From: Gemmatimonadota bacterium | GTDB taxonomy: Bacteria; JAAXHH01 | Reading direction: 5' to 3' | Length of the DNA stretch: 64,000 nt | Assembly (NCBI GenBank): GCA_009837395.1 | Contig: VXTP01000043.1 | Span: 124,001-188,000, forward strand | Shown: positions 1 through 64,000 of the stretch, one piece after another | Numbering within the stretch: the first letter of the stretch is position 1 | Layout of the letters: the number at the start of each line of letters is the position of its first letter | The notes under the pieces: generated by a model | What the model saw: the letters and a program-made list of their open reading frames with translations, nothing else | The model's database searches: none | Told to the model about the DNA's origin: nothing | Made by a program: the position numbers and the translations under genes

Positions 1-785
1 ACGAGGGCCCGCGGCAGATTCCGTCCGGGCTGCCTTACTTCGCCGGCGACGAAGGTGACCTCCTCCCAGCCGGCAAAGGCCCAGGACACGGCGATCAGGG
101 CGACGCCGAAGGCGACCACCAGCTGCCCGAAGTCGATCCCCTGTGCGTTGATTCGAAAGTCGATCGGCTGATCGGACCCTGTCCAAAGCCCGAACAGGAT
201 GAACAACCCTAGTGCGGCGACCTTGATCACCAAGGAAACGTTTGTGATGTACTTGCTGAAGGTTACGCCGCGGTAGTTCACCACCGTGAGCAGGAGGACG
301 AGGAAGAGCGCGGTGAGGTGCCCGGCGGAAAGGGCGTACGGAAAAGTCCACCCGGGCAGGGAGATTTCGGTTTCGAAGAATACGTTGTTCATCCCGATCG
401 CGGGGAAGAAGTAACCCGCGTATTCGGCGAATCCAACGCCGAGGGCGGCGATGATGCCGGTCAGGTACATGGTGAAAGATACCCAGCCGAACAGGAACCC
501 GCAGAACGGGCCGTAGGCTTCCCGGAGGTAGACGTACTGGCCGCCTGCACGGGGCATGGCGGCGCCGAGTTCACCATAGGCCAGCGCGCCGGCGAGGGCG
601 TGCAGGCCGCCGAACAGCCAGGCCAGGAGAATGAGCGACGCGGACGGTATGCCCCTGGCGATCAGGCCGGTCGTGAGGAAGATCCCCGATCCGATCACGA
701 TGCCGATGATAATCATCGTCGTGTCGAAAAGGCCAAGCTGGCGGATCAGGCCAGTCTTTTCTTTTTGCTCGCTCGGATTTGCCAT
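1..785 (-). CDS. APC-superfamily amino acid permease (3' part off window)
   Basis: Reading the minus strand from an ATG at 785 gives an uninterrupted frame of about 261 codons to the window edge, so the C-terminal half is missing. The protein begins with a short hydrophilic tail, then has successive hydrophobic helices. Residues 32-36 read GSGIF inside the first membrane segment, the hallmark of APC-family amino acid transporters, and the following helices carry the small-residue-rich pattern of this family (GGQYVYLREAYGP near residue 80). It probably exchanges or imports amino acids across the inner membrane. The substrate cannot be read from sequence. It is divergent from the oxygenase gene at 1058. 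Confidence 0.88.
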   Translation of the reverse strand, partial: MANPSEQKEKTGLIRQLGLFDTTMIIIGIVIGSGIFLTTGLIARGIPSASLILLAWLFGGLHALAGALAYGELGAAMPRAGGQYVYLREAYGPFCGFLFGWVSFTMYLTGIIAALGVGFAEYAGYFFPAIGMNNVFFETEISLPGWTFPYALSAGHLTALFLVLLLTVVNYRGVTFSKYITNVSLVIKVAALGLFILFGLWTGSDQPIDFRINAQGIDFGQLVVAFGVALIAVSWAFAGWEEVTFVAGEVRQPGRNLPRAL

Positions 786-950
786 ATATTGAGGGTAGAA
801 GTCGTTCCGCCGGACAGCCGCAACCGGCAGGTGCGGTAACCGCCGTATCCAACTGGTGCGGTGGCGACTGGCGCGGGCATAGAGAAGTCGAAAACGAACG
901 TCCATTTTACCGGAACGGCCCGCCGAAGTCAAGGCGGGACTGGGCAGATT

Positions 951-990
951 CAGGTACGATCAGGCACGACCAGGCACGACCAGGCACAGG
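951..990. repeat. Four-copy 10-bp tandem repeat
   Basis: Four head-to-tail copies of a 10-bp unit (CAGGCACGAC and variants) lie in the 272-bp divergent spacer between the permease and the oxygenase gene. A permissive upstream ATG would put this region in frame with the oxygenase, but the low-complexity residues it would encode and the good ribosome site further down argue that it is non-coding. Confidence 0.7.
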
Positions 991-1057
991 CGGACGCAAC
1001 CGGGCATACCGGGCCGGGTCAGGCGGACCGCAGGCCAATCGGAAAGGGAACCCCGAA

Positions 1058-1858
1058 GTGAACGATTCGGCGCTGGACCTCATCGACACGACGACTTACC
1101 CCATTCACCAGCCCGGATCGTCCGCGTACCGCACCCTGGTCGCCAGGTGCAGGAACGACCTGGCGGCGCAGAGTGCCTGTCTGCTGCCCGGCTTCGTCAC
1201 GGAGGAAGCGCGGGTTCGCATGGTGGCGGAGGTGGACCGCGCCGCTCCGGACGCCTTTCCGTGCCGAAAACCCCATAACGTCTACCTGGAAGAACACGAC
1301 GACGCCTTTCCGCCCGACCACCCGCGGCGGAGGCCCCAGGCCACGGAGCTGGATTCGGTCGCCTTCGACCAGTTCCGCCCCTCCGACGACCTGCCCCGGC
1401 TGTACGCCTGGGATCCGCTTCTGTCCTTTGTCGCCGATGTACTCGACAAGGAACACTACTACCGGATGGCGGACCCGATGGCCGCGCTGACCGTAAACGT
1501 GATGCGAGAAGGCCAGAATCACGGCTGGCACTTCGACGAATCCGAGGCGACGACCACGCTCATGCTTCAGGCGCCCGAAGCGGGCGGTGTTTTCGAGTAC
1601 GCCCCGGACGTACGTCCCGCGGACGGAGACGGCTACGAGATCGTGGACCAGGTGCTGCGTGGCAGCTACCCCGACATTCGAACGCTCGCGGTGGAACCCG
1701 GTACGCTCATCCTCTTCGTCGGCTACCGGTCCATGCACCGGGTGACTCCCGTCGAGGGTCCGGTAACCCGGTACGTCGCCGCGTTCTGCTACAAGGACCG
1801 GCCCAATGTCCGCAACAGCCGGGAGGTACAGAAACTGTTCTACGGGCGAACAGCCTGA
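1058..1858 (+). CDS. Fe(II)/2-oxoglutarate-dependent oxygenase-like protein
   Basis: The 266-residue protein has the facial triad of the Fe(II)/2OG oxygenase fold: H158-x-D160 in GWHFDES and distal H227 in the MHRVTPVEG segment, followed by R238, the likely 2-oxoglutarate carboxylate anchor. Enzymes of this fold hydroxylate or otherwise oxidise small molecules or amino acids. The substrate here is unknown. I choose the GTG at 1058, preceded by a GGAAAGGG ribosome site. An upstream in-frame ATG at 779 would add about 93 low-complexity residues. The gene ends 13 bp before the flavin oxidoreductase gene and is probably co-transcribed with it and with the membrane polyferredoxin. Confidence 0.8.
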   Translation: MNDSALDLIDTTTYPIHQPGSSAYRTLVARCRNDLAAQSACLLPGFVTEEARVRMVAEVDRAAPDAFPCRKPHNVYLEEHDDAFPPDHPRRRPQATELDSVAFDQFRPSDDLPRLYAWDPLLSFVADVLDKEHYYRMADPMAALTVNVMREGQNHGWHFDESEATTTLMLQAPEAGGVFEYAPDVRPADGDGYEIVDQVLRGSYPDIRTLAVEPGTLILFVGYRSMHRVTPVEGPVTRYVAAFCYKDRPNVRNSREVQKLFYGRTA

Positions 1859-1871
1859 CGGAGGTGGACCA

Positions 1872-3146
1872 TTGCACACCGTGATCGTTGGAAACGGCGT
1901 AACCGGCGTTACGGCCGCCACGCGGCTCAGGCAGCTTCAGCCGGACTGGAAGATCTCGCTGGTATCGGGTGAATCGGCCTTCCACTACTCCCGCCCCGCC
2001 CTCATGTACATCTTCATGGGGCACATGACCTACGAGGCGACGAAACCCTTCGAGGACCGTTTCTGGCGCGACCAGCGCCTGGACCTGGTCAGGGACTGGG
2101 TCACCGGCATCGATATCGAGGACAAGCAGCTGGTGTTGCACCGGAACGGGCGGCTGCCCTATGACCGGCTGCTGATCGCCACCGGCGCCAAGTCGAACAA
2201 GTTCGGCTGGCCGGGGCAGGACCTCGAGGGCGTTCAGGGCCTGTACAACCTGAAAGACCTGCGCCAACTGTACAAGAACGCGGAGCGGACCCGTCACGCG
2301 GTCATCGTCGGCGGCGGGCTGATCGGCATCGAACTGGCCGAGATGCTCCATTCGAGGCACATCCACGTCACCTTTCTCATCCGCGAGCCGTCCTACTGGT
2401 GCAATGTCCTGCCCATGGAGGAGTCGGGCATGATCAACCGGTTGATCGAGGAGCAGGGCATCGGCCTGATCCGGGAGACCAACCTGAAGGAGATCGTGGA
2501 CGACGGCTCGGGCAGGGTCGAAGCGGTCGTCACCGAGTTCGACGACCGGATCGAATGCCAGTTCGTCGGCCTGACGCCCGGCGTTTCGCCCAATACGGAC
2601 CTGGTCAAGTCGACCCCCATCGAAACCGGCCGGGGCGTCCTGGTCGACCATTCCTTCCGCACGAACATCCCCGACATCTACGCCGCGGGAGACTGCGCGG
2701 AAATCGTCAGCCGGAACGGGGGCCGCAACCTGATCCAACAGGTCTGGTATACGGGCAAGAAACAGGGCAAGGCCGCCGGTGAAGTGCTGGCCGGGGAGGA
2801 TACGGCATACGATCCGGGGATCTGGTTCAATTCGGCCAAGTTCTTCGACCTGGAATACCAGACCTACGGCATGATCCTGAGTACCCCCCAGCCCGGCGAG
2901 CAGCACCTGTACTGGGAACATCCCTCCCACCGCCACGCCGTCCGCGTCGTCGGCGCAGACGGGTGTATCAAGGCCTTCAATTTCATGGGAATACGCGCCC
3001 GCCACGAGGTGTGCGAACGCTGGATCGCCGAACGGCGCACCGTGGAGTACGTCCTGGACCACCTGGAAGAAGCCAACTTCGATCCGGAATTTTTCGTCCG
3101 CCACGAGACGGAAATCGTTCGCTCGTTAAAGGAGCAACTCGCATGA
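1872..3146 (+). CDS. FAD/NAD(P)-dependent pyridine nucleotide-disulfide-type oxidoreductase
   Basis: The 424-residue flavoprotein has an FAD dinucleotide-binding motif at residues 7-12 (GNGVTG), the ATG motif near 104, a second Rossmann motif for NAD(P) at 147-152 (GGGLIG), and the second FAD signature YAAGDCAE near 270-277. This resembles nitrite-reductase/rubredoxin-reductase-type flavoproteins that pass NAD(P)H electrons to a protein partner. The chosen start is a TTG at 1872 with GGAGG seven bases upstream; earlier in-frame codons overlap the oxygenase gene. Its stop overlaps the start of the membrane polyferredoxin gene (ATGA), so the two are translationally coupled. The natural partner is therefore likely the polyferredoxin or the oxygenase. 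Confidence 0.87.
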   Translation: MHTVIVGNGVTGVTAATRLRQLQPDWKISLVSGESAFHYSRPALMYIFMGHMTYEATKPFEDRFWRDQRLDLVRDWVTGIDIEDKQLVLHRNGRLPYDRLLIATGAKSNKFGWPGQDLEGVQGLYNLKDLRQLYKNAERTRHAVIVGGGLIGIELAEMLHSRHIHVTFLIREPSYWCNVLPMEESGMINRLIEEQGIGLIRETNLKEIVDDGSGRVEAVVTEFDDRIECQFVGLTPGVSPNTDLVKSTPIETGRGVLVDHSFRTNIPDIYAAGDCAEIVSRNGGRNLIQQVWYTGKKQGKAAGEVLAGEDTAYDPGIWFNSAKFFDLEYQTYGMILSTPQPGEQHLYWEHPSHRHAVRVVGADGCIKAFNFMGIRARHEVCERWIAERRTVEYVLDHLEEANFDPEFFVRHETEIVRSLKEQLA

Positions 3147-4600
3147 GCACACCGCCCGCTGGAACGACGTTGATCGACCCGGAGACCATCGCGTACTTTT
3201 ACGACGAAGAGGCCGACGGATTCGGTGAACCAGCCTCCGCGGCCGAAGCGCCCAGGAACCCGGGCCTGATGGTCTCCGCCGGCGTGATCGGACTGGGTTT
3301 CCTCGCCCTCGCCGTCTCCCTGCTCGGCAGTATGCCCCTCGCCGGCGCCTGGACGCCCTTCCTGCTCTCCTTCGGCCTGTTGACGGCCGGTACGATCGGT
3401 TACGCCTGGTTCGCCTACAAGGACACCGTGCCCGGCATCAAGCACGACGGCATCATGTTCGGAAACACCACGCACCGCGGCGCGATCGCCTGGGCGCTGG
3501 GCATCGCGCTCACCGGATTCTACGTCGTGCTGTACTGGTGGCCCGAATACCTGGCGCGCGCCATCGCGCTCGTCGAGCCGTTGTCACAGGCCCTGGCGGG
3601 ACAGCCGGCGAACCAGTGGTTTCTCTACGGGTTTCTCTACACCATGGCCGTGGTGCTCTTCGGTTTCCGCATGTTCATGCGGTACCGCCACAACCGCTAC
3701 CACATCATCCGGACCATTTCGGTCATGTTCTTTCAACTGGTGCTGGCCTTTATCCTGCCCCATTTACTCCGCGCCCTGAACGAACCGGAGTTCTATTTCA
3801 GCTATTTCTGGCCGCTGAAGTACGACTACCTGTTCCCCGGCACGGTGGATTACCTCGTAAACAGTCCGGGCGCCCTGGGCTCTTTCATGGTGTTCTGGGG
3901 CGCGGTCTGCTCCTTCATCGCCACGCCCGTGCTGACCTATTACTACGGCAAGCGGTGGTACTGTTCATGGGTATGCGGATGCGGCGGACTCGCCGAGACC
4001 CTCGGCGATCCCTGGCGGCACCTGACGCCCAAGTCGACCGTGTCGTGGAAGATCGAACGGGCGATCATCTACGCCGTGCTTCTGCTGATCATCCTGACGA
4101 CGGCCGTGCTCTGGGTGAGCAGCACGTCCGAAGGCGCGCTGAGCAGCATTTCCGCCCCGCTGCAGCAATGGTATGGATTTTACATCGGCGCCGTCTTCGC
4201 GGGCGTCATCGGCGTGGGGTTCTATCCGGTCCTTGGAAACCGGGTCTGGTGCCGTTTCGGCTGCCCGATGGCCGCGGTGCTCGGTATCATCCAGCGGTTC
4301 TTCTCCCGCTTCCGTATCACGACCAACGGCGGCCAGTGCATGTCCTGCGGCAACTGCACCACCTATTGCGAAATGGGCATCGACGTGCGGGCCTACGCCG
4401 AACGCGGAGAGAACATCGTCCGGTCTTCCTGCGTGGGATGCGGGGTCTGTTCGGCCGTGTGTCCCCGCGGCGTGCTCAAGCTCGAGAACGGCCCGTCCCA
4501 CGGTGACCGGTACCCCGGGTCCGACAAACCGCTGGGGGCTCTTTCGACGGCCGTCAGCAAGGGCGCACGGGTGTACGGCGACCGCGACGGGTATGTCTGA
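3143..4600 (+). CDS. Membrane-bound 4Fe-4S polyferredoxin (NapH/CcoG/NosR-like)
   Basis: The 485-residue protein has about eight predicted membrane helices in the first 385 residues. Cysteine motifs lie in the loops: YCSWVCGCGG near 273 and WCRFGCPM near 370, the paired CxxxC(P) signature of the NapH/NosR/CcoG family. A C-terminal ferredoxin-like domain follows, with CxxCxxC motifs near 399 (CMSCGNC) and 430 (CVGCGVC), each followed by a distal Cys. It probably carries electrons between the quinone pool or the flavoprotein and an acceptor at the membrane. The ATG overlaps the flavoprotein stop. The family fits well, but the physiological acceptor is not visible. Confidence 0.85.
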   Translation: MSTPPAGTTLIDPETIAYFYDEEADGFGEPASAAEAPRNPGLMVSAGVIGLGFLALAVSLLGSMPLAGAWTPFLLSFGLLTAGTIGYAWFAYKDTVPGIKHDGIMFGNTTHRGAIAWALGIALTGFYVVLYWWPEYLARAIALVEPLSQALAGQPANQWFLYGFLYTMAVVLFGFRMFMRYRHNRYHIIRTISVMFFQLVLAFILPHLLRALNEPEFYFSYFWPLKYDYLFPGTVDYLVNSPGALGSFMVFWGAVCSFIATPVLTYYYGKRWYCSWVCGCGGLAETLGDPWRHLTPKSTVSWKIERAIIYAVLLLIILTTAVLWVSSTSEGALSSISAPLQQWYGFYIGAVFAGVIGVGFYPVLGNRVWCRFGCPMAAVLGIIQRFFSRFRITTNGGQCMSCGNCTTYCEMGIDVRAYAERGENIVRSSCVGCGVCSAVCPRGVLKLENGPSHGDRYPGSDKPLGALSTAVSKGARVYGDRDGYV

Positions 4601-4628
4601 GCCGGAGCACCCGACGACCGTCCAGACC

Positions 4629-5534
4629 TCACCTCACCAGGAAGATCACCACCGCGACCGTGACGATGCTGCAGACGGTTGAGAGGAACACGGCGTTGGC
4701 CGCGAAGTCCTCCCTGCTGCCGAATTCCAGGGCGATCAGCACGGTGTTGATCGCGGTGGGATAACTGGTGGACACGATCAGGATCGGTGCGATCCGGGGA
4801 TCGATGTCCAGCAGGAGCACGAGTCCGTAGCCGATCAGGGGGGAAATCACCAGGCGGCATACCAGGGAGGCCAGGCTGGCCTGCCACGCCTGCGTGATGC
4901 GGGTCCTGGCCAGCTGCATGCCCAGGGTGACCAGGGCCATGGGAACGAGTGCCTCGGCCAGGTACTCGATGGGAAGCCAGACGAAGCCGGGGAGTTGCAG
5001 GCCGAAGTTCCGGATGGCGAAGGCCAGGATCAGCGCGTATACGAAGGGCATCTTGAAGGACTGCAGGAACGCCCTCCGGGCTGAAATGCGGCCGACCGAG
5101 ACGAAGAACAGCCCCAGGGTGAACACGAGAAAGTTCTGGACGGCCAGGACGATGGACTGAACGGCCAGGCCCAGGGTGGGAAAGGCCAGTTCGCTGGCCG
5201 GAAAGCCGTAGTTGCCGCTGTTGTAGTACATGACCGAAAGGCTGAAGGCCTGCTTCATGTCCTTCCGGTACCGCATGACCAGGGAACCGGCCAGGCTCAG
5301 TACATAGAGCGCGACCAGCATGAGCAGGCAGAACACACTGGTGTCCCAGACGAAATCGGCGGAGAGTTCGGACTGGGTCAGGGATACGACGAGGGTCGCG
5401 GGCATGACCAGGTACAGCAGGACCCGCGTCAGGGCCTGCATATCGAAATGCCATTTCTTCTGAAACAGGTAGCCGAGGGAGATGAGGACGAAAATCGGGG
5501 CGATGATGTCGAGCAGGATGTTCAGGAATGGCAT
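4629..5534 (-). CDS. AEC-family (auxin efflux carrier-like) transporter
   Basis: This is a 301-residue, very hydrophobic protein with about ten predicted helices in two halves. The opening (FLNILLDIIAPIFVLISLGY) and the LVMPATLV segment near 42-49 are typical of bacterial AEC permeases, which export or import organic acids or similar anions. It is convergent with the polyferredoxin gene, with 28 bp between stops. It is preceded on the same strand by an SDR gene that ends 54 bp upstream, so the pair may be co-transcribed. The substrate is unknown. Confidence 0.85.
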   Translation of the reverse strand: MPFLNILLDIIAPIFVLISLGYLFQKKWHFDMQALTRVLLYLVMPATLVVSLTQSELSADFVWDTSVFCLLMLVALYVLSLAGSLVMRYRKDMKQAFSLSVMYYNSGNYGFPASELAFPTLGLAVQSIVLAVQNFLVFTLGLFFVSVGRISARRAFLQSFKMPFVYALILAFAIRNFGLQLPGFVWLPIEYLAEALVPMALVTLGMQLARTRITQAWQASLASLVCRLVISPLIGYGLVLLLDIDPRIAPILIVSTSYPTAINTVLIALEFGSREDFAANAVFLSTVCSIVTVAVVIFLVR

Positions 5535-5588
5535 CGGATCGCCGGGGATGGGATTCGGGTGGACTCGCGTGGGTGCGTTGTTCGGCGG

Positions 5589-6374
5589 TCAGCCGCCGAA
5601 GGGATCGAAGCGGCCGTCCGCCGCCGTCCACCCGCCGTCGACGAACATGACGGAACCGGTGGTATAGGAGCTGGCGTCCGAAGCCAGGTAGAGTACGGCC
5701 CCCGCGATTTCTTCCGGCCGGGCCCATCGCCGGAGCATCGTCTTGTCGGCATACGCGTCGTACCACTCCGGATGCTGCTTGATCTGGGCGGTCAGCGGCG
5801 TGTCCACCACGCCCGGGGCTATGGCGTTGGCCCGCACGCCCCGGTCGGCGAGTTCGGCCGCCAGCGCGCGGATCATGAGCACCACGCCGGACTTCGTCGC
5901 GGCGTAGACGCCCTGGCCGGGCTCTACGACCTGTGACCGGATACTCGAGAAGACGATGATACTGCCCCCGCTGTGCTCGGACATGGACCGGGCGACTTCC
6001 CGCACCAGGCGGAAGGTGCCCTTCAGGTTGAGGTCGACGACCCGGTCGTACTCCTCGTCGGTGTACTCGAGGAGCGGTTTGCGAATGTTGACACCGGGTG
6101 TGCTGACGAGGACGTCCGGGGGCGCGATCCGGTCGAGCACGCGCTGAATTTGGCCCGTATCGCGCATGTCCAGCGATAACGCTTCGGCCGATCCGCCGTC
6201 CTTGCGGATCTCCTCCAGGACGGATTCCGCCGCCTCCTGCCGCACGTCCGCGCAGACCACGTGGGCGCCGAACTGGGCCAGGCACCGGGCCGAACTCCGG
6301 CCGATGCCGCTTCCGCCGCCTACGATCAGCGCGTTGCGGCCGGTCAGATCGAAGAGGCTTCTGTAGTCAGTCAT
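5589..6374 (-). CDS. Short-chain dehydrogenase/reductase
   Basis: This 261-residue classical SDR has the cofactor-binding GGGSGIG at residues 19-25, a catalytic Ser at 144/145 (VFSSIRS), and Y157-x-x-x-K161. The NNAG-type segment has degenerated to STPGVN. The C-terminal region (VDGGWTAADGRFDPFGG) is typical of polyol, sugar or 3-oxoacyl reductases. It probably interconverts an alcohol and a ketone with NAD(P)H. A well-formed minus-strand promoter lies at 6491-6519. Confidence 0.9.
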   Translation of the reverse strand: MTDYRSLFDLTGRNALIVGGGSGIGRSSARCLAQFGAHVVCADVRQEAAESVLEEIRKDGGSAEALSLDMRDTGQIQRVLDRIAPPDVLVSTPGVNIRKPLLEYTDEEYDRVVDLNLKGTFRLVREVARSMSEHSGGSIIVFSSIRSQVVEPGQGVYAATKSGVVLMIRALAAELADRGVRANAIAPGVVDTPLTAQIKQHPEWYDAYADKTMLRRWARPEEIAGAVLYLASDASSYTTGSVMFVDGGWTAADGRFDPFGG

Positions 6375-6490
6375 ACCGTGATCCGGATGATCGACGTCTA
6401 CGTCGTTGTTCGGTATAAGTCCTTGCGCGATTTACGTCCCTGCGACCGTCAATCCAGGTGGTAGCATTGGCTTTCTCCGGCCAGCCCACT

Positions 6491-6519
6491 ATCTTAGGAC
6501 GAGGGCTTGCCCCTGTCAA
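6491..6519 (-). promoter_or_regulatory. Sigma-70-type promoter for the SDR gene
   Basis: On the minus strand, TTGACA (6519-6514) is followed by a 17-bp spacer and TAAGAT (6496-6491). The sequence after the -35 box (CTTGACAGGGG) matches that of the promoter at 54430. The leader to the SDR start would be about 110 bases. Confidence 0.55.
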
Positions 6520-6653
6520 GATGTTCGGCCCGGAGACCCGACGGGCTTATCCGGGTCCGGGACGGACGAATCGGAGACCCGACGGGCGTTACCAGGCTCC
6601 GGACGAGCGTATCCGGGAACCGGGATGAGTTGCGTCGTGCGCGGGATCGATGT

Positions 6654-6693
6654 AATCGGCTTCACCAATAGGTAGTCGGCTTCACCGAAAGGT
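6654..6693. repeat. Two-copy 20-bp tandem repeat overlapping a ribosome site
   Basis: Two direct copies with a 20-bp period (core TCGGCTTCACCRAWAGGTAG) end five bases before the ATG at 6699. The second copy supplies the GAAAGG ribosome site. Confidence 0.6.
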
Positions 6694-6698
6694 AGTTA

Positions 6699-7589
6699 AT
6701 GACCGGTAAGATTCTCATCGTCGCGAATCCGACATCGGGCAGCGGACGCGGCATGAGATACGCGGAGCGGGTGCGGGACCTGTTGACCGCGAACCATGCG
6801 GCCGTCGAGATCCGCCCTACCTCGGCCCGGGGCGAGGCGGAGGCCTTCGCGGCGGACGCGGTGCACGAGGGGTATGCCTGCGTGGCCGCCTGCGGGGGCG
6901 ACGGTACCATCCACGAGGTGGTGAACGGGCTGGCCGGAACGGACGTCGCCCTCGGCATCCTGCCCTGCGGACGCGGCAACGATTTCGCCCGGGCGATGGA
7001 GATTCCGTCCGCGCCCGAGAAGGCCGCATCCGTCCTGCTGCAGGGCCATGTCCGTCCCTTCGACCTGGGCAAGGTGAACGACCGGTACTTCGCGACGGTG
7101 GTGACGCTGGGATTCGATTCGGAGGTAGCCAGGCTGGTGTACGAAGGACAGGTCCCTTTCAGGGGGACGGCGGCCTATCTGTGGGGCCTGGCGCGCATGC
7201 TGCGCGTCTATCGCGGCGTGTCATTGCGCATGACCGGAGACTTCGGCACCATCGACCAGACGGTCCTGCTCGCGGCCACCGGGAATACCAGCACGTACGG
7301 CGGCGGGATCAGGATCGCGCCGAACGCCGATCCGGCGGACGGAGTCCTCGACATCTGCCTTGTGCGCATGATGAACGCAAGCCGAATCCTGCGCGTATTT
7401 CCCCGGGTCTACTGGAGCGGGCACCTGACCCACCCCGACATATTCTCCTACAGGACGGGCAGCCTGAGCATGGAAACGGAGCGGCCGGTCGTGCTGTTCG
7501 CCGACGGCGAGCCCGTGGGTGAGACCCCGGCGGAGATCATCGCGGCACCCGGCGCGTTGCGGGTCGCCTGTCCGGATCCCGCGGCTTGA
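6699..7589 (+). CDS. Diacylglycerol/lipid kinase family protein (YegS/DgkB-like)
   Basis: The 296-residue protein has the catalytic-domain features of the DAGK/sphingosine-kinase family. NPTSGSGRG near residue 10 is the nucleotide-binding loop. GGDGTIHEVVNGL near 66-78 is the diagnostic motif, and GRGNDFARAM near 91 is the conserved G-x-x-N-D-F-A-R block. The C-terminal half is the usual beta-sandwich. It probably phosphorylates a lipid such as diacylglycerol using ATP at the membrane. The start ATG has GAAAGG upstream. The end is followed by a short tandem repeat. Confidence 0.9.
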   Translation: MTGKILIVANPTSGSGRGMRYAERVRDLLTANHAAVEIRPTSARGEAEAFAADAVHEGYACVAACGGDGTIHEVVNGLAGTDVALGILPCGRGNDFARAMEIPSAPEKAASVLLQGHVRPFDLGKVNDRYFATVVTLGFDSEVARLVYEGQVPFRGTAAYLWGLARMLRVYRGVSLRMTGDFGTIDQTVLLAATGNTSTYGGGIRIAPNADPADGVLDICLVRMMNASRILRVFPRVYWSGHLTHPDIFSYRTGSLSMETERPVVLFADGEPVGETPAEIIAAPGALRVACPDPAA

Positions 7590-7591
7590 AC

Positions 7592-7626
7592 GGTCCCAAG
7601 GGTCGTCCGGTCCCCAAGGGTCGTCC
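7592..7626. repeat. Two-copy 17/18-bp tandem repeat after the DAGK-like gene
   Basis: Two near-identical copies of GGTCC(C)CAAGGGTCGTCC begin three bases past the stop codon of the lipid kinase-like gene, with a degenerate third half-copy downstream. It lies in the convergent spacer before the oligopeptide-binding protein gene. Confidence 0.6.
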
Positions 7627-7670
7627 GGACCCCTGGGCCTGAACGGCATCGGCAGGGAATCCCTCTGAAG

Positions 7671-9314
7671 CTATTCCCGGGTCTTGTATAGCCGGGAATA
7701 CATGAGGGCGCCCACGATACCGTCGTAATCCCTGGAGTATCCCTTGAGGTTGGACTTGCGGAGCTGAAGCGTCAGGGGATGGAAGACGAAGGCGGCGCCG
7801 TAGTCCCTCACGAGTATCTCTTCCGCCTGCCTGTAGAGGTCCGTTCGTAGGACCGGGTCCAGTGCGGCCCCGGCTCTTTCGACCAGCGCGTCGAATTCGG
7901 GCTGCGCCCAGTCGTGCCGTCCCGCGCCTTTCGGCTGGGAGTGCCAGGTCATGTCGAGCATGTTGCGCGGATCCATGTAGTCGGCGACGAACCGCAGAAA
8001 GCCGAAGTCCATTTCCCAGTTGTACAGCTTGCTCATGTAGGCCGTCCGGTCGAGCGTGCGAACGGTGACGTCGACCCCCAGGTGTTCCAGCAGCATGCTC
8101 TGGATGGCTTCGCCGGCCATCTTCATGGACGGCGTCGGCGCGCGCAGCCACATTTCCTGTCTCGGAAACCCCCTGCCGTTCGGATAGCCGGCCTCCCGCA
8201 TCAGCGCTTTCGCGCGGACCGGATCGAAGGCCTGGTATGTTTTCATCGCGTCGCCGTTGTATTCCTTGAAGTCGGGCGGCATCATGGAGTAGGCCGGTGC
8301 CGCCGCGCCCCTGAGGACGACCCTGCAAATCGCGTCCCGGTCCAGCGCCCTGGCGAAGGCTTCTCTCACGCGGATGTCGTCGAACGGCGGTTCCGCCACC
8401 TTGAAGAACAGGTACCAGGTCGTTCTTCCCGGCGTCTTCACGAGTTCCCGGCTGAGTACGGGATGCCGTTCGATCCGGTCCATGTCGTTGATATCGACCG
8501 TCTCCACATCCACTTCGTTGTTCTCATAGGCCAGGACGGTCTGTGCCGCCGCGTAGCGGAATGGATGGATGACCTTTTCCAGCAGGGGCTTGTGGGGGCC
8601 GTTGTACATGGGATCGGGGACGAAGGTCATGTGGCTTCCCGTGGACCATTCGGCCATCCTGAAACCGGAGTTCGAAACGATGCGGTCGACCTCGGTCCAT
8701 TTCCGGCCGTGCTTTTCCACGGCCCAGCGCGGCGCGGGGTAGGCCAGTCCGAAGGATACCACGTGGGGAAAGTGGGGCGCGCTGCGCTCCATGTCCACCC
8801 GGAGCGTGAGATCGTCGACGGCGCGGACCCCTAGCCGGGTAAGGTCGGTGATTTCTCCTAAGCTGATGGCCTTCGCGTTTCGGATATCGTAGTAGAAGAA
8901 GGCGTAGGGATTGGCGTTGGCCGGATCGAGCATCCGCCTGAAAGCAAAGACGAAGTCGTGGGCGGTTACGGGCCGGCCGTCGCTCCACCGGGCGTCGGGC
9001 CGAAGGTGGAACGTCCATTCCGTGGCGTCGTCGGAGACGTCATAATGGGTGGCGGCGCCCGGTATGGGCTGCCAAAGCTCGTCCCGGATGAGCAGGGTTT
9101 CGAAGGGCAGGAGCGTGGATTCCCCGTCGTACAGATTGATCTGGATGTCGAGGCTGCGCGGTTCCGGGCTCATCACCCGGAAAACCTGGTGGTCGGGCGG
9201 CGCCGCGTCGGCCGGGAGCGCGACGCCGACGGAATTCGTGTACTGGGCATGGGAAATACCGGCCGGCGACACGACGGCCGCGGCCAGCAGCAGGACGGAA
9301 AGTACCTTGTACAT
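7671..9314 (-). CDS. ABC-type oligopeptide-binding protein (SBP_bac_5 / OppA-like)
   Basis: The 547-residue protein starts with a Sec signal peptide (hydrophobic core LSVLLLAAAVV, likely cleavage after SHA near residue 24). The mature part carries the family-5 solute-binding pattern: RSLDIQ, LIRDELWQPIPGAA, WTFHLRPDARWSDGRPVTAHDFVFAFRR (the SBP_bac_5 signature block) and repeated AFARALDRD/AYSMMPP segments. It should bind peptides in the periplasm for an ABC importer. No permease or ATPase gene is adjacent, so it either shares a transporter encoded elsewhere or has another role. Its promoter is at 9368-9397. Confidence 0.92.
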   Translation of the reverse strand: MYKVLSVLLLAAAVVSPAGISHAQYTNSVGVALPADAAPPDHQVFRVMSPEPRSLDIQINLYDGESTLLPFETLLIRDELWQPIPGAATHYDVSDDATEWTFHLRPDARWSDGRPVTAHDFVFAFRRMLDPANANPYAFFYYDIRNAKAISLGEITDLTRLGVRAVDDLTLRVDMERSAPHFPHVVSFGLAYPAPRWAVEKHGRKWTEVDRIVSNSGFRMAEWSTGSHMTFVPDPMYNGPHKPLLEKVIHPFRYAAAQTVLAYENNEVDVETVDINDMDRIERHPVLSRELVKTPGRTTWYLFFKVAEPPFDDIRVREAFARALDRDAICRVVLRGAAAPAYSMMPPDFKEYNGDAMKTYQAFDPVRAKALMREAGYPNGRGFPRQEMWLRAPTPSMKMAGEAIQSMLLEHLGVDVTVRTLDRTAYMSKLYNWEMDFGFLRFVADYMDPRNMLDMTWHSQPKGAGRHDWAQPEFDALVERAGAALDPVLRTDLYRQAEEILVRDYGAAFVFHPLTLQLRKSNLKGYSRDYDGIVGALMYSRLYKTRE

Positions 9315-9367
9315 GGGGATTCCGGGGTTAGCTGAATCTGAGTCGTCCGTACCGACGATGAGCGGTC

Positions 9368-9397
9368 AATATAGACCCGCCGGCGAAGGCAGGTCAA
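9368..9397 (-). promoter_or_regulatory. Promoter of the oligopeptide-binding protein gene
   Basis: On the minus strand, TTGACC (9397-9392), an 18-bp spacer and TATATT (9373-9368) lie about 55 bases upstream of the ATG at 9314. It is back-to-back with a TTGACA box at 9424 facing the other way. Confidence 0.5.
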
Positions 9398-9423
9398 GAG
9401 ATTGTCCGTCGTCCTGTATTTGC

Positions 9424-9452
9424 TTGACATCCGCTATCCCTGCGCCTACTTG
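9424..9452 (+). promoter_or_regulatory. Possible promoter of the AI-2E transporter gene
   Basis: A perfect TTGACA (9424-9429) is followed 17 bp later by a poor -10 (TACTTG). The spacing to the ATG at 9496 is reasonable. The -35 is convincing but the -10 is not. Confidence 0.35.
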
Positions 9453-9495
9453 ATAACACGGCGTTTCCGTCAGTTTCGGCGTTCTGTCCGGGGTC

Positions 9496-10605
9496 ATGCC
9501 CATGCTGTCTGAAAGTCCCATTACCTTTGACCGCGTAATCCGCATCGCGATCGCCGTGGGCGTGATCTGGCTGTTGATCTCCCTGATCGCCTATCTGAGC
9601 GACGTGCTCATACCCTTTGCCGTCGCACTGCTGCTCGCCTACCTGATCAATCCCCTGACTTCCTGGCTGCAACGGAAACTGCCCTTCAAGCAACGAATCA
9701 TCTCCGTACTGCTGAGCCTGACGATCATCCTCGCCGCCGTAGTCCTGTTCCTTTCGATCCTTATCCCGATGGTCGTGTCCGAAGTCGCACAGATGCAGCG
9801 GCTGCTCTCCGGGCTGGTGGACGCGGACCAGTGGCAGGCGAGGCTGGAGGATTACGTTCCGGAAGAAATCAGGATATACATCGCGGACTTGGTCCGGTTC
9901 GAGGAACTAGTCCAACTCCTGAACTTCGAGAACATCCGGCTGTTCTTCCAACAGATCCTGCCCGGCATATGGGGCGTATTCTCGGGTACCATCAGCTTCG
10001 TCATCGGTCTTGCGGTCGTCATCGTCATCCTGCTCTACCTGGTCTTCATCCTGCTGGACTTCGACGAGATCTCCGAAGGCTGGAAGAGCCTGATCCCCGA
10101 CCAGTACCGGCAGGTCGTACTCGACATCGTATCGGACTTTGCGAGGGCCATGCGGGTCTATTTCCGCGCCCAGGCACTCATCGCCTTCATCGTCGGACTG
10201 CTCTTCGCGCTGGGCTTCTGGCTGATCGGCCTGCCCATGGGCATATTACTGGGCCTTTTTATCGGGTTGCTCAACATGGTGCCCTACCTGCAGGTCGTAG
10301 GCCTCATCCCGGCGGTGCTGTTCGCGATTGTCGGGGCCCTGGGCGCCGGTGAGAGCATCTGGGTCATGCTCATCCTCGTCCTGGCCGTGTTCGCTGTCGT
10401 ACAGGTCATTCAGGACGCCATCCTCGTGCCCAGGATCATGGGCAGGGCGACCGGGTTCAACCCGGCCGTGATCCTCCTTTCCCTGTCCATCTGGGGAAAA
10501 CTGCTGGGTATCCTGGGGTTGTTGATCGCGCTGCCGGTGACGTTCCTGGCCCATTCGTACTACAAGCGGTTCCTGAAGGGTTCTCAACCGGTGGAGGAGC
10601 AGTAA
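9496..10605 (+). CDS. AI-2E family transporter / PerM-like membrane protein
   Basis: The 369-residue protein has about eight hydrophobic helices. It begins with an IPFAVALLLAYLINPLTSWLQRK segment, has a long soluble stretch rich in Leu/Glu near 85-160, and ends with the conserved AI-2E/PerM block (NPAVILLSLSIWGKLLGILGLLIALP). Members export or import small molecules, including AI-2 or Na+/H+ in studied cases. The substrate is not predictable here. A second ATG at 9502 is an alternative start. The stop codon TAA directly abuts the ATG of the dCMP deaminase gene, so the two are co-translated. Confidence 0.88.
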   Translation: MPMLSESPITFDRVIRIAIAVGVIWLLISLIAYLSDVLIPFAVALLLAYLINPLTSWLQRKLPFKQRIISVLLSLTIILAAVVLFLSILIPMVVSEVAQMQRLLSGLVDADQWQARLEDYVPEEIRIYIADLVRFEELVQLLNFENIRLFFQQILPGIWGVFSGTISFVIGLAVVIVILLYLVFILLDFDEISEGWKSLIPDQYRQVVLDIVSDFARAMRVYFRAQALIAFIVGLLFALGFWLIGLPMGILLGLFIGLLNMVPYLQVVGLIPAVLFAIVGALGAGESIWVMLILVLAVFAVVQVIQDAILVPRIMGRATGFNPAVILLSLSIWGKLLGILGLLIALPVTFLAHSYYKRFLKGSQPVEEQ

Positions 10606-11100
10606 ATGGAAAGGATCTCCTGGGATGAGTATTTCCTGCGCATCGCCTATGCCGTTGCGGCGCGATCGAACTGCATTCGCCGGCACATCGGCGCCGTGAT
10701 CGTGAATGAAAAGATCATCACCAGCACGGGCTATAACGGCACCCCCATGGGCATACCCAACTGCTTCGACGGCGGATGCAAGCGATGCAATTCGGACGGA
10801 CCGTCCGGGGCGAACCTCGACGAATGCGTCTGTATACACGCCGAGGAAAACGCCATCGTCTTCGCCGCGCGCCACGGGTCTTCGACGAGCGGCGCCACGC
10901 TCTACACGACCAACAAGCCCTGCCTGGGCTGTCTGAAAAAGTCCATCCAGGCGGGGATTCGCCGGGTGGTATTCGCAGAGGAGTACGCCTACACGAAGTC
11001 CGTCGAAGAGGTGTATGGCTGGCTGGTGGAAGAATCCGGAATCGAGATGGTCGAACTGAAGCTGGACGAGCATCCGGAAACCGTCGTGCATACGGTCTGA
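10606..11100 (+). CDS. Deoxycytidylate (dCMP) deaminase
   Basis: The 164-residue protein has the zinc and catalytic motif H78-A79-E80 and PCLGC with C106 and C109, the signature of the cytidine/deoxycytidylate deaminase family. Extra Cys/His residues in GGCKRC near 56-61 match the second, structural zinc site of ComEB-type dCMP deaminases. It converts dCMP to dUMP for thymidylate synthesis. GAGGAG at the end of the transporter gene acts as the ribosome site. Confidence 0.93.
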   Translation: MERISWDEYFLRIAYAVAARSNCIRRHIGAVIVNEKIITSTGYNGTPMGIPNCFDGGCKRCNSDGPSGANLDECVCIHAEENAIVFAARHGSSTSGATLYTTNKPCLGCLKKSIQAGIRRVVFAEEYAYTKSVEEVYGWLVEESGIEMVELKLDEHPETVVHTV

Positions 11101-11215
11101 CGACCCCAAGAACCGGGGATATTCTGCTTGACGCGCGGCCGGTCAGTCCGGAAATTACGCGCGAATCAACAAGGATCTCGGTAACGACCATCAAACGTGC
11201 GAACCGGGTGACGTT

Positions 11216-11953
11216 TTGCATACCAGCGAACGCATCACGCAGGCGGACTTCGTCTATCGCCGGCGGCAGGATACTAAAGCGGAGGTCCTGTCGTTTACCG
11301 AAGCGTATCCCGATTACCATCCACAGGACCGCGTGGGACTGGTCTCGCCCCGGTTGGAAGACGGCGTATTCGGGTTGGCCGGCGCCGTCCTCGGCCTTGC
11401 GACCGGGTTCTACGACTGCCTCCGGTCGCAAGGGGGCGAGTTCTTCAACTACCCCCAGCATCACGTGTTCATCGGGGGACGGGAAGGGCGCGTGCACACG
11501 CGGAACGGTGACCGGGACCTTTCCATCCCAGAGTTGGGAAGTGCCTGGGGATGGCTCGACGTCTGGCCGGAGACAAACTGGCACATCTGTCCGGCGACGC
11601 CGGCCGGTATGATAGAGGCGGCCTTCCGACTCCAGGTCAACCGTCTGTTCTGGCCGGTTTCATTCATGCCCGGTACCGTGGATGAGCCGCTTTCGCATTA
11701 CGCCTACAGGCTGCTGCGCGGAAGGCTGAAATCCGTCTGGTATTACAACTGCGAGGATGGAAATCTGGAAGTCAGAGCATCGGGGTCCGCCGCGGACGTC
11801 ATCCGGGAGAGCCTGGAGCGTCTTCCCGGTGGATGCGCGGAGTCTAACAACGAGATGGATAAGGCGTCCCGGCCGTGGACTGTAAATCGTTTTAGATCAG
11901 TGGAACCTGAAGCGTTTCTTGAAGATATGTCGGTCTGCTTCACGGATGGATGA
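11216..11953 (+). CDS. Hypothetical protein, unrecognised
   Basis: This is a 245-residue soluble protein with no signal peptide and many aromatic residues. Tryptophan-rich segments include SAWGWLDVWPETNWHICPA and NRLFWPVSFM. I do not recognise the family. The frame is kept because it is clean, has the same codon style as its neighbours, and fills the gap between the deaminase and dioxygenase genes. The first codon is a TTG with only a weak ribosome site, so the true start is uncertain. It may be co-transcribed with the dioxygenase-HEAT protein 52 bp downstream. Confidence 0.6.
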   Translation: MHTSERITQADFVYRRRQDTKAEVLSFTEAYPDYHPQDRVGLVSPRLEDGVFGLAGAVLGLATGFYDCLRSQGGEFFNYPQHHVFIGGREGRVHTRNGDRDLSIPELGSAWGWLDVWPETNWHICPATPAGMIEAAFRLQVNRLFWPVSFMPGTVDEPLSHYAYRLLRGRLKSVWYYNCEDGNLEVRASGSAADVIRESLERLPGGCAESNNEMDKASRPWTVNRFRSVEPEAFLEDMSVCFTDG

Positions 11954-12005
11954 GCTGAAAGAAGCCATGCCAAAATGGAGCCTTGCCAAAAAGGAGCAGT
12001 GACCC

Positions 12006-13406
12006 ATGGTGGACAGATCCTACCTTTTCGACGATGACGCCATGCGCGACTTCATCGTGAACGGCTATCACGTGATCAATGTGGACAAGCCGGCCGCACT
12101 GCACGATGACATCTACGAGAAAACGAAGTCAATCATCGACGAAGACGGGAATCCGGGTAACAACCTGTTGCCTCGCGTGCCGGAGATCCAGCAGGTCTAC
12201 GACGATCCCAAGGTGCAGGGCGCGCTGACGAGCCTGTTGGGGCCGGATTACGTGATGCACGCCCACCGCCACCCCCACGTGAACCCGCCGAACAGCAAGG
12301 GAGGCGGCTGGCACAAGGACAGCTACTGGGGTTATGCGAAGGTGCGGGATCACCATCCGCGCTGGATCATGGCCATGTACTATCCCCAGGACACCCCGGT
12401 GGAGATCGGTCCGACGGGGGTGATACCGGGAAGCCACTACGTCGAGTCCCGCGAGGAGACCGTCGGCGGGAACGGGTCCGTCCCCGAAGGTTTTCCCGCG
12501 AGCGGCAAGGCGGGAACCGTAACCATCATTCACTTCGACCTCTGGCACCGGGCGTTTCCGAACCAGACGGACAAGGTCCGGTACATGATGAAATTCCAGT
12601 TCACACGGATGTCGGAGCCTGATCGCCCCGGGTGGAACCGGCAAAGCGAGGATATCGACCTCGGCGACCTGTCGGAAGATCCCCGGAGCGCCATGTGGCG
12701 GAACATGTGGCACTGGCTCGCCGGAAACGGGTCGGCCGGGACCCGGCAGGTAGACGGGGAACGGGTCGAGGCGCTCGCCGGCGACCTGACCCACGAACTC
12801 GAACAGCAACGCCTTCACGCGGCCTATACCCTGGCGGAGTGCGGGGAGGCTGCCTTGCCCCACCTGCTGGAAGCGCTCCAGCACGAACGGGACGAGGTCC
12901 GGCGGGAAGCGTGCTACGGGCTCGGCGCCCTGGGCGCCGCGGCCGTCGAACCACTGGTCCCCCTGCTCGGGCACGAGAACGAGCGGGTCAGGGGCTACTC
13001 GGTTTATGCCCTTGGAGACATCCGGCACGGCAGCCCGTCGGTAGCGGCGCGACTGGCGGGTCTTTCAGACGACCCGTCGCCCTTTGTCCGCCAGAACCTG
13101 GCCGATGCCCTCGGCCAGATCAAGCTGGCCGCGGATTCGGCCGTTCCCGCGCTGGTCGGCATGATGAAGGACGAGGATGAGCAGGTGCGCTCCAGGAGCG
13201 CCTACGCGCTGGCCCGGTTCGGGGACGAGGCCCAGGTGGCCATTCCGCAGCTCGCGGACGCGTGCTACGATGAAAACCGGTACGTGCAGGGCCAGGCCGC
13301 CATCGCCCTCGAACAGATCGGCACGCCGGAAGCCCTGCGCACGCTGCTGCACTGGCTGCAGGCCTCGCGGTGGTGCCCCCTGACGACGGCGAAGAGTACG
13401 TACTAG
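12006..13406 (+). CDS. Phytanoyl-CoA dioxygenase-family protein with C-terminal HEAT repeats
   Basis: The 466-residue protein is a fusion. Residues 1-205 form a PhyH-type Fe(II)/2OG oxygenase domain with H103-x-D105 (GWHKDSYWG), a distal His at 176 or 181 (HFDLWHRAF) and R192 as the likely 2OG anchor. From about 255 to the end there are five or six HEAT/PBS-lyase-type repeats of about 31 residues (L-x-D-x-x-x-x-V-R-x-x-A-x-x-A-L-G), a helical scaffold that usually binds proteins. The substrate may be presented by a partner protein. The start ATG at 12006 follows AAGGAG. A short tandem repeat follows the stop. Confidence 0.85.
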   Translation: MVDRSYLFDDDAMRDFIVNGYHVINVDKPAALHDDIYEKTKSIIDEDGNPGNNLLPRVPEIQQVYDDPKVQGALTSLLGPDYVMHAHRHPHVNPPNSKGGGWHKDSYWGYAKVRDHHPRWIMAMYYPQDTPVEIGPTGVIPGSHYVESREETVGGNGSVPEGFPASGKAGTVTIIHFDLWHRAFPNQTDKVRYMMKFQFTRMSEPDRPGWNRQSEDIDLGDLSEDPRSAMWRNMWHWLAGNGSAGTRQVDGERVEALAGDLTHELEQQRLHAAYTLAECGEAALPHLLEALQHERDEVRREACYGLGALGAAAVEPLVPLLGHENERVRGYSVYALGDIRHGSPSVAARLAGLSDDPSPFVRQNLADALGQIKLAADSAVPALVGMMKDEDEQVRSRSAYALARFGDEAQVAIPQLADACYDENRYVQGQAAIALEQIGTPEALRTLLHWLQASRWCPLTTAKSTY

Positions 13407-13407
13407 T

Positions 13408-13467
13408 GGACCCGCCTGGTCTAGCCTGGATCCGCCTGGTCTGGCTTGGACCCGCCTGGTCTTGCCA
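13408..13467. repeat. Three-copy 20-bp tandem repeat after the dioxygenase-HEAT gene
   Basis: Three copies of a 20-bp unit (GGAYCCGCCTGGTCTNGCYT) start just past the stop codon at 13406 and fill most of the convergent spacer before the membrane protein gene. There is no clear hairpin-plus-T-run. Confidence 0.75.
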
Positions 13468-13488
13468 CGGCCCGTCCGGACCCAAACG

Positions 13489-15441
13489 CTACCAGTCGTG
13501 GATCATGTGGCCCTGTCCGGGATAGAACAGGGCATCGGCGATGAAGGACAGGACGATGCCCAGGGTGTAGCCGAGCAGCACGCCCAGGAAGAACCGCTGG
13601 CCCGTGCGGTAGGCGCCGGTCCCGACCTTCAGCAGGATGAACTTGACGAGCCAGGCGAGGAAGACGGACAGGATCGAGTCCCGGATATTGCTGGCGAAGC
13701 AGATGGCGAATCCCACCGGGGCGAGGGGCCACCAGACCAGCCAGTGCCTGAGCTTCAGCAGGACCAGGAAGATCACTGCGCCCGCAGCCATGAACCAGGG
13801 CTCGTTCTGCCCGAGGGACAGCGGGTTCTTCATCCAGGTCACGATCTCGTCGTAGTAGTTCTGGTTGAGCCCGTCGAACGCGCCCCCTCCGAAGTTGTAC
13901 GCCCCGATCGCGTATCCCGACTGGATCGAGTAGGCCAGCGCCGTGACCATGCTCACCAGGAAGGTGGCGGTGAGCACGAGCAGCAGTCCCTTCTTCCGCG
14001 GCCAGAATCCGTCCGTAAGGCGGTCGGCCAGCACGACCGATCCCATCCCCAGTCCGCGCCAGTTCCGCGCGTAGGCGCTCGCCAGGCCCAGTGACGTCAG
14101 GCTCGGTCCCGACACGTTCCCCGATCCCATGGACAGCACCGTGATCTGGTGCGCGTTCACGGGCAGGTCGAGAAACACCACCCCCGTCTCCGCGATGACC
14201 TTCGTGGTGCCGAAGTAAAGGATGAACAGGAAGGCCAGGAACACGGCCATGACCGGCAGGGACAGGCCGGACTGGTACAGCCAGGCGCAGATGAAGGCGG
14301 ATCCCAGCAGTAACCCGATCACGGCGGTCCGGTAGGATACGAGCTCCTTCGAATCGTCCGGTCCGGCGTCCGGTCCACCGTCTCGTCCGAACGCTTTGCG
14401 GAACACCCCGAACAGGTGCCGCCGTGCGGTCCAGAGGCTGTATCCCACGTACACGAGGAACCCGCCGAAAAACTGCGCGTTGACGCCGCCGCTGCCGCCG
14501 GGACCGCTGCTGGCCGTGTTGAGCCCAATGTAGTTCAGCGCGCCGATCTCGAAAAGGCCCAGCATGAAGAAGACCCAGATGCTCAGCAGGATGTCGACGT
14601 TGATGAAGTATCCGAAGCTGAGCATGTAGGGGCTGATGCGCAGGGGAATGGCGGGGAACATCGGGCTCAGCTGGAGCGGCGTCTCGAAGAAGGTGCCCAC
14701 GGGCAGTTGCGGCACGACCAGGGCGAAGGAGAAGATGTTCCAGACCGCGATGGCCAGCGCGAGGCCGAACCCGAGCTGGAAGAGGCGGTCGTAGATCAGT
14801 TTCGGCCAGCGGCCGGGCGACTGGTCCCCGGCGATGAGCTCCAGGGGGACCTGCACGAGGGGAAAGGTGAGCCGTTCGTAGTCCACCCACTGTTTCCTGA
14901 ATATGGTCGCCACGCACGCGCCGACGACGAATATCGCGACGAGAAAGCTCATCCACCAGGCGACGGGTACGATCCAGGGTGACCAGGGCATGGTCCCGCC
15001 CGGGGGCAGTCCCTCGTAGAACCACCCCATGGCGTTGTTCTGGTTGCTCGCGACGAGCCAGCCCGGCAGATAGGGGTGGAACAGCTCCGCCCACTGGTTC
15101 TCGGGCTGGGCGAAATAGAAGGGCGTCGAAATGATGGTCAGGAAGTACGATACGAAGGCCTTGCCGGGTATGAGGCTCGAAATGAGCAGGATGCAGAAGA
15201 TCAGCGCCAGTTCGCGGCCGGTGAAGGCGGCCTTTTGGGCGATGCCCCGGACGAAGGGATTGTATACGAATACAACGAGCAGGAACAGGGCCAGGGCGGA
15301 GATGGGCAGGTGGGCCACCGACATGCGGGACGAATGCAGGATATAGGTCCCGTAGGTCACCCAGATGTTGAGGACGATGGCCAGGACCAGCCCCGTAGCG
15401 AGGGACCGGGCCGTGATTACGGAGTTTGGCGTTCCTGCCAC
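13489..15441 (-). CDS. Large multi-pass membrane protein (OPT-like / DUF6785-type)
   Basis: The protein of about 650 residues has roughly 15-16 hydrophobic helices. Conserved-looking blocks include RELALIFCILLISSLIPGK and the motif ERLTFPL, which recurs in the second membrane protein at 54590. This supports a shared family resembling oligopeptide transporters (OPT). I choose the GTG at 15441, which has GGAGG four bases upstream and overlaps the sulfatase 3' end by 25 bp; an earlier ATG at 15498 lies deeper inside the sulfatase gene. Coupling to the sulfatase suggests import of, or exchange linked to, its product. The family call is from memory of similar proteins, not from a search. Confidence 0.7.
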   Translation of the reverse strand: MAGTPNSVITARSLATGLVLAIVLNIWVTYGTYILHSSRMSVAHLPISALALFLLVVFVYNPFVRGIAQKAAFTGRELALIFCILLISSLIPGKAFVSYFLTIISTPFYFAQPENQWAELFHPYLPGWLVASNQNNAMGWFYEGLPPGGTMPWSPWIVPVAWWMSFLVAIFVVGACVATIFRKQWVDYERLTFPLVQVPLELIAGDQSPGRWPKLIYDRLFQLGFGLALAIAVWNIFSFALVVPQLPVGTFFETPLQLSPMFPAIPLRISPYMLSFGYFINVDILLSIWVFFMLGLFEIGALNYIGLNTASSGPGGSGGVNAQFFGGFLVYVGYSLWTARRHLFGVFRKAFGRDGGPDAGPDDSKELVSYRTAVIGLLLGSAFICAWLYQSGLSLPVMAVFLAFLFILYFGTTKVIAETGVVFLDLPVNAHQITVLSMGSGNVSGPSLTSLGLASAYARNWRGLGMGSVVLADRLTDGFWPRKKGLLLVLTATFLVSMVTALAYSIQSGYAIGAYNFGGGAFDGLNQNYYDEIVTWMKNPLSLGQNEPWFMAAGAVIFLVLLKLRHWLVWWPLAPVGFAICFASNIRDSILSVFLAWLVKFILLKVGTGAYRTGQRFFLGVLLGYTLGIVLSFIADALFYPGQGHMIHDW

Positions 15442-16775
15442 ACGACCTCCAGGGGATCGGGGATGGCGTAGGGCTTGACCCGCTGTTCGTGAAGCCACTC
15501 CGACAAGTAGTGATCCATGCTGTGCAGGATCTGCGGCTGGTCATCGGCCAGATTCCGCGTCTGGTTCGGGTCGCTTCCCATATCGTACAGGGCCACCGGG
15601 TCGAACCGGTATCCGAAGTCGTCGTAGGTCCTGATCATGAGGTGATCGGGCGTCCGCACCGCCCGCTGCAGCGTGTACAGGCCGTGACCCCAGACCAGGT
15701 AGTCGTGCAGGCGGCACTGTCCGGTGGCGAGTCCGTCCGCGAAGGACCGCCCGTCGTAGTATTCCGGCACTTCCCCGCCGACCAGGTCGATGAGCGTCGC
15801 GCTCAGATCCACGTTATAAAGCAGATCGCCGCAGGTGGATCCGGGCGGCGTAACACCAGGCCACTTGATGACCAGCGGGATGCGGTGTATGCATTCGTCG
15901 GCGCACACGTGGTCGCCGTAAATGCCGTGCTCCCCCATAGCCTCGCCGTGATCCGCCGAGATGATGATCGCCGTGTCATCCAGGTCGCCCAGGGCGTCCA
16001 GGGCGTTCAGTACCTGCTGAACGTGATGGTCGGTGTACCGGATTTCCGCGTCGTATCCGGTCACTATGTGATTCAGGTCGTCCGTGTCCCGGATGGCGTT
16101 CGGCATGTTCGGCGTGGGGCTCGGCCGGTCTCCGGGAAAGAGGTGGGACGCGGTGAACCACCCGTCGATATCCTGGTGGCCGCGTATCGCTTCTTCATTT
16201 GGCCAGTCTACTGCCGGCGGATGGACCGCCATGCGGTCGAACCCGTCGCGAGGTGCTTCGTAGACCCGGTGCGGGTCCCAGTAGTTGATGTACAGCAGGA
16301 AGTCGTCCCGATCGCCGTTCGCGGCGATCCAGCGAAGCACGGCCTCGTTGACTTCGTCCGCCGTCTCCGATCCCGTCTTCAGGTTGGGCGAATGAAACTC
16401 CGACCAGCCCAGCCCGAACCAGGTCGCGCAGTGCCGGGTGGGGAAATTGGAGAAGCAGACGGTGTCGTAACCGTGCTGGCGCAGTCTTCTCTGCAACAGC
16501 TGGTTCCGCTCGTCGGGCCCGCCGTACCTTTGCTCCAGGATATGAAGCTTCGATGCGGGGCCGCCGTGGGTCACCACGCCGTTGTTGATCCCGAAACGGC
16601 CGGTGATCCATCCGTGCCTGGACGGCATGCAGGGGGAGTCCGCGCAGTAGTACCGGTCGAAACGCATGCCTTGCGCGGCGATCTCGTCGATGGCGGGCGA
16701 GGTCGGCCGGCCATAGCCGTAGCAACCCAGGTGGTCCGGCCTCAGACTGTCGATGTCGAAGAAGACGATGCGCAA
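15417..16775 (-). CDS. Sulfatase (alkaline phosphatase superfamily, Cys-type)
   Basis: The 452-residue protein has the aspartates of the metal site at its N-terminus (FFDIDSLRPDHLGCYGY). The type-I sulfatase signature C49-M-P-S-R53-x-x-x-I-T-G follows, in which Cys49 would be converted to formylglycine by an FGE enzyme not in this window. A later SADHGEAMGEHG block supplies further metal ligands. It probably hydrolyses a sulfate or phosphate ester, perhaps on a sulfated sugar. No signal peptide is evident, so it may act in the cytoplasm. It overlaps the membrane protein gene downstream. Confidence 0.92.
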   Translation of the reverse strand: MRIVFFDIDSLRPDHLGCYGYGRPTSPAIDEIAAQGMRFDRYYCADSPCMPSRHGWITGRFGINNGVVTHGGPASKLHILEQRYGGPDERNQLLQRRLRQHGYDTVCFSNFPTRHCATWFGLGWSEFHSPNLKTGSETADEVNEAVLRWIAANGDRDDFLLYINYWDPHRVYEAPRDGFDRMAVHPPAVDWPNEEAIRGHQDIDGWFTASHLFPGDRPSPTPNMPNAIRDTDDLNHIVTGYDAEIRYTDHHVQQVLNALDALGDLDDTAIIISADHGEAMGEHGIYGDHVCADECIHRIPLVIKWPGVTPPGSTCGDLLYNVDLSATLIDLVGGEVPEYYDGRSFADGLATGQCRLHDYLVWGHGLYTLQRAVRTPDHLMIRTYDDFGYRFDPVALYDMGSDPNQTRNLADDQPQILHSMDHYLSEWLHEQRVKPYAIPDPLEVVWQERQTP

Positions 16776-16810
16776 GGAGGATTACCGGTATCCTGGGTAA
16801 ATGAAATCCG

Positions 16811-18064
16811 CTAGGCCGCGACGGCCTTGTCGATGATGACCTTCATCTTGTCGCCGTGCTTGTGGCGGCTGGCGGCTTCGACGAGGGCTTCGATGGGCAG
16901 AAATCCGTTGTCCTGGAGCCAGTGGGCGATGGCGGCCAGGGCGGCGCCTTTCGATCCGCCCGTCTTCCGGAAGTCCCGGGTCACCAGGTTGGGCGGACCG
17001 GCCAGCTCCTCAAGCTCGGGACCGAGTTTCGCGTCCGCGATCACCAGGGTATGTTCGCCAATGCGGGACCGCACCTTGTCCAGCCCGTCCTGCGATATGA
17101 CGATCATGATGTCGGGGCAGTCGATCCCGGTGTAGTGGATGGGTTGCCGAGAAAGGATGACCTCCGCCACGGAGAACCCGGTGCCGATGGTGATGGGGTA
17201 ATCGCCTTTCTTGGTGGCGGAAAGGCCCGCGGTGATGCCCGCCGTGGAGAGCAGGTCCCCCGCGGACTGGATGGCCTCCCCGGCCGAGCCCGCGACGATG
17301 ATCTCCAGGCGGCCGTCGAGCGGCGCCTCGCAGGTGTGTTCGATCGGTTTCAACCCATCCAGCAGGGACCGCCCGATCGCTTTGTGCGGCAGGCCGACCG
17401 CGCGCGGGTTCCTCGTCACCACGCTTTCGTAGTCCGCCGTGTCGTGGAGCTCCTGGACCTTCCGCATTCCGTACGCCGGGCACATTTCAACGATCTCGAT
17501 GAGCGAGAACCCCGGCGTGGACAGGGCCTCCTTCCAGAGCTCGGCCGTGTCGGTTCCGATAAATGTCCGTGCGGTGTATGCCGCGCCTGCGTTCTGGGCC
17601 AGCGCGCAGATGTCGTATCCCGGCACGGCCGACTCGGGCCGGTCAGGTTCCTTGAACTCGGTGGAGGACAGCCCGCTGGTCTGGCCGCCCGTCATGCCGT
17701 AGACCATGTTGTTCTGCACGACGAGGGTGAGGTCCAGGTTGTGCCGGGCCGCCTCGAGCAGGTGCTGGAGTCCGATGGTGGCCCCGCCGTCCCCCTGCAG
17801 GGCGATGATCTTCTTGTCCGAATGCTCGAGTCCCATGCGGATGCCCATGGCCAGGGCGACCGCCCGGCCGTGAAGCCCGTGGATGGTATGGCAGGTCAGC
17901 AGCGGGTCCACGAGCCCCGTGCAGCCGATGTCGCTTACCACGATGACGTCGAGGGGGTGCACGCCCATGTCCGCCAGGGCCTTGCTCATGGACTTGTTGG
18001 CGACCGTATGACCGCAGCCCGGACAGTAGGGCATTTTCAGGTCGTTCAGGATGGTTTCCTGCAT
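16811..18064 (-). CDS. 2-oxoacid:acceptor oxidoreductase, beta-gamma fusion subunit
   Basis: The 417-residue protein joins two functional parts. Residues 1-245 are the TPP-binding beta subunit. FeS-type cysteines are C14 and C17 (MPYCPGCGH), C48 (SDIGCTG) and one in VEMCPAYG near 220; the TPP/Mg motif is G91-D-G with N118-N119. Residues 260-417 match the gamma domain (GSAGEAIQSAGDLLS, DCPDIMIVISQDG). With the alpha subunit encoded just upstream it should oxidatively decarboxylate a 2-oxoacid to acyl-CoA with reduction of ferredoxin. The two genes overlap by 19 bp. No delta ferredoxin subunit is nearby. Confidence 0.9.
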   Translation of the reverse strand: MQETILNDLKMPYCPGCGHTVANKSMSKALADMGVHPLDVIVVSDIGCTGLVDPLLTCHTIHGLHGRAVALAMGIRMGLEHSDKKIIALQGDGGATIGLQHLLEAARHNLDLTLVVQNNMVYGMTGGQTSGLSSTEFKEPDRPESAVPGYDICALAQNAGAAYTARTFIGTDTAELWKEALSTPGFSLIEIVEMCPAYGMRKVQELHDTADYESVVTRNPRAVGLPHKAIGRSLLDGLKPIEHTCEAPLDGRLEIIVAGSAGEAIQSAGDLLSTAGITAGLSATKKGDYPITIGTGFSVAEVILSRQPIHYTGIDCPDIMIVISQDGLDKVRSRIGEHTLVIADAKLGPELEELAGPPNLVTRDFRKTGGSKGAALAAIAHWLQDNGFLPIEALVEAASRHKHGDKMKVIIDKAVAA

Positions 18065-19179
18065 TGCCTTACTCCTTCCGCGATCTCCCGCGGGGCGATC
18101 ATGTGGCCGATCTTGTTGACGCCGTGTATCCGGTCGTGCTGCCGGTTCCCGTAGAGCAGTTCCCGCAACAGGCCGACGATGTTCTCCTCGACCACGACGA
18201 CGTGCCGGTATGCCGAAAGCAGTTCGTATATGCGAGGCGGTACCGGCAGCAGCGTCTTCATGACCAGGAGCGAAACGGACTCTCCGCTCGCGCGCAGCAG
18301 GTCGACGGCCTCCCTGGCGGCTTCCGCCGAGATGCCGTAGGTCAGGATGACCGTATCGGCGCCTTCGTCCCGGTCGTGTTCGTAATAGGTGTATTCATCG
18401 ACGCTTTGTTCGATCTTGTTCTTCAGCCGTTCGGTATTGCCCAGGGCCTCGGGACTGTTCTTCTGGGTGATGCCTTCCATGTCGTGCGTCGATGCGTTCA
18501 GCCGGACCTGGTGCAGGTCGTTGCCCAGGGGCAGGAAGGGCGGCGCCAGGTTTCCATTAACCCCGTAGGTCTTGTATTCCCCGTTTCCTTCGTGCATGTG
18601 GCGTTCCGCGCGCTCGATTTCTTTCAGGCCGGATATGTCCATGTTCTGGTTGGTCATGACCATTTCCTTCGAGGTCAGCAAAACGACCGGGGTGCGGAGG
18701 TTCACGGCCGTATGCACGCTGGCCGCGGCCATCTCCCAGCAGTCGTTCAGGTTCGAAGGGCAGAACACCGGAAGCGAATACCCGCCCGAGATACATCCCC
18801 GGAGCAGGAGCAGGTCCCCCTGGCCGCCCGTTGTGGCTGACCCGGTGCTCGGACCCAGGCGCTGGGCCAGGATGATGACCATGGGCAGTTCCATCATGAA
18901 GGACATGTTGATCGATTCGATCATCAGGGCGAAGCCGGGAAAAGCGGAGGCCGTGACGGGGAACACGCCCGACGAGGAGAATCCGGCGGCCCATTGCAGC
19001 GCCGTGATTTCGTCCGGCGCCTCGAGGGCGATGGGGATGCGCTGCTTGGCGCCCGCGAAGAGCCAGTTGACGGGCGTGATGGGATACCCGATGTAGGCGC
19101 CCGCGCCGGACCGGGCCATCGCCTCGATGATCAGCCTGGACCCGTCCAGGAAGACCATGCGTTCATTAACGGTCGTCAT
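18046..19179 (-). CDS. 2-oxoacid:acceptor oxidoreductase alpha subunit
   Basis: The protein of about 377 residues has the alpha-subunit layout: the N-terminal pyrimidine-binding domain (AYIGYPITPVNWL near 30, the conserved YP-I-T-P-S/V motif, and the Glu of EAPDEITA), then a transketolase-C-like domain ending in a VVVEENIVG segment. It binds TPP jointly with the beta-gamma protein. I choose the ATG at 19179, eight bases after GGGAG; an in-frame ATG at 19200 lies inside the upstream FeS protein gene. The missing gamma domain is supplied by the fused beta subunit. Confidence 0.9.
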   Translation of the reverse strand: MTTVNERMVFLDGSRLIIEAMARSGAGAYIGYPITPVNWLFAGAKQRIPIALEAPDEITALQWAAGFSSSGVFPVTASAFPGFALMIESINMSFMMELPMVIILAQRLGPSTGSATTGGQGDLLLLRGCISGGYSLPVFCPSNLNDCWEMAAASVHTAVNLRTPVVLLTSKEMVMTNQNMDISGLKEIERAERHMHEGNGEYKTYGVNGNLAPPFLPLGNDLHQVRLNASTHDMEGITQKNSPEALGNTERLKNKIEQSVDEYTYYEHDRDEGADTVILTYGISAEAAREAVDLLRASGESVSLLVMKTLLPVPPRIYELLSAYRHVVVVEENIVGLLRELLYGNRQHDRIHGVNKIGHMIAPREIAEGVRQCRKPS

Positions 19180-19186
19180 GGTGCGT

Positions 19187-21220
19187 TCACTCCCGATCAT
19201 CTCGAATGGATTCCGCCACGATTTCGGCGATATCCCGGACCCGCATGGGTTCCCCGGCCCGCTTGTTGGCGTCGTTCATCATCCTGGCGCAGAAGGGGCA
19301 GCCCACGGCCAGGGTGTCCGCCCCGGTTTCCCGTGCTTCCCGGAATCGGTTGTCGCTGACCGCCTCCCTGCCTTCCTCTTCTTCTTTCCAGACCTGCGCG
19401 CCGCCGGCGCCGCAGCAGAAGGACCGGTTCCTGCTTCGGGCCATTTCCACCAGGGAAGGCCGGGCTGCCGCCAGCGCCTGGCGGGGCGCTTCGTATTCAC
19501 CGCCGTGGCGACCCAGGTAGCACGGGTCGTGATAGGTCGTTCGCGTTTCGTCACGCCCCGGCATCGCGAGTCTGCCCGCCTTCGCCAGCTCGTCGATGAG
19601 TTGCGTGTGGTGCAGGACCTCGAAACGGCCGCCCAGCGCGCCGTACTCGTTCCCGAGGGTATGCAGGCAGTGGGGGCAACCCGTGACGATGCGCTTCCGG
19701 CCGACCTGGTCGGCGCCCGCGGCGTTCAACGTCTCGATGTTCCCTTCGGCGGCTATACTGAAAAGATACTCGTTTCCGGCCCTTCGCGCCAGGTCTCCCG
19801 TACAGGATTCGTCGTTTCCCAGCACGGCGAAGTCCACCCCCGCCCGGTGCAGGACCGTGGCGATGGCCCGCGCCGTGTCCCGGGCACCGGGGTCGAAAGC
19901 GCCGGCGCACCCGACCCAGAACAGCACGTCGTAGTCCGGTTTCTCCGCGACGGTCGGCACCTTGAAGTCCAGGGATTCGGTCCATTCCATCCGGTCGCCC
20001 GCCATCTGCCAGGGATTGCCGTTCCGTTCGATCCCGGTGAAAGCGCCTTTCAGTTCATTCGGAAACGCGCTCTCCATCAGCACCTGGTTCCGGCGCATGG
20101 CGAGGATATCGAACAGTGGTTCGTTGCCGACGGGACAGGCCTCCGTGCAGGCGCCGCAGGCCGTGCAGGCCCAGAGCGCGCTTTCGCTCATGGTGTAGCC
20201 CAGCAGGGGTTCGGTGTCTTCCCCGCCCGCGGCCAGGGAATTCATGTGGTCGCGAAGGTGATACCGCTTGTTCACCTCCAGGGCCGCGGGAGACAGTTCC
20301 TTGCCCGTGGCATAGGCCGGGCAGGCGTCCTGGCACCGGTTGCACATGATGCAGGCAAAGGCGTCCGTGATATGGGTCCGGTCCAGGTCGGTGATCCGGC
20401 CTGCGCCGAACTGCTCGATGGTCTCGTCTTCGAAATCCAGGGCATCCAGCGCGCCCGGACTGGTCCGCCCGGGGGCGGTCATCAGGTTGAAGGGGCCCAT
20501 GAACAGGTGGGCGTGTTTCGAAAAGGGGAACCAGGGCAGAAAGGCCAGCACCAGCCCGATGGCGATCCACCAGCTGGCGTGCAGGCCGAAAGTCAGCACG
20601 GAAGGTTCCAGGCCCGACCAGAGACCGGCTGCCAGCGCCGCGACCGGCTGCCAGGGGTCCGGTCCGTGCAGGGCGATGTCGAAGGATGCACCCACGAGCC
20701 GGAAGCCGACGTGGCCCAGGATGAAAAACCCGACGATCAGGGAATCCCGCCGGATGCCGCCGGCGGCACGGGGGTGCAGCTTGACGTTCGGCGCGACGGC
20801 AAGGTCCGTGGATTTCACGATGAACCGGCGGATGAGCAGGGCAACCATGCCTGCAAGCGCGGCCAGGGTCATGAGATCGACGAGCAGGCGGTATACCTGG
20901 CCGGCGGCCCCTTCCTCCAGGAATACGAAGCCCGTTACCAGGCCTTCCAGCACGTCCACCAGGTTGACCGCCATGTAGAGGATGAAGCCCCACGCAATCC
21001 CGGTGTGCGCGAGGGAAACCAGCGGCCGGTTGCGGATCATGATGTTCTGGCCGGCCAGGGCCTTGACTCCGGTCCAAAGCCGGCCCGGAAGGCCATCCCA
21101 TGCAAGGCGGCCCTGGCCCCGCTTTATCGTCCCGATCATGCGCCGAAAGGTGACGGATGCCAGGTACAGCGAGACGGCCGCGAGGAGGGCGAAGAGGATC
21201 TTTTCGTAGGGAGAAAGCAT
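19187..21220 (-). CDS. Membrane FeS protein, ETF:(mena)quinone oxidoreductase-like (EMO/EtfD type)
   Basis: The 677-residue protein begins with about six membrane helices carrying histidines for b-type haem (near residues 60-240). A ferredoxin-like pair of 4Fe-4S motifs follows (CIMCNRCQDACP near 290 and CTACGACTEACP near 352). Two CCG domains close the protein (cysteines near 430-480 and TYHDPCYLGRHGG with FCCGAGG near 570-610), as in heterodisulfide-reductase HdrD-type proteins. Proteins of this design, encoded beside EtfAB, move electrons from reduced ETF to menaquinone. That role fits because etfA starts 59 bp upstream. It is a strong context call, not an experimental one. Confidence 0.85.
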   Translation of the reverse strand: MLSPYEKILFALLAAVSLYLASVTFRRMIGTIKRGQGRLAWDGLPGRLWTGVKALAGQNIMIRNRPLVSLAHTGIAWGFILYMAVNLVDVLEGLVTGFVFLEEGAAGQVYRLLVDLMTLAALAGMVALLIRRFIVKSTDLAVAPNVKLHPRAAGGIRRDSLIVGFFILGHVGFRLVGASFDIALHGPDPWQPVAALAAGLWSGLEPSVLTFGLHASWWIAIGLVLAFLPWFPFSKHAHLFMGPFNLMTAPGRTSPGALDALDFEDETIEQFGAGRITDLDRTHITDAFACIMCNRCQDACPAYATGKELSPAALEVNKRYHLRDHMNSLAAGGEDTEPLLGYTMSESALWACTACGACTEACPVGNEPLFDILAMRRNQVLMESAFPNELKGAFTGIERNGNPWQMAGDRMEWTESLDFKVPTVAEKPDYDVLFWVGCAGAFDPGARDTARAIATVLHRAGVDFAVLGNDESCTGDLARRAGNEYLFSIAAEGNIETLNAAGADQVGRKRIVTGCPHCLHTLGNEYGALGGRFEVLHHTQLIDELAKAGRLAMPGRDETRTTYHDPCYLGRHGGEYEAPRQALAAARPSLVEMARSRNRSFCCGAGGAQVWKEEEEGREAVSDNRFREARETGADTLAVGCPFCARMMNDANKRAGEPMRVRDIAEIVAESIRDDRE

Positions 21221-21278
21221 CGGCGTCCCGCGATCCCGATGTGCCGCCGAAGGAAGACGCGATGCACGGCGCGCCGGG

Positions 21279-22265
21279 TTACCGGCCGAGCCGTTTCCTC
21301 ACTTCTTCCGCGATGGCGGGCAGGTAACTGAAGAGGTCGCCGGCGATACCGTAGTGGGCGTACTTGTACAGCGGCACGTCGGCGTCCTTGTTGATGGCCA
21401 CGATCACGCGGGCGTTTTTCATGCCCGCCAGGTGCTGTATCGCGCCGGAAATCCCGCAGGCGATATACAGGTCGGGCTGTACCGTCTTTCCGGTCTGGCC
21501 GACCTGGTGGGCGTATGGAATCCACCCGGCGTCCACCGCGGCCCGGCTGGCGCCGAGGGCGCCGCCCAGGGCGTCCGCCAGTTCGCGAACGGGCTGGAAA
21601 CCCTCCGGTCCGCCCACGCCGCGGCCGCCCGATACGATGATGCTTGCTTCTGTCAGGCTGACGGTGCCGTCCGCGGTCTCCACGGACGTCACGCGGGTGG
21701 GAATCTCGTCCCCGGACAGCACGGCAGGCACCTCGATGATCTCCCCGGTCCGGGACGGATCGGGATCCGCCGGCTGGAAGATATTGCGCCGCACCGTGAC
21801 GCATCGATGCCCGGTGCCCCTGAACGTTACGGTGGATACCAGGTTGCCGACCAGCGCGGGCCGGACCGCGGCCAACCGGCCATCTTCCACATGCAGGTCG
21901 GTGCAGTCCGGCGCCAGGCCCGCACCGGCGAGGGCGGCGACGTAGGCCGAAAGCTCCAAACCGGCCGTACTCGCCCCCATCAGGACCACGGACGGTGGTT
22001 CGTGCTCCAGGATCCGCGCCAGCAGCTTCGCATAGGGCTCCACGCGGTAACGGCCCAGCGAAGGATCATCGGCAGTGTACACGCGGTCCGCGCCAGCCTC
22101 GATGGCCTGCCTGGTGGTCTCGCCGACACCGTCGCCGAACACGACGGCCGTAAGGGAACCGCCGAGATCGCCGGCGACTTTCCCCGCGGCGGCCATCGCC
22201 TGCCAGGCGATCGGGTCCGCCTGCCCGTCCACCAGTTCAATCCATACGATCAGGTTGCTTGCCAT
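21279..22265 (-). CDS. etfA: Electron transfer flavoprotein alpha subunit
   Basis: The 328-residue protein has the ETF alpha C-terminal FAD domain: GGRGVGGPEGF near 200, VGQTGKTVQPDLYIACGISGAIQH near 260-285 (the EtfA signature), and NKDADVPLYKYAHYGI near 300. It holds FAD and, with EtfB, carries electrons from acyl-CoA dehydrogenase to the membrane FeS protein. It follows etfB by 16 bp. Confidence 0.96.
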   Translation of the reverse strand: MASNLIVWIELVDGQADPIAWQAMAAAGKVAGDLGGSLTAVVFGDGVGETTRQAIEAGADRVYTADDPSLGRYRVEPYAKLLARILEHEPPSVVLMGASTAGLELSAYVAALAGAGLAPDCTDLHVEDGRLAAVRPALVGNLVSTVTFRGTGHRCVTVRRNIFQPADPDPSRTGEIIEVPAVLSGDEIPTRVTSVETADGTVSLTEASIIVSGGRGVGGPEGFQPVRELADALGGALGASRAAVDAGWIPYAHQVGQTGKTVQPDLYIACGISGAIQHLAGMKNARVIVAINKDADVPLYKYAHYGIAGDLFSYLPAIAEEVRKRLGR

Positions 22266-22281
22266 CCGTTCGATTTCCCGC

Positions 22282-23073
22282 CTAAATGACCTTTTCTTCC
22301 ATCAACCGGTCTACCAGGGTCCTGGCCGCGTCTTCGGGGCCGCCATCGATCATTTCGATGTGCGCTTCCCGCACCGGAGGAAGTTCCGTCCGCCATTCCA
22401 CCCCCGAGGCCCCGGCGCCCACGGCGGCCGCATCAAGGCTGAGATCCTTGCAACCCCAAATCGGTATGTTGGCTCGGGCCGCCTTGCGTATGCCGATGAG
22501 GCTCGGATACCGGGGTTCGTTGATCTCCTTGACGACCGTGATCAGGGCCGGAAGCCGGCTGGTGACCGTCTCCCGGGCCTTTTCGAGCAGTCTGACCGCC
22601 GAGAGGGTCCGGTCGGACGGGTCCAGGTTCCGGAGCTCCGCCACATAGGAAACGAGCGGTACGCCAAGCAGGGCCGCGACCTGCACGGCCGTCGCGGCCG
22701 TATTGCCGTCGATCGCCGCCCGGCCTCCGACGATCAGGTCAAAGGCGCCGATTTTGCGGATGGCCGCGACCAGGATGCGCGCCGAGGTTAGGCTGTCGCC
22801 GTCCGCCATGGCCGGGTCCGACACCAGGACGGCTTCGTCCACGCCCATGGCCAGGGCGGTCTTCAATGCCTCGGCGGCTTCAGGAGGCCCCAGGCACAGC
22901 GCGGTCACCTTGCCGCCGTGCTCCTCCCGGGCCTGGATGGCGGTTTCCAGCGTGTACTCGTCCCAGGGGTTGACGATACGGGGCCCGCCCTCGGCGGACA
23001 GCTTGAGGCCGTCCATGGAGGCGGATAACTGCGCCGTATCAGGCGTTTGCTTCACCAGGGCGATAATGTTCAA
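22282..23073 (-). CDS. etfB: Electron transfer flavoprotein beta subunit
   Basis: The 263-residue protein has the EtfB layout: N-terminal IIALVKQTPD, the NPWDEYTLETAIQ segment near 35-50, CLGPPEAAEALKTALAMGVDEAVLV near 65-88, and the nucleotide-binding DGNTAATAVQVAALL loop near 122-136. It binds AMP or FAD depending on subtype. I cannot decide whether it is a bifurcating ETF from sequence alone. It sits between the acyl-CoA dehydrogenase gene (128 bp upstream) and etfA (16 bp). Confidence 0.95.
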   Translation of the reverse strand: MNIIALVKQTPDTAQLSASMDGLKLSAEGGPRIVNPWDEYTLETAIQAREEHGGKVTALCLGPPEAAEALKTALAMGVDEAVLVSDPAMADGDSLTSARILVAAIRKIGAFDLIVGGRAAIDGNTAATAVQVAALLGVPLVSYVAELRNLDPSDRTLSAVRLLEKARETVTSRLPALITVVKEINEPRYPSLIGIRKAARANIPIWGCKDLSLDAAAVGAGASGVEWRTELPPVREAHIEMIDGGPEDAARTLVDRLMEEKVI

Positions 23074-23097
23074 GTGATCGTTACCTCGCTATGTACC

Positions 23098-23192
23098 TTT
23101 TCTGGCCGGTGTGGCCGTTTCTAGCCGGTGTGGCCGTTTCTAGCCGGTGTGGCCGTTTCTAGCCGGTGTGGCCGTTTCTAGCCGGCGTGGCC
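23098..23192. repeat. Five-copy 19-bp minisatellite
   Basis: Five head-to-tail 19-bp units (GTTTCTAGCCGGTGTGGCC; the first and last are variant) fill the spacer between the acyl-CoA dehydrogenase stop (23201) and the etfB start (23073). Each copy contains CTAG. There are no spacers of unique sequence, so it is not CRISPR. Confidence 0.9.
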
Positions 23193-23200
23193 GCACGCGG

Positions 23201-24403
23201 TCACTGCTGCCAGTATTCCGGATCGTAGGCGGGCATTTCGCACCGGAGCGGTCGGTCCGTCCGGTTGCCGAACTCATAGTCCGCCTGCATGAGCTGGTGT
23301 ATCTGCGACGTGCCTTCGTAGATGACCGCGCTCTTGCTGTTACGCAGATGACGTTCCACGTCGTATTCGTCGGAGTATCCATAGGCGCCGTGGACCTGCA
23401 CCGCGTCGCTGGCCGTGGCGAAAGCCGACTCCGTGCAGTACCACTTGGCCATGCTCGTCTCCCGGGTGTTCCGCATCCCCCGGTTCTTCAGCCATCCGAC
23501 CTTGCGCACCGCCAGTTCGCCCAGGTCGACGCGCTGCTTCATCTGGGCGATGAGCTGCTTCACGAGCTGATGGTCGCCGATCGGCTGGCCGAAGGTCCGG
23601 CGTTGCCGGGCATACGCCACGGACGCTTCCAGGCAGTATTTCATCAGGCCGACGGCGCCCGCCGCCACGGTATAGCGGGCGTTGTCGAGACAGGACATGG
23701 CGATTTTGAATCCCTCGCCCTCTTCACCCAGCCGGTGGGATTCGGGCACGGGGACCTCGTCCATGTTGATCCAGCCCGTGTTGCTTGCCCGCACCCCCAT
23801 CTTGCCCTTGATGGTGCCGGTGGTCAGGCCCTCCCACCCGCGTTCGAGCAGGAAGGCGGTGATCCCCCGCGTGCCTTCCTCCTGGTTCGTCTTGGCGAAA
23901 ACGAGAAAGCGGTCCGCCACGTCGGACAGCGTGATCCACATCTTCTCGCCGCTGACCAGGTAGGTGTCGCCTTCCTTCCGGGCCCGGCTGGTCATGGCGG
24001 CCACGTCGGAACCCGCGCCCGGTTCGGTCAAACCGAAACAGGCGATGTTTTCGCCGGTGGCCAGGGGCGGCAGGAACTGTTCCTTCTGTTCTTCCGTTCC
24101 CCACTGGAAGATAGGCAGGGCGTGCAGGCCCAGGTGGACCGCGATCGTCTCCCGGACGGAAGAGTCGGCCCATTCCAGGCCTTCCGACAACAGGCCGAGG
24201 GAGATGAAGTCCATGCCGGCCCCGTCATAGCGCACCGGCAGGCAGATGCCCATGAACCCCTGCGCCGCCATCTTCGGCAGCAATTCATGGGGGAAAGTGC
24301 CGTTGCGGTCGTGTTCCCTGATGGAAGGCAGGATCTCGTTGCGGGCGAAGTCGTACACCATCCGCTCGACCATCCTGTGTTCTTCGCTTAGCTCAAAATC
24401 CAT
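23201..24403 (-). CDS. Acyl-CoA dehydrogenase
   Basis: The 400-residue protein has the standard three-domain ACAD fold. The FAD/substrate loop [16 protein letters not shown] lies near 134-149, [12 protein letters not shown] near 270, [17 protein letters not shown] near 340, and the catalytic base Glu in [11 protein letters not shown] near 363, the short-chain ACAD position. Electrons would pass to EtfAB encoded immediately downstream. The length is normal. Substrate chain length cannot be read here. Confidence 0.95.
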
Positions 24404-24476
24404 GGAGGTACTTTACCGTTTCGAGGAAGGTTGGTTCGTAATGAAACACAGTTTCTTTTAACGCGGTGCAGATGGG

Positions 24477-25661
24477 TCAATTCTCAGCCACCCCGGCCGC
24501 CTTGCTGAAGTCCCTGCCGGGGGCCGACGCCGGACGAGTAACCGGAATCTCCTGCATCACTTCGAGGAACCGGTCCACGTCGCGGTCGTTGTTGAAGAAG
24601 TGGGTGGACACGCGGGCCCGGCCCACGCCGCCATAGGCGCCGAAGATGAGCACGTTCCGGTCCTCCAGGGCATGGGTCACCGCGTTTACGTCCGCCGCGG
24701 TGAAGCAGACGTTACCGGCCCTTTCCGCTGCCGCCCTGGGCGTGATGACTTCCCAGCCCATGTCCGACAGGCCGTCCCAGACGCGGGTGCTCAGCCGCAG
24801 CACGTGCTCCTCGATACGGTCGATCCCGATACCGAGCAGACAGTCCAGGGCGTTGTCCAGGATGTACACCCCGATCCAGGTTTCATTGCCCGGCGTGAAC
24901 CGGCTGGCATCCTCCCGGGGAATGTACGCGGAGGGATCCTTCCAGTCGGGGAGGTAGGCCGGCGTATGCCACCCGACAAAGGGCGGGTTCAGTTCGGGTA
25001 CGCGTTCCCGGTTCCAGTAGAAAACCCCCACGCCGTGTACGGCCATGAGCCACTTGTAACAGCTGGATACGACGAAGTCCGCGTACTGCGCTTCCACCGG
25101 AACGACGCCCGCGGAATGGGTGACGTCGAGACAGAGCAGTGCGTTCTTGCGGTGCACGATTTCAGAGAGTTCGGGCAGCGGTAGACGTTGGCCGGTGAAA
25201 TAGCTGACATGGCTGACATTGACGACCCTGGTGTTTTCATCTATCGCTTTATCAAGATCTTCCAACTCCGTGCGCCAGTTGCTGTTTTCGACGATTCTCA
25301 GCTCCACGCCGCGGTCCTTCAGCAGGGTCCACGGCAGTACGTCCGAAGGGAACTCCACGTCGGCCACCACCACGTTGTCGCCGGGCCTCCAGTCGAGCGC
25401 GTAGACCAGCAGGTTGATGCCTTCGGAAGTAGAGGTCAGGAAGCCGATATCATCGGCCGGGACGCCGAACAGCCGACCTACTTTTTCCTTGCAACCGGCG
25501 GACACCACTTCGAGACGCCTGCGTCCTTCCTCCCCCAGGAGCTTGTCTTCGAAGAACCGGTGGACGGCGTCGCCATGGGTCTTCAGCATGGGCGATTCGC
25601 CGCCGGTACACAGGTGGGTTAGGCCCTGGGTTCCAATGAACTCGGAAGGATCGATCAGCAT
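24477..25661 (-). CDS. Class V PLP-dependent aminotransferase
   Basis: The 394-residue protein resembles the IscS/kynureninase-like aminotransferase V family. There is a DVTHSAGVVPVE block near 210 and the PLP lysine in SSCYKWLMAVHGVGVFYW near 230, followed by TSEGINLL-type N-terminal anchor residues at 88-95. It could be a cysteine desulfurase, an isopenicillin-epimerase-like enzyme or another lyase/aminotransferase; I cannot tell. I choose the ATG at 25661, which is preceded by GGGAG. Confidence 0.85.
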   Translation of the reverse strand: MLIDPSEFIGTQGLTHLCTGGESPMLKTHGDAVHRFFEDKLLGEEGRRRLEVVSAGCKEKVGRLFGVPADDIGFLTSTSEGINLLVYALDWRPGDNVVVADVEFPSDVLPWTLLKDRGVELRIVENSNWRTELEDLDKAIDENTRVVNVSHVSYFTGQRLPLPELSEIVHRKNALLCLDVTHSAGVVPVEAQYADFVVSSCYKWLMAVHGVGVFYWNRERVPELNPPFVGWHTPAYLPDWKDPSAYIPREDASRFTPGNETWIGVYILDNALDCLLGIGIDRIEEHVLRLSTRVWDGLSDMGWEVITPRAAAERAGNVCFTAADVNAVTHALEDRNVLIFGAYGGVGRARVSTHFFNNDRDVDRFLEVMQEIPVTRPASAPGRDFSKAAGVAEN

Positions 25662-25783
25662 GGGTGTCTCCCGTTGTAATAACTGCGGTTTCAGCCGGTC
25701 GCTAATTCGACTGCCAAGATATCCGCCGGCGTCGTTTTTGTACAGGGAATTCGGGAGGTCGTTACCGTGCGTAGCTTCCGGCG

Positions 25784-25811
25784 TTGTGATTGATGTAAAA
25801 CGCGCTATATT
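25784..25811 (+). promoter_or_regulatory. Possible promoter of the amidohydrolase gene
   Basis: TTGTGA (25784-25789), a 16-bp spacer and TATATT (25806-25811) lie in the divergent spacer, 66 bases before the TTG start at 25877. Confidence 0.4.
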
Positions 25812-25876
25812 GTCTGGAACCACGGGAATCGTCCGCGCGCTGACGGAACGCCCGGTACAACCGCTGGAGGGTCCGT

Positions 25877-26857
25877 TTGGTATTCGACTTCCACACCCAT
25901 TTCTATACCTCCGCTTACCTCGACGAAATCGAAGGTGGAGGATACCAGGCAACGCTGGTCAGGGACGCCGATGGCCATCGCCTGTTGAAGTTGGACGGCG
26001 ATTACAGCATGATCGCGCCGGGCCATTTCGATGCGGACTACGTGATCGAGCATATGGACCGGCACGGCGTGGACCGGCAGCTGCTCAGCTTTTCGATACC
26101 CGGACTGCACGTCGAGGATCCGGATGCAGGCCGCCGTCTCGCCCGCACCGTGAACGAGGCCCTGGCCGAGACCGTGGCACGCCATCCCGGCCGGCTGTCC
26201 GCCCTGGCGGTCCTTCCGCTGCAGGACCCGGCCGCTTCGGCGGCGGAACTGATCCGCGCCGCGGAGTCGCTGGATCTGCGGGGCGGCATGCTGTTTTCAA
26301 ATATCAACGGCCGGTCGCTGGGCGCCCCGGAGTTCTGTGAACTCTACGCGGCGGCTTCCGCCCTGGACCTGCCGCTCTTCGTACATCCCACCACTCCTCA
26401 TGCCCATGACCTTTACGCGGCATACCGGCTTACGCCCATGGCCGGGTTTCCTTTCGACACGTCGGTGGCCGCCCTGCACCTGGTATTCAGCGGGACCATG
26501 GCGAATTTCCCGGACCTGAAAATCGTACTGGGGAACCTGGGCGGCACCATCCCGTTCCTCGCGGGCCGGATCGACCAGGCTTACCGTTCCTACCCCGAGG
26601 CTCGCGAGCAACTGGACCGGCCGCCGTCTGAGTACCTGAAGGACATGTACTACGAAACCGCGGGGATGCCGGCCAGCGGAGCGCTTCGCCTGGCCATCGA
26701 ATTCGCCGGTATCGACCGGGTGATGTTCGGATCCGACTACCCGCAGCAGATCGCCGACGTCGATCTTGGGCTGCGAACTATTGATGAATTGGAGCTGGAT
26801 GAAGCGGGCAGGCAGCGCATCGTCGGAGGAAACGCGGCAGGACTTTTGAAGGAATAG
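25877..26857 (+). CDS. Amidohydrolase-2 family protein (ACMSD-like)
   Basis: The 326-residue protein has the metal-binding FDFHTHF (residues 3-9), HPTTPHAHD near 172, a Glu/Asp-containing NLGG segment near 221, and a late FGSDYPQQ near 288-295 with the catalytic Asp. This is the ACMSD/amidohydrolase-2 pattern: Zn-dependent decarboxylases or hydrolases of aromatic or carboxylic acids. The start is a TTG with GGAGG six bases upstream. The aminotransferase is divergent; the two may share regulation. Confidence 0.88.
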   Translation: MVFDFHTHFYTSAYLDEIEGGGYQATLVRDADGHRLLKLDGDYSMIAPGHFDADYVIEHMDRHGVDRQLLSFSIPGLHVEDPDAGRRLARTVNEALAETVARHPGRLSALAVLPLQDPAASAAELIRAAESLDLRGGMLFSNINGRSLGAPEFCELYAAASALDLPLFVHPTTPHAHDLYAAYRLTPMAGFPFDTSVAALHLVFSGTMANFPDLKIVLGNLGGTIPFLAGRIDQAYRSYPEAREQLDRPPSEYLKDMYYETAGMPASGALRLAIEFAGIDRVMFGSDYPQQIADVDLGLRTIDELELDEAGRQRIVGGNAAGLLKE

Positions 26858-26890
26858 CGCTATTCACTGGTAAAATTGGTTTGTCTCACT

Positions 26891-26896
26891 ATAATT
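26891..26896 (+). promoter_or_regulatory. Possible -10 element upstream of polA
   Basis: A perfect TATAAT sits in an AT-rich patch 105 bases before the polA start. The matching -35 (TGGTAA, 17 bp upstream) is weak. Confidence 0.3.
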
Positions 26897-27000
26897 AAAA
26901 AAACACTACATCAGGCAGGAACCGCGGGTTGACGGATAACACGGTATATACGCGCCCGGCCGTCCCCGCCTGATTCCCTTGAAGCCGGAGCGAACCACTT

Positions 27001-29763
27001 ATGTCTGAAGTGCAGAAGACCCTGTTCCTGCTGGACGGGATGGCGCTGGCCTATCGCGGTCATTTCGGGTTGATCCGCAATCCGAGGATGACTTCAACGG
27101 GGATGAACGTTTCCATGGTGTTCGCCATCGCCAATACCATCCTCGGCATCCTGAACAAGAACAGGCCCACCCACATCGCCGCGGTGTTCGATACGCCCGA
27201 ACCGACCCACCGCCACGAGCAGTATCCCGAGTACAAGGCGCAGCGGGACGCCATGCCCGAAGACCTGAGCATCGCGCTGCCCTACCTGTTCCGGTTGATC
27301 GAAGGGTTCAACATCCCCGTGATCCGCGTCCCTGGCTGGGAGGCCGACGACGTGATCGGGACCCTGGCGAAGCAGGCCGACGAAGCGGGGTTCACCACCT
27401 TCATGGTCACGCCGGACAAGGACTACGCGCAACTGGTCTCCGAGCAGTCCTACATCTGCAAACCCGGAAATACCGGGGACAACTTCGAGACGATGGGCGT
27501 GGCCGAGGTGCTGGAGAAGTGGGGCGTCGAAAGTGTCGACCAGGTGATCGACGTGCTCGGACTCATGGGGGATACCAGCGACAACGTGCCCGGCGTCCCG
27601 GGCGTCGGCGAAAAGACCGCGCAGAAGCTCATCGCCCAGTTCGGGTCCGTTGAGAACCTGCTGGAAAATACCCATGAATTGAAGGGAAAGCAAAAGGAGC
27701 GCATCGAAGAAAACCGGGACATGGCCGTGTTGTCCAAGAGCCTGGTCACCATCGAGCGGGACGTGCCGCTGGATGTCACGCCGGACGCGCTGACCGTCAA
27801 GGAACGCAAGGAAGAGGACCTCAAGAAGCTGTTCGTCGAACTGGAGTTCAATACCCTGGGCAAGCGGCTCTTCGGGGACGATTTCTCGGCGGCCCCCCGG
27901 CTGACGGTTGCCGGCACCCAGGAAGACCTGTTCTCCGATGACCAGCTAAAGACCATCGCGGACGTGGAGCACGACTATCGCTGCGTCGACACCCCGGAAT
28001 CCCGCGCGGCGCTCATCGACGAGCTTGCCCGCGCGCCTTCCTTCTGTTTTGACATGGAAACGACGAGCCTGGATCCCAAGACCTGCGAGATCCTCGGTTT
28101 CGCCTTCTCGATCAAGCCGCATACCGGTTATTACGTGCCCATGCCGGAGGGCCGGGAAGAGGTACTGCGGGTCGCCGACGAGTTCCAATCCCTCTTCGAC
28201 GACACCGGCAAGGAGCTCATCGGGCACAACATCAAGTTCGACCTTTCCGTGCTGCGGTGGCACGGGATCACCGTGTCCTGCCGCATCTTCGACACCATGC
28301 TGGCGGCCTACGTGACGGTGCCGGACCTGCGCCGCACCATGGACTATCTGTCGCAGGCTCTCCTCGGCTACACGCCGATCTCCATCACCACCCTCATCGG
28401 CGAGAAGGGCGAGGAGCAGGGCACGCTGAAGGACGCGCCGCTGGAAAAGGTCGTGGAGTACGCGGCCGAAGACGCGGATATCACGCTGCAGCTGGCCGAA
28501 CTCCTGCGGCCCCGGATCGGCGAGATGAACCAGGATACCGTCTTCACGGACATCGAGTGCCCCCTGGTGCCCGCTCTCGTGGAAATGGAGCACGAAGGCG
28601 TGCGGATGGACGTGGGCCAGCTCGACCACCTGTCCCGCCTGCTCGATGAAGAGATCCAGCGGTCATCGGACCGGATCACCGAGCTGGCCGGGGAGCCCGT
28701 GGACTTCAATTCGGCGAAGCAGCTCGGGCATATCCTCTTCGACAAGCTGAAGATCGATCCCAATGCCAAGCGTACGGCCAAGACGGGCCAGTATTCGACG
28801 GCGGAAGCCATACTCCGCCGGCTCGCGCCCAAGCACGAGATCGTGGAGCAGATCCTCCACTACCGGATGTGCACCAAGCTGAATTCCGTCTACGTCAGCC
28901 AGCTGCCCCATGCCGTATTTACCGGGACGGGGCGCGTGCATACCTCCTACGAACAGGCCGTGATCGCCACGGGCAGGATCCAGTCCCACGGACCCAACCT
29001 GCAAACCATACCGGTCCGCACGGAGATGGGACGCCAGATCCGCAAGGCCTTCGTGCCGCGGGACGACGACTACCTCCTGATGGCCGCGGACTATTCCCAG
29101 ATCGAACTGCGCATCGCGGCCGAACTCAGCCGGGACGAGGGCATGATGGAGACCTTCATCCAGCACGAGGACATCCACTCGGCGACGGCCATGAAGATCT
29201 ACGACGTAGACCCCGACGGCGTGACCGACGAGATGCGCCGGCGCGCCAAGACCGTCAATTTCGGCATCATCTACGGCATTTCCGCCTTCGGGCTGGCCGA
29301 ACGGCTCAACATCCCGCGGGGCCAGGGCCAGGAATTGATCGACCAGTACTTCGCGAAGTATCCCGGAACGCGCAAGTACATGGACGAAACGGTCAAGTTC
29401 GCGGAGGAGAACGGATTCGTCGAGACCATGACGGGCCGTCGCCGGTACCTGCGGGACATCAATTCCCGGAACAACACCACCAAGCGTGCCGAGGAGCGCG
29501 TCGCCATCAATTCCCGCATCCAGGGCACGGCGGCCGACCTCATCAAGCTGGCCATGACGCGGATTCACAACGAACTGAAGAAGCGGGCGTGCCGCACGCG
29601 GATGCTGCTGCAGGTCCATGACGAACTCGTCTTCGACCTGCACAAATCGGAACAGGACACCGTGCCCGGCCTGATCGAGGAGTGCATGCGGAGCGCGCTG
29701 CCCATGACCGTGCCCATCGAAGTGGAAATCGGCATCGGCGCGAACTGGCTGGAAGCCCATTAA
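27001..29763 (+). CDS. polA: DNA polymerase I
   Basis: The 920-residue protein has all three domains. Residues 1-295 form the 5' nuclease (AVFDTPEPTHRHEQYPEYKAQR near 65 and the Asp-rich GDTSDNVPGVPGVGEKTAQ near 190). Residues 325-510 are a 3'-5' proofreading domain that looks active (FDMETTSLDP, GHNIKFDLSVL and YAAEDADITLQL supply the Exo I, II and III acids). Residues 520-920 are the polymerase, with DYSQIELR near 697 and VHDELVFD near 873. It acts in Okazaki-fragment processing and repair. The length is normal. Confidence 0.98.
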   Translation: MSEVQKTLFLLDGMALAYRGHFGLIRNPRMTSTGMNVSMVFAIANTILGILNKNRPTHIAAVFDTPEPTHRHEQYPEYKAQRDAMPEDLSIALPYLFRLIEGFNIPVIRVPGWEADDVIGTLAKQADEAGFTTFMVTPDKDYAQLVSEQSYICKPGNTGDNFETMGVAEVLEKWGVESVDQVIDVLGLMGDTSDNVPGVPGVGEKTAQKLIAQFGSVENLLENTHELKGKQKERIEENRDMAVLSKSLVTIERDVPLDVTPDALTVKERKEEDLKKLFVELEFNTLGKRLFGDDFSAAPRLTVAGTQEDLFSDDQLKTIADVEHDYRCVDTPESRAALIDELARAPSFCFDMETTSLDPKTCEILGFAFSIKPHTGYYVPMPEGREEVLRVADEFQSLFDDTGKELIGHNIKFDLSVLRWHGITVSCRIFDTMLAAYVTVPDLRRTMDYLSQALLGYTPISITTLIGEKGEEQGTLKDAPLEKVVEYAAEDADITLQLAELLRPRIGEMNQDTVFTDIECPLVPALVEMEHEGVRMDVGQLDHLSRLLDEEIQRSSDRITELAGEPVDFNSAKQLGHILFDKLKIDPNAKRTAKTGQYSTAEAILRRLAPKHEIVEQILHYRMCTKLNSVYVSQLPHAVFTGTGRVHTSYEQAVIATGRIQSHGPNLQTIPVRTEMGRQIRKAFVPRDDDYLLMAADYSQIELRIAAELSRDEGMMETFIQHEDIHSATAMKIYDVDPDGVTDEMRRRAKTVNFGIIYGISAFGLAERLNIPRGQGQELIDQYFAKYPGTRKYMDETVKFAEENGFVETMTGRRRYLRDINSRNNTTKRAEERVAINSRIQGTAADLIKLAMTRIHNELKKRACRTRMLLQVHDELVFDLHKSEQDTVPGLIEECMRSALPMTVPIEVEIGIGANWLEAH

Positions 29764-29826
29764 CGGAACGGACCCGCGCGACAGCGGCGGAAGCAGGACC
29801 GCACAAGGGAGAAAGGATAAATCACC

Positions 29827-31575
29827 ATGAGCGCAGGAAACGGCTGGATCCGGGTAGGTTCCCTCGCGGACGTGCCGCCCGGGGAATCCCGTGCCGTCAA
29901 GATCAGCGAGGGGCGCAGCGTCGCCCTGTTCAACGTGGATGGCCGCATCCACGCCACCGACAACCAGTGTCCCCACATGGGGTTTCCGCTGACGCGCGGC
30001 GTGGTGAAGGACGGCGTCCTGACCTGCGACTGGCACGGACGGAGCTTCGATCTCGAAGGCGGCGGTTGCTTCAACTTCGAATGCGACGACCTGGAGACCT
30101 TCCCGGTCGACATCCGCGGGGACGAACTGTGGGTGCAGGCCGGGGACGCGACCTACCGGCGCCGAGACCAGCACCTGCAACTGCTCTGGGAGGGCCTCCT
30201 GAGCGGGGATTCGTGGACGATCTCCAAGGCCACTGCCCTGCTGCTGTCCGGCGGCGTTTCGGAACACGACATCGTGCAGCTGGTCCTGCGGCACCTGGGC
30301 CGACACGTGGCGTCGGAGCAGGACGCGGGCGGGGGCGGCAACATCGTTTCCCTGCTGGTCTCCGGCCTCGAAGTCGGCCGAAGGTACGACGGGGAGGACC
30401 GCCTGATGGCCCTGTCGCTGGCCGGCCGCGCGGCATCGGGGCGGGCGTCTGAACGGCTCGAGGTCATCACGTTGCCGCCGCCCGTGCGCTGGGACCAGAT
30501 CGACGGCTGGGTGCGCATGTTCTCCCGCAACATGCAGGATTTCAGGATCGAACGGTGCCTGCACACGGCCCGCGAAAACGGCCAGGAAGCACATATCTTC
30601 AAGCTGCTGTTCGAATGCGCCGTGGCCCCCTATTTCCTGGGCTTCGCCCGGAACGTAGCCAACCTGGGCGACCTCGCCCGGGTGGTGGATACCTTCGGAT
30701 GGGGCGAGGCGTCCGAGCTGGTCTGCAACCTCGGCGCCAAGATGGTCGGACGGGGACGGGACGAGCCGGAGCGGTTTCACCGGGACGCGGTGCGCCTGCT
30801 CGGAGACCTGGCGCCCGAACTCGAATCACGGGACTACGGGGCGAACACCCGCACCGAATACGACGAAAACGCCTTCGTGGACGCCCTGCTGAGCGTGGAC
30901 GTCGAACGCGCTTTCGAAGCCGTGGCCAAGGCCCTGCGGGACGGCGTCGCCATCGAGCGCCTTATCACGACCTTCGTCCTGCTCGCGGCGGACCGCTTGG
31001 CGCGCACGCCCGTGAACGTCGACGCCGGATGGGGTTCCCTGTCCACCGAGTACAACCTGGCGGCCTCCCTGCGGCACGTCCACTCCTACGGCGGTCCCGC
31101 GGCCGCGGCAAAGGGTCTCTTCCACGCGGCCTGGCAGATCTTCGACAACCGCTGGATCAACATCCCGTCCCGCGCTCTCGACGAACCCCTTCCGGATCAT
31201 GCTTCGGACGCGCGGGACGCGGCTTCCGCATCGGAGCGCATCGTCCATGCCATCAAGTCGCTGGATATCCACGGGGTGGGCGACCAGGTGGTGGGTTACC
31301 TGAACAGCGGCTACGACGGTTCGGAACTGCTCAGGGAAATCGGCCGGGCCATCCTGTGGGACGATACCAACATGGAGCTGCTGCCCGCGCTGCGCGTCAC
31401 CTTCAATGAATGGGAAGGCGCCGGCGGATCGGGTCACCCGTCCCGGTACCAGCTCCTGGTGGGGCTGGCCAGGTACGCGACGGACGTGCGCCTGAACAAG
31501 AACAGCATGGCATCCATCAACACGGCCATGCGGTTTTCTGAAGGGCGGACGACGGTCGAGGTATTTGACGACTAG
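29827..31575 (+). CDS. Rieske [2Fe-2S] protein with large uncharacterised helical C-terminus (copy 1)
   Basis: The N-terminal 105 residues form a Rieske domain with ligands C48-x-H50 and C67-x-x-H70, CPHMG then CDWHG. The remaining 475 residues are helical and unlike any oxygenase catalytic domain I recognise. Blocks conserved with the next gene include FECAVAPYFLG near 258, GWGEASELVCNLGAK near 291, DRLARTPVNVDAGWG near 389 and HAAWQIFDNRWINIP near 435. The Rieske centre probably transfers electrons to a reaction in the C-terminal domain. The gene begins 63 bp after polA and ends 60 bp before its paralogue. Confidence 0.8.
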   Translation: MSAGNGWIRVGSLADVPPGESRAVKISEGRSVALFNVDGRIHATDNQCPHMGFPLTRGVVKDGVLTCDWHGRSFDLEGGGCFNFECDDLETFPVDIRGDELWVQAGDATYRRRDQHLQLLWEGLLSGDSWTISKATALLLSGGVSEHDIVQLVLRHLGRHVASEQDAGGGGNIVSLLVSGLEVGRRYDGEDRLMALSLAGRAASGRASERLEVITLPPPVRWDQIDGWVRMFSRNMQDFRIERCLHTARENGQEAHIFKLLFECAVAPYFLGFARNVANLGDLARVVDTFGWGEASELVCNLGAKMVGRGRDEPERFHRDAVRLLGDLAPELESRDYGANTRTEYDENAFVDALLSVDVERAFEAVAKALRDGVAIERLITTFVLLAADRLARTPVNVDAGWGSLSTEYNLAASLRHVHSYGGPAAAAKGLFHAAWQIFDNRWINIPSRALDEPLPDHASDARDAASASERIVHAIKSLDIHGVGDQVVGYLNSGYDGSELLREIGRAILWDDTNMELLPALRVTFNEWEGAGGSGHPSRYQLLVGLARYATDVRLNKNSMASINTAMRFSEGRTTVEVFDD

Positions 31576-31634
31576 GGATCGACGGAATGCAGACGTCGGA
31601 CTGCAAACACAGATCATCGGAGAGGTAATCAGTT

Positions 31635-33386
31635 ATGGCGACTGAACAGAATGGATTTGTGAAGGTGGCGGGCGTGGACGAGGTGTTGGACGGCAAGCCC
31701 AAGGCCGTGAAGGTGGAGGGAAGGAGCATCGCCCTCTTCAGGCACAACGGGTCGATTTACGCCACGGACAACCAGTGTCCCCACATGGGCTACCCGCTGA
31801 CCCGGGGGCGCGTCCGCAACGGCGTGCTGACCTGCGACTGGCACGGATGGAGCTACGACCTCGGCGGCGGCGGCTGTTTCACCGGCGGGTGCGACGACCT
31901 GGAGACCTTCCCGGTCGAAGAGCGAAACGGCGACGTATACGTAAGTGTCGGCGACGGCGGCTCGAAACGGTCCGACGCCCATTTTCTGCTGCTGAAGGAA
32001 GGGCTCTATTCCACGGACCAGTGGACGATCTCCAAGGCCGTCGCCATTATGCTGGCGCGGGGCGTGTCCGAAGGGGAGACGCTCGACCTCATCATCCGTC
32101 ACGGCGGCCGGCACATCGCGACGGAACGAGGCGCCAACGACGGCGGCGGAGAGGTTGCGGATTTCGTCAACGGGATCAAGGTGGCCCGCCAGTACGAGAG
32201 CGACGACCGCATCATCCCGCTGACCTTCGCCGCCCATGGGCTGTCGGGCCGCGCGGGGGACCGGCCGAGTATCCAGCGGCTGCCCGACCCGGTTACCTGG
32301 GAGAAACTCGAAGGTTGGATCCGGGGCTTTTCGAAAGACAAGAAATGGGAAGGCATCGAGAAGTGTCTGATCACCGCCCGGCGGATGGGCGGCCATGACC
32401 ACGAGATTCTACCTCTGCTCTTCGAATGCGCCATGGCGCCCCATTTCCTCGGCAATTCGAACAACCTGCTCAACATCGGCTACATCGCGGAGGTGCTCGA
32501 GGAATTCGGATGGGACGAGGCGGAGGAACTGGTCTGCAACCTGTCGGCCAAGATCCTGGGCCAGGAGCGGGGGCTGCCCGACGAGATCCGGCAGTCGGCC
32601 ATCGACCGGTTCATCGCCGACACGGCGACGCTGGATGCCCTCGAAGACGGGCAGGCCGACGGTTCCGACGTGGATTTCGACGAGGATGCCTTCGCCGAGG
32701 GCCTGGTCAGCGGCGAAATCGGACCGACCTTCGGTGCGGTCACGCAGGCATTGAAAGACGGCGTGTCCATCGACCGGATCGTGACGACCATGGTGGTCCT
32801 CGCCGCGGACCGCATGGCGCGCACGCCGGTGAACATGAACCCCGGATGGGGCGGACTGGTCCGGGAGATGATGATGGCATCCGCGGTGCGCAAAGCCCGG
32901 CGGTTTGCCGGATCCAGGGTCGCCGCCCAGGCCCTGTACCACGTCGCCTGGCAATTTTACGGCGACCGTTGGCTGAACATCACCCACCGGCCCCTGTCCG
33001 AGTCCCGCGGAAGCCTGCAGCCGGGGAGCGCGGACGAGTCCGAAGCGATCGAAAGCGTCCTCTCGTCCATCGAGAAGATCCAGATCAGGGAAATCGGGAG
33101 GCAGACCCGGGATTACCTGCGCTCCGGCTACTCGGGGGATGCGCTGCTCCGCGGTCTCGGCCTGGTGATCCTCAAGGACGACAACGGCCGTAACATCCTC
33201 TCCACGCTGCGGACGATCTTCGACGAGTGGACCCTGTGCGCGGATCACCCCTCGCGCAACCAGCTGCTGGTCGGCCTGGCGCGCTGGGCCACCGACAGCC
33301 GGCGCGCCACGGGCAGCCAGTCCGCCGCGGCGACGGCCCTGCGGTTCGCCAAGGGACAGACCGCGGTGGATCTGTACGAGGCGTAG
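31635..33386 (+). CDS. Rieske [2Fe-2S] protein with large uncharacterised helical C-terminus (copy 2)
   Basis: This is a 583-residue paralogue of the preceding gene, alignable end to end. It has the same Rieske ligands at the same positions (C48, H50, C67, H70) and the same C-terminal landmarks (FECAMAPHFLG, GWDEAEELVCNLSAK, DRMARTPVNMNPGWG, YHVAWQFYGDRWLNI). Retention of both Cys-His pairs and both tails suggests both copies are functional, perhaps as a heterodimer. It looks like an ancestral tandem duplication. The ribosome site is GGAGAGG. Confidence 0.8.
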   Translation: MATEQNGFVKVAGVDEVLDGKPKAVKVEGRSIALFRHNGSIYATDNQCPHMGYPLTRGRVRNGVLTCDWHGWSYDLGGGGCFTGGCDDLETFPVEERNGDVYVSVGDGGSKRSDAHFLLLKEGLYSTDQWTISKAVAIMLARGVSEGETLDLIIRHGGRHIATERGANDGGGEVADFVNGIKVARQYESDDRIIPLTFAAHGLSGRAGDRPSIQRLPDPVTWEKLEGWIRGFSKDKKWEGIEKCLITARRMGGHDHEILPLLFECAMAPHFLGNSNNLLNIGYIAEVLEEFGWDEAEELVCNLSAKILGQERGLPDEIRQSAIDRFIADTATLDALEDGQADGSDVDFDEDAFAEGLVSGEIGPTFGAVTQALKDGVSIDRIVTTMVVLAADRMARTPVNMNPGWGGLVREMMMASAVRKARRFAGSRVAAQALYHVAWQFYGDRWLNITHRPLSESRGSLQPGSADESEAIESVLSSIEKIQIREIGRQTRDYLRSGYSGDALLRGLGLVILKDDNGRNILSTLRTIFDEWTLCADHPSRNQLLVGLARWATDSRRATGSQSAAATALRFAKGQTAVDLYEA

Positions 33387-33479
33387 TATTCAATTCATTC
33401 TGATAGGATCGTTGAATCGTGGCAGCAACAGGTAACAACATCCTTCAGTTTATAACACGTCTCACTCCAATGAACTGGT

Positions 33480-33518
33480 ATTCTTAGGATGACTGCTGAT
33501 CCACTGGGATCTAAGAAT
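33480..33518. promoter_or_regulatory. Inverted repeat upstream of the Sel1-repeat gene
   Basis: ATTCTTAG (33480-33487) and CTAAGAAT (33511-33518) form a perfect 8-bp inverted repeat with a 23-nt loop, ending about 14 bases before the ATG at 33533. It could be an operator or an mRNA hairpin; there is no T-run to make it a terminator. Confidence 0.35.
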
Positions 33519-33532
33519 GGAGATCAGAAGGC

Positions 33533-34831
33533 ATGACAGGACTGCGAACGCCTTTTATTGTTTTGTTCTGTGGATTGTCGTCACTTACTACGGGGACGTG
33601 GGCACAATCTGTGAACAGTACGTCGCTCGAGAAGTGCCTAGATAAAACACAGGCGTTGTCGGACAGATTTGTGGCATGCTTGTCTGCTGCAGATGAGGAG
33701 CTTTCGGAAGCGCAAGTGCATCTTGGTGACTTGTACGACTGGGCTCATCTCTATCCTCAAGGCGCTAACATACCCGACGATGACACCGAAGCAGTGAGGT
33801 GGTATCGTCGAGCAGCTGAGCAAGGAAATGCAGACGGGCAAGTTCGTCTTGGTCACATGTATACCCGCGGTGCTGGCATTACTAAGGATGAAACTGAGGC
33901 GGTGAGATGGTACCGAATGGCAGCCGAACAGGGGGATGCAGACGGACAGTTTCAACTTGGCCGCATGTACACCCGAGGTGCAGGCATTGCGAAGGATGAC
34001 ACCGAGGCAGTGCGATGGTACCGGATGGCAGCCGAGCAAGGAAATGGAGACGGACAATGGATTCTTGGGTATATGTACAATGAAGGAAGAGGTGTATCGG
34101 CGGATAGTGCCGAAGCGATACGGTGGTACCGCCTGGGTGCTGAGCGGGGCGACGACCTAAGAAAATGGGAACTTGGCGATATGCTAGCTCGTGGCGATCG
34201 TATACCCGAGAATGACATCGAAGCAAAGAGGTGGTTTGGTAGGGCTGCAGAGCAGGGAGACCCCGTTAGGAAATGGCTTCTTGGTGAAAAGTATGCACAA
34301 GGCCAAGATATACTTGAGGACGATGCTGAGGCGATCAGATGGTTTCGTAGGGCGGCTGAACAAGGAGCAGAAATCGGAGATATATTCTGGTACCGGGAAC
34401 TTGGAGATATGTTGTACTGGGGTCGCGCGGTACCCCGGGATGTATCAGAAGCGGTTGTATATTACAAGGCGGCCGCCGAACTGGGAGACGCCATGAGCCA
34501 ACGACGCCTAGGAGATATGTACGCAGACGGACGGGGTGTACCAGAGAACGACATGGAAGCAGTGAAATGGTACAGACTCGCTGCTGAGCAGGGATACGAT
34601 CGCGCCCAGCTAGATCTCGGTGACATGTTTATTCGAGGAGAAGGTGTTCCTGAGGATTATGTTCAGGCATATGTTTGGTACAATCTTGCTGCTGCTCAGG
34701 GTAACGAAGAGGCAGCTCTTGAAAAAGACAAACTGGCAAATTTGATGACACGTGACCAGGTTCAGAAGGCTCAAGACCTCAGTTCAGACATGTTTCGGAG
34801 GATTTCACATAAACAACCAGGTAAACAGTGA
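33533..34831 (+). CDS. Secreted Sel1-like repeat protein
   Basis: The 432-residue protein has a Sec signal peptide (VLFCGLSSLTTGTWA, cleavage near 24). About nine Sel1 repeats of around 36 residues follow (AVRWYRRAAEQGNADGQ-LGHMYTRGAG-type units), then a short charged tail. Sel1 repeats form solenoids that bind other proteins at the cell surface or periplasm. Repeats two to four are nearly identical at the DNA level, so they arose recently. The gene is visibly AT-richer than its neighbours and may be acquired. Confidence 0.9.
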   Translation: MTGLRTPFIVLFCGLSSLTTGTWAQSVNSTSLEKCLDKTQALSDRFVACLSAADEELSEAQVHLGDLYDWAHLYPQGANIPDDDTEAVRWYRRAAEQGNADGQVRLGHMYTRGAGITKDETEAVRWYRMAAEQGDADGQFQLGRMYTRGAGIAKDDTEAVRWYRMAAEQGNGDGQWILGYMYNEGRGVSADSAEAIRWYRLGAERGDDLRKWELGDMLARGDRIPENDIEAKRWFGRAAEQGDPVRKWLLGEKYAQGQDILEDDAEAIRWFRRAAEQGAEIGDIFWYRELGDMLYWGRAVPRDVSEAVVYYKAAAELGDAMSQRRLGDMYADGRGVPENDMEAVKWYRLAAEQGYDRAQLDLGDMFIRGEGVPEDYVQAYVWYNLAAAQGNEEAALEKDKLANLMTRDQVQKAQDLSSDMFRRISHKQPGKQ

Positions 34832-34885
34832 AGAGTATAGCGTTTGTCATTGCTCAAGGTGAGTAAACACGAGGCGTAGACGATT

Positions 34886-34899
34886 TTGACACGGATCAA
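34886..34899 (+). promoter_or_regulatory. FNR/CRP-family-like box upstream of the molybdoenzyme gene
   Basis: TTGAC-N4-ATCAA (34886-34899) is one mismatch from the FNR/DNR consensus TTGAT-N4-ATCAA. It is 27 bases upstream of the start codon at 34927, which is unusually close, so it may act as a repressor site or be a chance match. Confidence 0.35.
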
Positions 34900-34915
34900 A
34901 ACCCCCTGTTTTGAT
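34895..34915. promoter_or_regulatory. Hairpin abutting the ribosome site of the molybdoenzyme gene
   Basis: ATCAAAAC (34895-34902) and GTTTTGAT (34908-34915) pair perfectly over 8 bp around a CCCCT loop, and GGAGG follows directly at 34916. It could sequester the ribosome site when folded. Confidence 0.35.
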
Positions 34916-34926
34916 GGAGGATGACT

Positions 34927-36222
34927 ATGCGCAGGCGTCACGTGCGGGGTGGATTGTGCGGATTTTATCAGTACGACCCCGACGAGGCCGACCGCCTGCT
35001 GTTCGGACGCCGCACGTATCCGGATCGGCGCGGATTCCTCAAGAAAGCGGGCCTGGCGGCCATGGGCGCGCTGGTCGGGGCCGCGATCCCCTTCCACCGC
35101 AACATCCCCGCCCACTTCATTCCCGTGGCCCTCGCCGCCGAAGCCACAATTCCCGGCAAGGACGGTCTCACGGTCCTCAATGACCGGCCCATGTGCGCGG
35201 AGACCCTGCCGCACCTCCTCGATGACGCCATTACGCCCACCGAAAGACACTTCGTCCGCAACAACGGGTTGATGCCCGAGGATATGGGCGCGTCGCGCTG
35301 GTCACTGGCCATCGAAGGCCTGGTGGACCACCCGTTGACCCTCGGCCTCGATGATCTTGACGCGCGATTCGAAATCGTAACCCGCGCGCTGGCCCTGGAA
35401 TGCGCGGGAAACGGTCGCGCCTTCTTCGACCCGAAGACGAAGGGCGAACAGTGGACCTACGGCGCGGTGGCCTGCTCGGAATGGACGGGGGTGCGGCTCG
35501 CAGACGTGCTGGCGGCCGCTGGAATCCGGCCCGAAGCCGTCTACACCGCCCACTACGGCGCCGATACCCACCTGTCCGGTGCGTCGGCCGGGCTTCCCAT
35601 CTCCCGCGGCGTGCCGATCGACAAGGCCCTGGATCCGCATAATCTCATCGCCTTCGCCCAGAACGGCCGGCCGATCCACCCGATGAACGGAGGACCGCTG
35701 CGATTGATCGTCCCCGGTTGGCCCGGTTCGTGTTCCCAGAAATGGCTGACCCGCGTCGAGATCCGGGACCAGGTACACGACGGGCCCAAGATGACCGGGA
35801 CCTCTTACCGCATGCCGGACCGGGGGATCGCGCCTGGCGAGACCGTGGAAGAAAAGGACTTCCGCATCATCGAAAGCATGCCGGTGAAGTCGCTGATCAC
35901 CCATCCCGCGACGGGACACCGGACGACGGAAGGCACGGTCGACGTGCGCGGTCATGCGTGGACGGGCGAGGGGCGCGTCGGCTCGGTGGAGCTGTCGAGC
36001 GACTTCGGGGCGACCTGGATGCCCGCAACGCTGGATGATCCGGTGAATGCCTACGCCTGGCAGAACTGGCGGGCACAGTGTTCGTTTCCGCGGGAGGGGT
36101 ATTACGAGGTTTGGGCTAGGGCAACGGACTCGCGCGGTGTCAGCCAGCCCCACGCAATCGCGTGGAACCCCGGCGGATACCTGAACAACGCCATGCATCG
36201 TATTGCCGTTTTCGTGGAGTAA
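34927..36222 (+). CDS. Tat-exported sulfite oxidase-like molybdopterin enzyme
   Basis: The 431-residue protein has a twin-arginine signal (DRRGFLKKAG, R34-R35) after an unusually long N-region, so the mature enzyme should be periplasmic. The molybdopterin domain has the Mo-ligand Cys near 159 in ALECAGNGR, plus PMNGGPLRLIVPGWPG near 255, both typical of sulfite oxidase/SorA-type enzymes. The C-terminal Ig-like dimerisation domain contains GHAWTGEGRVGSVELSSDFG. It probably oxidises sulfite or a related substrate. I prefer the ATG at 34927, six bases past GGAGG, over the ATG at 34921, which abuts it. Confidence 0.87.
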   Translation: MRRRHVRGGLCGFYQYDPDEADRLLFGRRTYPDRRGFLKKAGLAAMGALVGAAIPFHRNIPAHFIPVALAAEATIPGKDGLTVLNDRPMCAETLPHLLDDAITPTERHFVRNNGLMPEDMGASRWSLAIEGLVDHPLTLGLDDLDARFEIVTRALALECAGNGRAFFDPKTKGEQWTYGAVACSEWTGVRLADVLAAAGIRPEAVYTAHYGADTHLSGASAGLPISRGVPIDKALDPHNLIAFAQNGRPIHPMNGGPLRLIVPGWPGSCSQKWLTRVEIRDQVHDGPKMTGTSYRMPDRGIAPGETVEEKDFRIIESMPVKSLITHPATGHRTTEGTVDVRGHAWTGEGRVGSVELSSDFGATWMPATLDDPVNAYAWQNWRAQCSFPREGYYEVWARATDSRGVSQPHAIAWNPGGYLNNAMHRIAVFVE

Positions 36223-36270
36223 ACCCGATCTGCTGGTGTTTTTTTCCGCATTGCCAAGGGGGTATGTAGC

Positions 36271-36633
36271 GTGCTTAAAGTTCAGGGATTCGGCGGTTTC
36301 TTTTTTAGGGCAGAGGATCCGGAAGGACTTTCTAAATGGTATCAGGATCATCTTGGCATCAATCCTGCTCCAACGAACATGGAGATGGCGCCCTGGGTGA
36401 CCGAGTCCGGGGTGACGGTTTTCTCTCCGTTCGAAGCGAATACGGATTACTTCGCAGCGGACAAGTCTTTCATGTTGAACTTCCGCGTGGCCGATCTGGA
36501 CGCGATGATCGTACAACTGAAGTCTGCGGATATCGAGGTAAGCCACGAAAGCGAGATGGAGGGCATCGGTCGCTTCGCCCGTATCCACGACCCCGAAGGA
36601 AACGCGATCGAGCTTTGGGAACCCGCTTCGTGA
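36271..36633 (+). CDS. VOC (glyoxalase/bleomycin-resistance) family protein
   Basis: This is a 120-residue single VOC module. FFFRAEDPEGLSKWYQDHLGI at the start gives the first beta-alpha unit, and HDPEGNAIELWEP at the end gives the metal-binding Glu. The usual first His ligand is not evident, so metal-dependent activity is uncertain. The start is a GTG preceded by AAGGGGG. It may be a lyase, isomerase or binding protein. Confidence 0.85.
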   Translation: MLKVQGFGGFFFRAEDPEGLSKWYQDHLGINPAPTNMEMAPWVTESGVTVFSPFEANTDYFAADKSFMLNFRVADLDAMIVQLKSADIEVSHESEMEGIGRFARIHDPEGNAIELWEPAS

Positions 36634-36686
36634 GATTCGGACTTATTCCAGTTTCAAGTGAGTTAAAGGGCAGGGAGAACGAATAA

Positions 36687-36974
36687 ATGGCTACAGAGGT
36701 CTGGCATGTAGGAAGCGACTTCGATGAGTTTCTGAAAGAAGAAGGTCTGCTTGAGGAGGTAGAACGAGTCGCGATCAAACGAGTGGTCGCTTATCAGGTG
36801 GGGCAATACATGTTGAATCAAGGACTGACCAAGACGGAAATGGCCCGGCGAATGCACACGAGTCGCGCCTCTCTGGATCGCCTTCTGGATCCGGATAACA
36901 GTTCGGTCACGTTGCAGACCCTCGATCGGGCGGCCCGTGCGCTGGGGAGACGCCTGCACATCGCGCTGGTTTGA
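36687..36974 (+). CDS. XRE-family HTH regulator
   Basis: The 95-residue protein has a helical N-terminal segment (FLKEEGLLEEVERVAIKRV), then a helix-turn-helix near 47-70 (LTKTEMARRMHTSRASLDRLL) and a C-terminal TLQTLDRAARALGRRL helix. This matches HTH proteins often found as antitoxins next to RelE/HigB-like toxins. I see no toxin gene beside it. It lies 52 bp upstream of vsr, so it might control the restriction-like island. Confidence 0.88.
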   Translation: MATEVWHVGSDFDEFLKEEGLLEEVERVAIKRVVAYQVGQYMLNQGLTKTEMARRMHTSRASLDRLLDPDNSSVTLQTLDRAARALGRRLHIALV

Positions 36975-37025
36975 CCCGCTTCCGGTCGGTTGTTACTCAA
37001 ATTCGAAACAAGATTAGCACCGAAA

Positions 37026-37430
37026 ATGAGTGATAGGATATCACAGGCAGATCGCAGTCGGGTTATGCGGCGTATAGGGGCAAAAAACACTGTACCCGAG
37101 ATGCGTGTAAGGCGCCTAATACATAAAATGGGCTATCGGTACCGCCTTCATCGCCGAGATCTTCCTGGCTCTCCGGATATAGTATTTGTTAAACAACGCA
37201 GAGTTATTTTCGTGCATGGTTGCTTCTGGCATCAGCATGATTGCCCACGAGGAACGCGTCCTGTATCCAATACCAGGTTTTGGAACTCAAAACTTCAAAA
37301 GAATGTAGAAAGAGACCGTCAAAATATCGCTGCCCTTACTTCTGCCGGTTGGTGTGTTTTGGTAGTTTGGGAATGCCAGACGAAATCTACTGTTTTCCTC
37401 GCAAATCTAGTAAAAAGATTTCTGGACTAG
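37026..37430 (+). CDS. vsr: Very short patch repair endonuclease
   Basis: The 134-residue protein matches Vsr throughout. The motif GSPDIVF places the catalytic Asp at D51, VHGCFWHQH gives H64 and H69, and KNVERDRQNI gives D97, all at the numbering of the E. coli enzyme. The Trp/Phe-rich GCFWH segment intercalates at T:G mismatches. It nicks DNA at T:G mismatches created by deamination of 5-methylcytosine, so its presence fits the cytosine methyltransferase 3 kb away. I choose the internal ATG at 37026; an upstream alternative adds 12 residues. It is convergent with the helicase gene, the stops only 8 bp apart. Confidence 0.95.
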   Translation: MSDRISQADRSRVMRRIGAKNTVPEMRVRRLIHKMGYRYRLHRRDLPGSPDIVFVKQRRVIFVHGCFWHQHDCPRGTRPVSNTRFWNSKLQKNVERDRQNIAALTSAGWCVLVVWECQTKSTVFLANLVKRFLD

Positions 37431-37438
37431 TACGCACT

Positions 37439-40400
37439 TTAATGGTTTGTGCGAGCACTCTCAGCTTCCCTTCGTGGGCAGAAACCTCCAAAATCACATC
37501 GACTGCATCGGTTTTCTACTCGGTCGGTAGGTCCACTTTGGAATTCCCTTTTTCGTATCTGTTGACCTGCTTGAGCGATTTCGATCCGAACTCGCTCTAG
37601 TTCTTCCTCACCAAGTCCAACCTCAACCTGACGACGATCCGAATCACGTTCGCCAATATACCTTACCAGGCCGTGATATGGTTCGTATTCTAGTTCATCT
37701 TTTGCCGCTAAACCATATACCCCAATCTGAAGAGCCATCATTTCTCGAGTTAGACCGGTTCCGGTCTCCTCCTCAGCATTTCCTGATTTGAAATCCACAA
37801 TCGAAACCCTCGGTGGATCATCTAGCCGAACAACATCAATTGCTCCACTAATTAAAAGATTCTCATCGGCGATTAGGGTCTCGAATTCCTTTTCCGGTTC
37901 GAATTCAAGTCGGGCGAGTTCGTGTGCGTAGGTTTTTACATAATCCACTATACCATCAATCGCTCGATTCTGTAGATTTACCAAGGGTTCACCTACAGTA
38001 TACCTCAGATAAAACAACCCCCTGTTTACAAGCGATCGAATCCTTGCTTCCAAATGATCAGTGTTCTCGGCTAATCTCGCCCAGTATTTAGGATTTAGGT
38101 GGATGACCCGAAGGATGTTATGTAGTCCTCGACCGTATCCGAATTCTTGGCCGATTGTTGGGGCAAAACCCAGAACCTTTCGAAGATAAAAATCGTGTGG
38201 ACACTCTAGAAAATACCTTAAATCGGAGAAGTTTGTCGCAATTCGGTTCTCTCGACTGGGAGATGATCTGTGGTACTCTATGGTACCGGAAACATCAAAA
38301 GGTCCATCGGCAACCACACCTCCTACTTCATCAACGAGATTCTTCAGATTCCGGAAAAACAACGATCGACTGTCACCGCTGGCAGATATAAACAGGTACC
38401 GTTCAGCCCTTGTCAGTGCTACATACATCAATCGCCGTTCGTCATCGTAGTTTTCGTTGTCCGCTAGTGTTTCTGGGTTAACATAGTCAGGGGCATCCTC
38501 ATCAAAAGGTACCATTGGAACGGTCCGTGCCCTGTTGTTCGGGAATCGGCGTGCACATACATCTGCGAGAAAGACAGTACCAAACTCCAGTCCCTTTGCA
38601 GAATGTATGGTAGTGATGCTCACTGCGTCATGGCTGACCAGCATAGGGGACTCTGATGACCTCGCAGCACTAGATCCCCAATGAAACAGTGCAATTAGCT
38701 GCCATTGCAGTTTATCGGCAGGCGTCCAACCTGAAGTCTCGACGGCTTTAATCAAAGAGCTCAATTGACCAATGTGGAACATAGTATTCTGAACTTCGGT
38801 GAAGTTTTGGTCTGACGACCATTGCGAAAATCCTGCCTCTGTTAGTATCCAGTGGAATATGGTCTGTGGAAAAACTCGGCGTGGCTGACGACGCCGCATT
38901 AACCATCGCCTACAGTCAACACCAGAGTGCAGGGATGCAATATCCTCAAGTTGTGACTCGTTCGAAGTCAAACGGTGACTGATTGCGCGGCAGAGGACAT
39001 GAAGTCGAGCGGCGGTATCTTCAGGTACACACAATCCTCGTTCTCGCAACTTTTCTACTGCTGAAACTACAACCTCCTCTGGCCTCGGTCCCACACCCAA
39101 AACGTCGTGAATACGTCCGGGAAGACTACGTGGATTCTCCATCGTACCTAAGAAAACCCTTATTCCAGCACAAATCGCCAGTGCACCCAGAAACAACAGA
39201 ACCTCAGGTTGAGAGAACAGATCTGGTCCTCCACGGACGACGGCCGGTATCCCTTTAGCTCGTAAGGTATCCTGATAGGTTCGGATATCGGTTCCTGACC
39301 GCACTAATATCGCAATATCGGATAGCTTGAGGCCCCTTGCCCCACCGTTTTCATCATGAAATGCTCCGGACGAATCTGTGGGTACTAGGTTGTGTATCGT
39401 ATTAGCAATCCATTCTGCTTCGGCATTGCGATCATTGAAGTGTAGATGTGCTACGTGAGAACCAAATTTATCCATCCTCGTTTCTCTTCGATGTAGCATC
39501 GAAGGGTTGGTCATGCCCGAGGTATCGAGAATCGTTTCGGACCACTTATTTGACAGGTTTATCAATCGAGGTGTCGAACGGTAGTTGGCGGGTAATTGCT
39601 GAATGTGACCATCTTCTGAAGCCTCAAGCTCACTGAATAAACGTCCCATCAAGTCAACTCGGCTTCCCCTGAAGGAATAAATCGCCTGTCGATGGTCTCC
39701 GACTGCAGTCAGGAATCCATCAGTCCCAATGATCCTTGAAATCAGGGTATATTGGACGGGATTTATATCTTGGACTTCGTCAACAACCAGGCGTTTGCAA
39801 CGTAACCTAACTTCTTGTTCAAATCCTTGATCGTGTCCAAGACGCCGTGAGAATTCCGATTGAATTGTACTGAAATCAAGAAACCTACGGGAACGAAGAT
39901 ACGCATAGTAACGAGCCGCTGATTTAGCGAATGCCGAAGCCAATTCTGATTCGCCAACATTCGTTTCGAGTTCAGCTTGACGACACCATTCCCTCTCATC
40001 AGAGACATTGGCCGGAGGCTGTAAAGTCGGTAAGGCAACACGGAATAGATCGTACTCATTTAAGAGGTCATATCCCCTTAAAAAAAGCTCCAAACTACGA
40101 AATTTGCCTCTTGCAACACCAGCACTTTCAACGGCAGATTTAAAACCACGCAGTCCTAGGATTCCATTATAGCCCTGTTCTATAAGCGCCATTCTCCCTG
40201 CATCATCCACGACATCAAACATATAGAACTCATCGGGCGCAAATTCCCGGAGTGACTTCAAACAGAAGCCATGGATAGTACCAATATACATACCTCCGAG
40301 GGAGGTGTTTTCGTCTTCCAATGCAATTCGTTCTAACCACGACCGAATTCGAAACGTCAATTCCTCGGCTGCGGCTTCGGTAAACGTGAAAGCAACTATT

Positions 40401-40585
40401 TCATTCTTCGGGACCCCATCTACTACGATCCACCAGGCAACTCGACGCGCCATGATTTCTGTTTTACCCGAACCAGCACCTGCCACCACAAGTAGGCGAC
40501 GAGAGTTACTACTCACAGCGTTTTGTTGTTCGTGGTTCAGATCCGTAAGTAGCAAATCTCGAGCCTGGGATTCAGACAGAGGCAT
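37439..40585 (-). CDS. UvrD/AddA-like SF1 helicase fused to a RecB/Cas4-type nuclease
   Basis: The 1048-residue protein has the complete SF1A helicase set: Walker A GAGSGKT at 36-42, VVDEVQDINPVQ near 270, GDHRQAIYSFRGS near 298, TTIHSAKGLEFG near 650 and RRLMYVALTRAERYLF near 720. The C-terminal 250 residues form a PD-(D/E)XK nuclease: SGAIDVV near 920 and VDFKSG near 932. Cysteines in LECPHDF near 797 and RCSRCDFGGFCP near 1033 follow the C...CxxCxxxxxC iron-staple pattern of AddB and Cas4. It should unwind and degrade DNA. It starts 4 bp after the methyltransferase stop and is AT-richer than the flanking genome. Confidence 0.88.
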   Translation of the reverse strand: MPLSESQARDLLLTDLNHEQQNAVSSNSRRLLVVAGAGSGKTEIMARRVAWWIVVDGVPKNEIVAFTFTEAAAEELTFRIRSWLERIALEDENTSLGGMYIGTIHGFCLKSLREFAPDEFYMFDVVDDAGRMALIEQGYNGILGLRGFKSAVESAGVARGKFRSLELFLRGYDLLNEYDLFRVALPTLQPPANVSDEREWCRQAELETNVGESELASAFAKSAARYYAYLRSRRFLDFSTIQSEFSRRLGHDQGFEQEVRLRCKRLVVDEVQDINPVQYTLISRIIGTDGFLTAVGDHRQAIYSFRGSRVDLMGRLFSELEASEDGHIQQLPANYRSTPRLINLSNKWSETILDTSGMTNPSMLHRRETRMDKFGSHVAHLHFNDRNAEAEWIANTIHNLVPTDSSGAFHDENGGARGLKLSDIAILVRSGTDIRTYQDTLRAKGIPAVVRGGPDLFSQPEVLLFLGALAICAGIRVFLGTMENPRSLPGRIHDVLGVGPRPEEVVVSAVEKLRERGLCVPEDTAARLHVLCRAISHRLTSNESQLEDIASLHSGVDCRRWLMRRRQPRRVFPQTIFHWILTEAGFSQWSSDQNFTEVQNTMFHIGQLSSLIKAVETSGWTPADKLQWQLIALFHWGSSAARSSESPMLVSHDAVSITTIHSAKGLEFGTVFLADVCARRFPNNRARTVPMVPFDEDAPDYVNPETLADNENYDDERRLMYVALTRAERYLFISASGDSRSLFFRNLKNLVDEVGGVVADGPFDVSGTIEYHRSSPSRENRIATNFSDLRYFLECPHDFYLRKVLGFAPTIGQEFGYGRGLHNILRVIHLNPKYWARLAENTDHLEARIRSLVNRGLFYLRYTVGEPLVNLQNRAIDGIVDYVKTYAHELARLEFEPEKEFETLIADENLLISGAIDVVRLDDPPRVSIVDFKSGNAEEETGTGLTREMMALQIGVYGLAAKDELEYEPYHGLVRYIGERDSDRRQVEVGLGEEELERVRIEIAQAGQQIRKREFQSGPTDRVENRCSRCDFGGFCPRREAESARTNH

Positions 40586-40589
40586 TGAA

Positions 40590-41630
40590 TCAACCGTTTC
40601 CGGTTACATTTGTGGGTGAACAAGGATGAAGGTGCTTGTGGATTTCCCTGGCATGGTACTCAGCAAATCTTGGAGGGAACGCGTTTCCTATCATCTCAGC
40701 CGCTGGATACCTACCTCTAGACATATCAAAGAAATAATGGGTTGGAAATCCTTGTAAAACAGCGGCTTCCCGGAGAGTTATTGCCCGGTTTTCATGAGGA
40801 TGTAGAAACCGTCCTTTTGAAGGATTGATGCATCCGCCAGTAATGGTTGGAGCTGGCTTCTGCCAAGCCATTCGCCCGTATACATCTTTGAAACCATCAA
40901 AACCTTTGTGGCAATTAAGCTGGTCGTCTATCGGAAGTTGGGTGCGACTCCCTCCATCCTTTGGAATTTGGCGAATCAGTGCCAGAACGTGATTCGAACG
41001 TCGAACGTTGTAGGAATGGACAGGGTCATCGGATTTGTTCGGAGACGGGAGATGTCGAAAAGCTTGCGCTACAGTACGCCTACGTTTCTGGGGTGCAGGA
41101 AACGATATGGCACCAAATCGTGAACCTAGTAATACCAATCTGCGCCGTCGCTGTGGGACACCGAAGTGCTCTGCATTTAAGATTTTAGCTTTACAAGAGT
41201 ATCTAGATTCTGAGAGTACTTGCTTTATTTGATGCAATCGATGGTCGTTCATTAAGGCCGGTACGTTCTCAATCATAATGGCCTTGGGTAGAAACGCATG
41301 TACGAACCGAATTAGTTCAAGCACTAGGTCGTTCAACGGCTCTCTTGGGTCGCGCCCGCCGTTCATTGTTCGTAGTGTCGAAAACCCCTGGCATGGCGGA
41401 CAAGCAGCCAGTAAATCCAGTTCCCCGGGTTGTAGCCCCAGTTCCTGCATAAATTCGTTGGCATCAACAGATCTGATATCCTGATTAACAATGTACGTAC
41501 GTCTATGATTCTTCCTGTAAGTCTCTACAGATAACTCGTTGCTGTCGATGGCGGCGATCACCTTAAATCTCGCTCTACGGAGTCCTAGGGTCAGTCCTCC
41601 ACAACCACAAAACAAATCAATTGCAGTCAA
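40590..41630 (-). CDS. C5-cytosine DNA methyltransferase
   Basis: The 346-residue protein has all key motifs of 5mC methyltransferases: DLFCGCGGLTLGL (motif I, residues 5-17), PPCQGFS with catalytic C80 (IV), ENVP at 121-124 (VI), a QRRRR-type motif near 168 (VIII), and the RxxLT-REAAVLQGFP and GNAFPP blocks (IX and X) at the end. The target-recognition region is about 80 residues, so the recognition site is not readable. The only standard start is the TTG at 41630. It lies 4 bp upstream of the helicase-nuclease gene on the same strand, and with vsr it makes an island of shared chemistry. Confidence 0.92.
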   Translation of the reverse strand: MTAIDLFCGCGGLTLGLRRARFKVIAAIDSNELSVETYRKNHRRTYIVNQDIRSVDANEFMQELGLQPGELDLLAACPPCQGFSTLRTMNGGRDPREPLNDLVLELIRFVHAFLPKAIMIENVPALMNDHRLHQIKQVLSESRYSCKAKILNAEHFGVPQRRRRLVLLGSRFGAISFPAPQKRRRTVAQAFRHLPSPNKSDDPVHSYNVRRSNHVLALIRQIPKDGGSRTQLPIDDQLNCHKGFDGFKDVYGRMAWQKPAPTITGGCINPSKGRFLHPHENRAITLREAAVLQGFPTHYFFDMSRGRYPAAEMIGNAFPPRFAEYHAREIHKHLHPCSPTNVTGNG

Positions 41631-41796
41631 TTGAGTACGATCTTCGATTATAGTAACCTCAAGAATGTTGCATCCATAGTCCGCGACTCAGATGCAGAGG
41701 TTTCTGTTTTTTTGATACCGATCACAAGTGGTAGGTGTATGTCCTGGTCCCTTCAGTAGATTCTGTATTTCGCCAGGAGTGTTTGTAATTTGCCAC

Positions 41797-42651
41797 CTAC
41801 ACGTTATCCACCGCGGGTCGCGGAAGATCCGCCCAGTGGCCGGTGGGATCGGATCCCTTGACGATCACGCCTTCCTTGTTCCAGTTGAGTTCGGCACGGA
41901 CGGAGGCGGCGCAGAACCTGAGCGTCAGGCCGCAACGGCGGCGGTCCGACGGATTCAGGCCCGACCCGTGCAGCAGCAGGTCGCTGTGCAGCGAGATCTC
42001 TCCCGCCTTGAGTTCGATGTCCACCTCGGTGCCGTACATCCCGACTTCCTTCACCGTCTGGTTGAGCACGTTGTTCTCGGCTTCTTCGCTCATGTGATAG
42101 GTCAGGTGCCCGTAGTGGTGCGATCCGGCCACGAAACGCATGCAGGCGTTGCCCGTGTCCGCGTCGTCGATGGCCAGCCAGGCGGTGACCGTCTTTGACG
42201 GTGAGAGGGGCCAGAAGCTGGCGTCCTGGTGCCAGTTGACGATCTTGCCGTCCCCCGGAAGCTTGCAGAAGAAGTGGGCGCCCCAGCCCACGACGTCGTC
42301 GCCAAGCAGGTCGCTGATGTAGGCGACGATCCGCGGATCGTTCATGATATCGTGCACCATGCCCGATTTCAGGTGGGCCGATATGATGGAATAGTTGTGG
42401 TCGCCCCGTGCCATGACCTGCTCGATCATGCCGTCGAACTCATCCCGGATGGCGCTTATTTCTTCGTCCGAGTATATCCTGAAGGGCTTCAGGTAACCCT
42501 GTTCGTTGAAGGCATCGATCTGTGCGCTCGTAAGCACGGCCGGATGGTCGTTTCGGACCGGGTGGTACCGCAGGTCGCGGGACATGCGGATCAAGTCTTC
42601 CGGGGTCGGCATCTGCTTGAATCGGGTGTCCTGCAGGGTCGTCTGCGCCAT
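41797..42651 (-). CDS. Phytanoyl-CoA dioxygenase family protein
   Basis: The 284-residue PhyH-type Fe(II)/2OG oxygenase has H141-Q-D143 in NWHQDASFWP, distal H228 in LLLHGSGLNPSDRRR, and Arg residues at 237-239 to hold 2-oxoglutarate. This is full-length for the family. Related enzymes hydroxylate lipid or natural-product substrates; this one's substrate is unknown. It is preceded on the same strand by an unrecognised protein gene (41 bp gap), so both may act on the same compound. Confidence 0.92.
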   Translation of the reverse strand: MAQTTLQDTRFKQMPTPEDLIRMSRDLRYHPVRNDHPAVLTSAQIDAFNEQGYLKPFRIYSDEEISAIRDEFDGMIEQVMARGDHNYSIISAHLKSGMVHDIMNDPRIVAYISDLLGDDVVGWGAHFFCKLPGDGKIVNWHQDASFWPLSPSKTVTAWLAIDDADTGNACMRFVAGSHHYGHLTYHMSEEAENNVLNQTVKEVGMYGTEVDIELKAGEISLHSDLLLHGSGLNPSDRRRCGLTLRFCAASVRAELNWNKEGVIVKGSDPTGHWADLPRPAVDNV

Positions 42652-42692
42652 GGGACCGCTCCTTGTGGTGGCCGTCGGCCGGATTGAAGGCC

Positions 42693-43550
42693 TCAGCGCT
42701 CGTTTTTCGTCCTCAAAATGACGTTCTCGGTTGCCTTCTCCCAGGTTTCGTTGTAAACCAGGGGTCGCGGCCTGCGCGGCGGATAGTCCGGCGGTGGATG
42801 CTCCGGGTCGTTCAGTTCCAGGCGGTCGCGTCCCCGGGGTGCTTCGTACCAGTGCTTCTCCCGCTCCGCCGCCTCAATCTCCCTGCGGAGGATGAACTCC
42901 GCGTGATCGAATCCGGAGACGGCCGCGTCGGCCAGGAACACGCGATGCACCTCGCTGCCGTCCCACGTTTCCAGGTCCGGCAAAACCACGGGACCCGTAC
43001 AGACCTGAAACTCGGCGTCTTCCTCGTTAATATTGATCAGATCCACCGGAAACTCAAGGGTAACCTTCAGGCTTCGGTCCGGTGCGGTCCAGGTGATCCT
43101 GACGTTCATGAGATCCCGGTCCAGCGTGGCCTGGACCACTTCCCGGGCATTGGTCAGCGTATCATCGGTATCGTACTGCCGGATGTCGATTTCGTGGCCC
43201 TTGAACTGCTCCTCCAGCGGGGTTCCCCTGGTTCCGGCGGGCTCGGTACTCGGCCTCCTCGAAATGGGAATGCTCAGGCTCCGGCTGAAAGCCATGCGCC
43301 ATTCGTCGCTGGGGATCTGGAAAAGATTTCGGCGGGCGATGGTGTACTCTGTGCGGCAGGGCGCCCCCAGGTACAAATCGGTCTTGCGACCCGATTCCAG
43401 GTCTTCCACGGTACAGGCCGCTTCCAGGTGGAACCGCACCTGGTAGGCCTGTCCCGGCACCCCGACGAACCCGCCCGTGTACTTGTAGACCGGGTCGGGT
43501 TTCCAGGGACGGGACCTCCAGTGGAAAGAGGAGCGATGAAAAGCGATCAT
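42693..43550 (-). CDS. Hypothetical protein, unrecognised
   Basis: This 285-residue soluble protein has no signal or membrane segment. The N-terminal part reads like a beta-rich domain (YQVRFHLEAACTVEDL), the middle is charged (EEQFKGHEIDIRQYDTDD), and the tail is proline- and arginine-rich (PPPDYPPRRPRPL). I do not recognise it. The start ATG at 43550 has no upstream alternative of note. Tight spacing to the phytanoyl-CoA dioxygenase gene suggests a paired role. Confidence 0.65.
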   Translation of the reverse strand: MIAFHRSSFHWRSRPWKPDPVYKYTGGFVGVPGQAYQVRFHLEAACTVEDLESGRKTDLYLGAPCRTEYTIARRNLFQIPSDEWRMAFSRSLSIPISRRPSTEPAGTRGTPLEEQFKGHEIDIRQYDTDDTLTNAREVVQATLDRDLMNVRITWTAPDRSLKVTLEFPVDLININEEDAEFQVCTGPVVLPDLETWDGSEVHRVFLADAAVSGFDHAEFILRREIEAAEREKHWYEAPRGRDRLELNDPEHPPPDYPPRRPRPLVYNETWEKATENVILRTKNER

Positions 43551-43679
43551 GGGGTGGATTCAATCGTATTCGTATATCGGGCCAACCGGGCCCTAACGGC
43601 GCAGCCGGGCATATTCGGTTACAGTACGACGATGTTCCAAAATGACTCGATTAACGGGCCGGAGCAATACAAATCTGAC

Positions 43680-43721
43680 CGCTCGCATGAAGCGGTGCCG
43701 CCTTGATTTTTGTTGCGAGCG
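43680..43721. promoter_or_regulatory. Inverted repeat overlapping the aceE -35 box
   Basis: Perfect 8-bp arms (CGCTCGCA and TGCGAGCG) separated by 26 bp; the right arm coincides with the -35 element. This is a candidate operator for a dimeric repressor of aceE. Confidence 0.35.
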
Positions 43722-43741
43722 TAGGGTGGGAAGGCTACATT
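43713..43741 (+). promoter_or_regulatory. Promoter of the pyruvate dehydrogenase E1 gene
   Basis: TTGCGA (43713-43718), a 17-bp spacer and TACATT (43736-43741); the -10 is identical to that of the ndk promoter. The leader to the ATG at 43854 is about 105 bases. Confidence 0.45.
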
Positions 43742-43853
43742 GAATGAGCGTTAAAAACAGCAAAAGTCGGCGTGCAACCGCGGCAAGTGACGACGTCCGG
43801 TTCCGGCACAAAACGGGCGCGGTCCATCGTACACAACGGTCCACGGACTGGAT

Positions 43854-46535
<2,682 letters not shown>

Positions 46536-47351
46536 TCAGGCGTATAACGCGTTGCTGAACGCGCGGCGGTATTGCCGCGTGGTGGGGTGGTCCTCGCCCA
46601 GCATGCCGAAAATGGCGACGCAGCTTCTCCTGGCTCCGTCGTCGTCATAGGACCGGTTCTTCTCCAACACCTCGATGAAGCACTGCAGGGCCAGGTCGTA
46701 TTCCTCCCGCCTGAGATGCTCGATCGCCTGGACATAGACCGGCCGGACCGGGGCGTCCTCGAGACGCTCGGGCGTGTCCAGGTGGAGGAAGAGTTCCGCG
46801 ATGGTCCGCATTACGACCGCCGAGTCGTGGTATTCCGTGCCCGGTTCGATAGGGCGCAGAAGTTCCAGGCTGCGGACTGGATCTTCATCCAGGAAGGTGC
46901 GTGCCAGGCAGACCGCCGCCTGCTCGTTGTCCGGCTCGGCCGCCAGGACGGCCTCCATGATCTCGCGCGCCGCTTCCCGATCGCCCGTTTCCAGGAGCCG
47001 CAGCGCCTCTGCAAGCTGCCTGGCGTGAGGGCTGGGCAGGGCTTTCCTGAGCCACTGCTCGATCATGGGCTCCGGCAGGGCGCCGGTGAACTCGTCCCGG
47101 ACTTCGCCGTCGACGAACATCTTCACATTCGGTATCCCCTGTATCCCGTACTGCCGGGCGATGTCCGTGTGCGTTTCCGTGTTGACCTTCACGAGTTTCC
47201 ACCGGTCCCGGTGGCGTTCGGCAAGGGATTCGATTACGGGGCCCAGCATCTTGCAGGGCCCGCACCATTCCGCCCAGAAATCGACCAGCACGGGGACCGT
47301 ATGACTCTTTTCGACCACTTCCTTGTTGAAGTCCGAAACCTCGTAGTTCAT
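46536..47351 (-). CDS. Thioredoxin with TPR-like domain (CnoX/YbbN-like)
   Basis: The 271-residue protein has an N-terminal thioredoxin domain (1-110) with the redox motif C30-G-P-C33 and VKVNTETHTDIARQYGI. A helical tail (120-271) resembles tetratricopeptide repeats. This is the CnoX/YbbN layout, a protein that protects substrates from oxidation and hands them to chaperones. Here the Cys pair is intact, so thiol chemistry is possible. Confidence 0.9.
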   Translation of the reverse strand: MNYEVSDFNKEVVEKSHTVPVLVDFWAEWCGPCKMLGPVIESLAERHRDRWKLVKVNTETHTDIARQYGIQGIPNVKMFVDGEVRDEFTGALPEPMIEQWLRKALPSPHARQLAEALRLLETGDREAAREIMEAVLAAEPDNEQAAVCLARTFLDEDPVRSLELLRPIEPGTEYHDSAVVMRTIAELFLHLDTPERLEDAPVRPVYVQAIEHLRREEYDLALQCFIEVLEKNRSYDDDGARRSCVAIFGMLGEDHPTTRQYRRAFSNALYA

Positions 47352-47397
47352 CGCCGTTCCTTACCGGTTTGCGGCGCACGCGACAGCGAGCCGCTGG

Positions 47398-47426
47398 TTG
47401 ACACGTATGTTGACCGGGGTTATCTT
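47398..47426 (+). promoter_or_regulatory. Promoter-like sequence antisense to the kinase-like gene
   Basis: TTGACA (47398-47403), a 17-bp spacer and TATCTT (47421-47426) on the + strand is one of the best promoter matches in the window. Genes on both sides run on the minus strand, so any transcript would be antisense to the cytidylate-kinase-like gene and could reach the PNP gene at 48217. Confidence 0.35.
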
Positions 47427-47456
47427 TCTTTGCGGTTCATCCGGGTGCGCAGGCTT

Positions 47457-48152
47457 TCATTCGTCGTCGCCGAAGAGTCTGCGGCGGAAGTCGATCACGA
47501 TGTCGGCCATGTTCTCCCACGACGTCAGAGACGTGTTGAAGACCGCGTGGTACAGCGTCGGGTCCTTCCAGTCGCGATGGTAGTTGTGCTGCAGGTACAG
47601 CGCACGCTGCCGGTCCTTTTCCTTGATGAGTTCGGCGGCCCGGTCCCGCGAGAGATTCATCTCGTCCATGATGACGTCGACCCGGTATTCGAATGGCGCG
47701 ACGAACAGGGTGTGGAAGACGTCCTTGCGGTCCGCCAGGATGCACTGGCACCCGCGCCCTACGATGATGACGTGCTGCCTGTCGGCCAGCGAACGGATGG
47801 TATCCTGGAGGATCTGGAGGTATTCGTCCCGGTCCAGGAAGGTGTTCTTCAGGGAGGTGGGGTCCTTCGTCCCCTCGTCGTCGCCCGGCACGTAGGGCCA
47901 GATGAGGGGCGGGTATTCCGGGGACAGGGAGTAGACGGTCGAAGGGGTGAACAGTTCGCCGAGAAAGCGCCGTATGGGCGATTCGCCCACTTCGTCCAGT
48001 TGCTCGACCACATCTTCCGAAACGCCCGCTGCATGGGCGGTTTCGGCGATGAGTTCCTTGTCCACGCAATCATAACCGAGGCGGTCCGCGACGATCCTCG
48101 CGATGTCTCTACCACCGCTGCCGTACTCCCTGGCGACCGTGATGATGCTCAT
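47457..48152 (-). CDS. Cytidylate kinase-like family protein
   Basis: The 231-residue protein starts IITVAREYGSGG with a P-loop-like GSGGRDIAR segment near 11-19 and a RRFLGELF segment near 60. A CDE/LID-type region lies near 125-150. This matches the cytidylate-kinase-like family whose function is not well defined. I choose the ATG at 48152, eight bases after AAGGAG, over an upstream in-frame ATG at 48218 that crosses the divergent PNP start. Confidence 0.88.
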   Translation of the reverse strand: MSIITVAREYGSGGRDIARIVADRLGYDCVDKELIAETAHAAGVSEDVVEQLDEVGESPIRRFLGELFTPSTVYSLSPEYPPLIWPYVPGDDEGTKDPTSLKNTFLDRDEYLQILQDTIRSLADRQHVIIVGRGCQCILADRKDVFHTLFVAPFEYRVDVIMDEMNLSRDRAAELIKEKDRQRALYLQHNYHRDWKDPTLYHAVFNTSLTSWENMADIVIDFRRRLFGDDE

Positions 48153-48216
48153 GATGGACTCCTTGTTGCGTACAGCCGTCGAAGGAGACGAGGAAACCGT
48201 TTGAAAGCGCTGCGCC

Positions 48217-49143
48217 ATGCCCCGTCATGATCCGTTGGACGCGACTGCGGACTTTCTGGATACACAGGGGTTCGCGGCCGCCCGCTTCGGCATGATCCTG
48301 GGTACCGGATTCGGGTCGTGCGTCCGGGCGGTCGAAAAGAAATCCGTTGTACCCTACGGCGCCATCCCCCATTTTCCGGTATCGACCGTTAAAGGCCACG
48401 AGGGCAACCTGGTCTACGGCACCCTGGGCGATGCACCCGTGATCGTGATGCAGGGGCGGATCCACCTGTACGAGGGTTACAACGGGCGGCAGATCGCCTA
48501 TCCCCTCGAGGTGATGCGCCGGTTCGGTGTCGAGGTGCTGCTCGTGACCAATGCCGCCGGGGGACTGAATCCCGGTTACGTGACGGGTGACCTCATGGTC
48601 GTACGGCAACATATCCATCCCATCGGCGGTAAACAGATGGGAGACTTGACTTCAGATTCGGATGGCGAACCCTGTTACAACGCGTCTTTGAGGGATTCGC
48701 TTCTGGAGATCAGTATACAAAAAAACATGTCGGTCCAACAGGGAATTTTGGCGTGGATGCCCGGGCCATCCTTCGAGACCCGCGCCGAAATCGCCCTGCT
48801 TAAATCACTGGGCGCGGACGCGGTGACCATGTCGACCGTACCGGAAGCGCTGGCGGCCCGGCGGCTTGGCATGAGGACCGCGGCCATATCGTGCATATCC
48901 AACGTGTGGACGGGTCAAGCAGGTGAGACCGTCGACCCGGACGACGTGGCCTCGACGGTCGAATCGGCGGCCGGTCGCTGTGCGGACCTGCTGGCCGGCC
49001 TGGCCGGCCTGGTCGGCGTGACCGGCCTAGTCGACCCGGATAGCCCGGACCGCACGGCTGGCCCGGACCGCACGGCTGGCCCGGACCGCACGGATCGTCC
49101 GGACCCGGACGGAAGGGTCACTCCGGGCGCTTCCCGTTCATAG
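48217..49143 (+). CDS. Purine nucleoside phosphorylase with repeat-expanded C-terminus
   Basis: The 308-residue protein resembles trimeric PNPs. MILGTGFGSCV near 26-36 is the phosphate-binding loop, and the KGHEGNLVYG block near 59 follows. VTNAAGGLNPGYVTGDLMVV lies near 110, and MPGPSFETRAEI with the catalytic Glu near 187. It splits inosine/guanosine-type nucleosides with phosphate. The last 45 residues form an unusual tail of PDRTAG repeats encoded by an 18-bp DNA repeat, probably disordered and without a role in catalysis. Confidence 0.92.
   Translation: MPRHDPLDATADFLDTQGFAAARFGMILGTGFGSCVRAVEKKSVVPYGAIPHFPVSTVKGHEGNLVYGTLGDAPVIVMQGRIHLYEGYNGRQIAYPLEVMRRFGVEVLLVTNAAGGLNPGYVTGDLMVVRQHIHPIGGKQMGDLTSDSDGEPCYNASLRDSLLEISIQKNMSVQQGILAWMPGPSFETRAEIALLKSLGADAVTMSTVPEALAARRLGMRTAAISCISNVWTGQAGETVDPDDVASTVESAAGRCADLLAGLAGLVGVTGLVDPDSPDRTAGPDRTAGPDRTDRPDPDGRVTPGASRS
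49044..49097. repeat. Three-copy 18-bp in-frame repeat in the PNP gene
   Basis: Three copies of CCCGGACCGCACGGCTGG (third copy variant) keep the reading frame and encode a PDRTAG tail. Confidence 0.9.
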
Positions 49144-49155
49144 AGGGCATACATC

Positions 49156-50031
49156 ATGGCCTGGTTTGAGAGAAGACAGCGGGGACTGAGCCCGCAGAAG
49201 CGCAAGGAAATCCCGAAGGGGTTGTGGGTCAAGTGCGACAAGTGCGACGCCATGCTGTACAAGGCGGAGCTCGAACGGGACTTTAACGTATGCGCGCATT
49301 GCGGGTACCATTTCAAGATCGGCCACCAGGGGTACATCTCTCTGATCATGGATCCGGACACCTTCGAGGAGACCGACACGGACCTGCGCACCGTCGACCC
49401 GCTCGAGTTCAAGGAAAAGGAAAACTACCCGGACTACATGAAGCAGTACCAGAAGCGGACCGGCATGATGGAGGCCGTGGTATCGGGTACGGGTCGCATC
49501 GAGGGAAGGCTCGTTTCCCTGTCCATCCACGATGGGGCCTTCCTGGCCGGGAGCATGGGTTCCGTGGTCGGCGAGAAGGTAACGCGGTCCATCCGGCGGT
49601 CACTCGACCTGGAGATCCCGCTGCTCGTGGTCGCCACGTCGGGCGGTGCGCGCATGCAGGAAGGCATCCTCTCCCTCATGCAGATGGCGAAGACTTCCCT
49701 CTGGCTGAACCGCCTGTCGGAGGAGAAGATCCCCTTTGTCGTCGTGATCACGAATCCGACCATGGCCGGCGTGATGGCGAGCTACGCTTCGCTGGGAGAC
49801 TTCACCCTGGCCGAGCCGGGCGCCATGATGGGCTTCGCCGGCGGAAGGGTGATCGAGCAGACGATCGGATCGAGCCTGCCGGAGGGGTTCCAGACCGCGG
49901 AATTTTTCCTGACCAAGGGTTTCGTCGACCAAGTCGTACCCAGGACCGGGTTGCGGGAGACCCTGGCCACGATCCTCAGCTATTTTCCCGATCGGGAGAA
50001 GAAGGCAGAGGTGGAATCGGAAGCGCCGTGA
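49156..50031 (+). CDS. accD: Acetyl-CoA carboxylase carboxyltransferase beta subunit
   Basis: The 291-residue protein has the AccD zinc finger at residues 27-49 (CDKC...CAHC). The carboxyltransferase core includes SGGARMQEGILSLMQMAKTS near 156-175 and TNPTMAGVMASYASLGD near 197-213. It forms malonyl-CoA with the alpha subunit, encoded elsewhere. The start ATG follows GAGGG. The length is normal. Confidence 0.96.
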   Translation: MAWFERRQRGLSPQKRKEIPKGLWVKCDKCDAMLYKAELERDFNVCAHCGYHFKIGHQGYISLIMDPDTFEETDTDLRTVDPLEFKEKENYPDYMKQYQKRTGMMEAVVSGTGRIEGRLVSLSIHDGAFLAGSMGSVVGEKVTRSIRRSLDLEIPLLVVATSGGARMQEGILSLMQMAKTSLWLNRLSEEKIPFVVVITNPTMAGVMASYASLGDFTLAEPGAMMGFAGGRVIEQTIGSSLPEGFQTAEFFLTKGFVDQVVPRTGLRETLATILSYFPDREKKAEVESEAP

Positions 50032-50072
50032 CGGGCCTGGCGGTCCTGAGCGGGTGCGTCGGCGCCGCGGCA

Positions 50073-50106
50073 GTCACGATTCCAGCATCCGTCACGATTC
50101 CAGCAT
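50073..50106. repeat. Two-copy 18-bp repeat across the purF 3' end
   Basis: Two copies of GTCACGATTCCAGCAT with an 18-bp period (50073 and 50091). The second copy overlaps the last codons and stop of purF, so the repeat seems to have grown out of the gene end. Confidence 0.75.
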
Positions 50107-51501
50107 GAGCTTGTTGAGCGAATCTTCCGGGATGACCGGGTAGTTCCCGCTGAAGCAGGCCGTGCAGTAGCCCACCCCGGGCTTTCCATACTCCTTGCCC
50201 GTTTTTACCATGCCTTCGATGGACAGGTAGCCCAGACTGTCCGCCCCGAGATACTGGCGGATCTCCTCCACCCGGGTCTGCGAGGCGATGAGCTCGCCCC
50301 GGCTTTGCATGTCGATCCCGTAGTAGCAGGGATGGCGGATGGGGGGACTGCTGATCCGCACATGCACCTCGGACGCCCCCGCGCCGCGGATCAGCCTGAC
50401 CAGCTGATTGAGGGTCGTTCCCCGCACGATGGAATCGTCCACGAGGACCACGCGCCGGTTCCGCAGCACGCCCTGGACCGGGTTGTACTTCAGTCTCACC
50501 GTAAACTCGCGCATCGACTGGTCCGGATCGATGAAGGTCCGCCCCACGTAGTGGTTCCGGATCAGGCCGATCTCGAACCGGATGCCCGACTGCTCCGAGT
50601 AGCCCAGCGCGGCGGTCGTGGCCGAATCCGGCACGGCGATGACGATGTCGGCGTCCACCGGGTGTTCCTCCGCCAGCTGGCGGCCGAAGCGCCGGCGGAA
50701 CTTGTCGCTGTTTTCTCCGAATACCTTGCTGTCGGGCCGGGCGAAATAGATGTACTCGAAGATGCAGGCGGCCGGTTCCGCCGCTTCGAAGGGGAAGTAG
50801 GACCGTATGCCCTCTTCGTCGATGACGACCATCTCGCCGGGTTTCACTTCACGGACGTATTCCGCTTTCATGATGTCGAAGGCGCAGGTCTCCGACGCGA
50901 GCACGTGGGCATTGCCCAGGCGTCCCAGGCACAGGGGCCGGAATCCGCGGGGATCCCGGACGCCGATCAGCTGCGATTCGGACAGGAACACGATGGAATA
51001 AGCGCCTTCGACCTGGCGCAGGGCGTCGGCGATCATGCCGGGCAGGTCGGGTTCGTTCGATCGCGCGATGAGGTGGAGTACGATCTCGCTGTCGGACGAG
51101 GTGCGGAAAATGGAACCGGTCTCTTCCATCGACAGGTGCAGCGCGCCGGTGTTGGTGAAGTTGCCGTTGTGGGCGGTGGCCAACTGTCCGCGCTTGAAGT
51201 TGACCATGAAGGGCTGCGCGTTGTCGACGTTGGACGTGCCGGTGGTGGAATACCGGTTGTGGCCGATGGCCATGTGCCCGTCGAGTTCGTTCACCCGCTC
51301 GCCATGGTCGTAGGCTTCGCTGACCAGGCCCATGGCCCGGTGGGAATCGATATGATGACCGTCTGAGACCGCCATGCCGGAGCTTTCCTGGCCGCGGTGC
51401 TGGAGGGCATACAATCCCAGGAAGGTCAGCCGGGCGGCTGCGGGGTCGCCATATACGCCGAAGACACCGCACTCCTCGCGAATTTCATCGTCTCCCCACA
51501 T
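50092..51501 (-). CDS. purF: Amidophosphoribosyltransferase
   Basis: The 469-residue protein has the N-terminal nucleophile Cys at residue 11 after a short propeptide (REECGVFGV), the glutaminase LQHRGQESSG, and the PRPP-binding VVLVDDSIVRGTT near 355-367. Cys residues at positions matching the 4Fe-4S cluster of the Bacillus-type enzyme are present (ACIFEYIYF, HPCYYGID, YCTACFSG). It makes 5-phosphoribosylamine from PRPP and glutamine, the first step of purine synthesis. It is divergent from ndk; each has its own clear promoter. Confidence 0.96.
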   Translation of the reverse strand: MWGDDEIREECGVFGVYGDPAAARLTFLGLYALQHRGQESSGMAVSDGHHIDSHRAMGLVSEAYDHGERVNELDGHMAIGHNRYSTTGTSNVDNAQPFMVNFKRGQLATAHNGNFTNTGALHLSMEETGSIFRTSSDSEIVLHLIARSNEPDLPGMIADALRQVEGAYSIVFLSESQLIGVRDPRGFRPLCLGRLGNAHVLASETCAFDIMKAEYVREVKPGEMVVIDEEGIRSYFPFEAAEPAACIFEYIYFARPDSKVFGENSDKFRRRFGRQLAEEHPVDADIVIAVPDSATTAALGYSEQSGIRFEIGLIRNHYVGRTFIDPDQSMREFTVRLKYNPVQGVLRNRRVVLVDDSIVRGTTLNQLVRLIRGAGASEVHVRISSPPIRHPCYYGIDMQSRGELIASQTRVEEIRQYLGADSLGYLSIEGMVKTGKEYGKPGVGYCTACFSGNYPVIPEDSLNKLMLES

Positions 51502-51539
51502 GGCCTTGCCCCGATTGTATGTAGATGAAGCCCACCGAC

Positions 51540-51568
51540 ATTATACTCGCCGGAACTCGAAATGTCCA
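51540..51568 (-). promoter_or_regulatory. Promoter of purF
   Basis: On the minus strand, TGGACA (51568-51563), a 17-bp spacer and a perfect TATAAT (51545-51540). The leader to the ATG is about 30 bases. Confidence 0.6.
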
Positions 51569-51614
51569 CCGCAATTTTGTGCCATCGAAGCGATTTGCAA
51601 AGGGGGCATTTCCG

Positions 51615-51643
51615 TTGACACTCCGGGGGCCGCCGCCTACATT
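51615..51643 (+). promoter_or_regulatory. Promoter of ndk
   Basis: TTGACA (51615-51620), a 17-bp spacer and TACATT (51638-51643) on the + strand, about 58 bases before the likely transcript start-to-GTG distance to 51708. Confidence 0.55.
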
Positions 51644-51707
51644 GCACGTGGCTTTGCACGAGGCTTTAAACCATTGTTTCGACTCACATTTAAAGGAGAA
51701 TCAATCC

Positions 51708-52169
51708 GTGGAACGAACGCTTGTTCTCATCAAGCCGGATGCCGTGCAGCGCGGAATGATCGGCCTCATCGCCGGCCGTTTCGAAAGCAAGGGACTCAAG
51801 GTCGCCGGTCTCAAACTGATGCAGCTGACCGACGGGATCCTGAACGAGCACTATGCACACCTGTCCGACAAGCCCTTCTTCCCCCGAATCAAGTCCTTCA
51901 TGCAGGAAACGCCGGTCGTAGCGCTGTGCCTGGAAGGCGTCGATGCCGTGGACGTCGTGCGAGGCCTGTGCGGCGTGACGAACGCCAGGCAGGCCGCCCC
52001 GGGCACGATACGCGGCGATCTCGGCATGAGCGTGCAGTGCAACCTGGTGCACGCTTCCGACTCCCTGGAAACGGCGCGGGACGAAGTACCCCGCTTCTTT
52101 TCAGAGGATGAACTGTTTACCTACGCGAAGGCGGAAGACGCCGTCGTCTACGCCAGCGACGAACGTTAG
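51708..52169 (+). CDS. ndk: Nucleoside diphosphate kinase
   Basis: The 153-residue protein has RTLVLIKPDAVQRG at the start and the active-site His at H115 in NLVHASDS, after APGTIRGDLG. It transfers phosphate between NTPs and NDPs. I choose the GTG at 51708, eight bases after AAAGGAGAA; earlier in-frame codons would add a non-conserved 61-residue tail. Confidence 0.96.
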   Translation: MERTLVLIKPDAVQRGMIGLIAGRFESKGLKVAGLKLMQLTDGILNEHYAHLSDKPFFPRIKSFMQETPVVALCLEGVDAVDVVRGLCGVTNARQAAPGTIRGDLGMSVQCNLVHASDSLETARDEVPRFFSEDELFTYAKAEDAVVYASDER

Positions 52170-52190
52170 GCGCCTTTACTCCGGTCAGGC

Positions 52191-54407
52191 ATGGACATAC
52201 TCACCGGTACCATCGAGCGCATCACCTACCAGAGCGAGGAGACCGGCTATACGGTCGCGCGGCTGCGCGCCGAACCGGACGCCTGCAGGACCACCGAGAA
52301 CCTGGCGCGCGCGGCCACGCGGGACGGCCTGCTGACCGTCACGGGCGAACTGGCGAAGATCGCGCCGGGCGAGCGTGTCGAAGTCTCCGGGTTCTGGGTA
52401 ACCCACAAGCAGTACGGCAAGCAGTTCAAGATCGTCGAATCGAAATCGATCCAGCCAACGACCACGGACGGGATTCGAAAGTACCTGGGATCGGGACTCA
52501 TCAAGGGACTGGGCCCGGCCAAAGCCGCCATGATCGTCGATCACTTCGGAGGGGACACCCTCGAGGTCATCGAGAAGACGCCCGGCCGGCTGTCCGAGGT
52601 GAAGGGCATCGCGAAGAAGACCATCGACGTCATCCGATCCGGTTGGGAGGAACAGAAGCACATCCAGAAGGTCATGCAGTTCCTGCTCGGACACGACGTG
52701 AGCATGGCCTACGCGGTGAAGATCTACAAGGCCTACGGCAACGAGGCCATCAGGCAGGTAAAGGAGAATCCGTACCGCCTGTCCACGGATATCTGGGGCA
52801 TCGGTTTTAAGACCGCCGACAAGATCGCCATGAACCTGGGGGTGGATCCCGGCGCGCCCGCCCGGGTCGAGGCCGGCATCCGGTACGTCCTGGAGGCGCA
52901 GGCCGACGACGGTCACGTCTACGTGCCCCTGGAAACCCTCACCGAGGAAAGCGCCTCCGTGCTCGAGGTCGACGCCGAAGCCATTCCCGCAGGCATCGAA
53001 GGACTGGTCCGGGCCGAGGTGGTCCTTCGCAATGAAGACCGGGTCTATCTCCAGCCCCTGTACTACGCCGAGCAGGGCATCGCGCGGCACATCGCGCGCC
53101 TGGTCGAACATCCCCGCACCCCGCCGCCCCCCGAACGAATCGACGAACACATCCTGCACATCGAAAGGGAACGGAGCATCGTCTTCAACGCGGAACAGCG
53201 CGAGGCGATACACACCTCGGCATCCCGGAGCGTCCTGGCGATTACCGGCGGGCCGGGGACCGGCAAGACGACCTGCGTGCAGGGCATCGTCTACCTGTTC
53301 AAACGCGTGGGCGCGAAGGTGCTGCTGGCCGCGCCGACCGGCCGGGCCGCGAAGCGGCTGTCCGAGGTGACCGGCGCCGAGGCGAAGACGATCCACCGGC
53401 TGCTCGAGTTCAACCCGGGGCTCATGGAGTTCGGCCGCGACCAGGACAACCGCCTGGAAGCCGACCTGGTCATCCTCGACGAGTCTTCCATGGTGGACAC
53501 GGCCCTGATGAATGCCGTGCTGCGGGCCGTGAAGACCTCCGCCCGCTTCATCATGGTGGGCGACGTCGACCAATTGCCCTCCGTGGGGGCGGGCAACGTC
53601 CTCCGGGACATGATCGACGCCGGCCGTCTTCCGGTGGTCCGCCTGACCGAGATCTTCCGCCAGGCCCGGGAGAGCAGCATCGTGATGAACGCCCACCGGG
53701 TGAACCGGGGAGAAATGCCGGACACGAAAAACAGGAACCAGGGCGATTTCTTCTTCATCAACGAGCCCGATCCCACGGCCGGAGCGGAACAGATCACCGA
53801 GCTGTTGACGGACCGCCTGCCGCGCAAGTACGGCCTCGATCCCTTCAACGACATCCAGGTGCTCACCCCCATGTACCGCGGCGACATCGGCGTGGATCAA
53901 CTCAACCAGAAGCTTCAGCAGGTGCTGAACCCATCGGGGGCCTCGTTGAAGCGGGGCGACCGGGAACTGCGCGTGGGCGACAAGGTGCTGCAAACGCGGA
54001 ACAACTACGGGAAAATGACCTTCAACGGCGACATCGGACGCATCACGCACATCGATCCGGACGACCAGGCCGTGGACATCTCCTTTCAGGAATCCGTCCG
54101 GTACGATTACGGCGAACTCGACGAGCTGGTCCTGGCCTACGCCATCAGCGTGCACAAGAGCCAGGGTTCCGAGTACCCCGCCATCATCCTGCCGCTCTAC
54201 AGCACCCATTACATCATGCTGCAGCGGAACCTGCTGTATACGGCGCTGACCCGGGCCAGGGCGCTGGCCGTCCTCGTCGGCACGCCAAAAGCCCTGGCCA
54301 TCGCGGTGAAGAACAACCGGGTCGTCGAGCGTTACACGGGGCTGCAGGATGCGCTGGGCGAATTGATCGGCGACCGGATGGGGAGCCTTCCGGGCCTTTC
54401 GCCGTAA
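52191..54407 (+). CDS. recD2: ATP-dependent RecD2-like DNA helicase
   Basis: The 738-residue protein is the single-subunit RecD2 type. An N-terminal OB-like and helix-hairpin-helix region (GLIKGLGPAKAAMIV) precedes the helicase core, with Walker A GGPGTGKTTC near 353, DESSMVD near 434, and a motif VI-like SVHKSQGSEYPA near 655. It unwinds 5'-to-3', acting in DNA repair. It follows ndk by 21 bp and may be co-transcribed. Confidence 0.94.
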   Translation: MDILTGTIERITYQSEETGYTVARLRAEPDACRTTENLARAATRDGLLTVTGELAKIAPGERVEVSGFWVTHKQYGKQFKIVESKSIQPTTTDGIRKYLGSGLIKGLGPAKAAMIVDHFGGDTLEVIEKTPGRLSEVKGIAKKTIDVIRSGWEEQKHIQKVMQFLLGHDVSMAYAVKIYKAYGNEAIRQVKENPYRLSTDIWGIGFKTADKIAMNLGVDPGAPARVEAGIRYVLEAQADDGHVYVPLETLTEESASVLEVDAEAIPAGIEGLVRAEVVLRNEDRVYLQPLYYAEQGIARHIARLVEHPRTPPPPERIDEHILHIERERSIVFNAEQREAIHTSASRSVLAITGGPGTGKTTCVQGIVYLFKRVGAKVLLAAPTGRAAKRLSEVTGAEAKTIHRLLEFNPGLMEFGRDQDNRLEADLVILDESSMVDTALMNAVLRAVKTSARFIMVGDVDQLPSVGAGNVLRDMIDAGRLPVVRLTEIFRQARESSIVMNAHRVNRGEMPDTKNRNQGDFFFINEPDPTAGAEQITELLTDRLPRKYGLDPFNDIQVLTPMYRGDIGVDQLNQKLQQVLNPSGASLKRGDRELRVGDKVLQTRNNYGKMTFNGDIGRITHIDPDDQAVDISFQESVRYDYGELDELVLAYAISVHKSQGSEYPAIILPLYSTHYIMLQRNLLYTALTRARALAVLVGTPKALAIAVKNNRVVERYTGLQDALGELIGDRMGSLPGLSP

Positions 54408-54429
54408 GGTTCGGGGACGAAATACACCT

Positions 54430-54457
54430 TGACAGGGGTATGTGGCGTCCTATCTTG
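54430..54457 (+). promoter_or_regulatory. Promoter of the membrane protein gene at 54590
   Basis: TTGACA (54430-54435), a 16-bp spacer and TATCTT (54452-54457). The sequence CTTGACAGGGG matches the promoter at 6519. The leader is about 128 bases and has no feature I recognise. Confidence 0.5.
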
Positions 54458-54589
54458 TCAGACTTGTTATCCGAACATGCGAAAACCGGTAAATCCCGCG
54501 CAGATCAGCACCGATGTGTATACAATGTATCTATTTGGCGTGCAACATGTTGCGTGATTTAACGGCTGTACCGCTTCAGGAGGCCCGCG

Positions 54590-56614
54590 TTGTCCGTCCG
54601 TGAAGAGGAACTGAGGGAAGACAGTCCGGAACAGTACAAGAATCCGGATACCGCTTTGTTCGGCGAAGCGGACGAACCCTACCTGCCGGGATTCAACCTG
54701 AAGACGATCTGGGCCTGCCTGTTCGTCGGGTTCGTCATGCTGCCGGGATCGATCTACCTCAGCCTGGTGACGGGCGGGCAGACCGGCGCGGCGGACTGGG
54801 TCACCGTCATCCTGTTCCTCGAGATCGCCAAGCGCTCCCTCGTCAAGATGACCCGGCAGGAAATCATGATCCTGTACTGGGCCGCGGCCGGGCTGGCCGC
54901 CGCGGGGAACGCCATGAACACGGGCATCACCGGCGGCCCCTTCGCTCACCTGATCTGGGAGCAGTACTACAAGCAGTCCCCGGAAGCCACGGGCATCGCC
55001 ACGCTGATCCCCACCTGGGTCGTGCCGACGCTGGACTCCACCGCGATGGCAAGCCGGACCTTCTTCCACATGGACTGGTTCGTGCCCGTCCTCGTCCTCA
55101 CCGCGGTGACGCTACTCTTTGCCGTCAATTCCTACTCGATGGGGTACATCCTCTTTCGGGTCACCAACGACGTGGAGCGGCTGACCTTCCCCCTGGCGCG
55201 GGTACACGCGGGCGGGGCCACGGCGCTGGCCGAGACGTCCCAGAACCGGGAGGGCTGGCGATGGCGGGCCTTCAGCATCGGGTCCGTGATCGGCGTGTCG
55301 TGGGGACTCCTGTACGTGATGATCCCCATCCTGTCCAGCACGTTCCTGGTCACGCCCATCACCATATTGCCCATACCCTTCATCGATTTCACCACCAGTC
55401 TCAGGGAAGTGCTGCCGGCGACCATGGTGGGGATAGGCACCGATCTTGGCACCCTCCTGGCCGGGTTCGTCCTGCCCTACTGGGTCGTGATCGGCACTTT
55501 CGTGTCGTCAGCGGCGATTGCGCTCGTTGCCAATCCGCTTCTGTACCACAACGGCATCCTGACCACCTGGGAGCCCGGGATGTCGCTGATCCCGACGCAG
55601 ATTTCCAACAACATCGATTTCTGGCTCAGCTTCACCATCGGCGCCTCCCTGGTCATCGGCATCGTGGGGTTCACCGCGACCATCCGGGCCATTCTGAAAT
55701 CCAACCGGGAGCGGCGGGAAGATCCCAACCGGGAAACGCAGGTGCAGCCGACGCCGAAGGGCCGGGGCGACCTGCCGATCTGGCTCGTCTTCATCTTCTG
55801 GTTCGTCAGCACGGCGGGCTTCGTGGTCATCCTCTACATCCTGATCCCCGACTTTCCCTGGTGGATCAGCGCCATCTTCGGATTCCTCTGGTCTCCGGTG
55901 TTCTCCTACATCGGGGCCCGTATGATCGGCATAACCGGGTCCCCATACGGTACCTCCTTTCCCTTCGTCAAGGAGGCTTCCTTCTTGCTGTCCGGCTACA
56001 AGGGGGTTGCCGTGTGGTTCGCGCCTATTCCCATCTTCGAGCACGGGAAAGTGGCCGAGACCTTCAAGCAACTGGATCTCACCAAGACGACTTTCGGCAG
56101 CGTGGTCAAGCTGACCGCGGTGACCACGATCCTGATGTTCGTTTGCAGCTTCATCTTCTACTCGCTCGTATGGAAGCTCAACCCGATCCCTTCCTCGGCC
56201 TATCCCTACGTGCAGAAGATGTGGCCCCTGAACGCGGCCATGCGGACCATCTGGGTGAAGTCCACCCTGCCCGGCGGCCTTACGTTCATCTTCGATATCA
56301 TCAAGATCGAGTACATCATCGCCGGCCTGGGCATCACTGGAGGGCTCTTCGGCCTGATCACCCTGGTGGGCGGCTCGCCCCTCTTCTTCTACGGCCTGGT
56401 CGGCGGCATGGCCATGCCGCTCTGGCAGACACTGCCCACCTTCTTCGGCGCGATTCTGGGGCGCTACTACTTCACCAAGCGCTTCGGCGAAGAGAAATGG
56501 ATGTCCTACGTGCCCATTGTGCTGGCCGGCTACGGGGCCGGCATCGGACTCATAGGCATGATCGCCATCGCCATCGCGCTGATCTCCAAGGCGATTTCGC
56601 AGATCGTGTATTGA
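54590..56614 (+). CDS. Large multi-pass membrane protein (OPT-like)
   Basis: The 674-residue protein has a charged N-terminus and about 15-16 predicted helices. It shares the ERLTFPL motif and an upstream arrangement (VTNDVERLTFPLARVHAGG) with the membrane protein at 13489, so the two belong to one family resembling oligopeptide or metal transporters. The start is a TTG six bases past AGGAGG. Its gene is convergent with the DHDPS-family gene, and the cluster suggests import of a carboxylate or sugar acid, but that is inference. Confidence 0.7.
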   Translation: MSVREEELREDSPEQYKNPDTALFGEADEPYLPGFNLKTIWACLFVGFVMLPGSIYLSLVTGGQTGAADWVTVILFLEIAKRSLVKMTRQEIMILYWAAAGLAAAGNAMNTGITGGPFAHLIWEQYYKQSPEATGIATLIPTWVVPTLDSTAMASRTFFHMDWFVPVLVLTAVTLLFAVNSYSMGYILFRVTNDVERLTFPLARVHAGGATALAETSQNREGWRWRAFSIGSVIGVSWGLLYVMIPILSSTFLVTPITILPIPFIDFTTSLREVLPATMVGIGTDLGTLLAGFVLPYWVVIGTFVSSAAIALVANPLLYHNGILTTWEPGMSLIPTQISNNIDFWLSFTIGASLVIGIVGFTATIRAILKSNRERREDPNRETQVQPTPKGRGDLPIWLVFIFWFVSTAGFVVILYILIPDFPWWISAIFGFLWSPVFSYIGARMIGITGSPYGTSFPFVKEASFLLSGYKGVAVWFAPIPIFEHGKVAETFKQLDLTKTTFGSVVKLTAVTTILMFVCSFIFYSLVWKLNPIPSSAYPYVQKMWPLNAAMRTIWVKSTLPGGLTFIFDIIKIEYIIAGLGITGGLFGLITLVGGSPLFFYGLVGGMAMPLWQTLPTFFGAILGRYYFTKRFGEEKWMSYVPIVLAGYGAGIGLIGMIAIAIALISKAISQIVY

Positions 56615-56675
56615 GGGTGTCCGGAACCGGTCGAGGCAGGTAACAGCAGATTCCGATGTTCCGGCCGGCTGGCGC

Positions 56676-57608
56676 CTAGTGGTAGGCCCGCAACGGCTCC
56701 ACCGCGTCGGCCACGCGGGCGGCAATGTCCCGCGGCACCCGGGGATTGAAGGGCCCGCCCTCGCCCGCCGCAACGTCCTCCCAGCCCCCGATGATCATCG
56801 CTTCCACCACCGCCGAATAGTTGTACTGCCGGCCGTTCATGAACCGCAGGTGTTCGAGGTCTGCGATAACGGCTTCCACGGCGGCCGAGGCCGCGTAGTC
56901 GCCCCGGCGCTGGGCGTTGTTGATCTCGTCGGCCGAACGGGCGGCGACGATGGCGGTGCCCGAGGTGTGTCCCCGGGCGCCCAGTTCGGCGGCGCGAGTG
57001 CTCCGGTCTCCGATCCCCCACATGACGATGCCGTCGTCACCGATGCCCTCGATGAGCGGGGTGACTTCTTCTTCGCTCGTACCCACCTTGACGCCGACTA
57101 TGTGCGGCGAATCCTTGACCAGCCGGATGATCGGGTTCACGTAGTCCGCGGACCGCATGTACAGCAGGAAGCGGGCGCCGCAATCCGTGCCCAGCCGCTC
57201 GGTGAAGGCCATGTAGTCGTCGTAGGTCGCCTCGTGGTCGGCGACGCCGGTAAGCGGCATGATGAGGTAGATGTCCGGCGGACGGGGAAGGGCCGACTGC
57301 CCGCGAACGAGTTCTTCGGTCTGGGAAAGGGGATTCGGCACGATGCCGGACATCAGGAACCCGTCTTCCCCCATCTCTTCCCCGGTGGCCGCGATGACCC
57401 GCATCTGTTCCTCGAAGGAGAAATGGTGGATCAGGCTCGTGCCCGCGATCCCGATCACGCGCTTCCGGTTCCCGTCAAGGTGGTTGTTCTCCATCAGGTA
57501 CCGGATGTTCCTGCGGTGGCCGCCTAAGTAGATGGCGCCGCCACGAAAGGGTACGATGGGGATGGCGGTCACGGAATCGAGCGTGTCGTAAAGGGCTTCG
57601 GATTGCAT
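56676..57608 (-). CDS. Dihydrodipicolinate synthase family protein
   Basis: The protein of about 310 residues has the (beta/alpha)8 DHDPS fold, with the Schiff-base Lys in HIVGVKVGTSEE near 180 and a Tyr at the LLYM segment near 155. These enzymes act as aldolases or lyases on 2-oxo acids; the neighbourhood suggests cleavage of a 2-keto-3-deoxy sugar acid. I choose the ATG at 57608, nine bases after AAAGGA; a GTG at 57641 overlapping the previous stop is an alternative. Confidence 0.88.
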   Translation of the reverse strand: MQSEALYDTLDSVTAIPIVPFRGGAIYLGGHRRNIRYLMENNHLDGNRKRVIGIAGTSLIHHFSFEEQMRVIAATGEEMGEDGFLMSGIVPNPLSQTEELVRGQSALPRPPDIYLIMPLTGVADHEATYDDYMAFTERLGTDCGARFLLYMRSADYVNPIIRLVKDSPHIVGVKVGTSEEEVTPLIEGIGDDGIVMWGIGDRSTRAAELGARGHTSGTAIVAARSADEINNAQRRGDYAASAAVEAVIADLEHLRFMNGRQYNYSAVVEAMIIGGWEDVAAGEGGPFNPRVPRDIAARVADAVEPLRAYH

Positions 57609-57637
57609 GGATTGCGTTCCTTTCTGCAGACAGTCAT

Positions 57638-58735
57638 TCACTGAGCCAATGGGTCGGCGCGGTGATCTTCCACTACATCAGAGTTCAGGGTCAAACCGAG
57701 CCCCGGTCTGTCGGAGATATCGATCCGGCCGTTTACCACCTGTTCCGCGGGCGTTACGAGTCCTTCGCGCCAAGCTACCTGTCCCCAGGCGTATTCGAGG
57801 ATGAGAAATCCGGGATGAGAGGCCATGATCTGTACGTGCGCCGCAACCGTAACCGGACCGAAGGGGCCGTGCGGCGCGGTCAACTGACCCCTGCTTTCGG
57901 CGATTGCGGCGATCTTCTTGAGTTCGCCGATGCCGCCCGCGATCGTGACGTCGGGCATGAGGACATCCAGGGCTTCGGCATCGAAGAGGGGCCAGCATCC
58001 CTCGATGAGCATGGCCCGTTCCCCGCCGGCAAGCCGCCACCCGGTTTCCCTTCTGATCTGCCGGTAACCTTCCAGGTCCCGTTCCCCCACCGGCTCCTCA
58101 AGCCAGTACAGCTCGACGCCCCGCAGTCCATCCACGAGCCGTCGGGCTTCATCCAGCGAGAAACGGCCGTAGCAGTCGAGGAGCAGGTCGATATCCGGCC
58201 CGATGGCCTCCCGCACGGCATGCACGCATTGCAGTCCGTGGTCAATCAGCTCGTTTCCGGCGCCGTATCGGCCGTCGAAAGGCGCGATCTTCACCGCGGT
58301 ATGCCCGTCTGCGACGGCGCCCGTGGCCTGGCGGACGAAGTCGTCCGGCGTGCCCTTCAGCGCGGCCCGGGTGACGTTGGCGTAAACGGGGATGCTGTCG
58401 CGGCACCTGCCCCCGAGCAGGGCGTATACCGGAACGTCCAGTGACTTCCCGAGGATGTCCCAAAGGCCCTGTTCGAATGCGCACAGGGCGTGCACGGCGG
58501 GCCGGTCCTCCGGAGGAGGCTTCAACTGCGCGGTAAGTTGTTCGATCCTTCGGGGGTCTTTGCCGATGACCTCACGCTCGATTTCCCGCAGCGCGGCCAG
58601 GACCGCTTGCCTCGGCGCCGAAGGATTGAGCTCACCCAATCCGTCCACGCCATCGTCGGTCCGGACGTGCAAGAACACCCAGTGATGCTGTCCGTTCACG
58701 TCTACCGCGTCGAGATCGATACCGGTTATGCGCAT
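57638..58735 (-). CDS. Mandelate racemase / muconate-lactonising enzyme superfamily protein
   Basis: The 365-residue protein has the enolase-superfamily barrel: a Lys in HTAVKIAPFD near 145, metal-ligand acids in DLLLDCYGRFS near 187, WLEEPV near 216 and GGERA near 241, and a catalytic-side LTAPHGPFGPV near 294. It probably dehydrates a sugar acid or racemises its substrate. The downstream DHDPS-family enzyme would cleave a 2-keto-3-deoxy product, which fits a sugar-acid pathway. Confidence 0.9.
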   Translation of the reverse strand: MRITGIDLDAVDVNGQHHWVFLHVRTDDGVDGLGELNPSAPRQAVLAALREIEREVIGKDPRRIEQLTAQLKPPPEDRPAVHALCAFEQGLWDILGKSLDVPVYALLGGRCRDSIPVYANVTRAALKGTPDDFVRQATGAVADGHTAVKIAPFDGRYGAGNELIDHGLQCVHAVREAIGPDIDLLLDCYGRFSLDEARRLVDGLRGVELYWLEEPVGERDLEGYRQIRRETGWRLAGGERAMLIEGCWPLFDAEALDVLMPDVTIAGGIGELKKIAAIAESRGQLTAPHGPFGPVTVAAHVQIMASHPGFLILEYAWGQVAWREGLVTPAEQVVNGRIDISDRPGLGLTLNSDVVEDHRADPLAQ

Positions 58736-58790
58736 GGCACGTGCCTTACGATTTCACCGGGACGCCATGAGCACCGGATGACAACCGGTC

Positions 58791-59582
58791 TCAGGGGCTG
58801 TACACGGTGGACTGGTTATACGGAATGATCAGGGGTTCCGGCCCGCCTTCCGGCAGATGGGCAGCCCATTCTCGCGGATCGTAGTCCCGCTCCACGAAAC
58901 AGGCGTAGTGGGCGGGCACGGCGGTCTTCAGTCCGAGGGAATCCGCGATACGGGCCGATCCGTCGAAGAAAGGGAATTCGCCCTCGTTCGGGTGGTTGGT
59001 CAGAAACCCGATCTGCGGCCGCAGGTCCCGTACAGGTGCGAGCAGGGATTCGTGGTCGGCGAAGGTGTTGACCGGGTCGCCCGATATATAGACGCGCACC
59101 GGTCCCATTTCGACTACGTAACCCAGGTGCTGCACGTCGGGCGGTGCGATACCGTCCTCGGGCAGGCCCGCCGGGGGCTTGGCCCACACCGTGTGCGCCT
59201 TCGAGGACCCCATCTCGGCGGTGTCGCCAGCCGTTACGACCGTCATGTTACCGGCGTTCAGCCCCGCTTCCTTCAGCGCGTTTATGCTTTCGATGGGGCC
59301 CACGTAGCTGACCTGCGGCCAGGCGGTGGAAAGGCGCTCCAGGGATTCCAGGCAGGTGTGATCACCGTGGTTGTGGGTCAGCAGCACGAAGTCGGTCTTC
59401 AGGGTCCTTTCGTCCAGGGGAGGCCGGGTATGGACGAAGCGGTCCGCAGGCCTTTCACGGGGGTTATAGGGATCGACCTGGATCACCGTGCCGTCCGGAT
59501 GCTTCAGTCCGAAAGAACTTTGTCCGAACCAGTGGATGCCCACGCTTCCGGCGGGCACTTGCAGGTCTTCAAAGGGATGCAT
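58791..59582 (-). CDS. MBL-fold metallo-hydrolase
   Basis: The protein of about 263 residues has the zinc motif H70-N-H72-G-D74-H75 in LLTHNHGDH. Other metal ligands are plausible in YISGDPVN near 155 and YACFVERD near 225. It hydrolyses an ester or lactone-type bond, unknown here. I choose the ATG at 59582, behind AAAGGA, over an upstream ATG at 59630. A good promoter lies at 59650-59678. Confidence 0.88.
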   Translation of the reverse strand: MHPFEDLQVPAGSVGIHWFGQSSFGLKHPDGTVIQVDPYNPRERPADRFVHTRPPLDERTLKTDFVLLTHNHGDHTCLESLERLSTAWPQVSYVGPIESINALKEAGLNAGNMTVVTAGDTAEMGSSKAHTVWAKPPAGLPEDGIAPPDVQHLGYVVEMGPVRVYISGDPVNTFADHESLLAPVRDLRPQIGFLTNHPNEGEFPFFDGSARIADSLGLKTAVPAHYACFVERDYDPREWAAHLPEGGPEPLIIPYNQSTVYSP

Positions 59583-59649
59583 GCGGGAGGTCCTTTCCGA
59601 GCACAGCCGCTCAAAATGTCCGTTCTTCATGGGCTAACAGGCACCGAGG

Positions 59650-59678
59650 AACTTAGTGATTCGGCGTGATCGTGTCAA
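59650..59678 (-). promoter_or_regulatory. Promoter of the MBL-fold gene
   Basis: On the minus strand, TTGACA (59678-59673), a 17-bp spacer and TAAGTT (59655-59650), about 68 bases upstream of the chosen ATG. Confidence 0.5.
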
Positions 59679-59770
59679 GCGGGGCACGAGGTTCCTTGCT
59701 GTATCGTACGCGCTCCGGGATACGTTACGATTCGTCCGGAATCAGGGTCGCCGGACTACCTTGATTTGCC

Positions 59771-59799
59771 TTGCTCCAACCGGGTGGCCCCTGTAGACT
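59771..59799 (+). promoter_or_regulatory. Possible promoter of pcm, leaderless arrangement
   Basis: TTGCTC (59771-59776), a 17-bp spacer and TAGACT (59794-59799). The transcription start would fall within about three bases of the ATG at 59809, and no clear ribosome site is visible, so leaderless translation is possible. Confidence 0.3.
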
Positions 59800-59808
59800 G
59801 AACGGACC

Positions 59809-60468
59809 ATGCTGCTATCCCGATTGTTCAAGAAAATCGAGTCGGTTGTCGTCCCCATTTCATCGCAGGAACGGATGATCGAGGAGCAGATCCGTGGACG
59901 CGGTCTAGACGAGCCCAGGGTGATCGAGGCCGTGCGCGCCGTGCCGAGGCACCGGTTCATTCCCGAAGCGTACCGGTCGCAGGCCTACGAAGACTGCGCC
60001 GTGTCCCTCGACCTTGGACAGACCGTGTCCCAGCCCTACATCGTGGGGCTCATGACCCGCCTGCTTGATGTGAGCGAAACGGACCGGATCCTCGAAATCG
60101 GCACGGGATCGGGCTACCAGACGGCGATCCTGGCCCGGCTCGCACGGTCCGTATACACGGTGGAGCGGTTGTCCGTCCTCGGCGCGCGGGCCCGGGAGAC
60201 CCTGGAATCCCTGGGTTACGATAACATCTATTACCGGATCGGCGACGGTTACGAAGGGTGGATCGAGCATGCACCTTACGACAAGATCATGGTGACGGCG
60301 GCGCCCGGTGATCTCCCCGAGAAGCTGTTTCGCCAGTTGAAGGACAAGGGGAAAATGGTCATCCCCATTGGCGAAGAACTGTATTCCGTGACGCGGTCGG
60401 GAGAGGAGGCAGTGAAGGTTCACCACGGCGGCGTGCGGTTCGTGCCCATGGTGGAGGATGGGGAGTAG
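59809..60468 (+). CDS. pcm: Protein-L-isoaspartate O-methyltransferase
   Basis: The 219-residue protein has the AdoMet motif EIGTGSGYQTAIL near 96-108 and the PCMT signature QTVSQPYIVGLMT near 70-82. It repairs isoaspartyl residues in damaged proteins using S-adenosylmethionine. The length is normal. It is divergent from the MBL-fold gene. Confidence 0.94.
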   Translation: MLLSRLFKKIESVVVPISSQERMIEEQIRGRGLDEPRVIEAVRAVPRHRFIPEAYRSQAYEDCAVSLDLGQTVSQPYIVGLMTRLLDVSETDRILEIGTGSGYQTAILARLARSVYTVERLSVLGARARETLESLGYDNIYYRIGDGYEGWIEHAPYDKIMVTAAPGDLPEKLFRQLKDKGKMVIPIGEELYSVTRSGEEAVKVHHGGVRFVPMVEDGE

Positions 60469-60547
60469 GGGAAGAACCGCTGTAACGGACGTTCAAAGGC
60501 AACTCAGGCGGCGCTCAGCACCTCCGATTTTCCAAACATGTCCCGCC

Positions 60548-60576
60548 TTGACCCCCGTCGTCTTTTGGTTTATATA
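60548..60576 (+). promoter_or_regulatory. Promoter of the SMP-30 family gene
   Basis: TTGACC (60548-60553), a 17-bp spacer and TATATA (60571-60576). The leader to the ATG at 60701 would be about 118 bases. Confidence 0.5.
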
Positions 60577-60700
60577 CTTGCAATCCCGCCGAAACGACCT
60601 TCCTCGGCGGTATCGCACGCGTACATTACAGTGAAGTGGTACGACACGGTGAAGCGGCACGATTTGTGCCCCCTTCGATTCGTTCAACCGGAGCAATGCC

Positions 60701-61615
60701 ATGATGGCGACCATTGAGAAGATCGCGGAAGTCGATGCGATGGTGGGCGAGGGACCGGTCTGGGATCCGGACAGCAGCACGCTGATCTGGACCGATATCC
60801 GGACCGGCCGGTTCTTCACCTATGACCCGGCCACGAACCAGAACCGCCAGGTGCACGACGGATTCAACGTTGGCGGATTCGCCTTCAATGAATTCGGGGG
60901 CCTTGTCGCCTGCATCTGGGACGGGGTCGTGCTATGGAAGTCGGACGACGAGTGGGTGCGCATTTTCGACGAGACCCATGAAGGAGAACCGCTGCGATTC
61001 AACGACGTGACGGCCGATCCCGGCGGGCGCATGTTCGCCGGTTCCCTGATCGACGGCGGTCTGGGAAAACTCTACCGTTTCGACCCGGACGGTAGCGTGG
61101 AAGTCATCGAAGAAGGGATCGGTTGCAGTAACGGCATGGGGTACTCGCCGGACGAATCCATTATGTACTACACTGATTCCGCCGTGCGGACGATCTACGC
61201 CTACGATTACGACAAGGCGACCGGTTCCGTTTCCAACCGGCGCGATTTCGTCAGGCTGCCCGATACCGCCGGGGTGCCGGACGGTATGACCGTGGACGCC
61301 GAGGGATTCGTTTGGACGGCCGTCTGGTTCGACGGATGCATCATCCGTTTCGACCCGGACGGCGTCGAGGAGCGGCGCATCGCGCTGCCGGCGATCCAGA
61401 CTTCGAGCGTCATGTTCGGCGGCACGGACCTGACGGACATCTACGTAACGACCGCCGGGACCTCGCTGGAACCCGGCTCACCCCTCGATCCGAAGGACTA
61501 CGACTGGCAGGCATATGGTGAGCATTACCGCGGCGGCGGCCTGTTCCGCGTGCGCCAGGACATCCAGGGAAAACCCGAATACAAGGCCCGTTTCCCGTGG
61601 CCGGACAAGACCTGA
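60701..61615 (+). CDS. SMP-30/gluconolactonase family protein
   Basis: The 304-residue six-bladed propeller has metal ligands in VGEGPVWD (Glu near 17), FNDVTADPGG (Asn near 103), and CSNGMGYSPDESIMYYTDSA (Asn and Asp near 145-160). It opens sugar lactones such as gluconolactone, so it could feed the enolase-superfamily and DHDPS-family enzymes nearby. The ATG at 60701 is doubled (ATGATG). The last codon and stop lie in the first unit of a 14-bp tandem repeat. Confidence 0.92.
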   Translation: MMATIEKIAEVDAMVGEGPVWDPDSSTLIWTDIRTGRFFTYDPATNQNRQVHDGFNVGGFAFNEFGGLVACIWDGVVLWKSDDEWVRIFDETHEGEPLRFNDVTADPGGRMFAGSLIDGGLGKLYRFDPDGSVEVIEEGIGCSNGMGYSPDESIMYYTDSAVRTIYAYDYDKATGSVSNRRDFVRLPDTAGVPDGMTVDAEGFVWTAVWFDGCIIRFDPDGVEERRIALPAIQTSSVMFGGTDLTDIYVTTAGTSLEPGSPLDPKDYDWQAYGEHYRGGGLFRVRQDIQGKPEYKARFPWPDKT

Positions 61616-61700
61616 TAGACAAGACCTGACAGACAGAACCTGACAGACAGAACCTGACAGACAGAACCTGACAGACAGAACCTGACAGACAGAACCTGAC
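61607..61700. repeat. Six-and-a-half-copy 14-bp minisatellite
   Basis: Six complete units (AGAACCTGACAGAC; the first two variant) and a 10-base partial copy. The first unit contains the SMP-30 stop codon, and the array ends two bases before the GGAGG ribosome site of the deacylase gene, so it forms the entire spacer. Confidence 0.95.
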
Positions 61701-61711
61701 TGGAGGAATGT

Positions 61712-63256
61712 GTGGCCTTCGATGTCGTCATTCACGGTGGTGAGGTAATCGATGGTACAGGCAGGACCGACCGGTACCGTGCGGACGTGGGGATACAGGA
61801 TGGACGCGTGGCGGGGATCGGCGACCTGTCGGAAGCCGAGGCCGCCCGGACGATCGACGCCGGCGGCCACATCGTCTGTCCAGGCTTCATCGACGTCCAC
61901 GTTCACTCCGAGAATTCCCTGCTGGGCGGACGGGACCAGATGGGCGGCCTCCGGCAGGGCGTGACGACTCATCTACTGGCACCGGACGGCTTCGGCTGGG
62001 CCGGCCTGGCGCCCGAAGAGGCCCTGCCGCTCTGGCATTACACGCAGTTCGCCTACGGAGAGCCCCTGGAACCGGTCAATTGGCCCACCATCGAGTCCTA
62101 CCTGGACCTCTTTCCGGGCCGCTCACCCGCTAACGTGTATCCCCAGGTGCCGCACTGCGCCGTGCGCGTCAAGGCCATGGGCTGGGACCCGGGGGCGCCC
62201 ACGCCAGACCAGATGAAGGTCATGGAAGCGGAGACCCGCGCCTGGATGGAAGCCGGCGCCGGCTGCCTCTGCCTGGGACTGGACTACCAGCCCAGCGCCA
62301 ACGCGCCTTTCGAGGAACTGGTAGCGCTTTGCAAGGTGGCGCTGGAATACGACGGGATCTACGCCGCCCACCTGAGATACCAGATCCTGGGACGGGACCG
62401 GGCCTGGCAGGAACTCATCGACCTGCACCGGGCAAGCGGCATTCCCGTGCACGCATCCCACGAACGAGTCGACGACATGACGGGTCCGTTCCTGGACCAG
62501 GCCATGAAAGACGGGGTGGATGTCTCCTTCGAATCCTATCTCTATCCGGCGGGCATGACCCATATCACCATGCAACTGCCCATGTGGGTCCAGACGGGCA
62601 GTCCGGAAGAAGTCCTCGAGCGGATGCGCCTGCCGGATACCCGTCGCAAGGCCCTCGAGTATCTGAAGTCGACGAACCTGGCCGACCGCCAGTACATCGG
62701 CTATACTCGTTCAGGCAAATTCGCGGGGATGACCCTGGGCGAGGCCGCGCGGAGCGTGAACAAGACGAACGAGGAATTCGCCTACGACCTCGTCCTCGAT
62801 GAAGACGGCATCCAGGCCTTCGTCATGTTCTGGCCGGTGCCCGAAGCAGAAGTCGACGCCGTGCTGAACCGGACGGCGCCCCATTCCCTCATGATGGTCG
62901 CCAGTGACGGCGTCTATGACTGCACCCATCCCCATCCCCGGGGCATGGGGTGTTTCGCGCAGATGCTCCGGAAGTTCGTTCGGGAGCGCGAGCTGCTGTC
63001 CCTGGAAGAGGCCGTCTACAAGATGAGTGGCTTTCCGGCGGAACGTTACCGGCTGAAAGACCGGGGCGTGCTGCGCGAAGGCGCGCCCGCGGACGTGGTC
63101 GTCTTCGATCCGCGGACCGTGGCCGACCGGGCCACCTTCGAAGCGCCGATCCAGCCTCCCGACGGAATTCCACACGTCTTCGTCAACGGCATTCCGGTCA
63201 TCGAAAACCACGAGCCCACGGCGCACCGCCCGGGCCAGGTCCTGAGCAGAGGATAG
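61712..63256 (+). CDS. N-acyl-D-amino-acid deacylase family amidohydrolase
   Basis: The 514-residue protein has the amidohydrolase metal motif H63-x-H65 in DVHVHSENS after GGHIVCPGFI. HASHERVDDM near 249-258 and SDGVYDCTHPHPRGM near 395-409 supply other metal or catalytic residues. The C-terminal beta-barrel ends with ADVVVFDPRTVADRATFEAP. It probably removes acyl groups from D-amino acids or similar amides. The start is a GTG five bases after GGAGG. Confidence 0.9.
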   Translation: MAFDVVIHGGEVIDGTGRTDRYRADVGIQDGRVAGIGDLSEAEAARTIDAGGHIVCPGFIDVHVHSENSLLGGRDQMGGLRQGVTTHLLAPDGFGWAGLAPEEALPLWHYTQFAYGEPLEPVNWPTIESYLDLFPGRSPANVYPQVPHCAVRVKAMGWDPGAPTPDQMKVMEAETRAWMEAGAGCLCLGLDYQPSANAPFEELVALCKVALEYDGIYAAHLRYQILGRDRAWQELIDLHRASGIPVHASHERVDDMTGPFLDQAMKDGVDVSFESYLYPAGMTHITMQLPMWVQTGSPEEVLERMRLPDTRRKALEYLKSTNLADRQYIGYTRSGKFAGMTLGEAARSVNKTNEEFAYDLVLDEDGIQAFVMFWPVPEAEVDAVLNRTAPHSLMMVASDGVYDCTHPHPRGMGCFAQMLRKFVRERELLSLEEAVYKMSGFPAERYRLKDRGVLREGAPADVVVFDPRTVADRATFEAPIQPPDGIPHVFVNGIPVIENHEPTAHRPGQVLSRG

Positions 63257-63277
63257 GAAGGGACGCGTTGTAGATAC

Positions 63278-64000
63278 ATGGATTGGGATCTGGCTGCTTA
63301 CTTTCCCGCATTCGACGGACCGGAGATGCGCCGTTTCAAGGCCGGCCTCCGGAACGACCTGGACGCTTTGCTGGCCGATGCCTCGGGCACGGCGGATTTG
63401 AACCCCGGCAACATGGAAGTGTGGGAGCGCATCGTCCTGTCCTTCGAAGACGCCGTCACCCGGTTGCGGCACCTGGGCTCCTACGTTTCCTGCATTACCT
63501 CCGCGGACGCGAACAACGAGGAATTCGCCGCAGAGGAAGGCGCGTTGAGTCTGCTGGACGCCCGGATGTCCAAGATACTCGTGGAACTTCAGCGGGGACT
63601 CAAGACCCCTTCGGACGAGGTTTTTGAAGCGTTCACTTCCCGCCCCGCCCTCCGGGACGCACGGTACCGCATTTCCCGAATCAGGGAGCAGTCGCGGCAT
63701 ACCATGTCCACGGTGGAGGAACACCTGGCCTCCGACCTGGGCGTGGACGGGATCGAGGCCTGGGGACGGCTATACGACAGGATCTCGGGCAAGCTGACTT
63801 TCGAGATGGCCTATCCGGACGGCCGGCGGGAGCAGGTGCCCATGTCGCAGCGCCGCGCCCTGATGGAACACCCGGACCGGCGGGTACGTCGCGCCGCCTT
63901 CGAGGGGGGCAACGAGGCCTGGACTTCGATTGAGACGGTGCCGGCCGCCGCGTTGAACGCCATCGGAGGCACGCGGTTGACCCTGTACCGCCATCGCGGC
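63278..64000 (+). CDS. M3-family oligoendopeptidase F-like peptidase (5' part)
   Basis: The frame runs open from the ATG at 63278 to the window end, giving about 241 residues. The N-terminal helical domain (WDLAAYFPAFDGPEM, LRHLGSYVSCITSADANNEEF) and the ISGKLTFEMA-type segment match the oligoendopeptidase F group. The HExxH zinc motif lies beyond the edge, so catalysis cannot be confirmed here. It follows the deacylase gene by 21 bp. Confidence 0.82.
   Translation, partial: MDWDLAAYFPAFDGPEMRRFKAGLRNDLDALLADASGTADLNPGNMEVWERIVLSFEDAVTRLRHLGSYVSCITSADANNEEFAAEEGALSLLDARMSKILVELQRGLKTPSDEVFEAFTSRPALRDARYRISRIREQSRHTMSTVEEHLASDLGVDGIEAWGRLYDRISGKLTFEMAYPDGRREQVPMSQRRALMEHPDRRVRRAAFEGGNEAWTSIETVPAAALNAIGGTRLTLYRHRG

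Follow-up and report, generated by a model that had tools for sequence, protein, structure and literature searches.

RESULTS

Three genes inserted beside a resident regulator gene

The window, i.e. the whole 64-kb stretch of DNA that was analysed, is GC-rich (~63% GC), and its GC content drops to 46–51% at ~37.0–41.8 kb, where the earlier note had correctly seen an AT-richer island. The features of this region are:

36687..36974, plus strand: XRE/HTH_37-type regulator; host backbone, kept at the congener empty site
36975..41796, no strand: island of ~4.8 kb, defined by congener empty sites and the GC drop
37026..37430, plus strand: Vsr endonuclease, canonical E. coli-like; 134 aa from ATG 37026; TIGR00632
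37439..40585, minus strand: UvrD-like SF1 helicase fused to a Cas4/AddB-type PD-(D/E)XK nuclease; 1048 aa; Pfam
40590..41630, minus strand: C5-cytosine DNA methyltransferase; 346 aa, TTG start; Pfam DNA_methylase, 198 bits

The limits of the island were set by comparison with congeners that have an empty site. The alignment stops at window positions 36974–36977 and resumes at 41796–41797, with 11–15 bp between the alignment ends at the empty site. The island therefore spans ~36975–41796 and contains three genes only: vsr, the gene of a UvrD-like helicase with a fused Cas4-type nuclease, and that of the C5-cytosine methyltransferase. It is bordered by two stop codons, one belonging to the XRE gene and the other to a convergent phytanoyl-CoA-dioxygenase-like gene at 41797. 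Neither an integrase nor a transposase gene was found within 36975–41796, and a search of the island ends for direct or inverted repeats or a target-site duplication of at least 7 bp was negative. At the search cut-off, the helicase-nuclease is absent from the other 15 genomes of the host phylum, a thinly sampled group of which 16 genomes were covered. The three-gene set is horizontally acquired and mobile, and it forms a clean chromosomal insertion.

The XRE gene had been counted as a fourth part of the island, and the empty site leaves it outside: 8 of 11 congeners carry the gene without the island, in DNA that is 81–91% identical. A role as control protein of the module is ruled out by the same site. 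In congener locus L025 (835–1484) the gene lies directly 3′ of a Gp49/DUF891-type toxin gene, which marks it as a predicted resident chromosomal regulator of the antitoxin type, part of the host backbone and no component of the module. No Gp49-type toxin ORF is listed beside it in the 64-kb window, so the copy found here looks like an orphaned antitoxin. Upstream of it, a VOC-family-like gene (36268–36639) has a second copy in another part of the genome that is 86% identical (G000:C23:43764–44135).

Sequence and structural features of the island proteins

The Vsr protein scores 157 bits against TIGR00632, for which the cut-off is 98, and matches E. coli Vsr (1cw0) with an E-value of 4e-31. Its FxHGCFWHxHxC and VWEC motifs align with the key residues of the E. 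coli enzyme, which we take to be D51, H64 and H69 together with the zinc ligands C66, H71, C73 and C117. The open frame begins at TTG 36990; judging by the alignment of homologues, the start is very probably ATG 37026. The gene is convergent to that of the helicase-nuclease, as had been noticed, and the two stop codons are 8 bp apart.

The 1048-residue protein is, as first read, a UvrD-like helicase fused to a RecB/Cas4-type nuclease. Pfam matches are to UvrD-helicase (161 bits), UvrD_C (127 bits) and PDDEXK_1 (PF12705, 79 bits, residues 786–1037); no restriction endonuclease model is among the Pfam and PADLOC matches shown for it. The iron-staple pattern suspected from the letters is real in that all of 12 homologues, the most distant at 23% identity, retain the four cysteines C795, C1027, C1030 and C1036. 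Nuclease residues H822, E898, D917, D931, K933, Q953 and Y957 are invariant in the same 12 homologues, as are the helicase motifs Walker A, DExxQD and motif VI, and the active-site motifs are thus intact. An AlphaFold model made from eight sequences (mean pLDDT 76) has AddA of AddAB as its best PDB fold match, with UvrD, RecB and AdnAB folds also matching. The scores with the AddA and RecB NCBIfam equivalogs are low (137–148 bits against cut-offs of 696–708), and these scores together with the absence of the gene in congeners rule out a housekeeping AddA-like repair gene. The host encodes, in addition, proteins of UvrD size and large UvrD-like ones, so the island protein is not its only copy.

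The methyltransferase gene lies upstream of the helicase-nuclease gene, at a distance of 4 bp. Besides the DNA_methylase match, which upholds the original assignment, the PPCQ motif (C80) and the target-recognition region are conserved with relatives. No close relative was found in the PDB.

The helicase-nuclease is linked to a C5-methyltransferase and Vsr across phyla

Genomes, plasmids and viral contigs were the sources of relatives, and the genes around each of these were examined with profiles for the methyltransferase, for Vsr and for the C-terminal half of the helicase. Queried with the helicase sequence alone, the genome collection gave just two near relatives, and more were reached only with profiles built from the C-terminal half; the phage collection contained no relative with 80% query coverage. 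In a quick tree of 54 helicase-nucleases, with some long branches, the window protein falls in a 12-member clade (SH-aLRT 97). The earlier note had proposed to look at the neighbours of homologues. All 12 members have a C5-methyltransferase within 4 kb, of the same family in 11 and a different one, at 2.3 kb, in L033; Vsr is present in 10 of the 12. It was not detected in near relatives L032 and L035, the latter of which begins at a contig edge. None of the 33 UvrD-nucleases outside a wider 21-member clade has a methyltransferase of the window family or a Vsr nearby. Four loci left out of profile building (L041, L042, L043 and L142) all carry the full trio, and among 369 gammaproteobacterial genomes high-scoring methyltransferases and high-scoring helicases co-occur in the same 3 genomes. 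In L041, from a gammaproteobacterial genome, a type II helicase-domain protein (2993–4939; PADLOC Helicase_II, 328 bits) is encoded directly upstream of the trio.

The clade extends over the host phylum, Gammaproteobacteria, Chloroflexota, the phylum of a Desulfobacula MAG and viral contigs, and the linkage is conserved in these four phyla and in prophages. The layout of the loci varies: the order may be methyltransferase, helicase, Vsr; Vsr may lie between the other two or be convergent; the methyltransferase may be divergent. Such variable order and strand suggest that the linkage is kept by function and is not that of one recent frozen cassette or operon. One locus (L034) belongs to a P2-like prophage with GpU and GPD, L032 adjoins a phage integrase, L031 a type I HsdR, and L142 BrxL and PglZ. 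These settings are typical of defence.

Members of the wider 21-member clade from plasmids and genomes lie beside N6/N4 methyltransferases, type III Res, MspI- and MvaI/BcnI-type enzymes and sacsin/NOV proteins. In L140 (4785–8018) and L144 (4043–7324), large proteins with a sacsin/NO VEIN-type N-terminus (by Pfam for L140) are encoded beside UvrD-Cas4 relatives; in L140 an N6/N4 methyltransferase is also near. Such neighbours apparently represent another defence context of the UvrD-Cas4 family.

Two Vsr subtypes occur in the 12-member clade, the canonical FxHGCFWHxHxC and a non-canonical F[VI]DGDFWHGYGF form (compared in L009, 11170–11613; L142, 592–1137; the window, 37026–37430; L010, 11165–11569; and L034, 10878–11324). 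Each is found in both sub-branches of the helicase, which suggests that Vsr was recruited or swapped repeatedly. The presence of Vsr had been taken to imply that the methyltransferase really makes 5mC that deaminates. For the canonical protein of the window this is reasonable, but Vsr is not obligatory, since some relatives have Vsr-like proteins of a non-canonical type and in two no Vsr was detected.

The same methyltransferase family occurs with other ATP-driven partners

A search of viral contigs with the methyltransferase yielded 79 loci. Partners were counted over 72 loci with a good methyltransferase match from all sources, some contigs being found twice, and an ATPase partner is present in 66. 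It is a helicase-nuclease in 15 loci (4 of them also with an AAA ATPase), a GHKL/MORC-like ATPase in 35 and an AAA_15/21 ATPase in 16; of the other loci, 2 have Vsr only, within the limits used, and 4 no partner. A gammaproteobacterial genome with a weaker methyltransferase match (G353) encodes the methyltransferase, Vsr and a GHKL-like protein. The AAA ATPase accompanies the methyltransferase without the helicase in 16 viral-contig loci, with HEC-04 as best PADLOC match, and four-gene versions in which it adjoins the methyltransferase along with helicase-nuclease and Vsr are seen in L031 (4345–11156) and L034 (4613–11324).

Across GHKL, AAA and helicase partners, the target-recognition region of the methyltransferase, which lies between motifs VIII and IX, is conserved to the same degree as the catalytic domain. 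Partner labels are strongly clustered on the methyltransferase tree, and at least 9 changes are needed. These patterns suggest that the methyltransferase family may read the site and that the ATP-driven partner would be an exchangeable effector. Once identical proteins and contigs found more than once had been taken out, Vsr was present in 9 of 11 helicase loci, against 8 of 31 GHKL loci and none of 14 AAA loci (Fisher p ~1e-4, uncorrected for kinship). We infer that Vsr may matter most with a helicase effector, which could load at a nick.

Relation to known systems

That the combination was undescribed, as the earlier note supposed, is not the case. In 2017, fusions of the UvrD-Cas4 type were reported from Dcm neighbourhoods, in several cases together with Vsr, and predicted to act in defence (Hudaiberdiev et al. 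2017, PMC5704561, Fig. 6); the authors favoured an ancillary role for UvrD-Cas4, named no system and tested nothing. By their published description, those loci and the window share the type of fusion (a UvrD-like SF1 helicase fused to a pfam12705 nuclease), the same two partner genes and the proposed defence role. The adjacent C5-methyltransferase, with Vsr in several loci, is found in the window and 11 relatives. What differs here is a 12-member clade with constant C5-methyltransferase linkage, an empty site and the exchange of ATPase partners. Searches of the open-licence literature turned up neither a name nor an experimental study for the helicase version, and the term UvrD-Cas4 appeared only in PMC5704561. 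GHKL systems with cytosine methyltransferases and Vsr are likewise on record as MORC/paraMORC R-M (Iyer et al. 2008, PMC2292703). They resemble the window locus in combining C5-methyltransferase, Vsr and an ATPase, and the GHKL loci found by us carry a homologous methyltransferase with a conserved recognition region; in the window, however, the putative effector is not a GHKL ATPase but a fusion of SF1 helicase and nuclease. Because related loci were reported in these two papers, we file the locus as an instance of the already predicted UvrD-Cas4/Dcm/Vsr association. The additions are that one methyltransferase family is coupled to a GHKL or AAA ATPase instead of the helicase, and that Vsr is enriched with the helicase partner.

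Likeness to other systems is partial. With AddAB, AdnAB and RecBCD the window protein shares the SF1 helicase, the RecB-like nuclease and the AddB/Cas4-type iron-staple cysteines, but it is a single subunit with no partner subunit gene, is not conserved in its lineage and is tied to a methyltransferase and Vsr. Gabija (GajAB) has a UvrD-like helicase, and GajB helicase models are the best PADLOC matches; however, the OLD-type nuclease gene gajA is absent from the island, the helicase bears its own nuclease and a methyltransferase is present. As in E. coli Dcm–Vsr, a C5-methyltransferase goes with a canonical Vsr, but the window methyltransferase is shorter and only distantly similar, and the helicase-nuclease is added. 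Core genes of DISARM, Druantia and BREX (DrmAB, DruE, PglZ-BrxC) are absent from the three-gene island, in line with the initial view that it is neither DISARM nor BREX. The DruM and DrmMII matches hit the methyltransferase alone, and Gabija, DISARM and Druantia, with single-gene PADLOC 2.0 matches only, were rejected. Compared with a type II R-M system, a site-specific DNA methyltransferase is predicted and a classical cognate restriction endonuclease is lacking among the three genes of the island, where indeed no ordinary restriction endonuclease had been visible at first reading.

DISCUSSION

We consider it probable, at about 0.6, that the three genes form a restriction-modification-like defence module in which the helicase-nuclease destroys unmarked DNA. 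The methyltransferase would mark a target site in host DNA and may also read it. The UvrD-Cas4 protein would be the ATP-driven effector which, loaded at or licensed by unmodified sites (or a nearby nick or end), would unwind and degrade unmodified DNA. Vsr would chiefly repair T:G mismatches arising from 5mC deamination at marked sites, with the supply of a nick for helicase loading as a possible second role. Defence with restriction by the helicase-nuclease is the reading best supported because of the conserved linkage, the prophages, defence islands and BREX neighbours and the lack of a restriction endonuclease in the island; the restriction function proposed for this protein from the outset thus agrees with its context, but methylation, attack on unmodified DNA and the division of labour are predicted from sequence. 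Against it, the helicase-nuclease has no recognised sequence-reading domain, and discrimination between modified and unmodified DNA must be explained; distant relatives are found alongside complete R-M systems equipped with a restriction endonuclease, which fits an accessory role; Hudaiberdiev et al. preferred an ancillary one; and L032 and L035 have no detectable Vsr.

A tentative alternative overlaps with this reading but gives Vsr another role and has the effector recruited directly: the methyltransferase would be a shared site-reading and marking subunit that recruits a GHKL/MORC-like, AAA_15/21 or UvrD-Cas4 effector to unmodified sites, with a Vsr nick as helicase entry. The frequency of ATPase partners, the evenly conserved target-recognition region, the repeated partner changes (clustered though the labels are) and the excess of Vsr with the helicase, kinship uncorrected, all speak for it. 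So does a Caulobacter Vsr-like nuclease that triggers a DNA damage response without cognate 5mC, which its authors read as accidental breakage during repair (PMC12907096). Yet one methyltransferase family often shares its site with unrelated restriction endonucleases, so conserved recognition is no proof that the effector relies on the methyltransferase to read the site; several branches of the tree are weak, and the counts are inflated by related prophages; AAA ATPase and helicase occur together in L031 and L034 and so are not strictly alternatives; and the window Vsr is of the ordinary repair type. We therefore regard as possible, though doubtful, that Vsr has been recruited as the enzyme that nicks unmodified DNA and thereby loads the helicase-nuclease, the methyltransferase being the shared reader, in a form of restriction without a classical restriction endonuclease.

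It is rather unlikely that the locus by itself is inert and that degradation by the helicase-nuclease starts only at DNA ends created by a restriction enzyme that is unlinked or lost. Plasmid relatives that sit with MspI-type and MvaI/BcnI-type endonucleases indicate that members of the family can be accessory, but in the near clade no classical type II restriction endonuclease was noticed among the ORFs scanned beside the methyltransferase–helicase pair, save Vsr-like proteins and parts of other systems. Still less probable is a solitary methylation-and-repair unit in which the helicase-nuclease acts after Vsr on nicked or damaged DNA at 5mC sites. UvrD-family enzymes do unwind from nicks in mismatch repair, and the window Vsr is of the canonical repair type; however, the very short patch pathway of E. 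coli is not known to require a helicase-nuclease. Defence is a better fit to the prophage and defence-island settings and to the ties of distant relatives to R-M loci, and beside the same methyltransferase GHKL and AAA partners replace the helicase. The possible partial redundancy with RecB noted by Hudaiberdiev et al. (PMC5704561) would favour a repair role. Islands often mix cargo, but that unrelated genes came to lie side by side in an AT-rich island by chance is hardly credible given linkage in four phyla, divergence of the helicase to ~26% identity, variable gene order and C5-methyltransferase linkage in all 12 clade members against none of the 33 distant UvrD-nucleases.

If the helicase-nuclease does restrict DNA, the association predicted in 2017 would gain a role, that of restriction without a classical restriction endonuclease. 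If partner exchange reflects shared site reading, MORC-like, AAA and UvrD-Cas4 systems would be joined in one testable scheme, which would also be relevant to the frequent presence of Vsr at defence loci.
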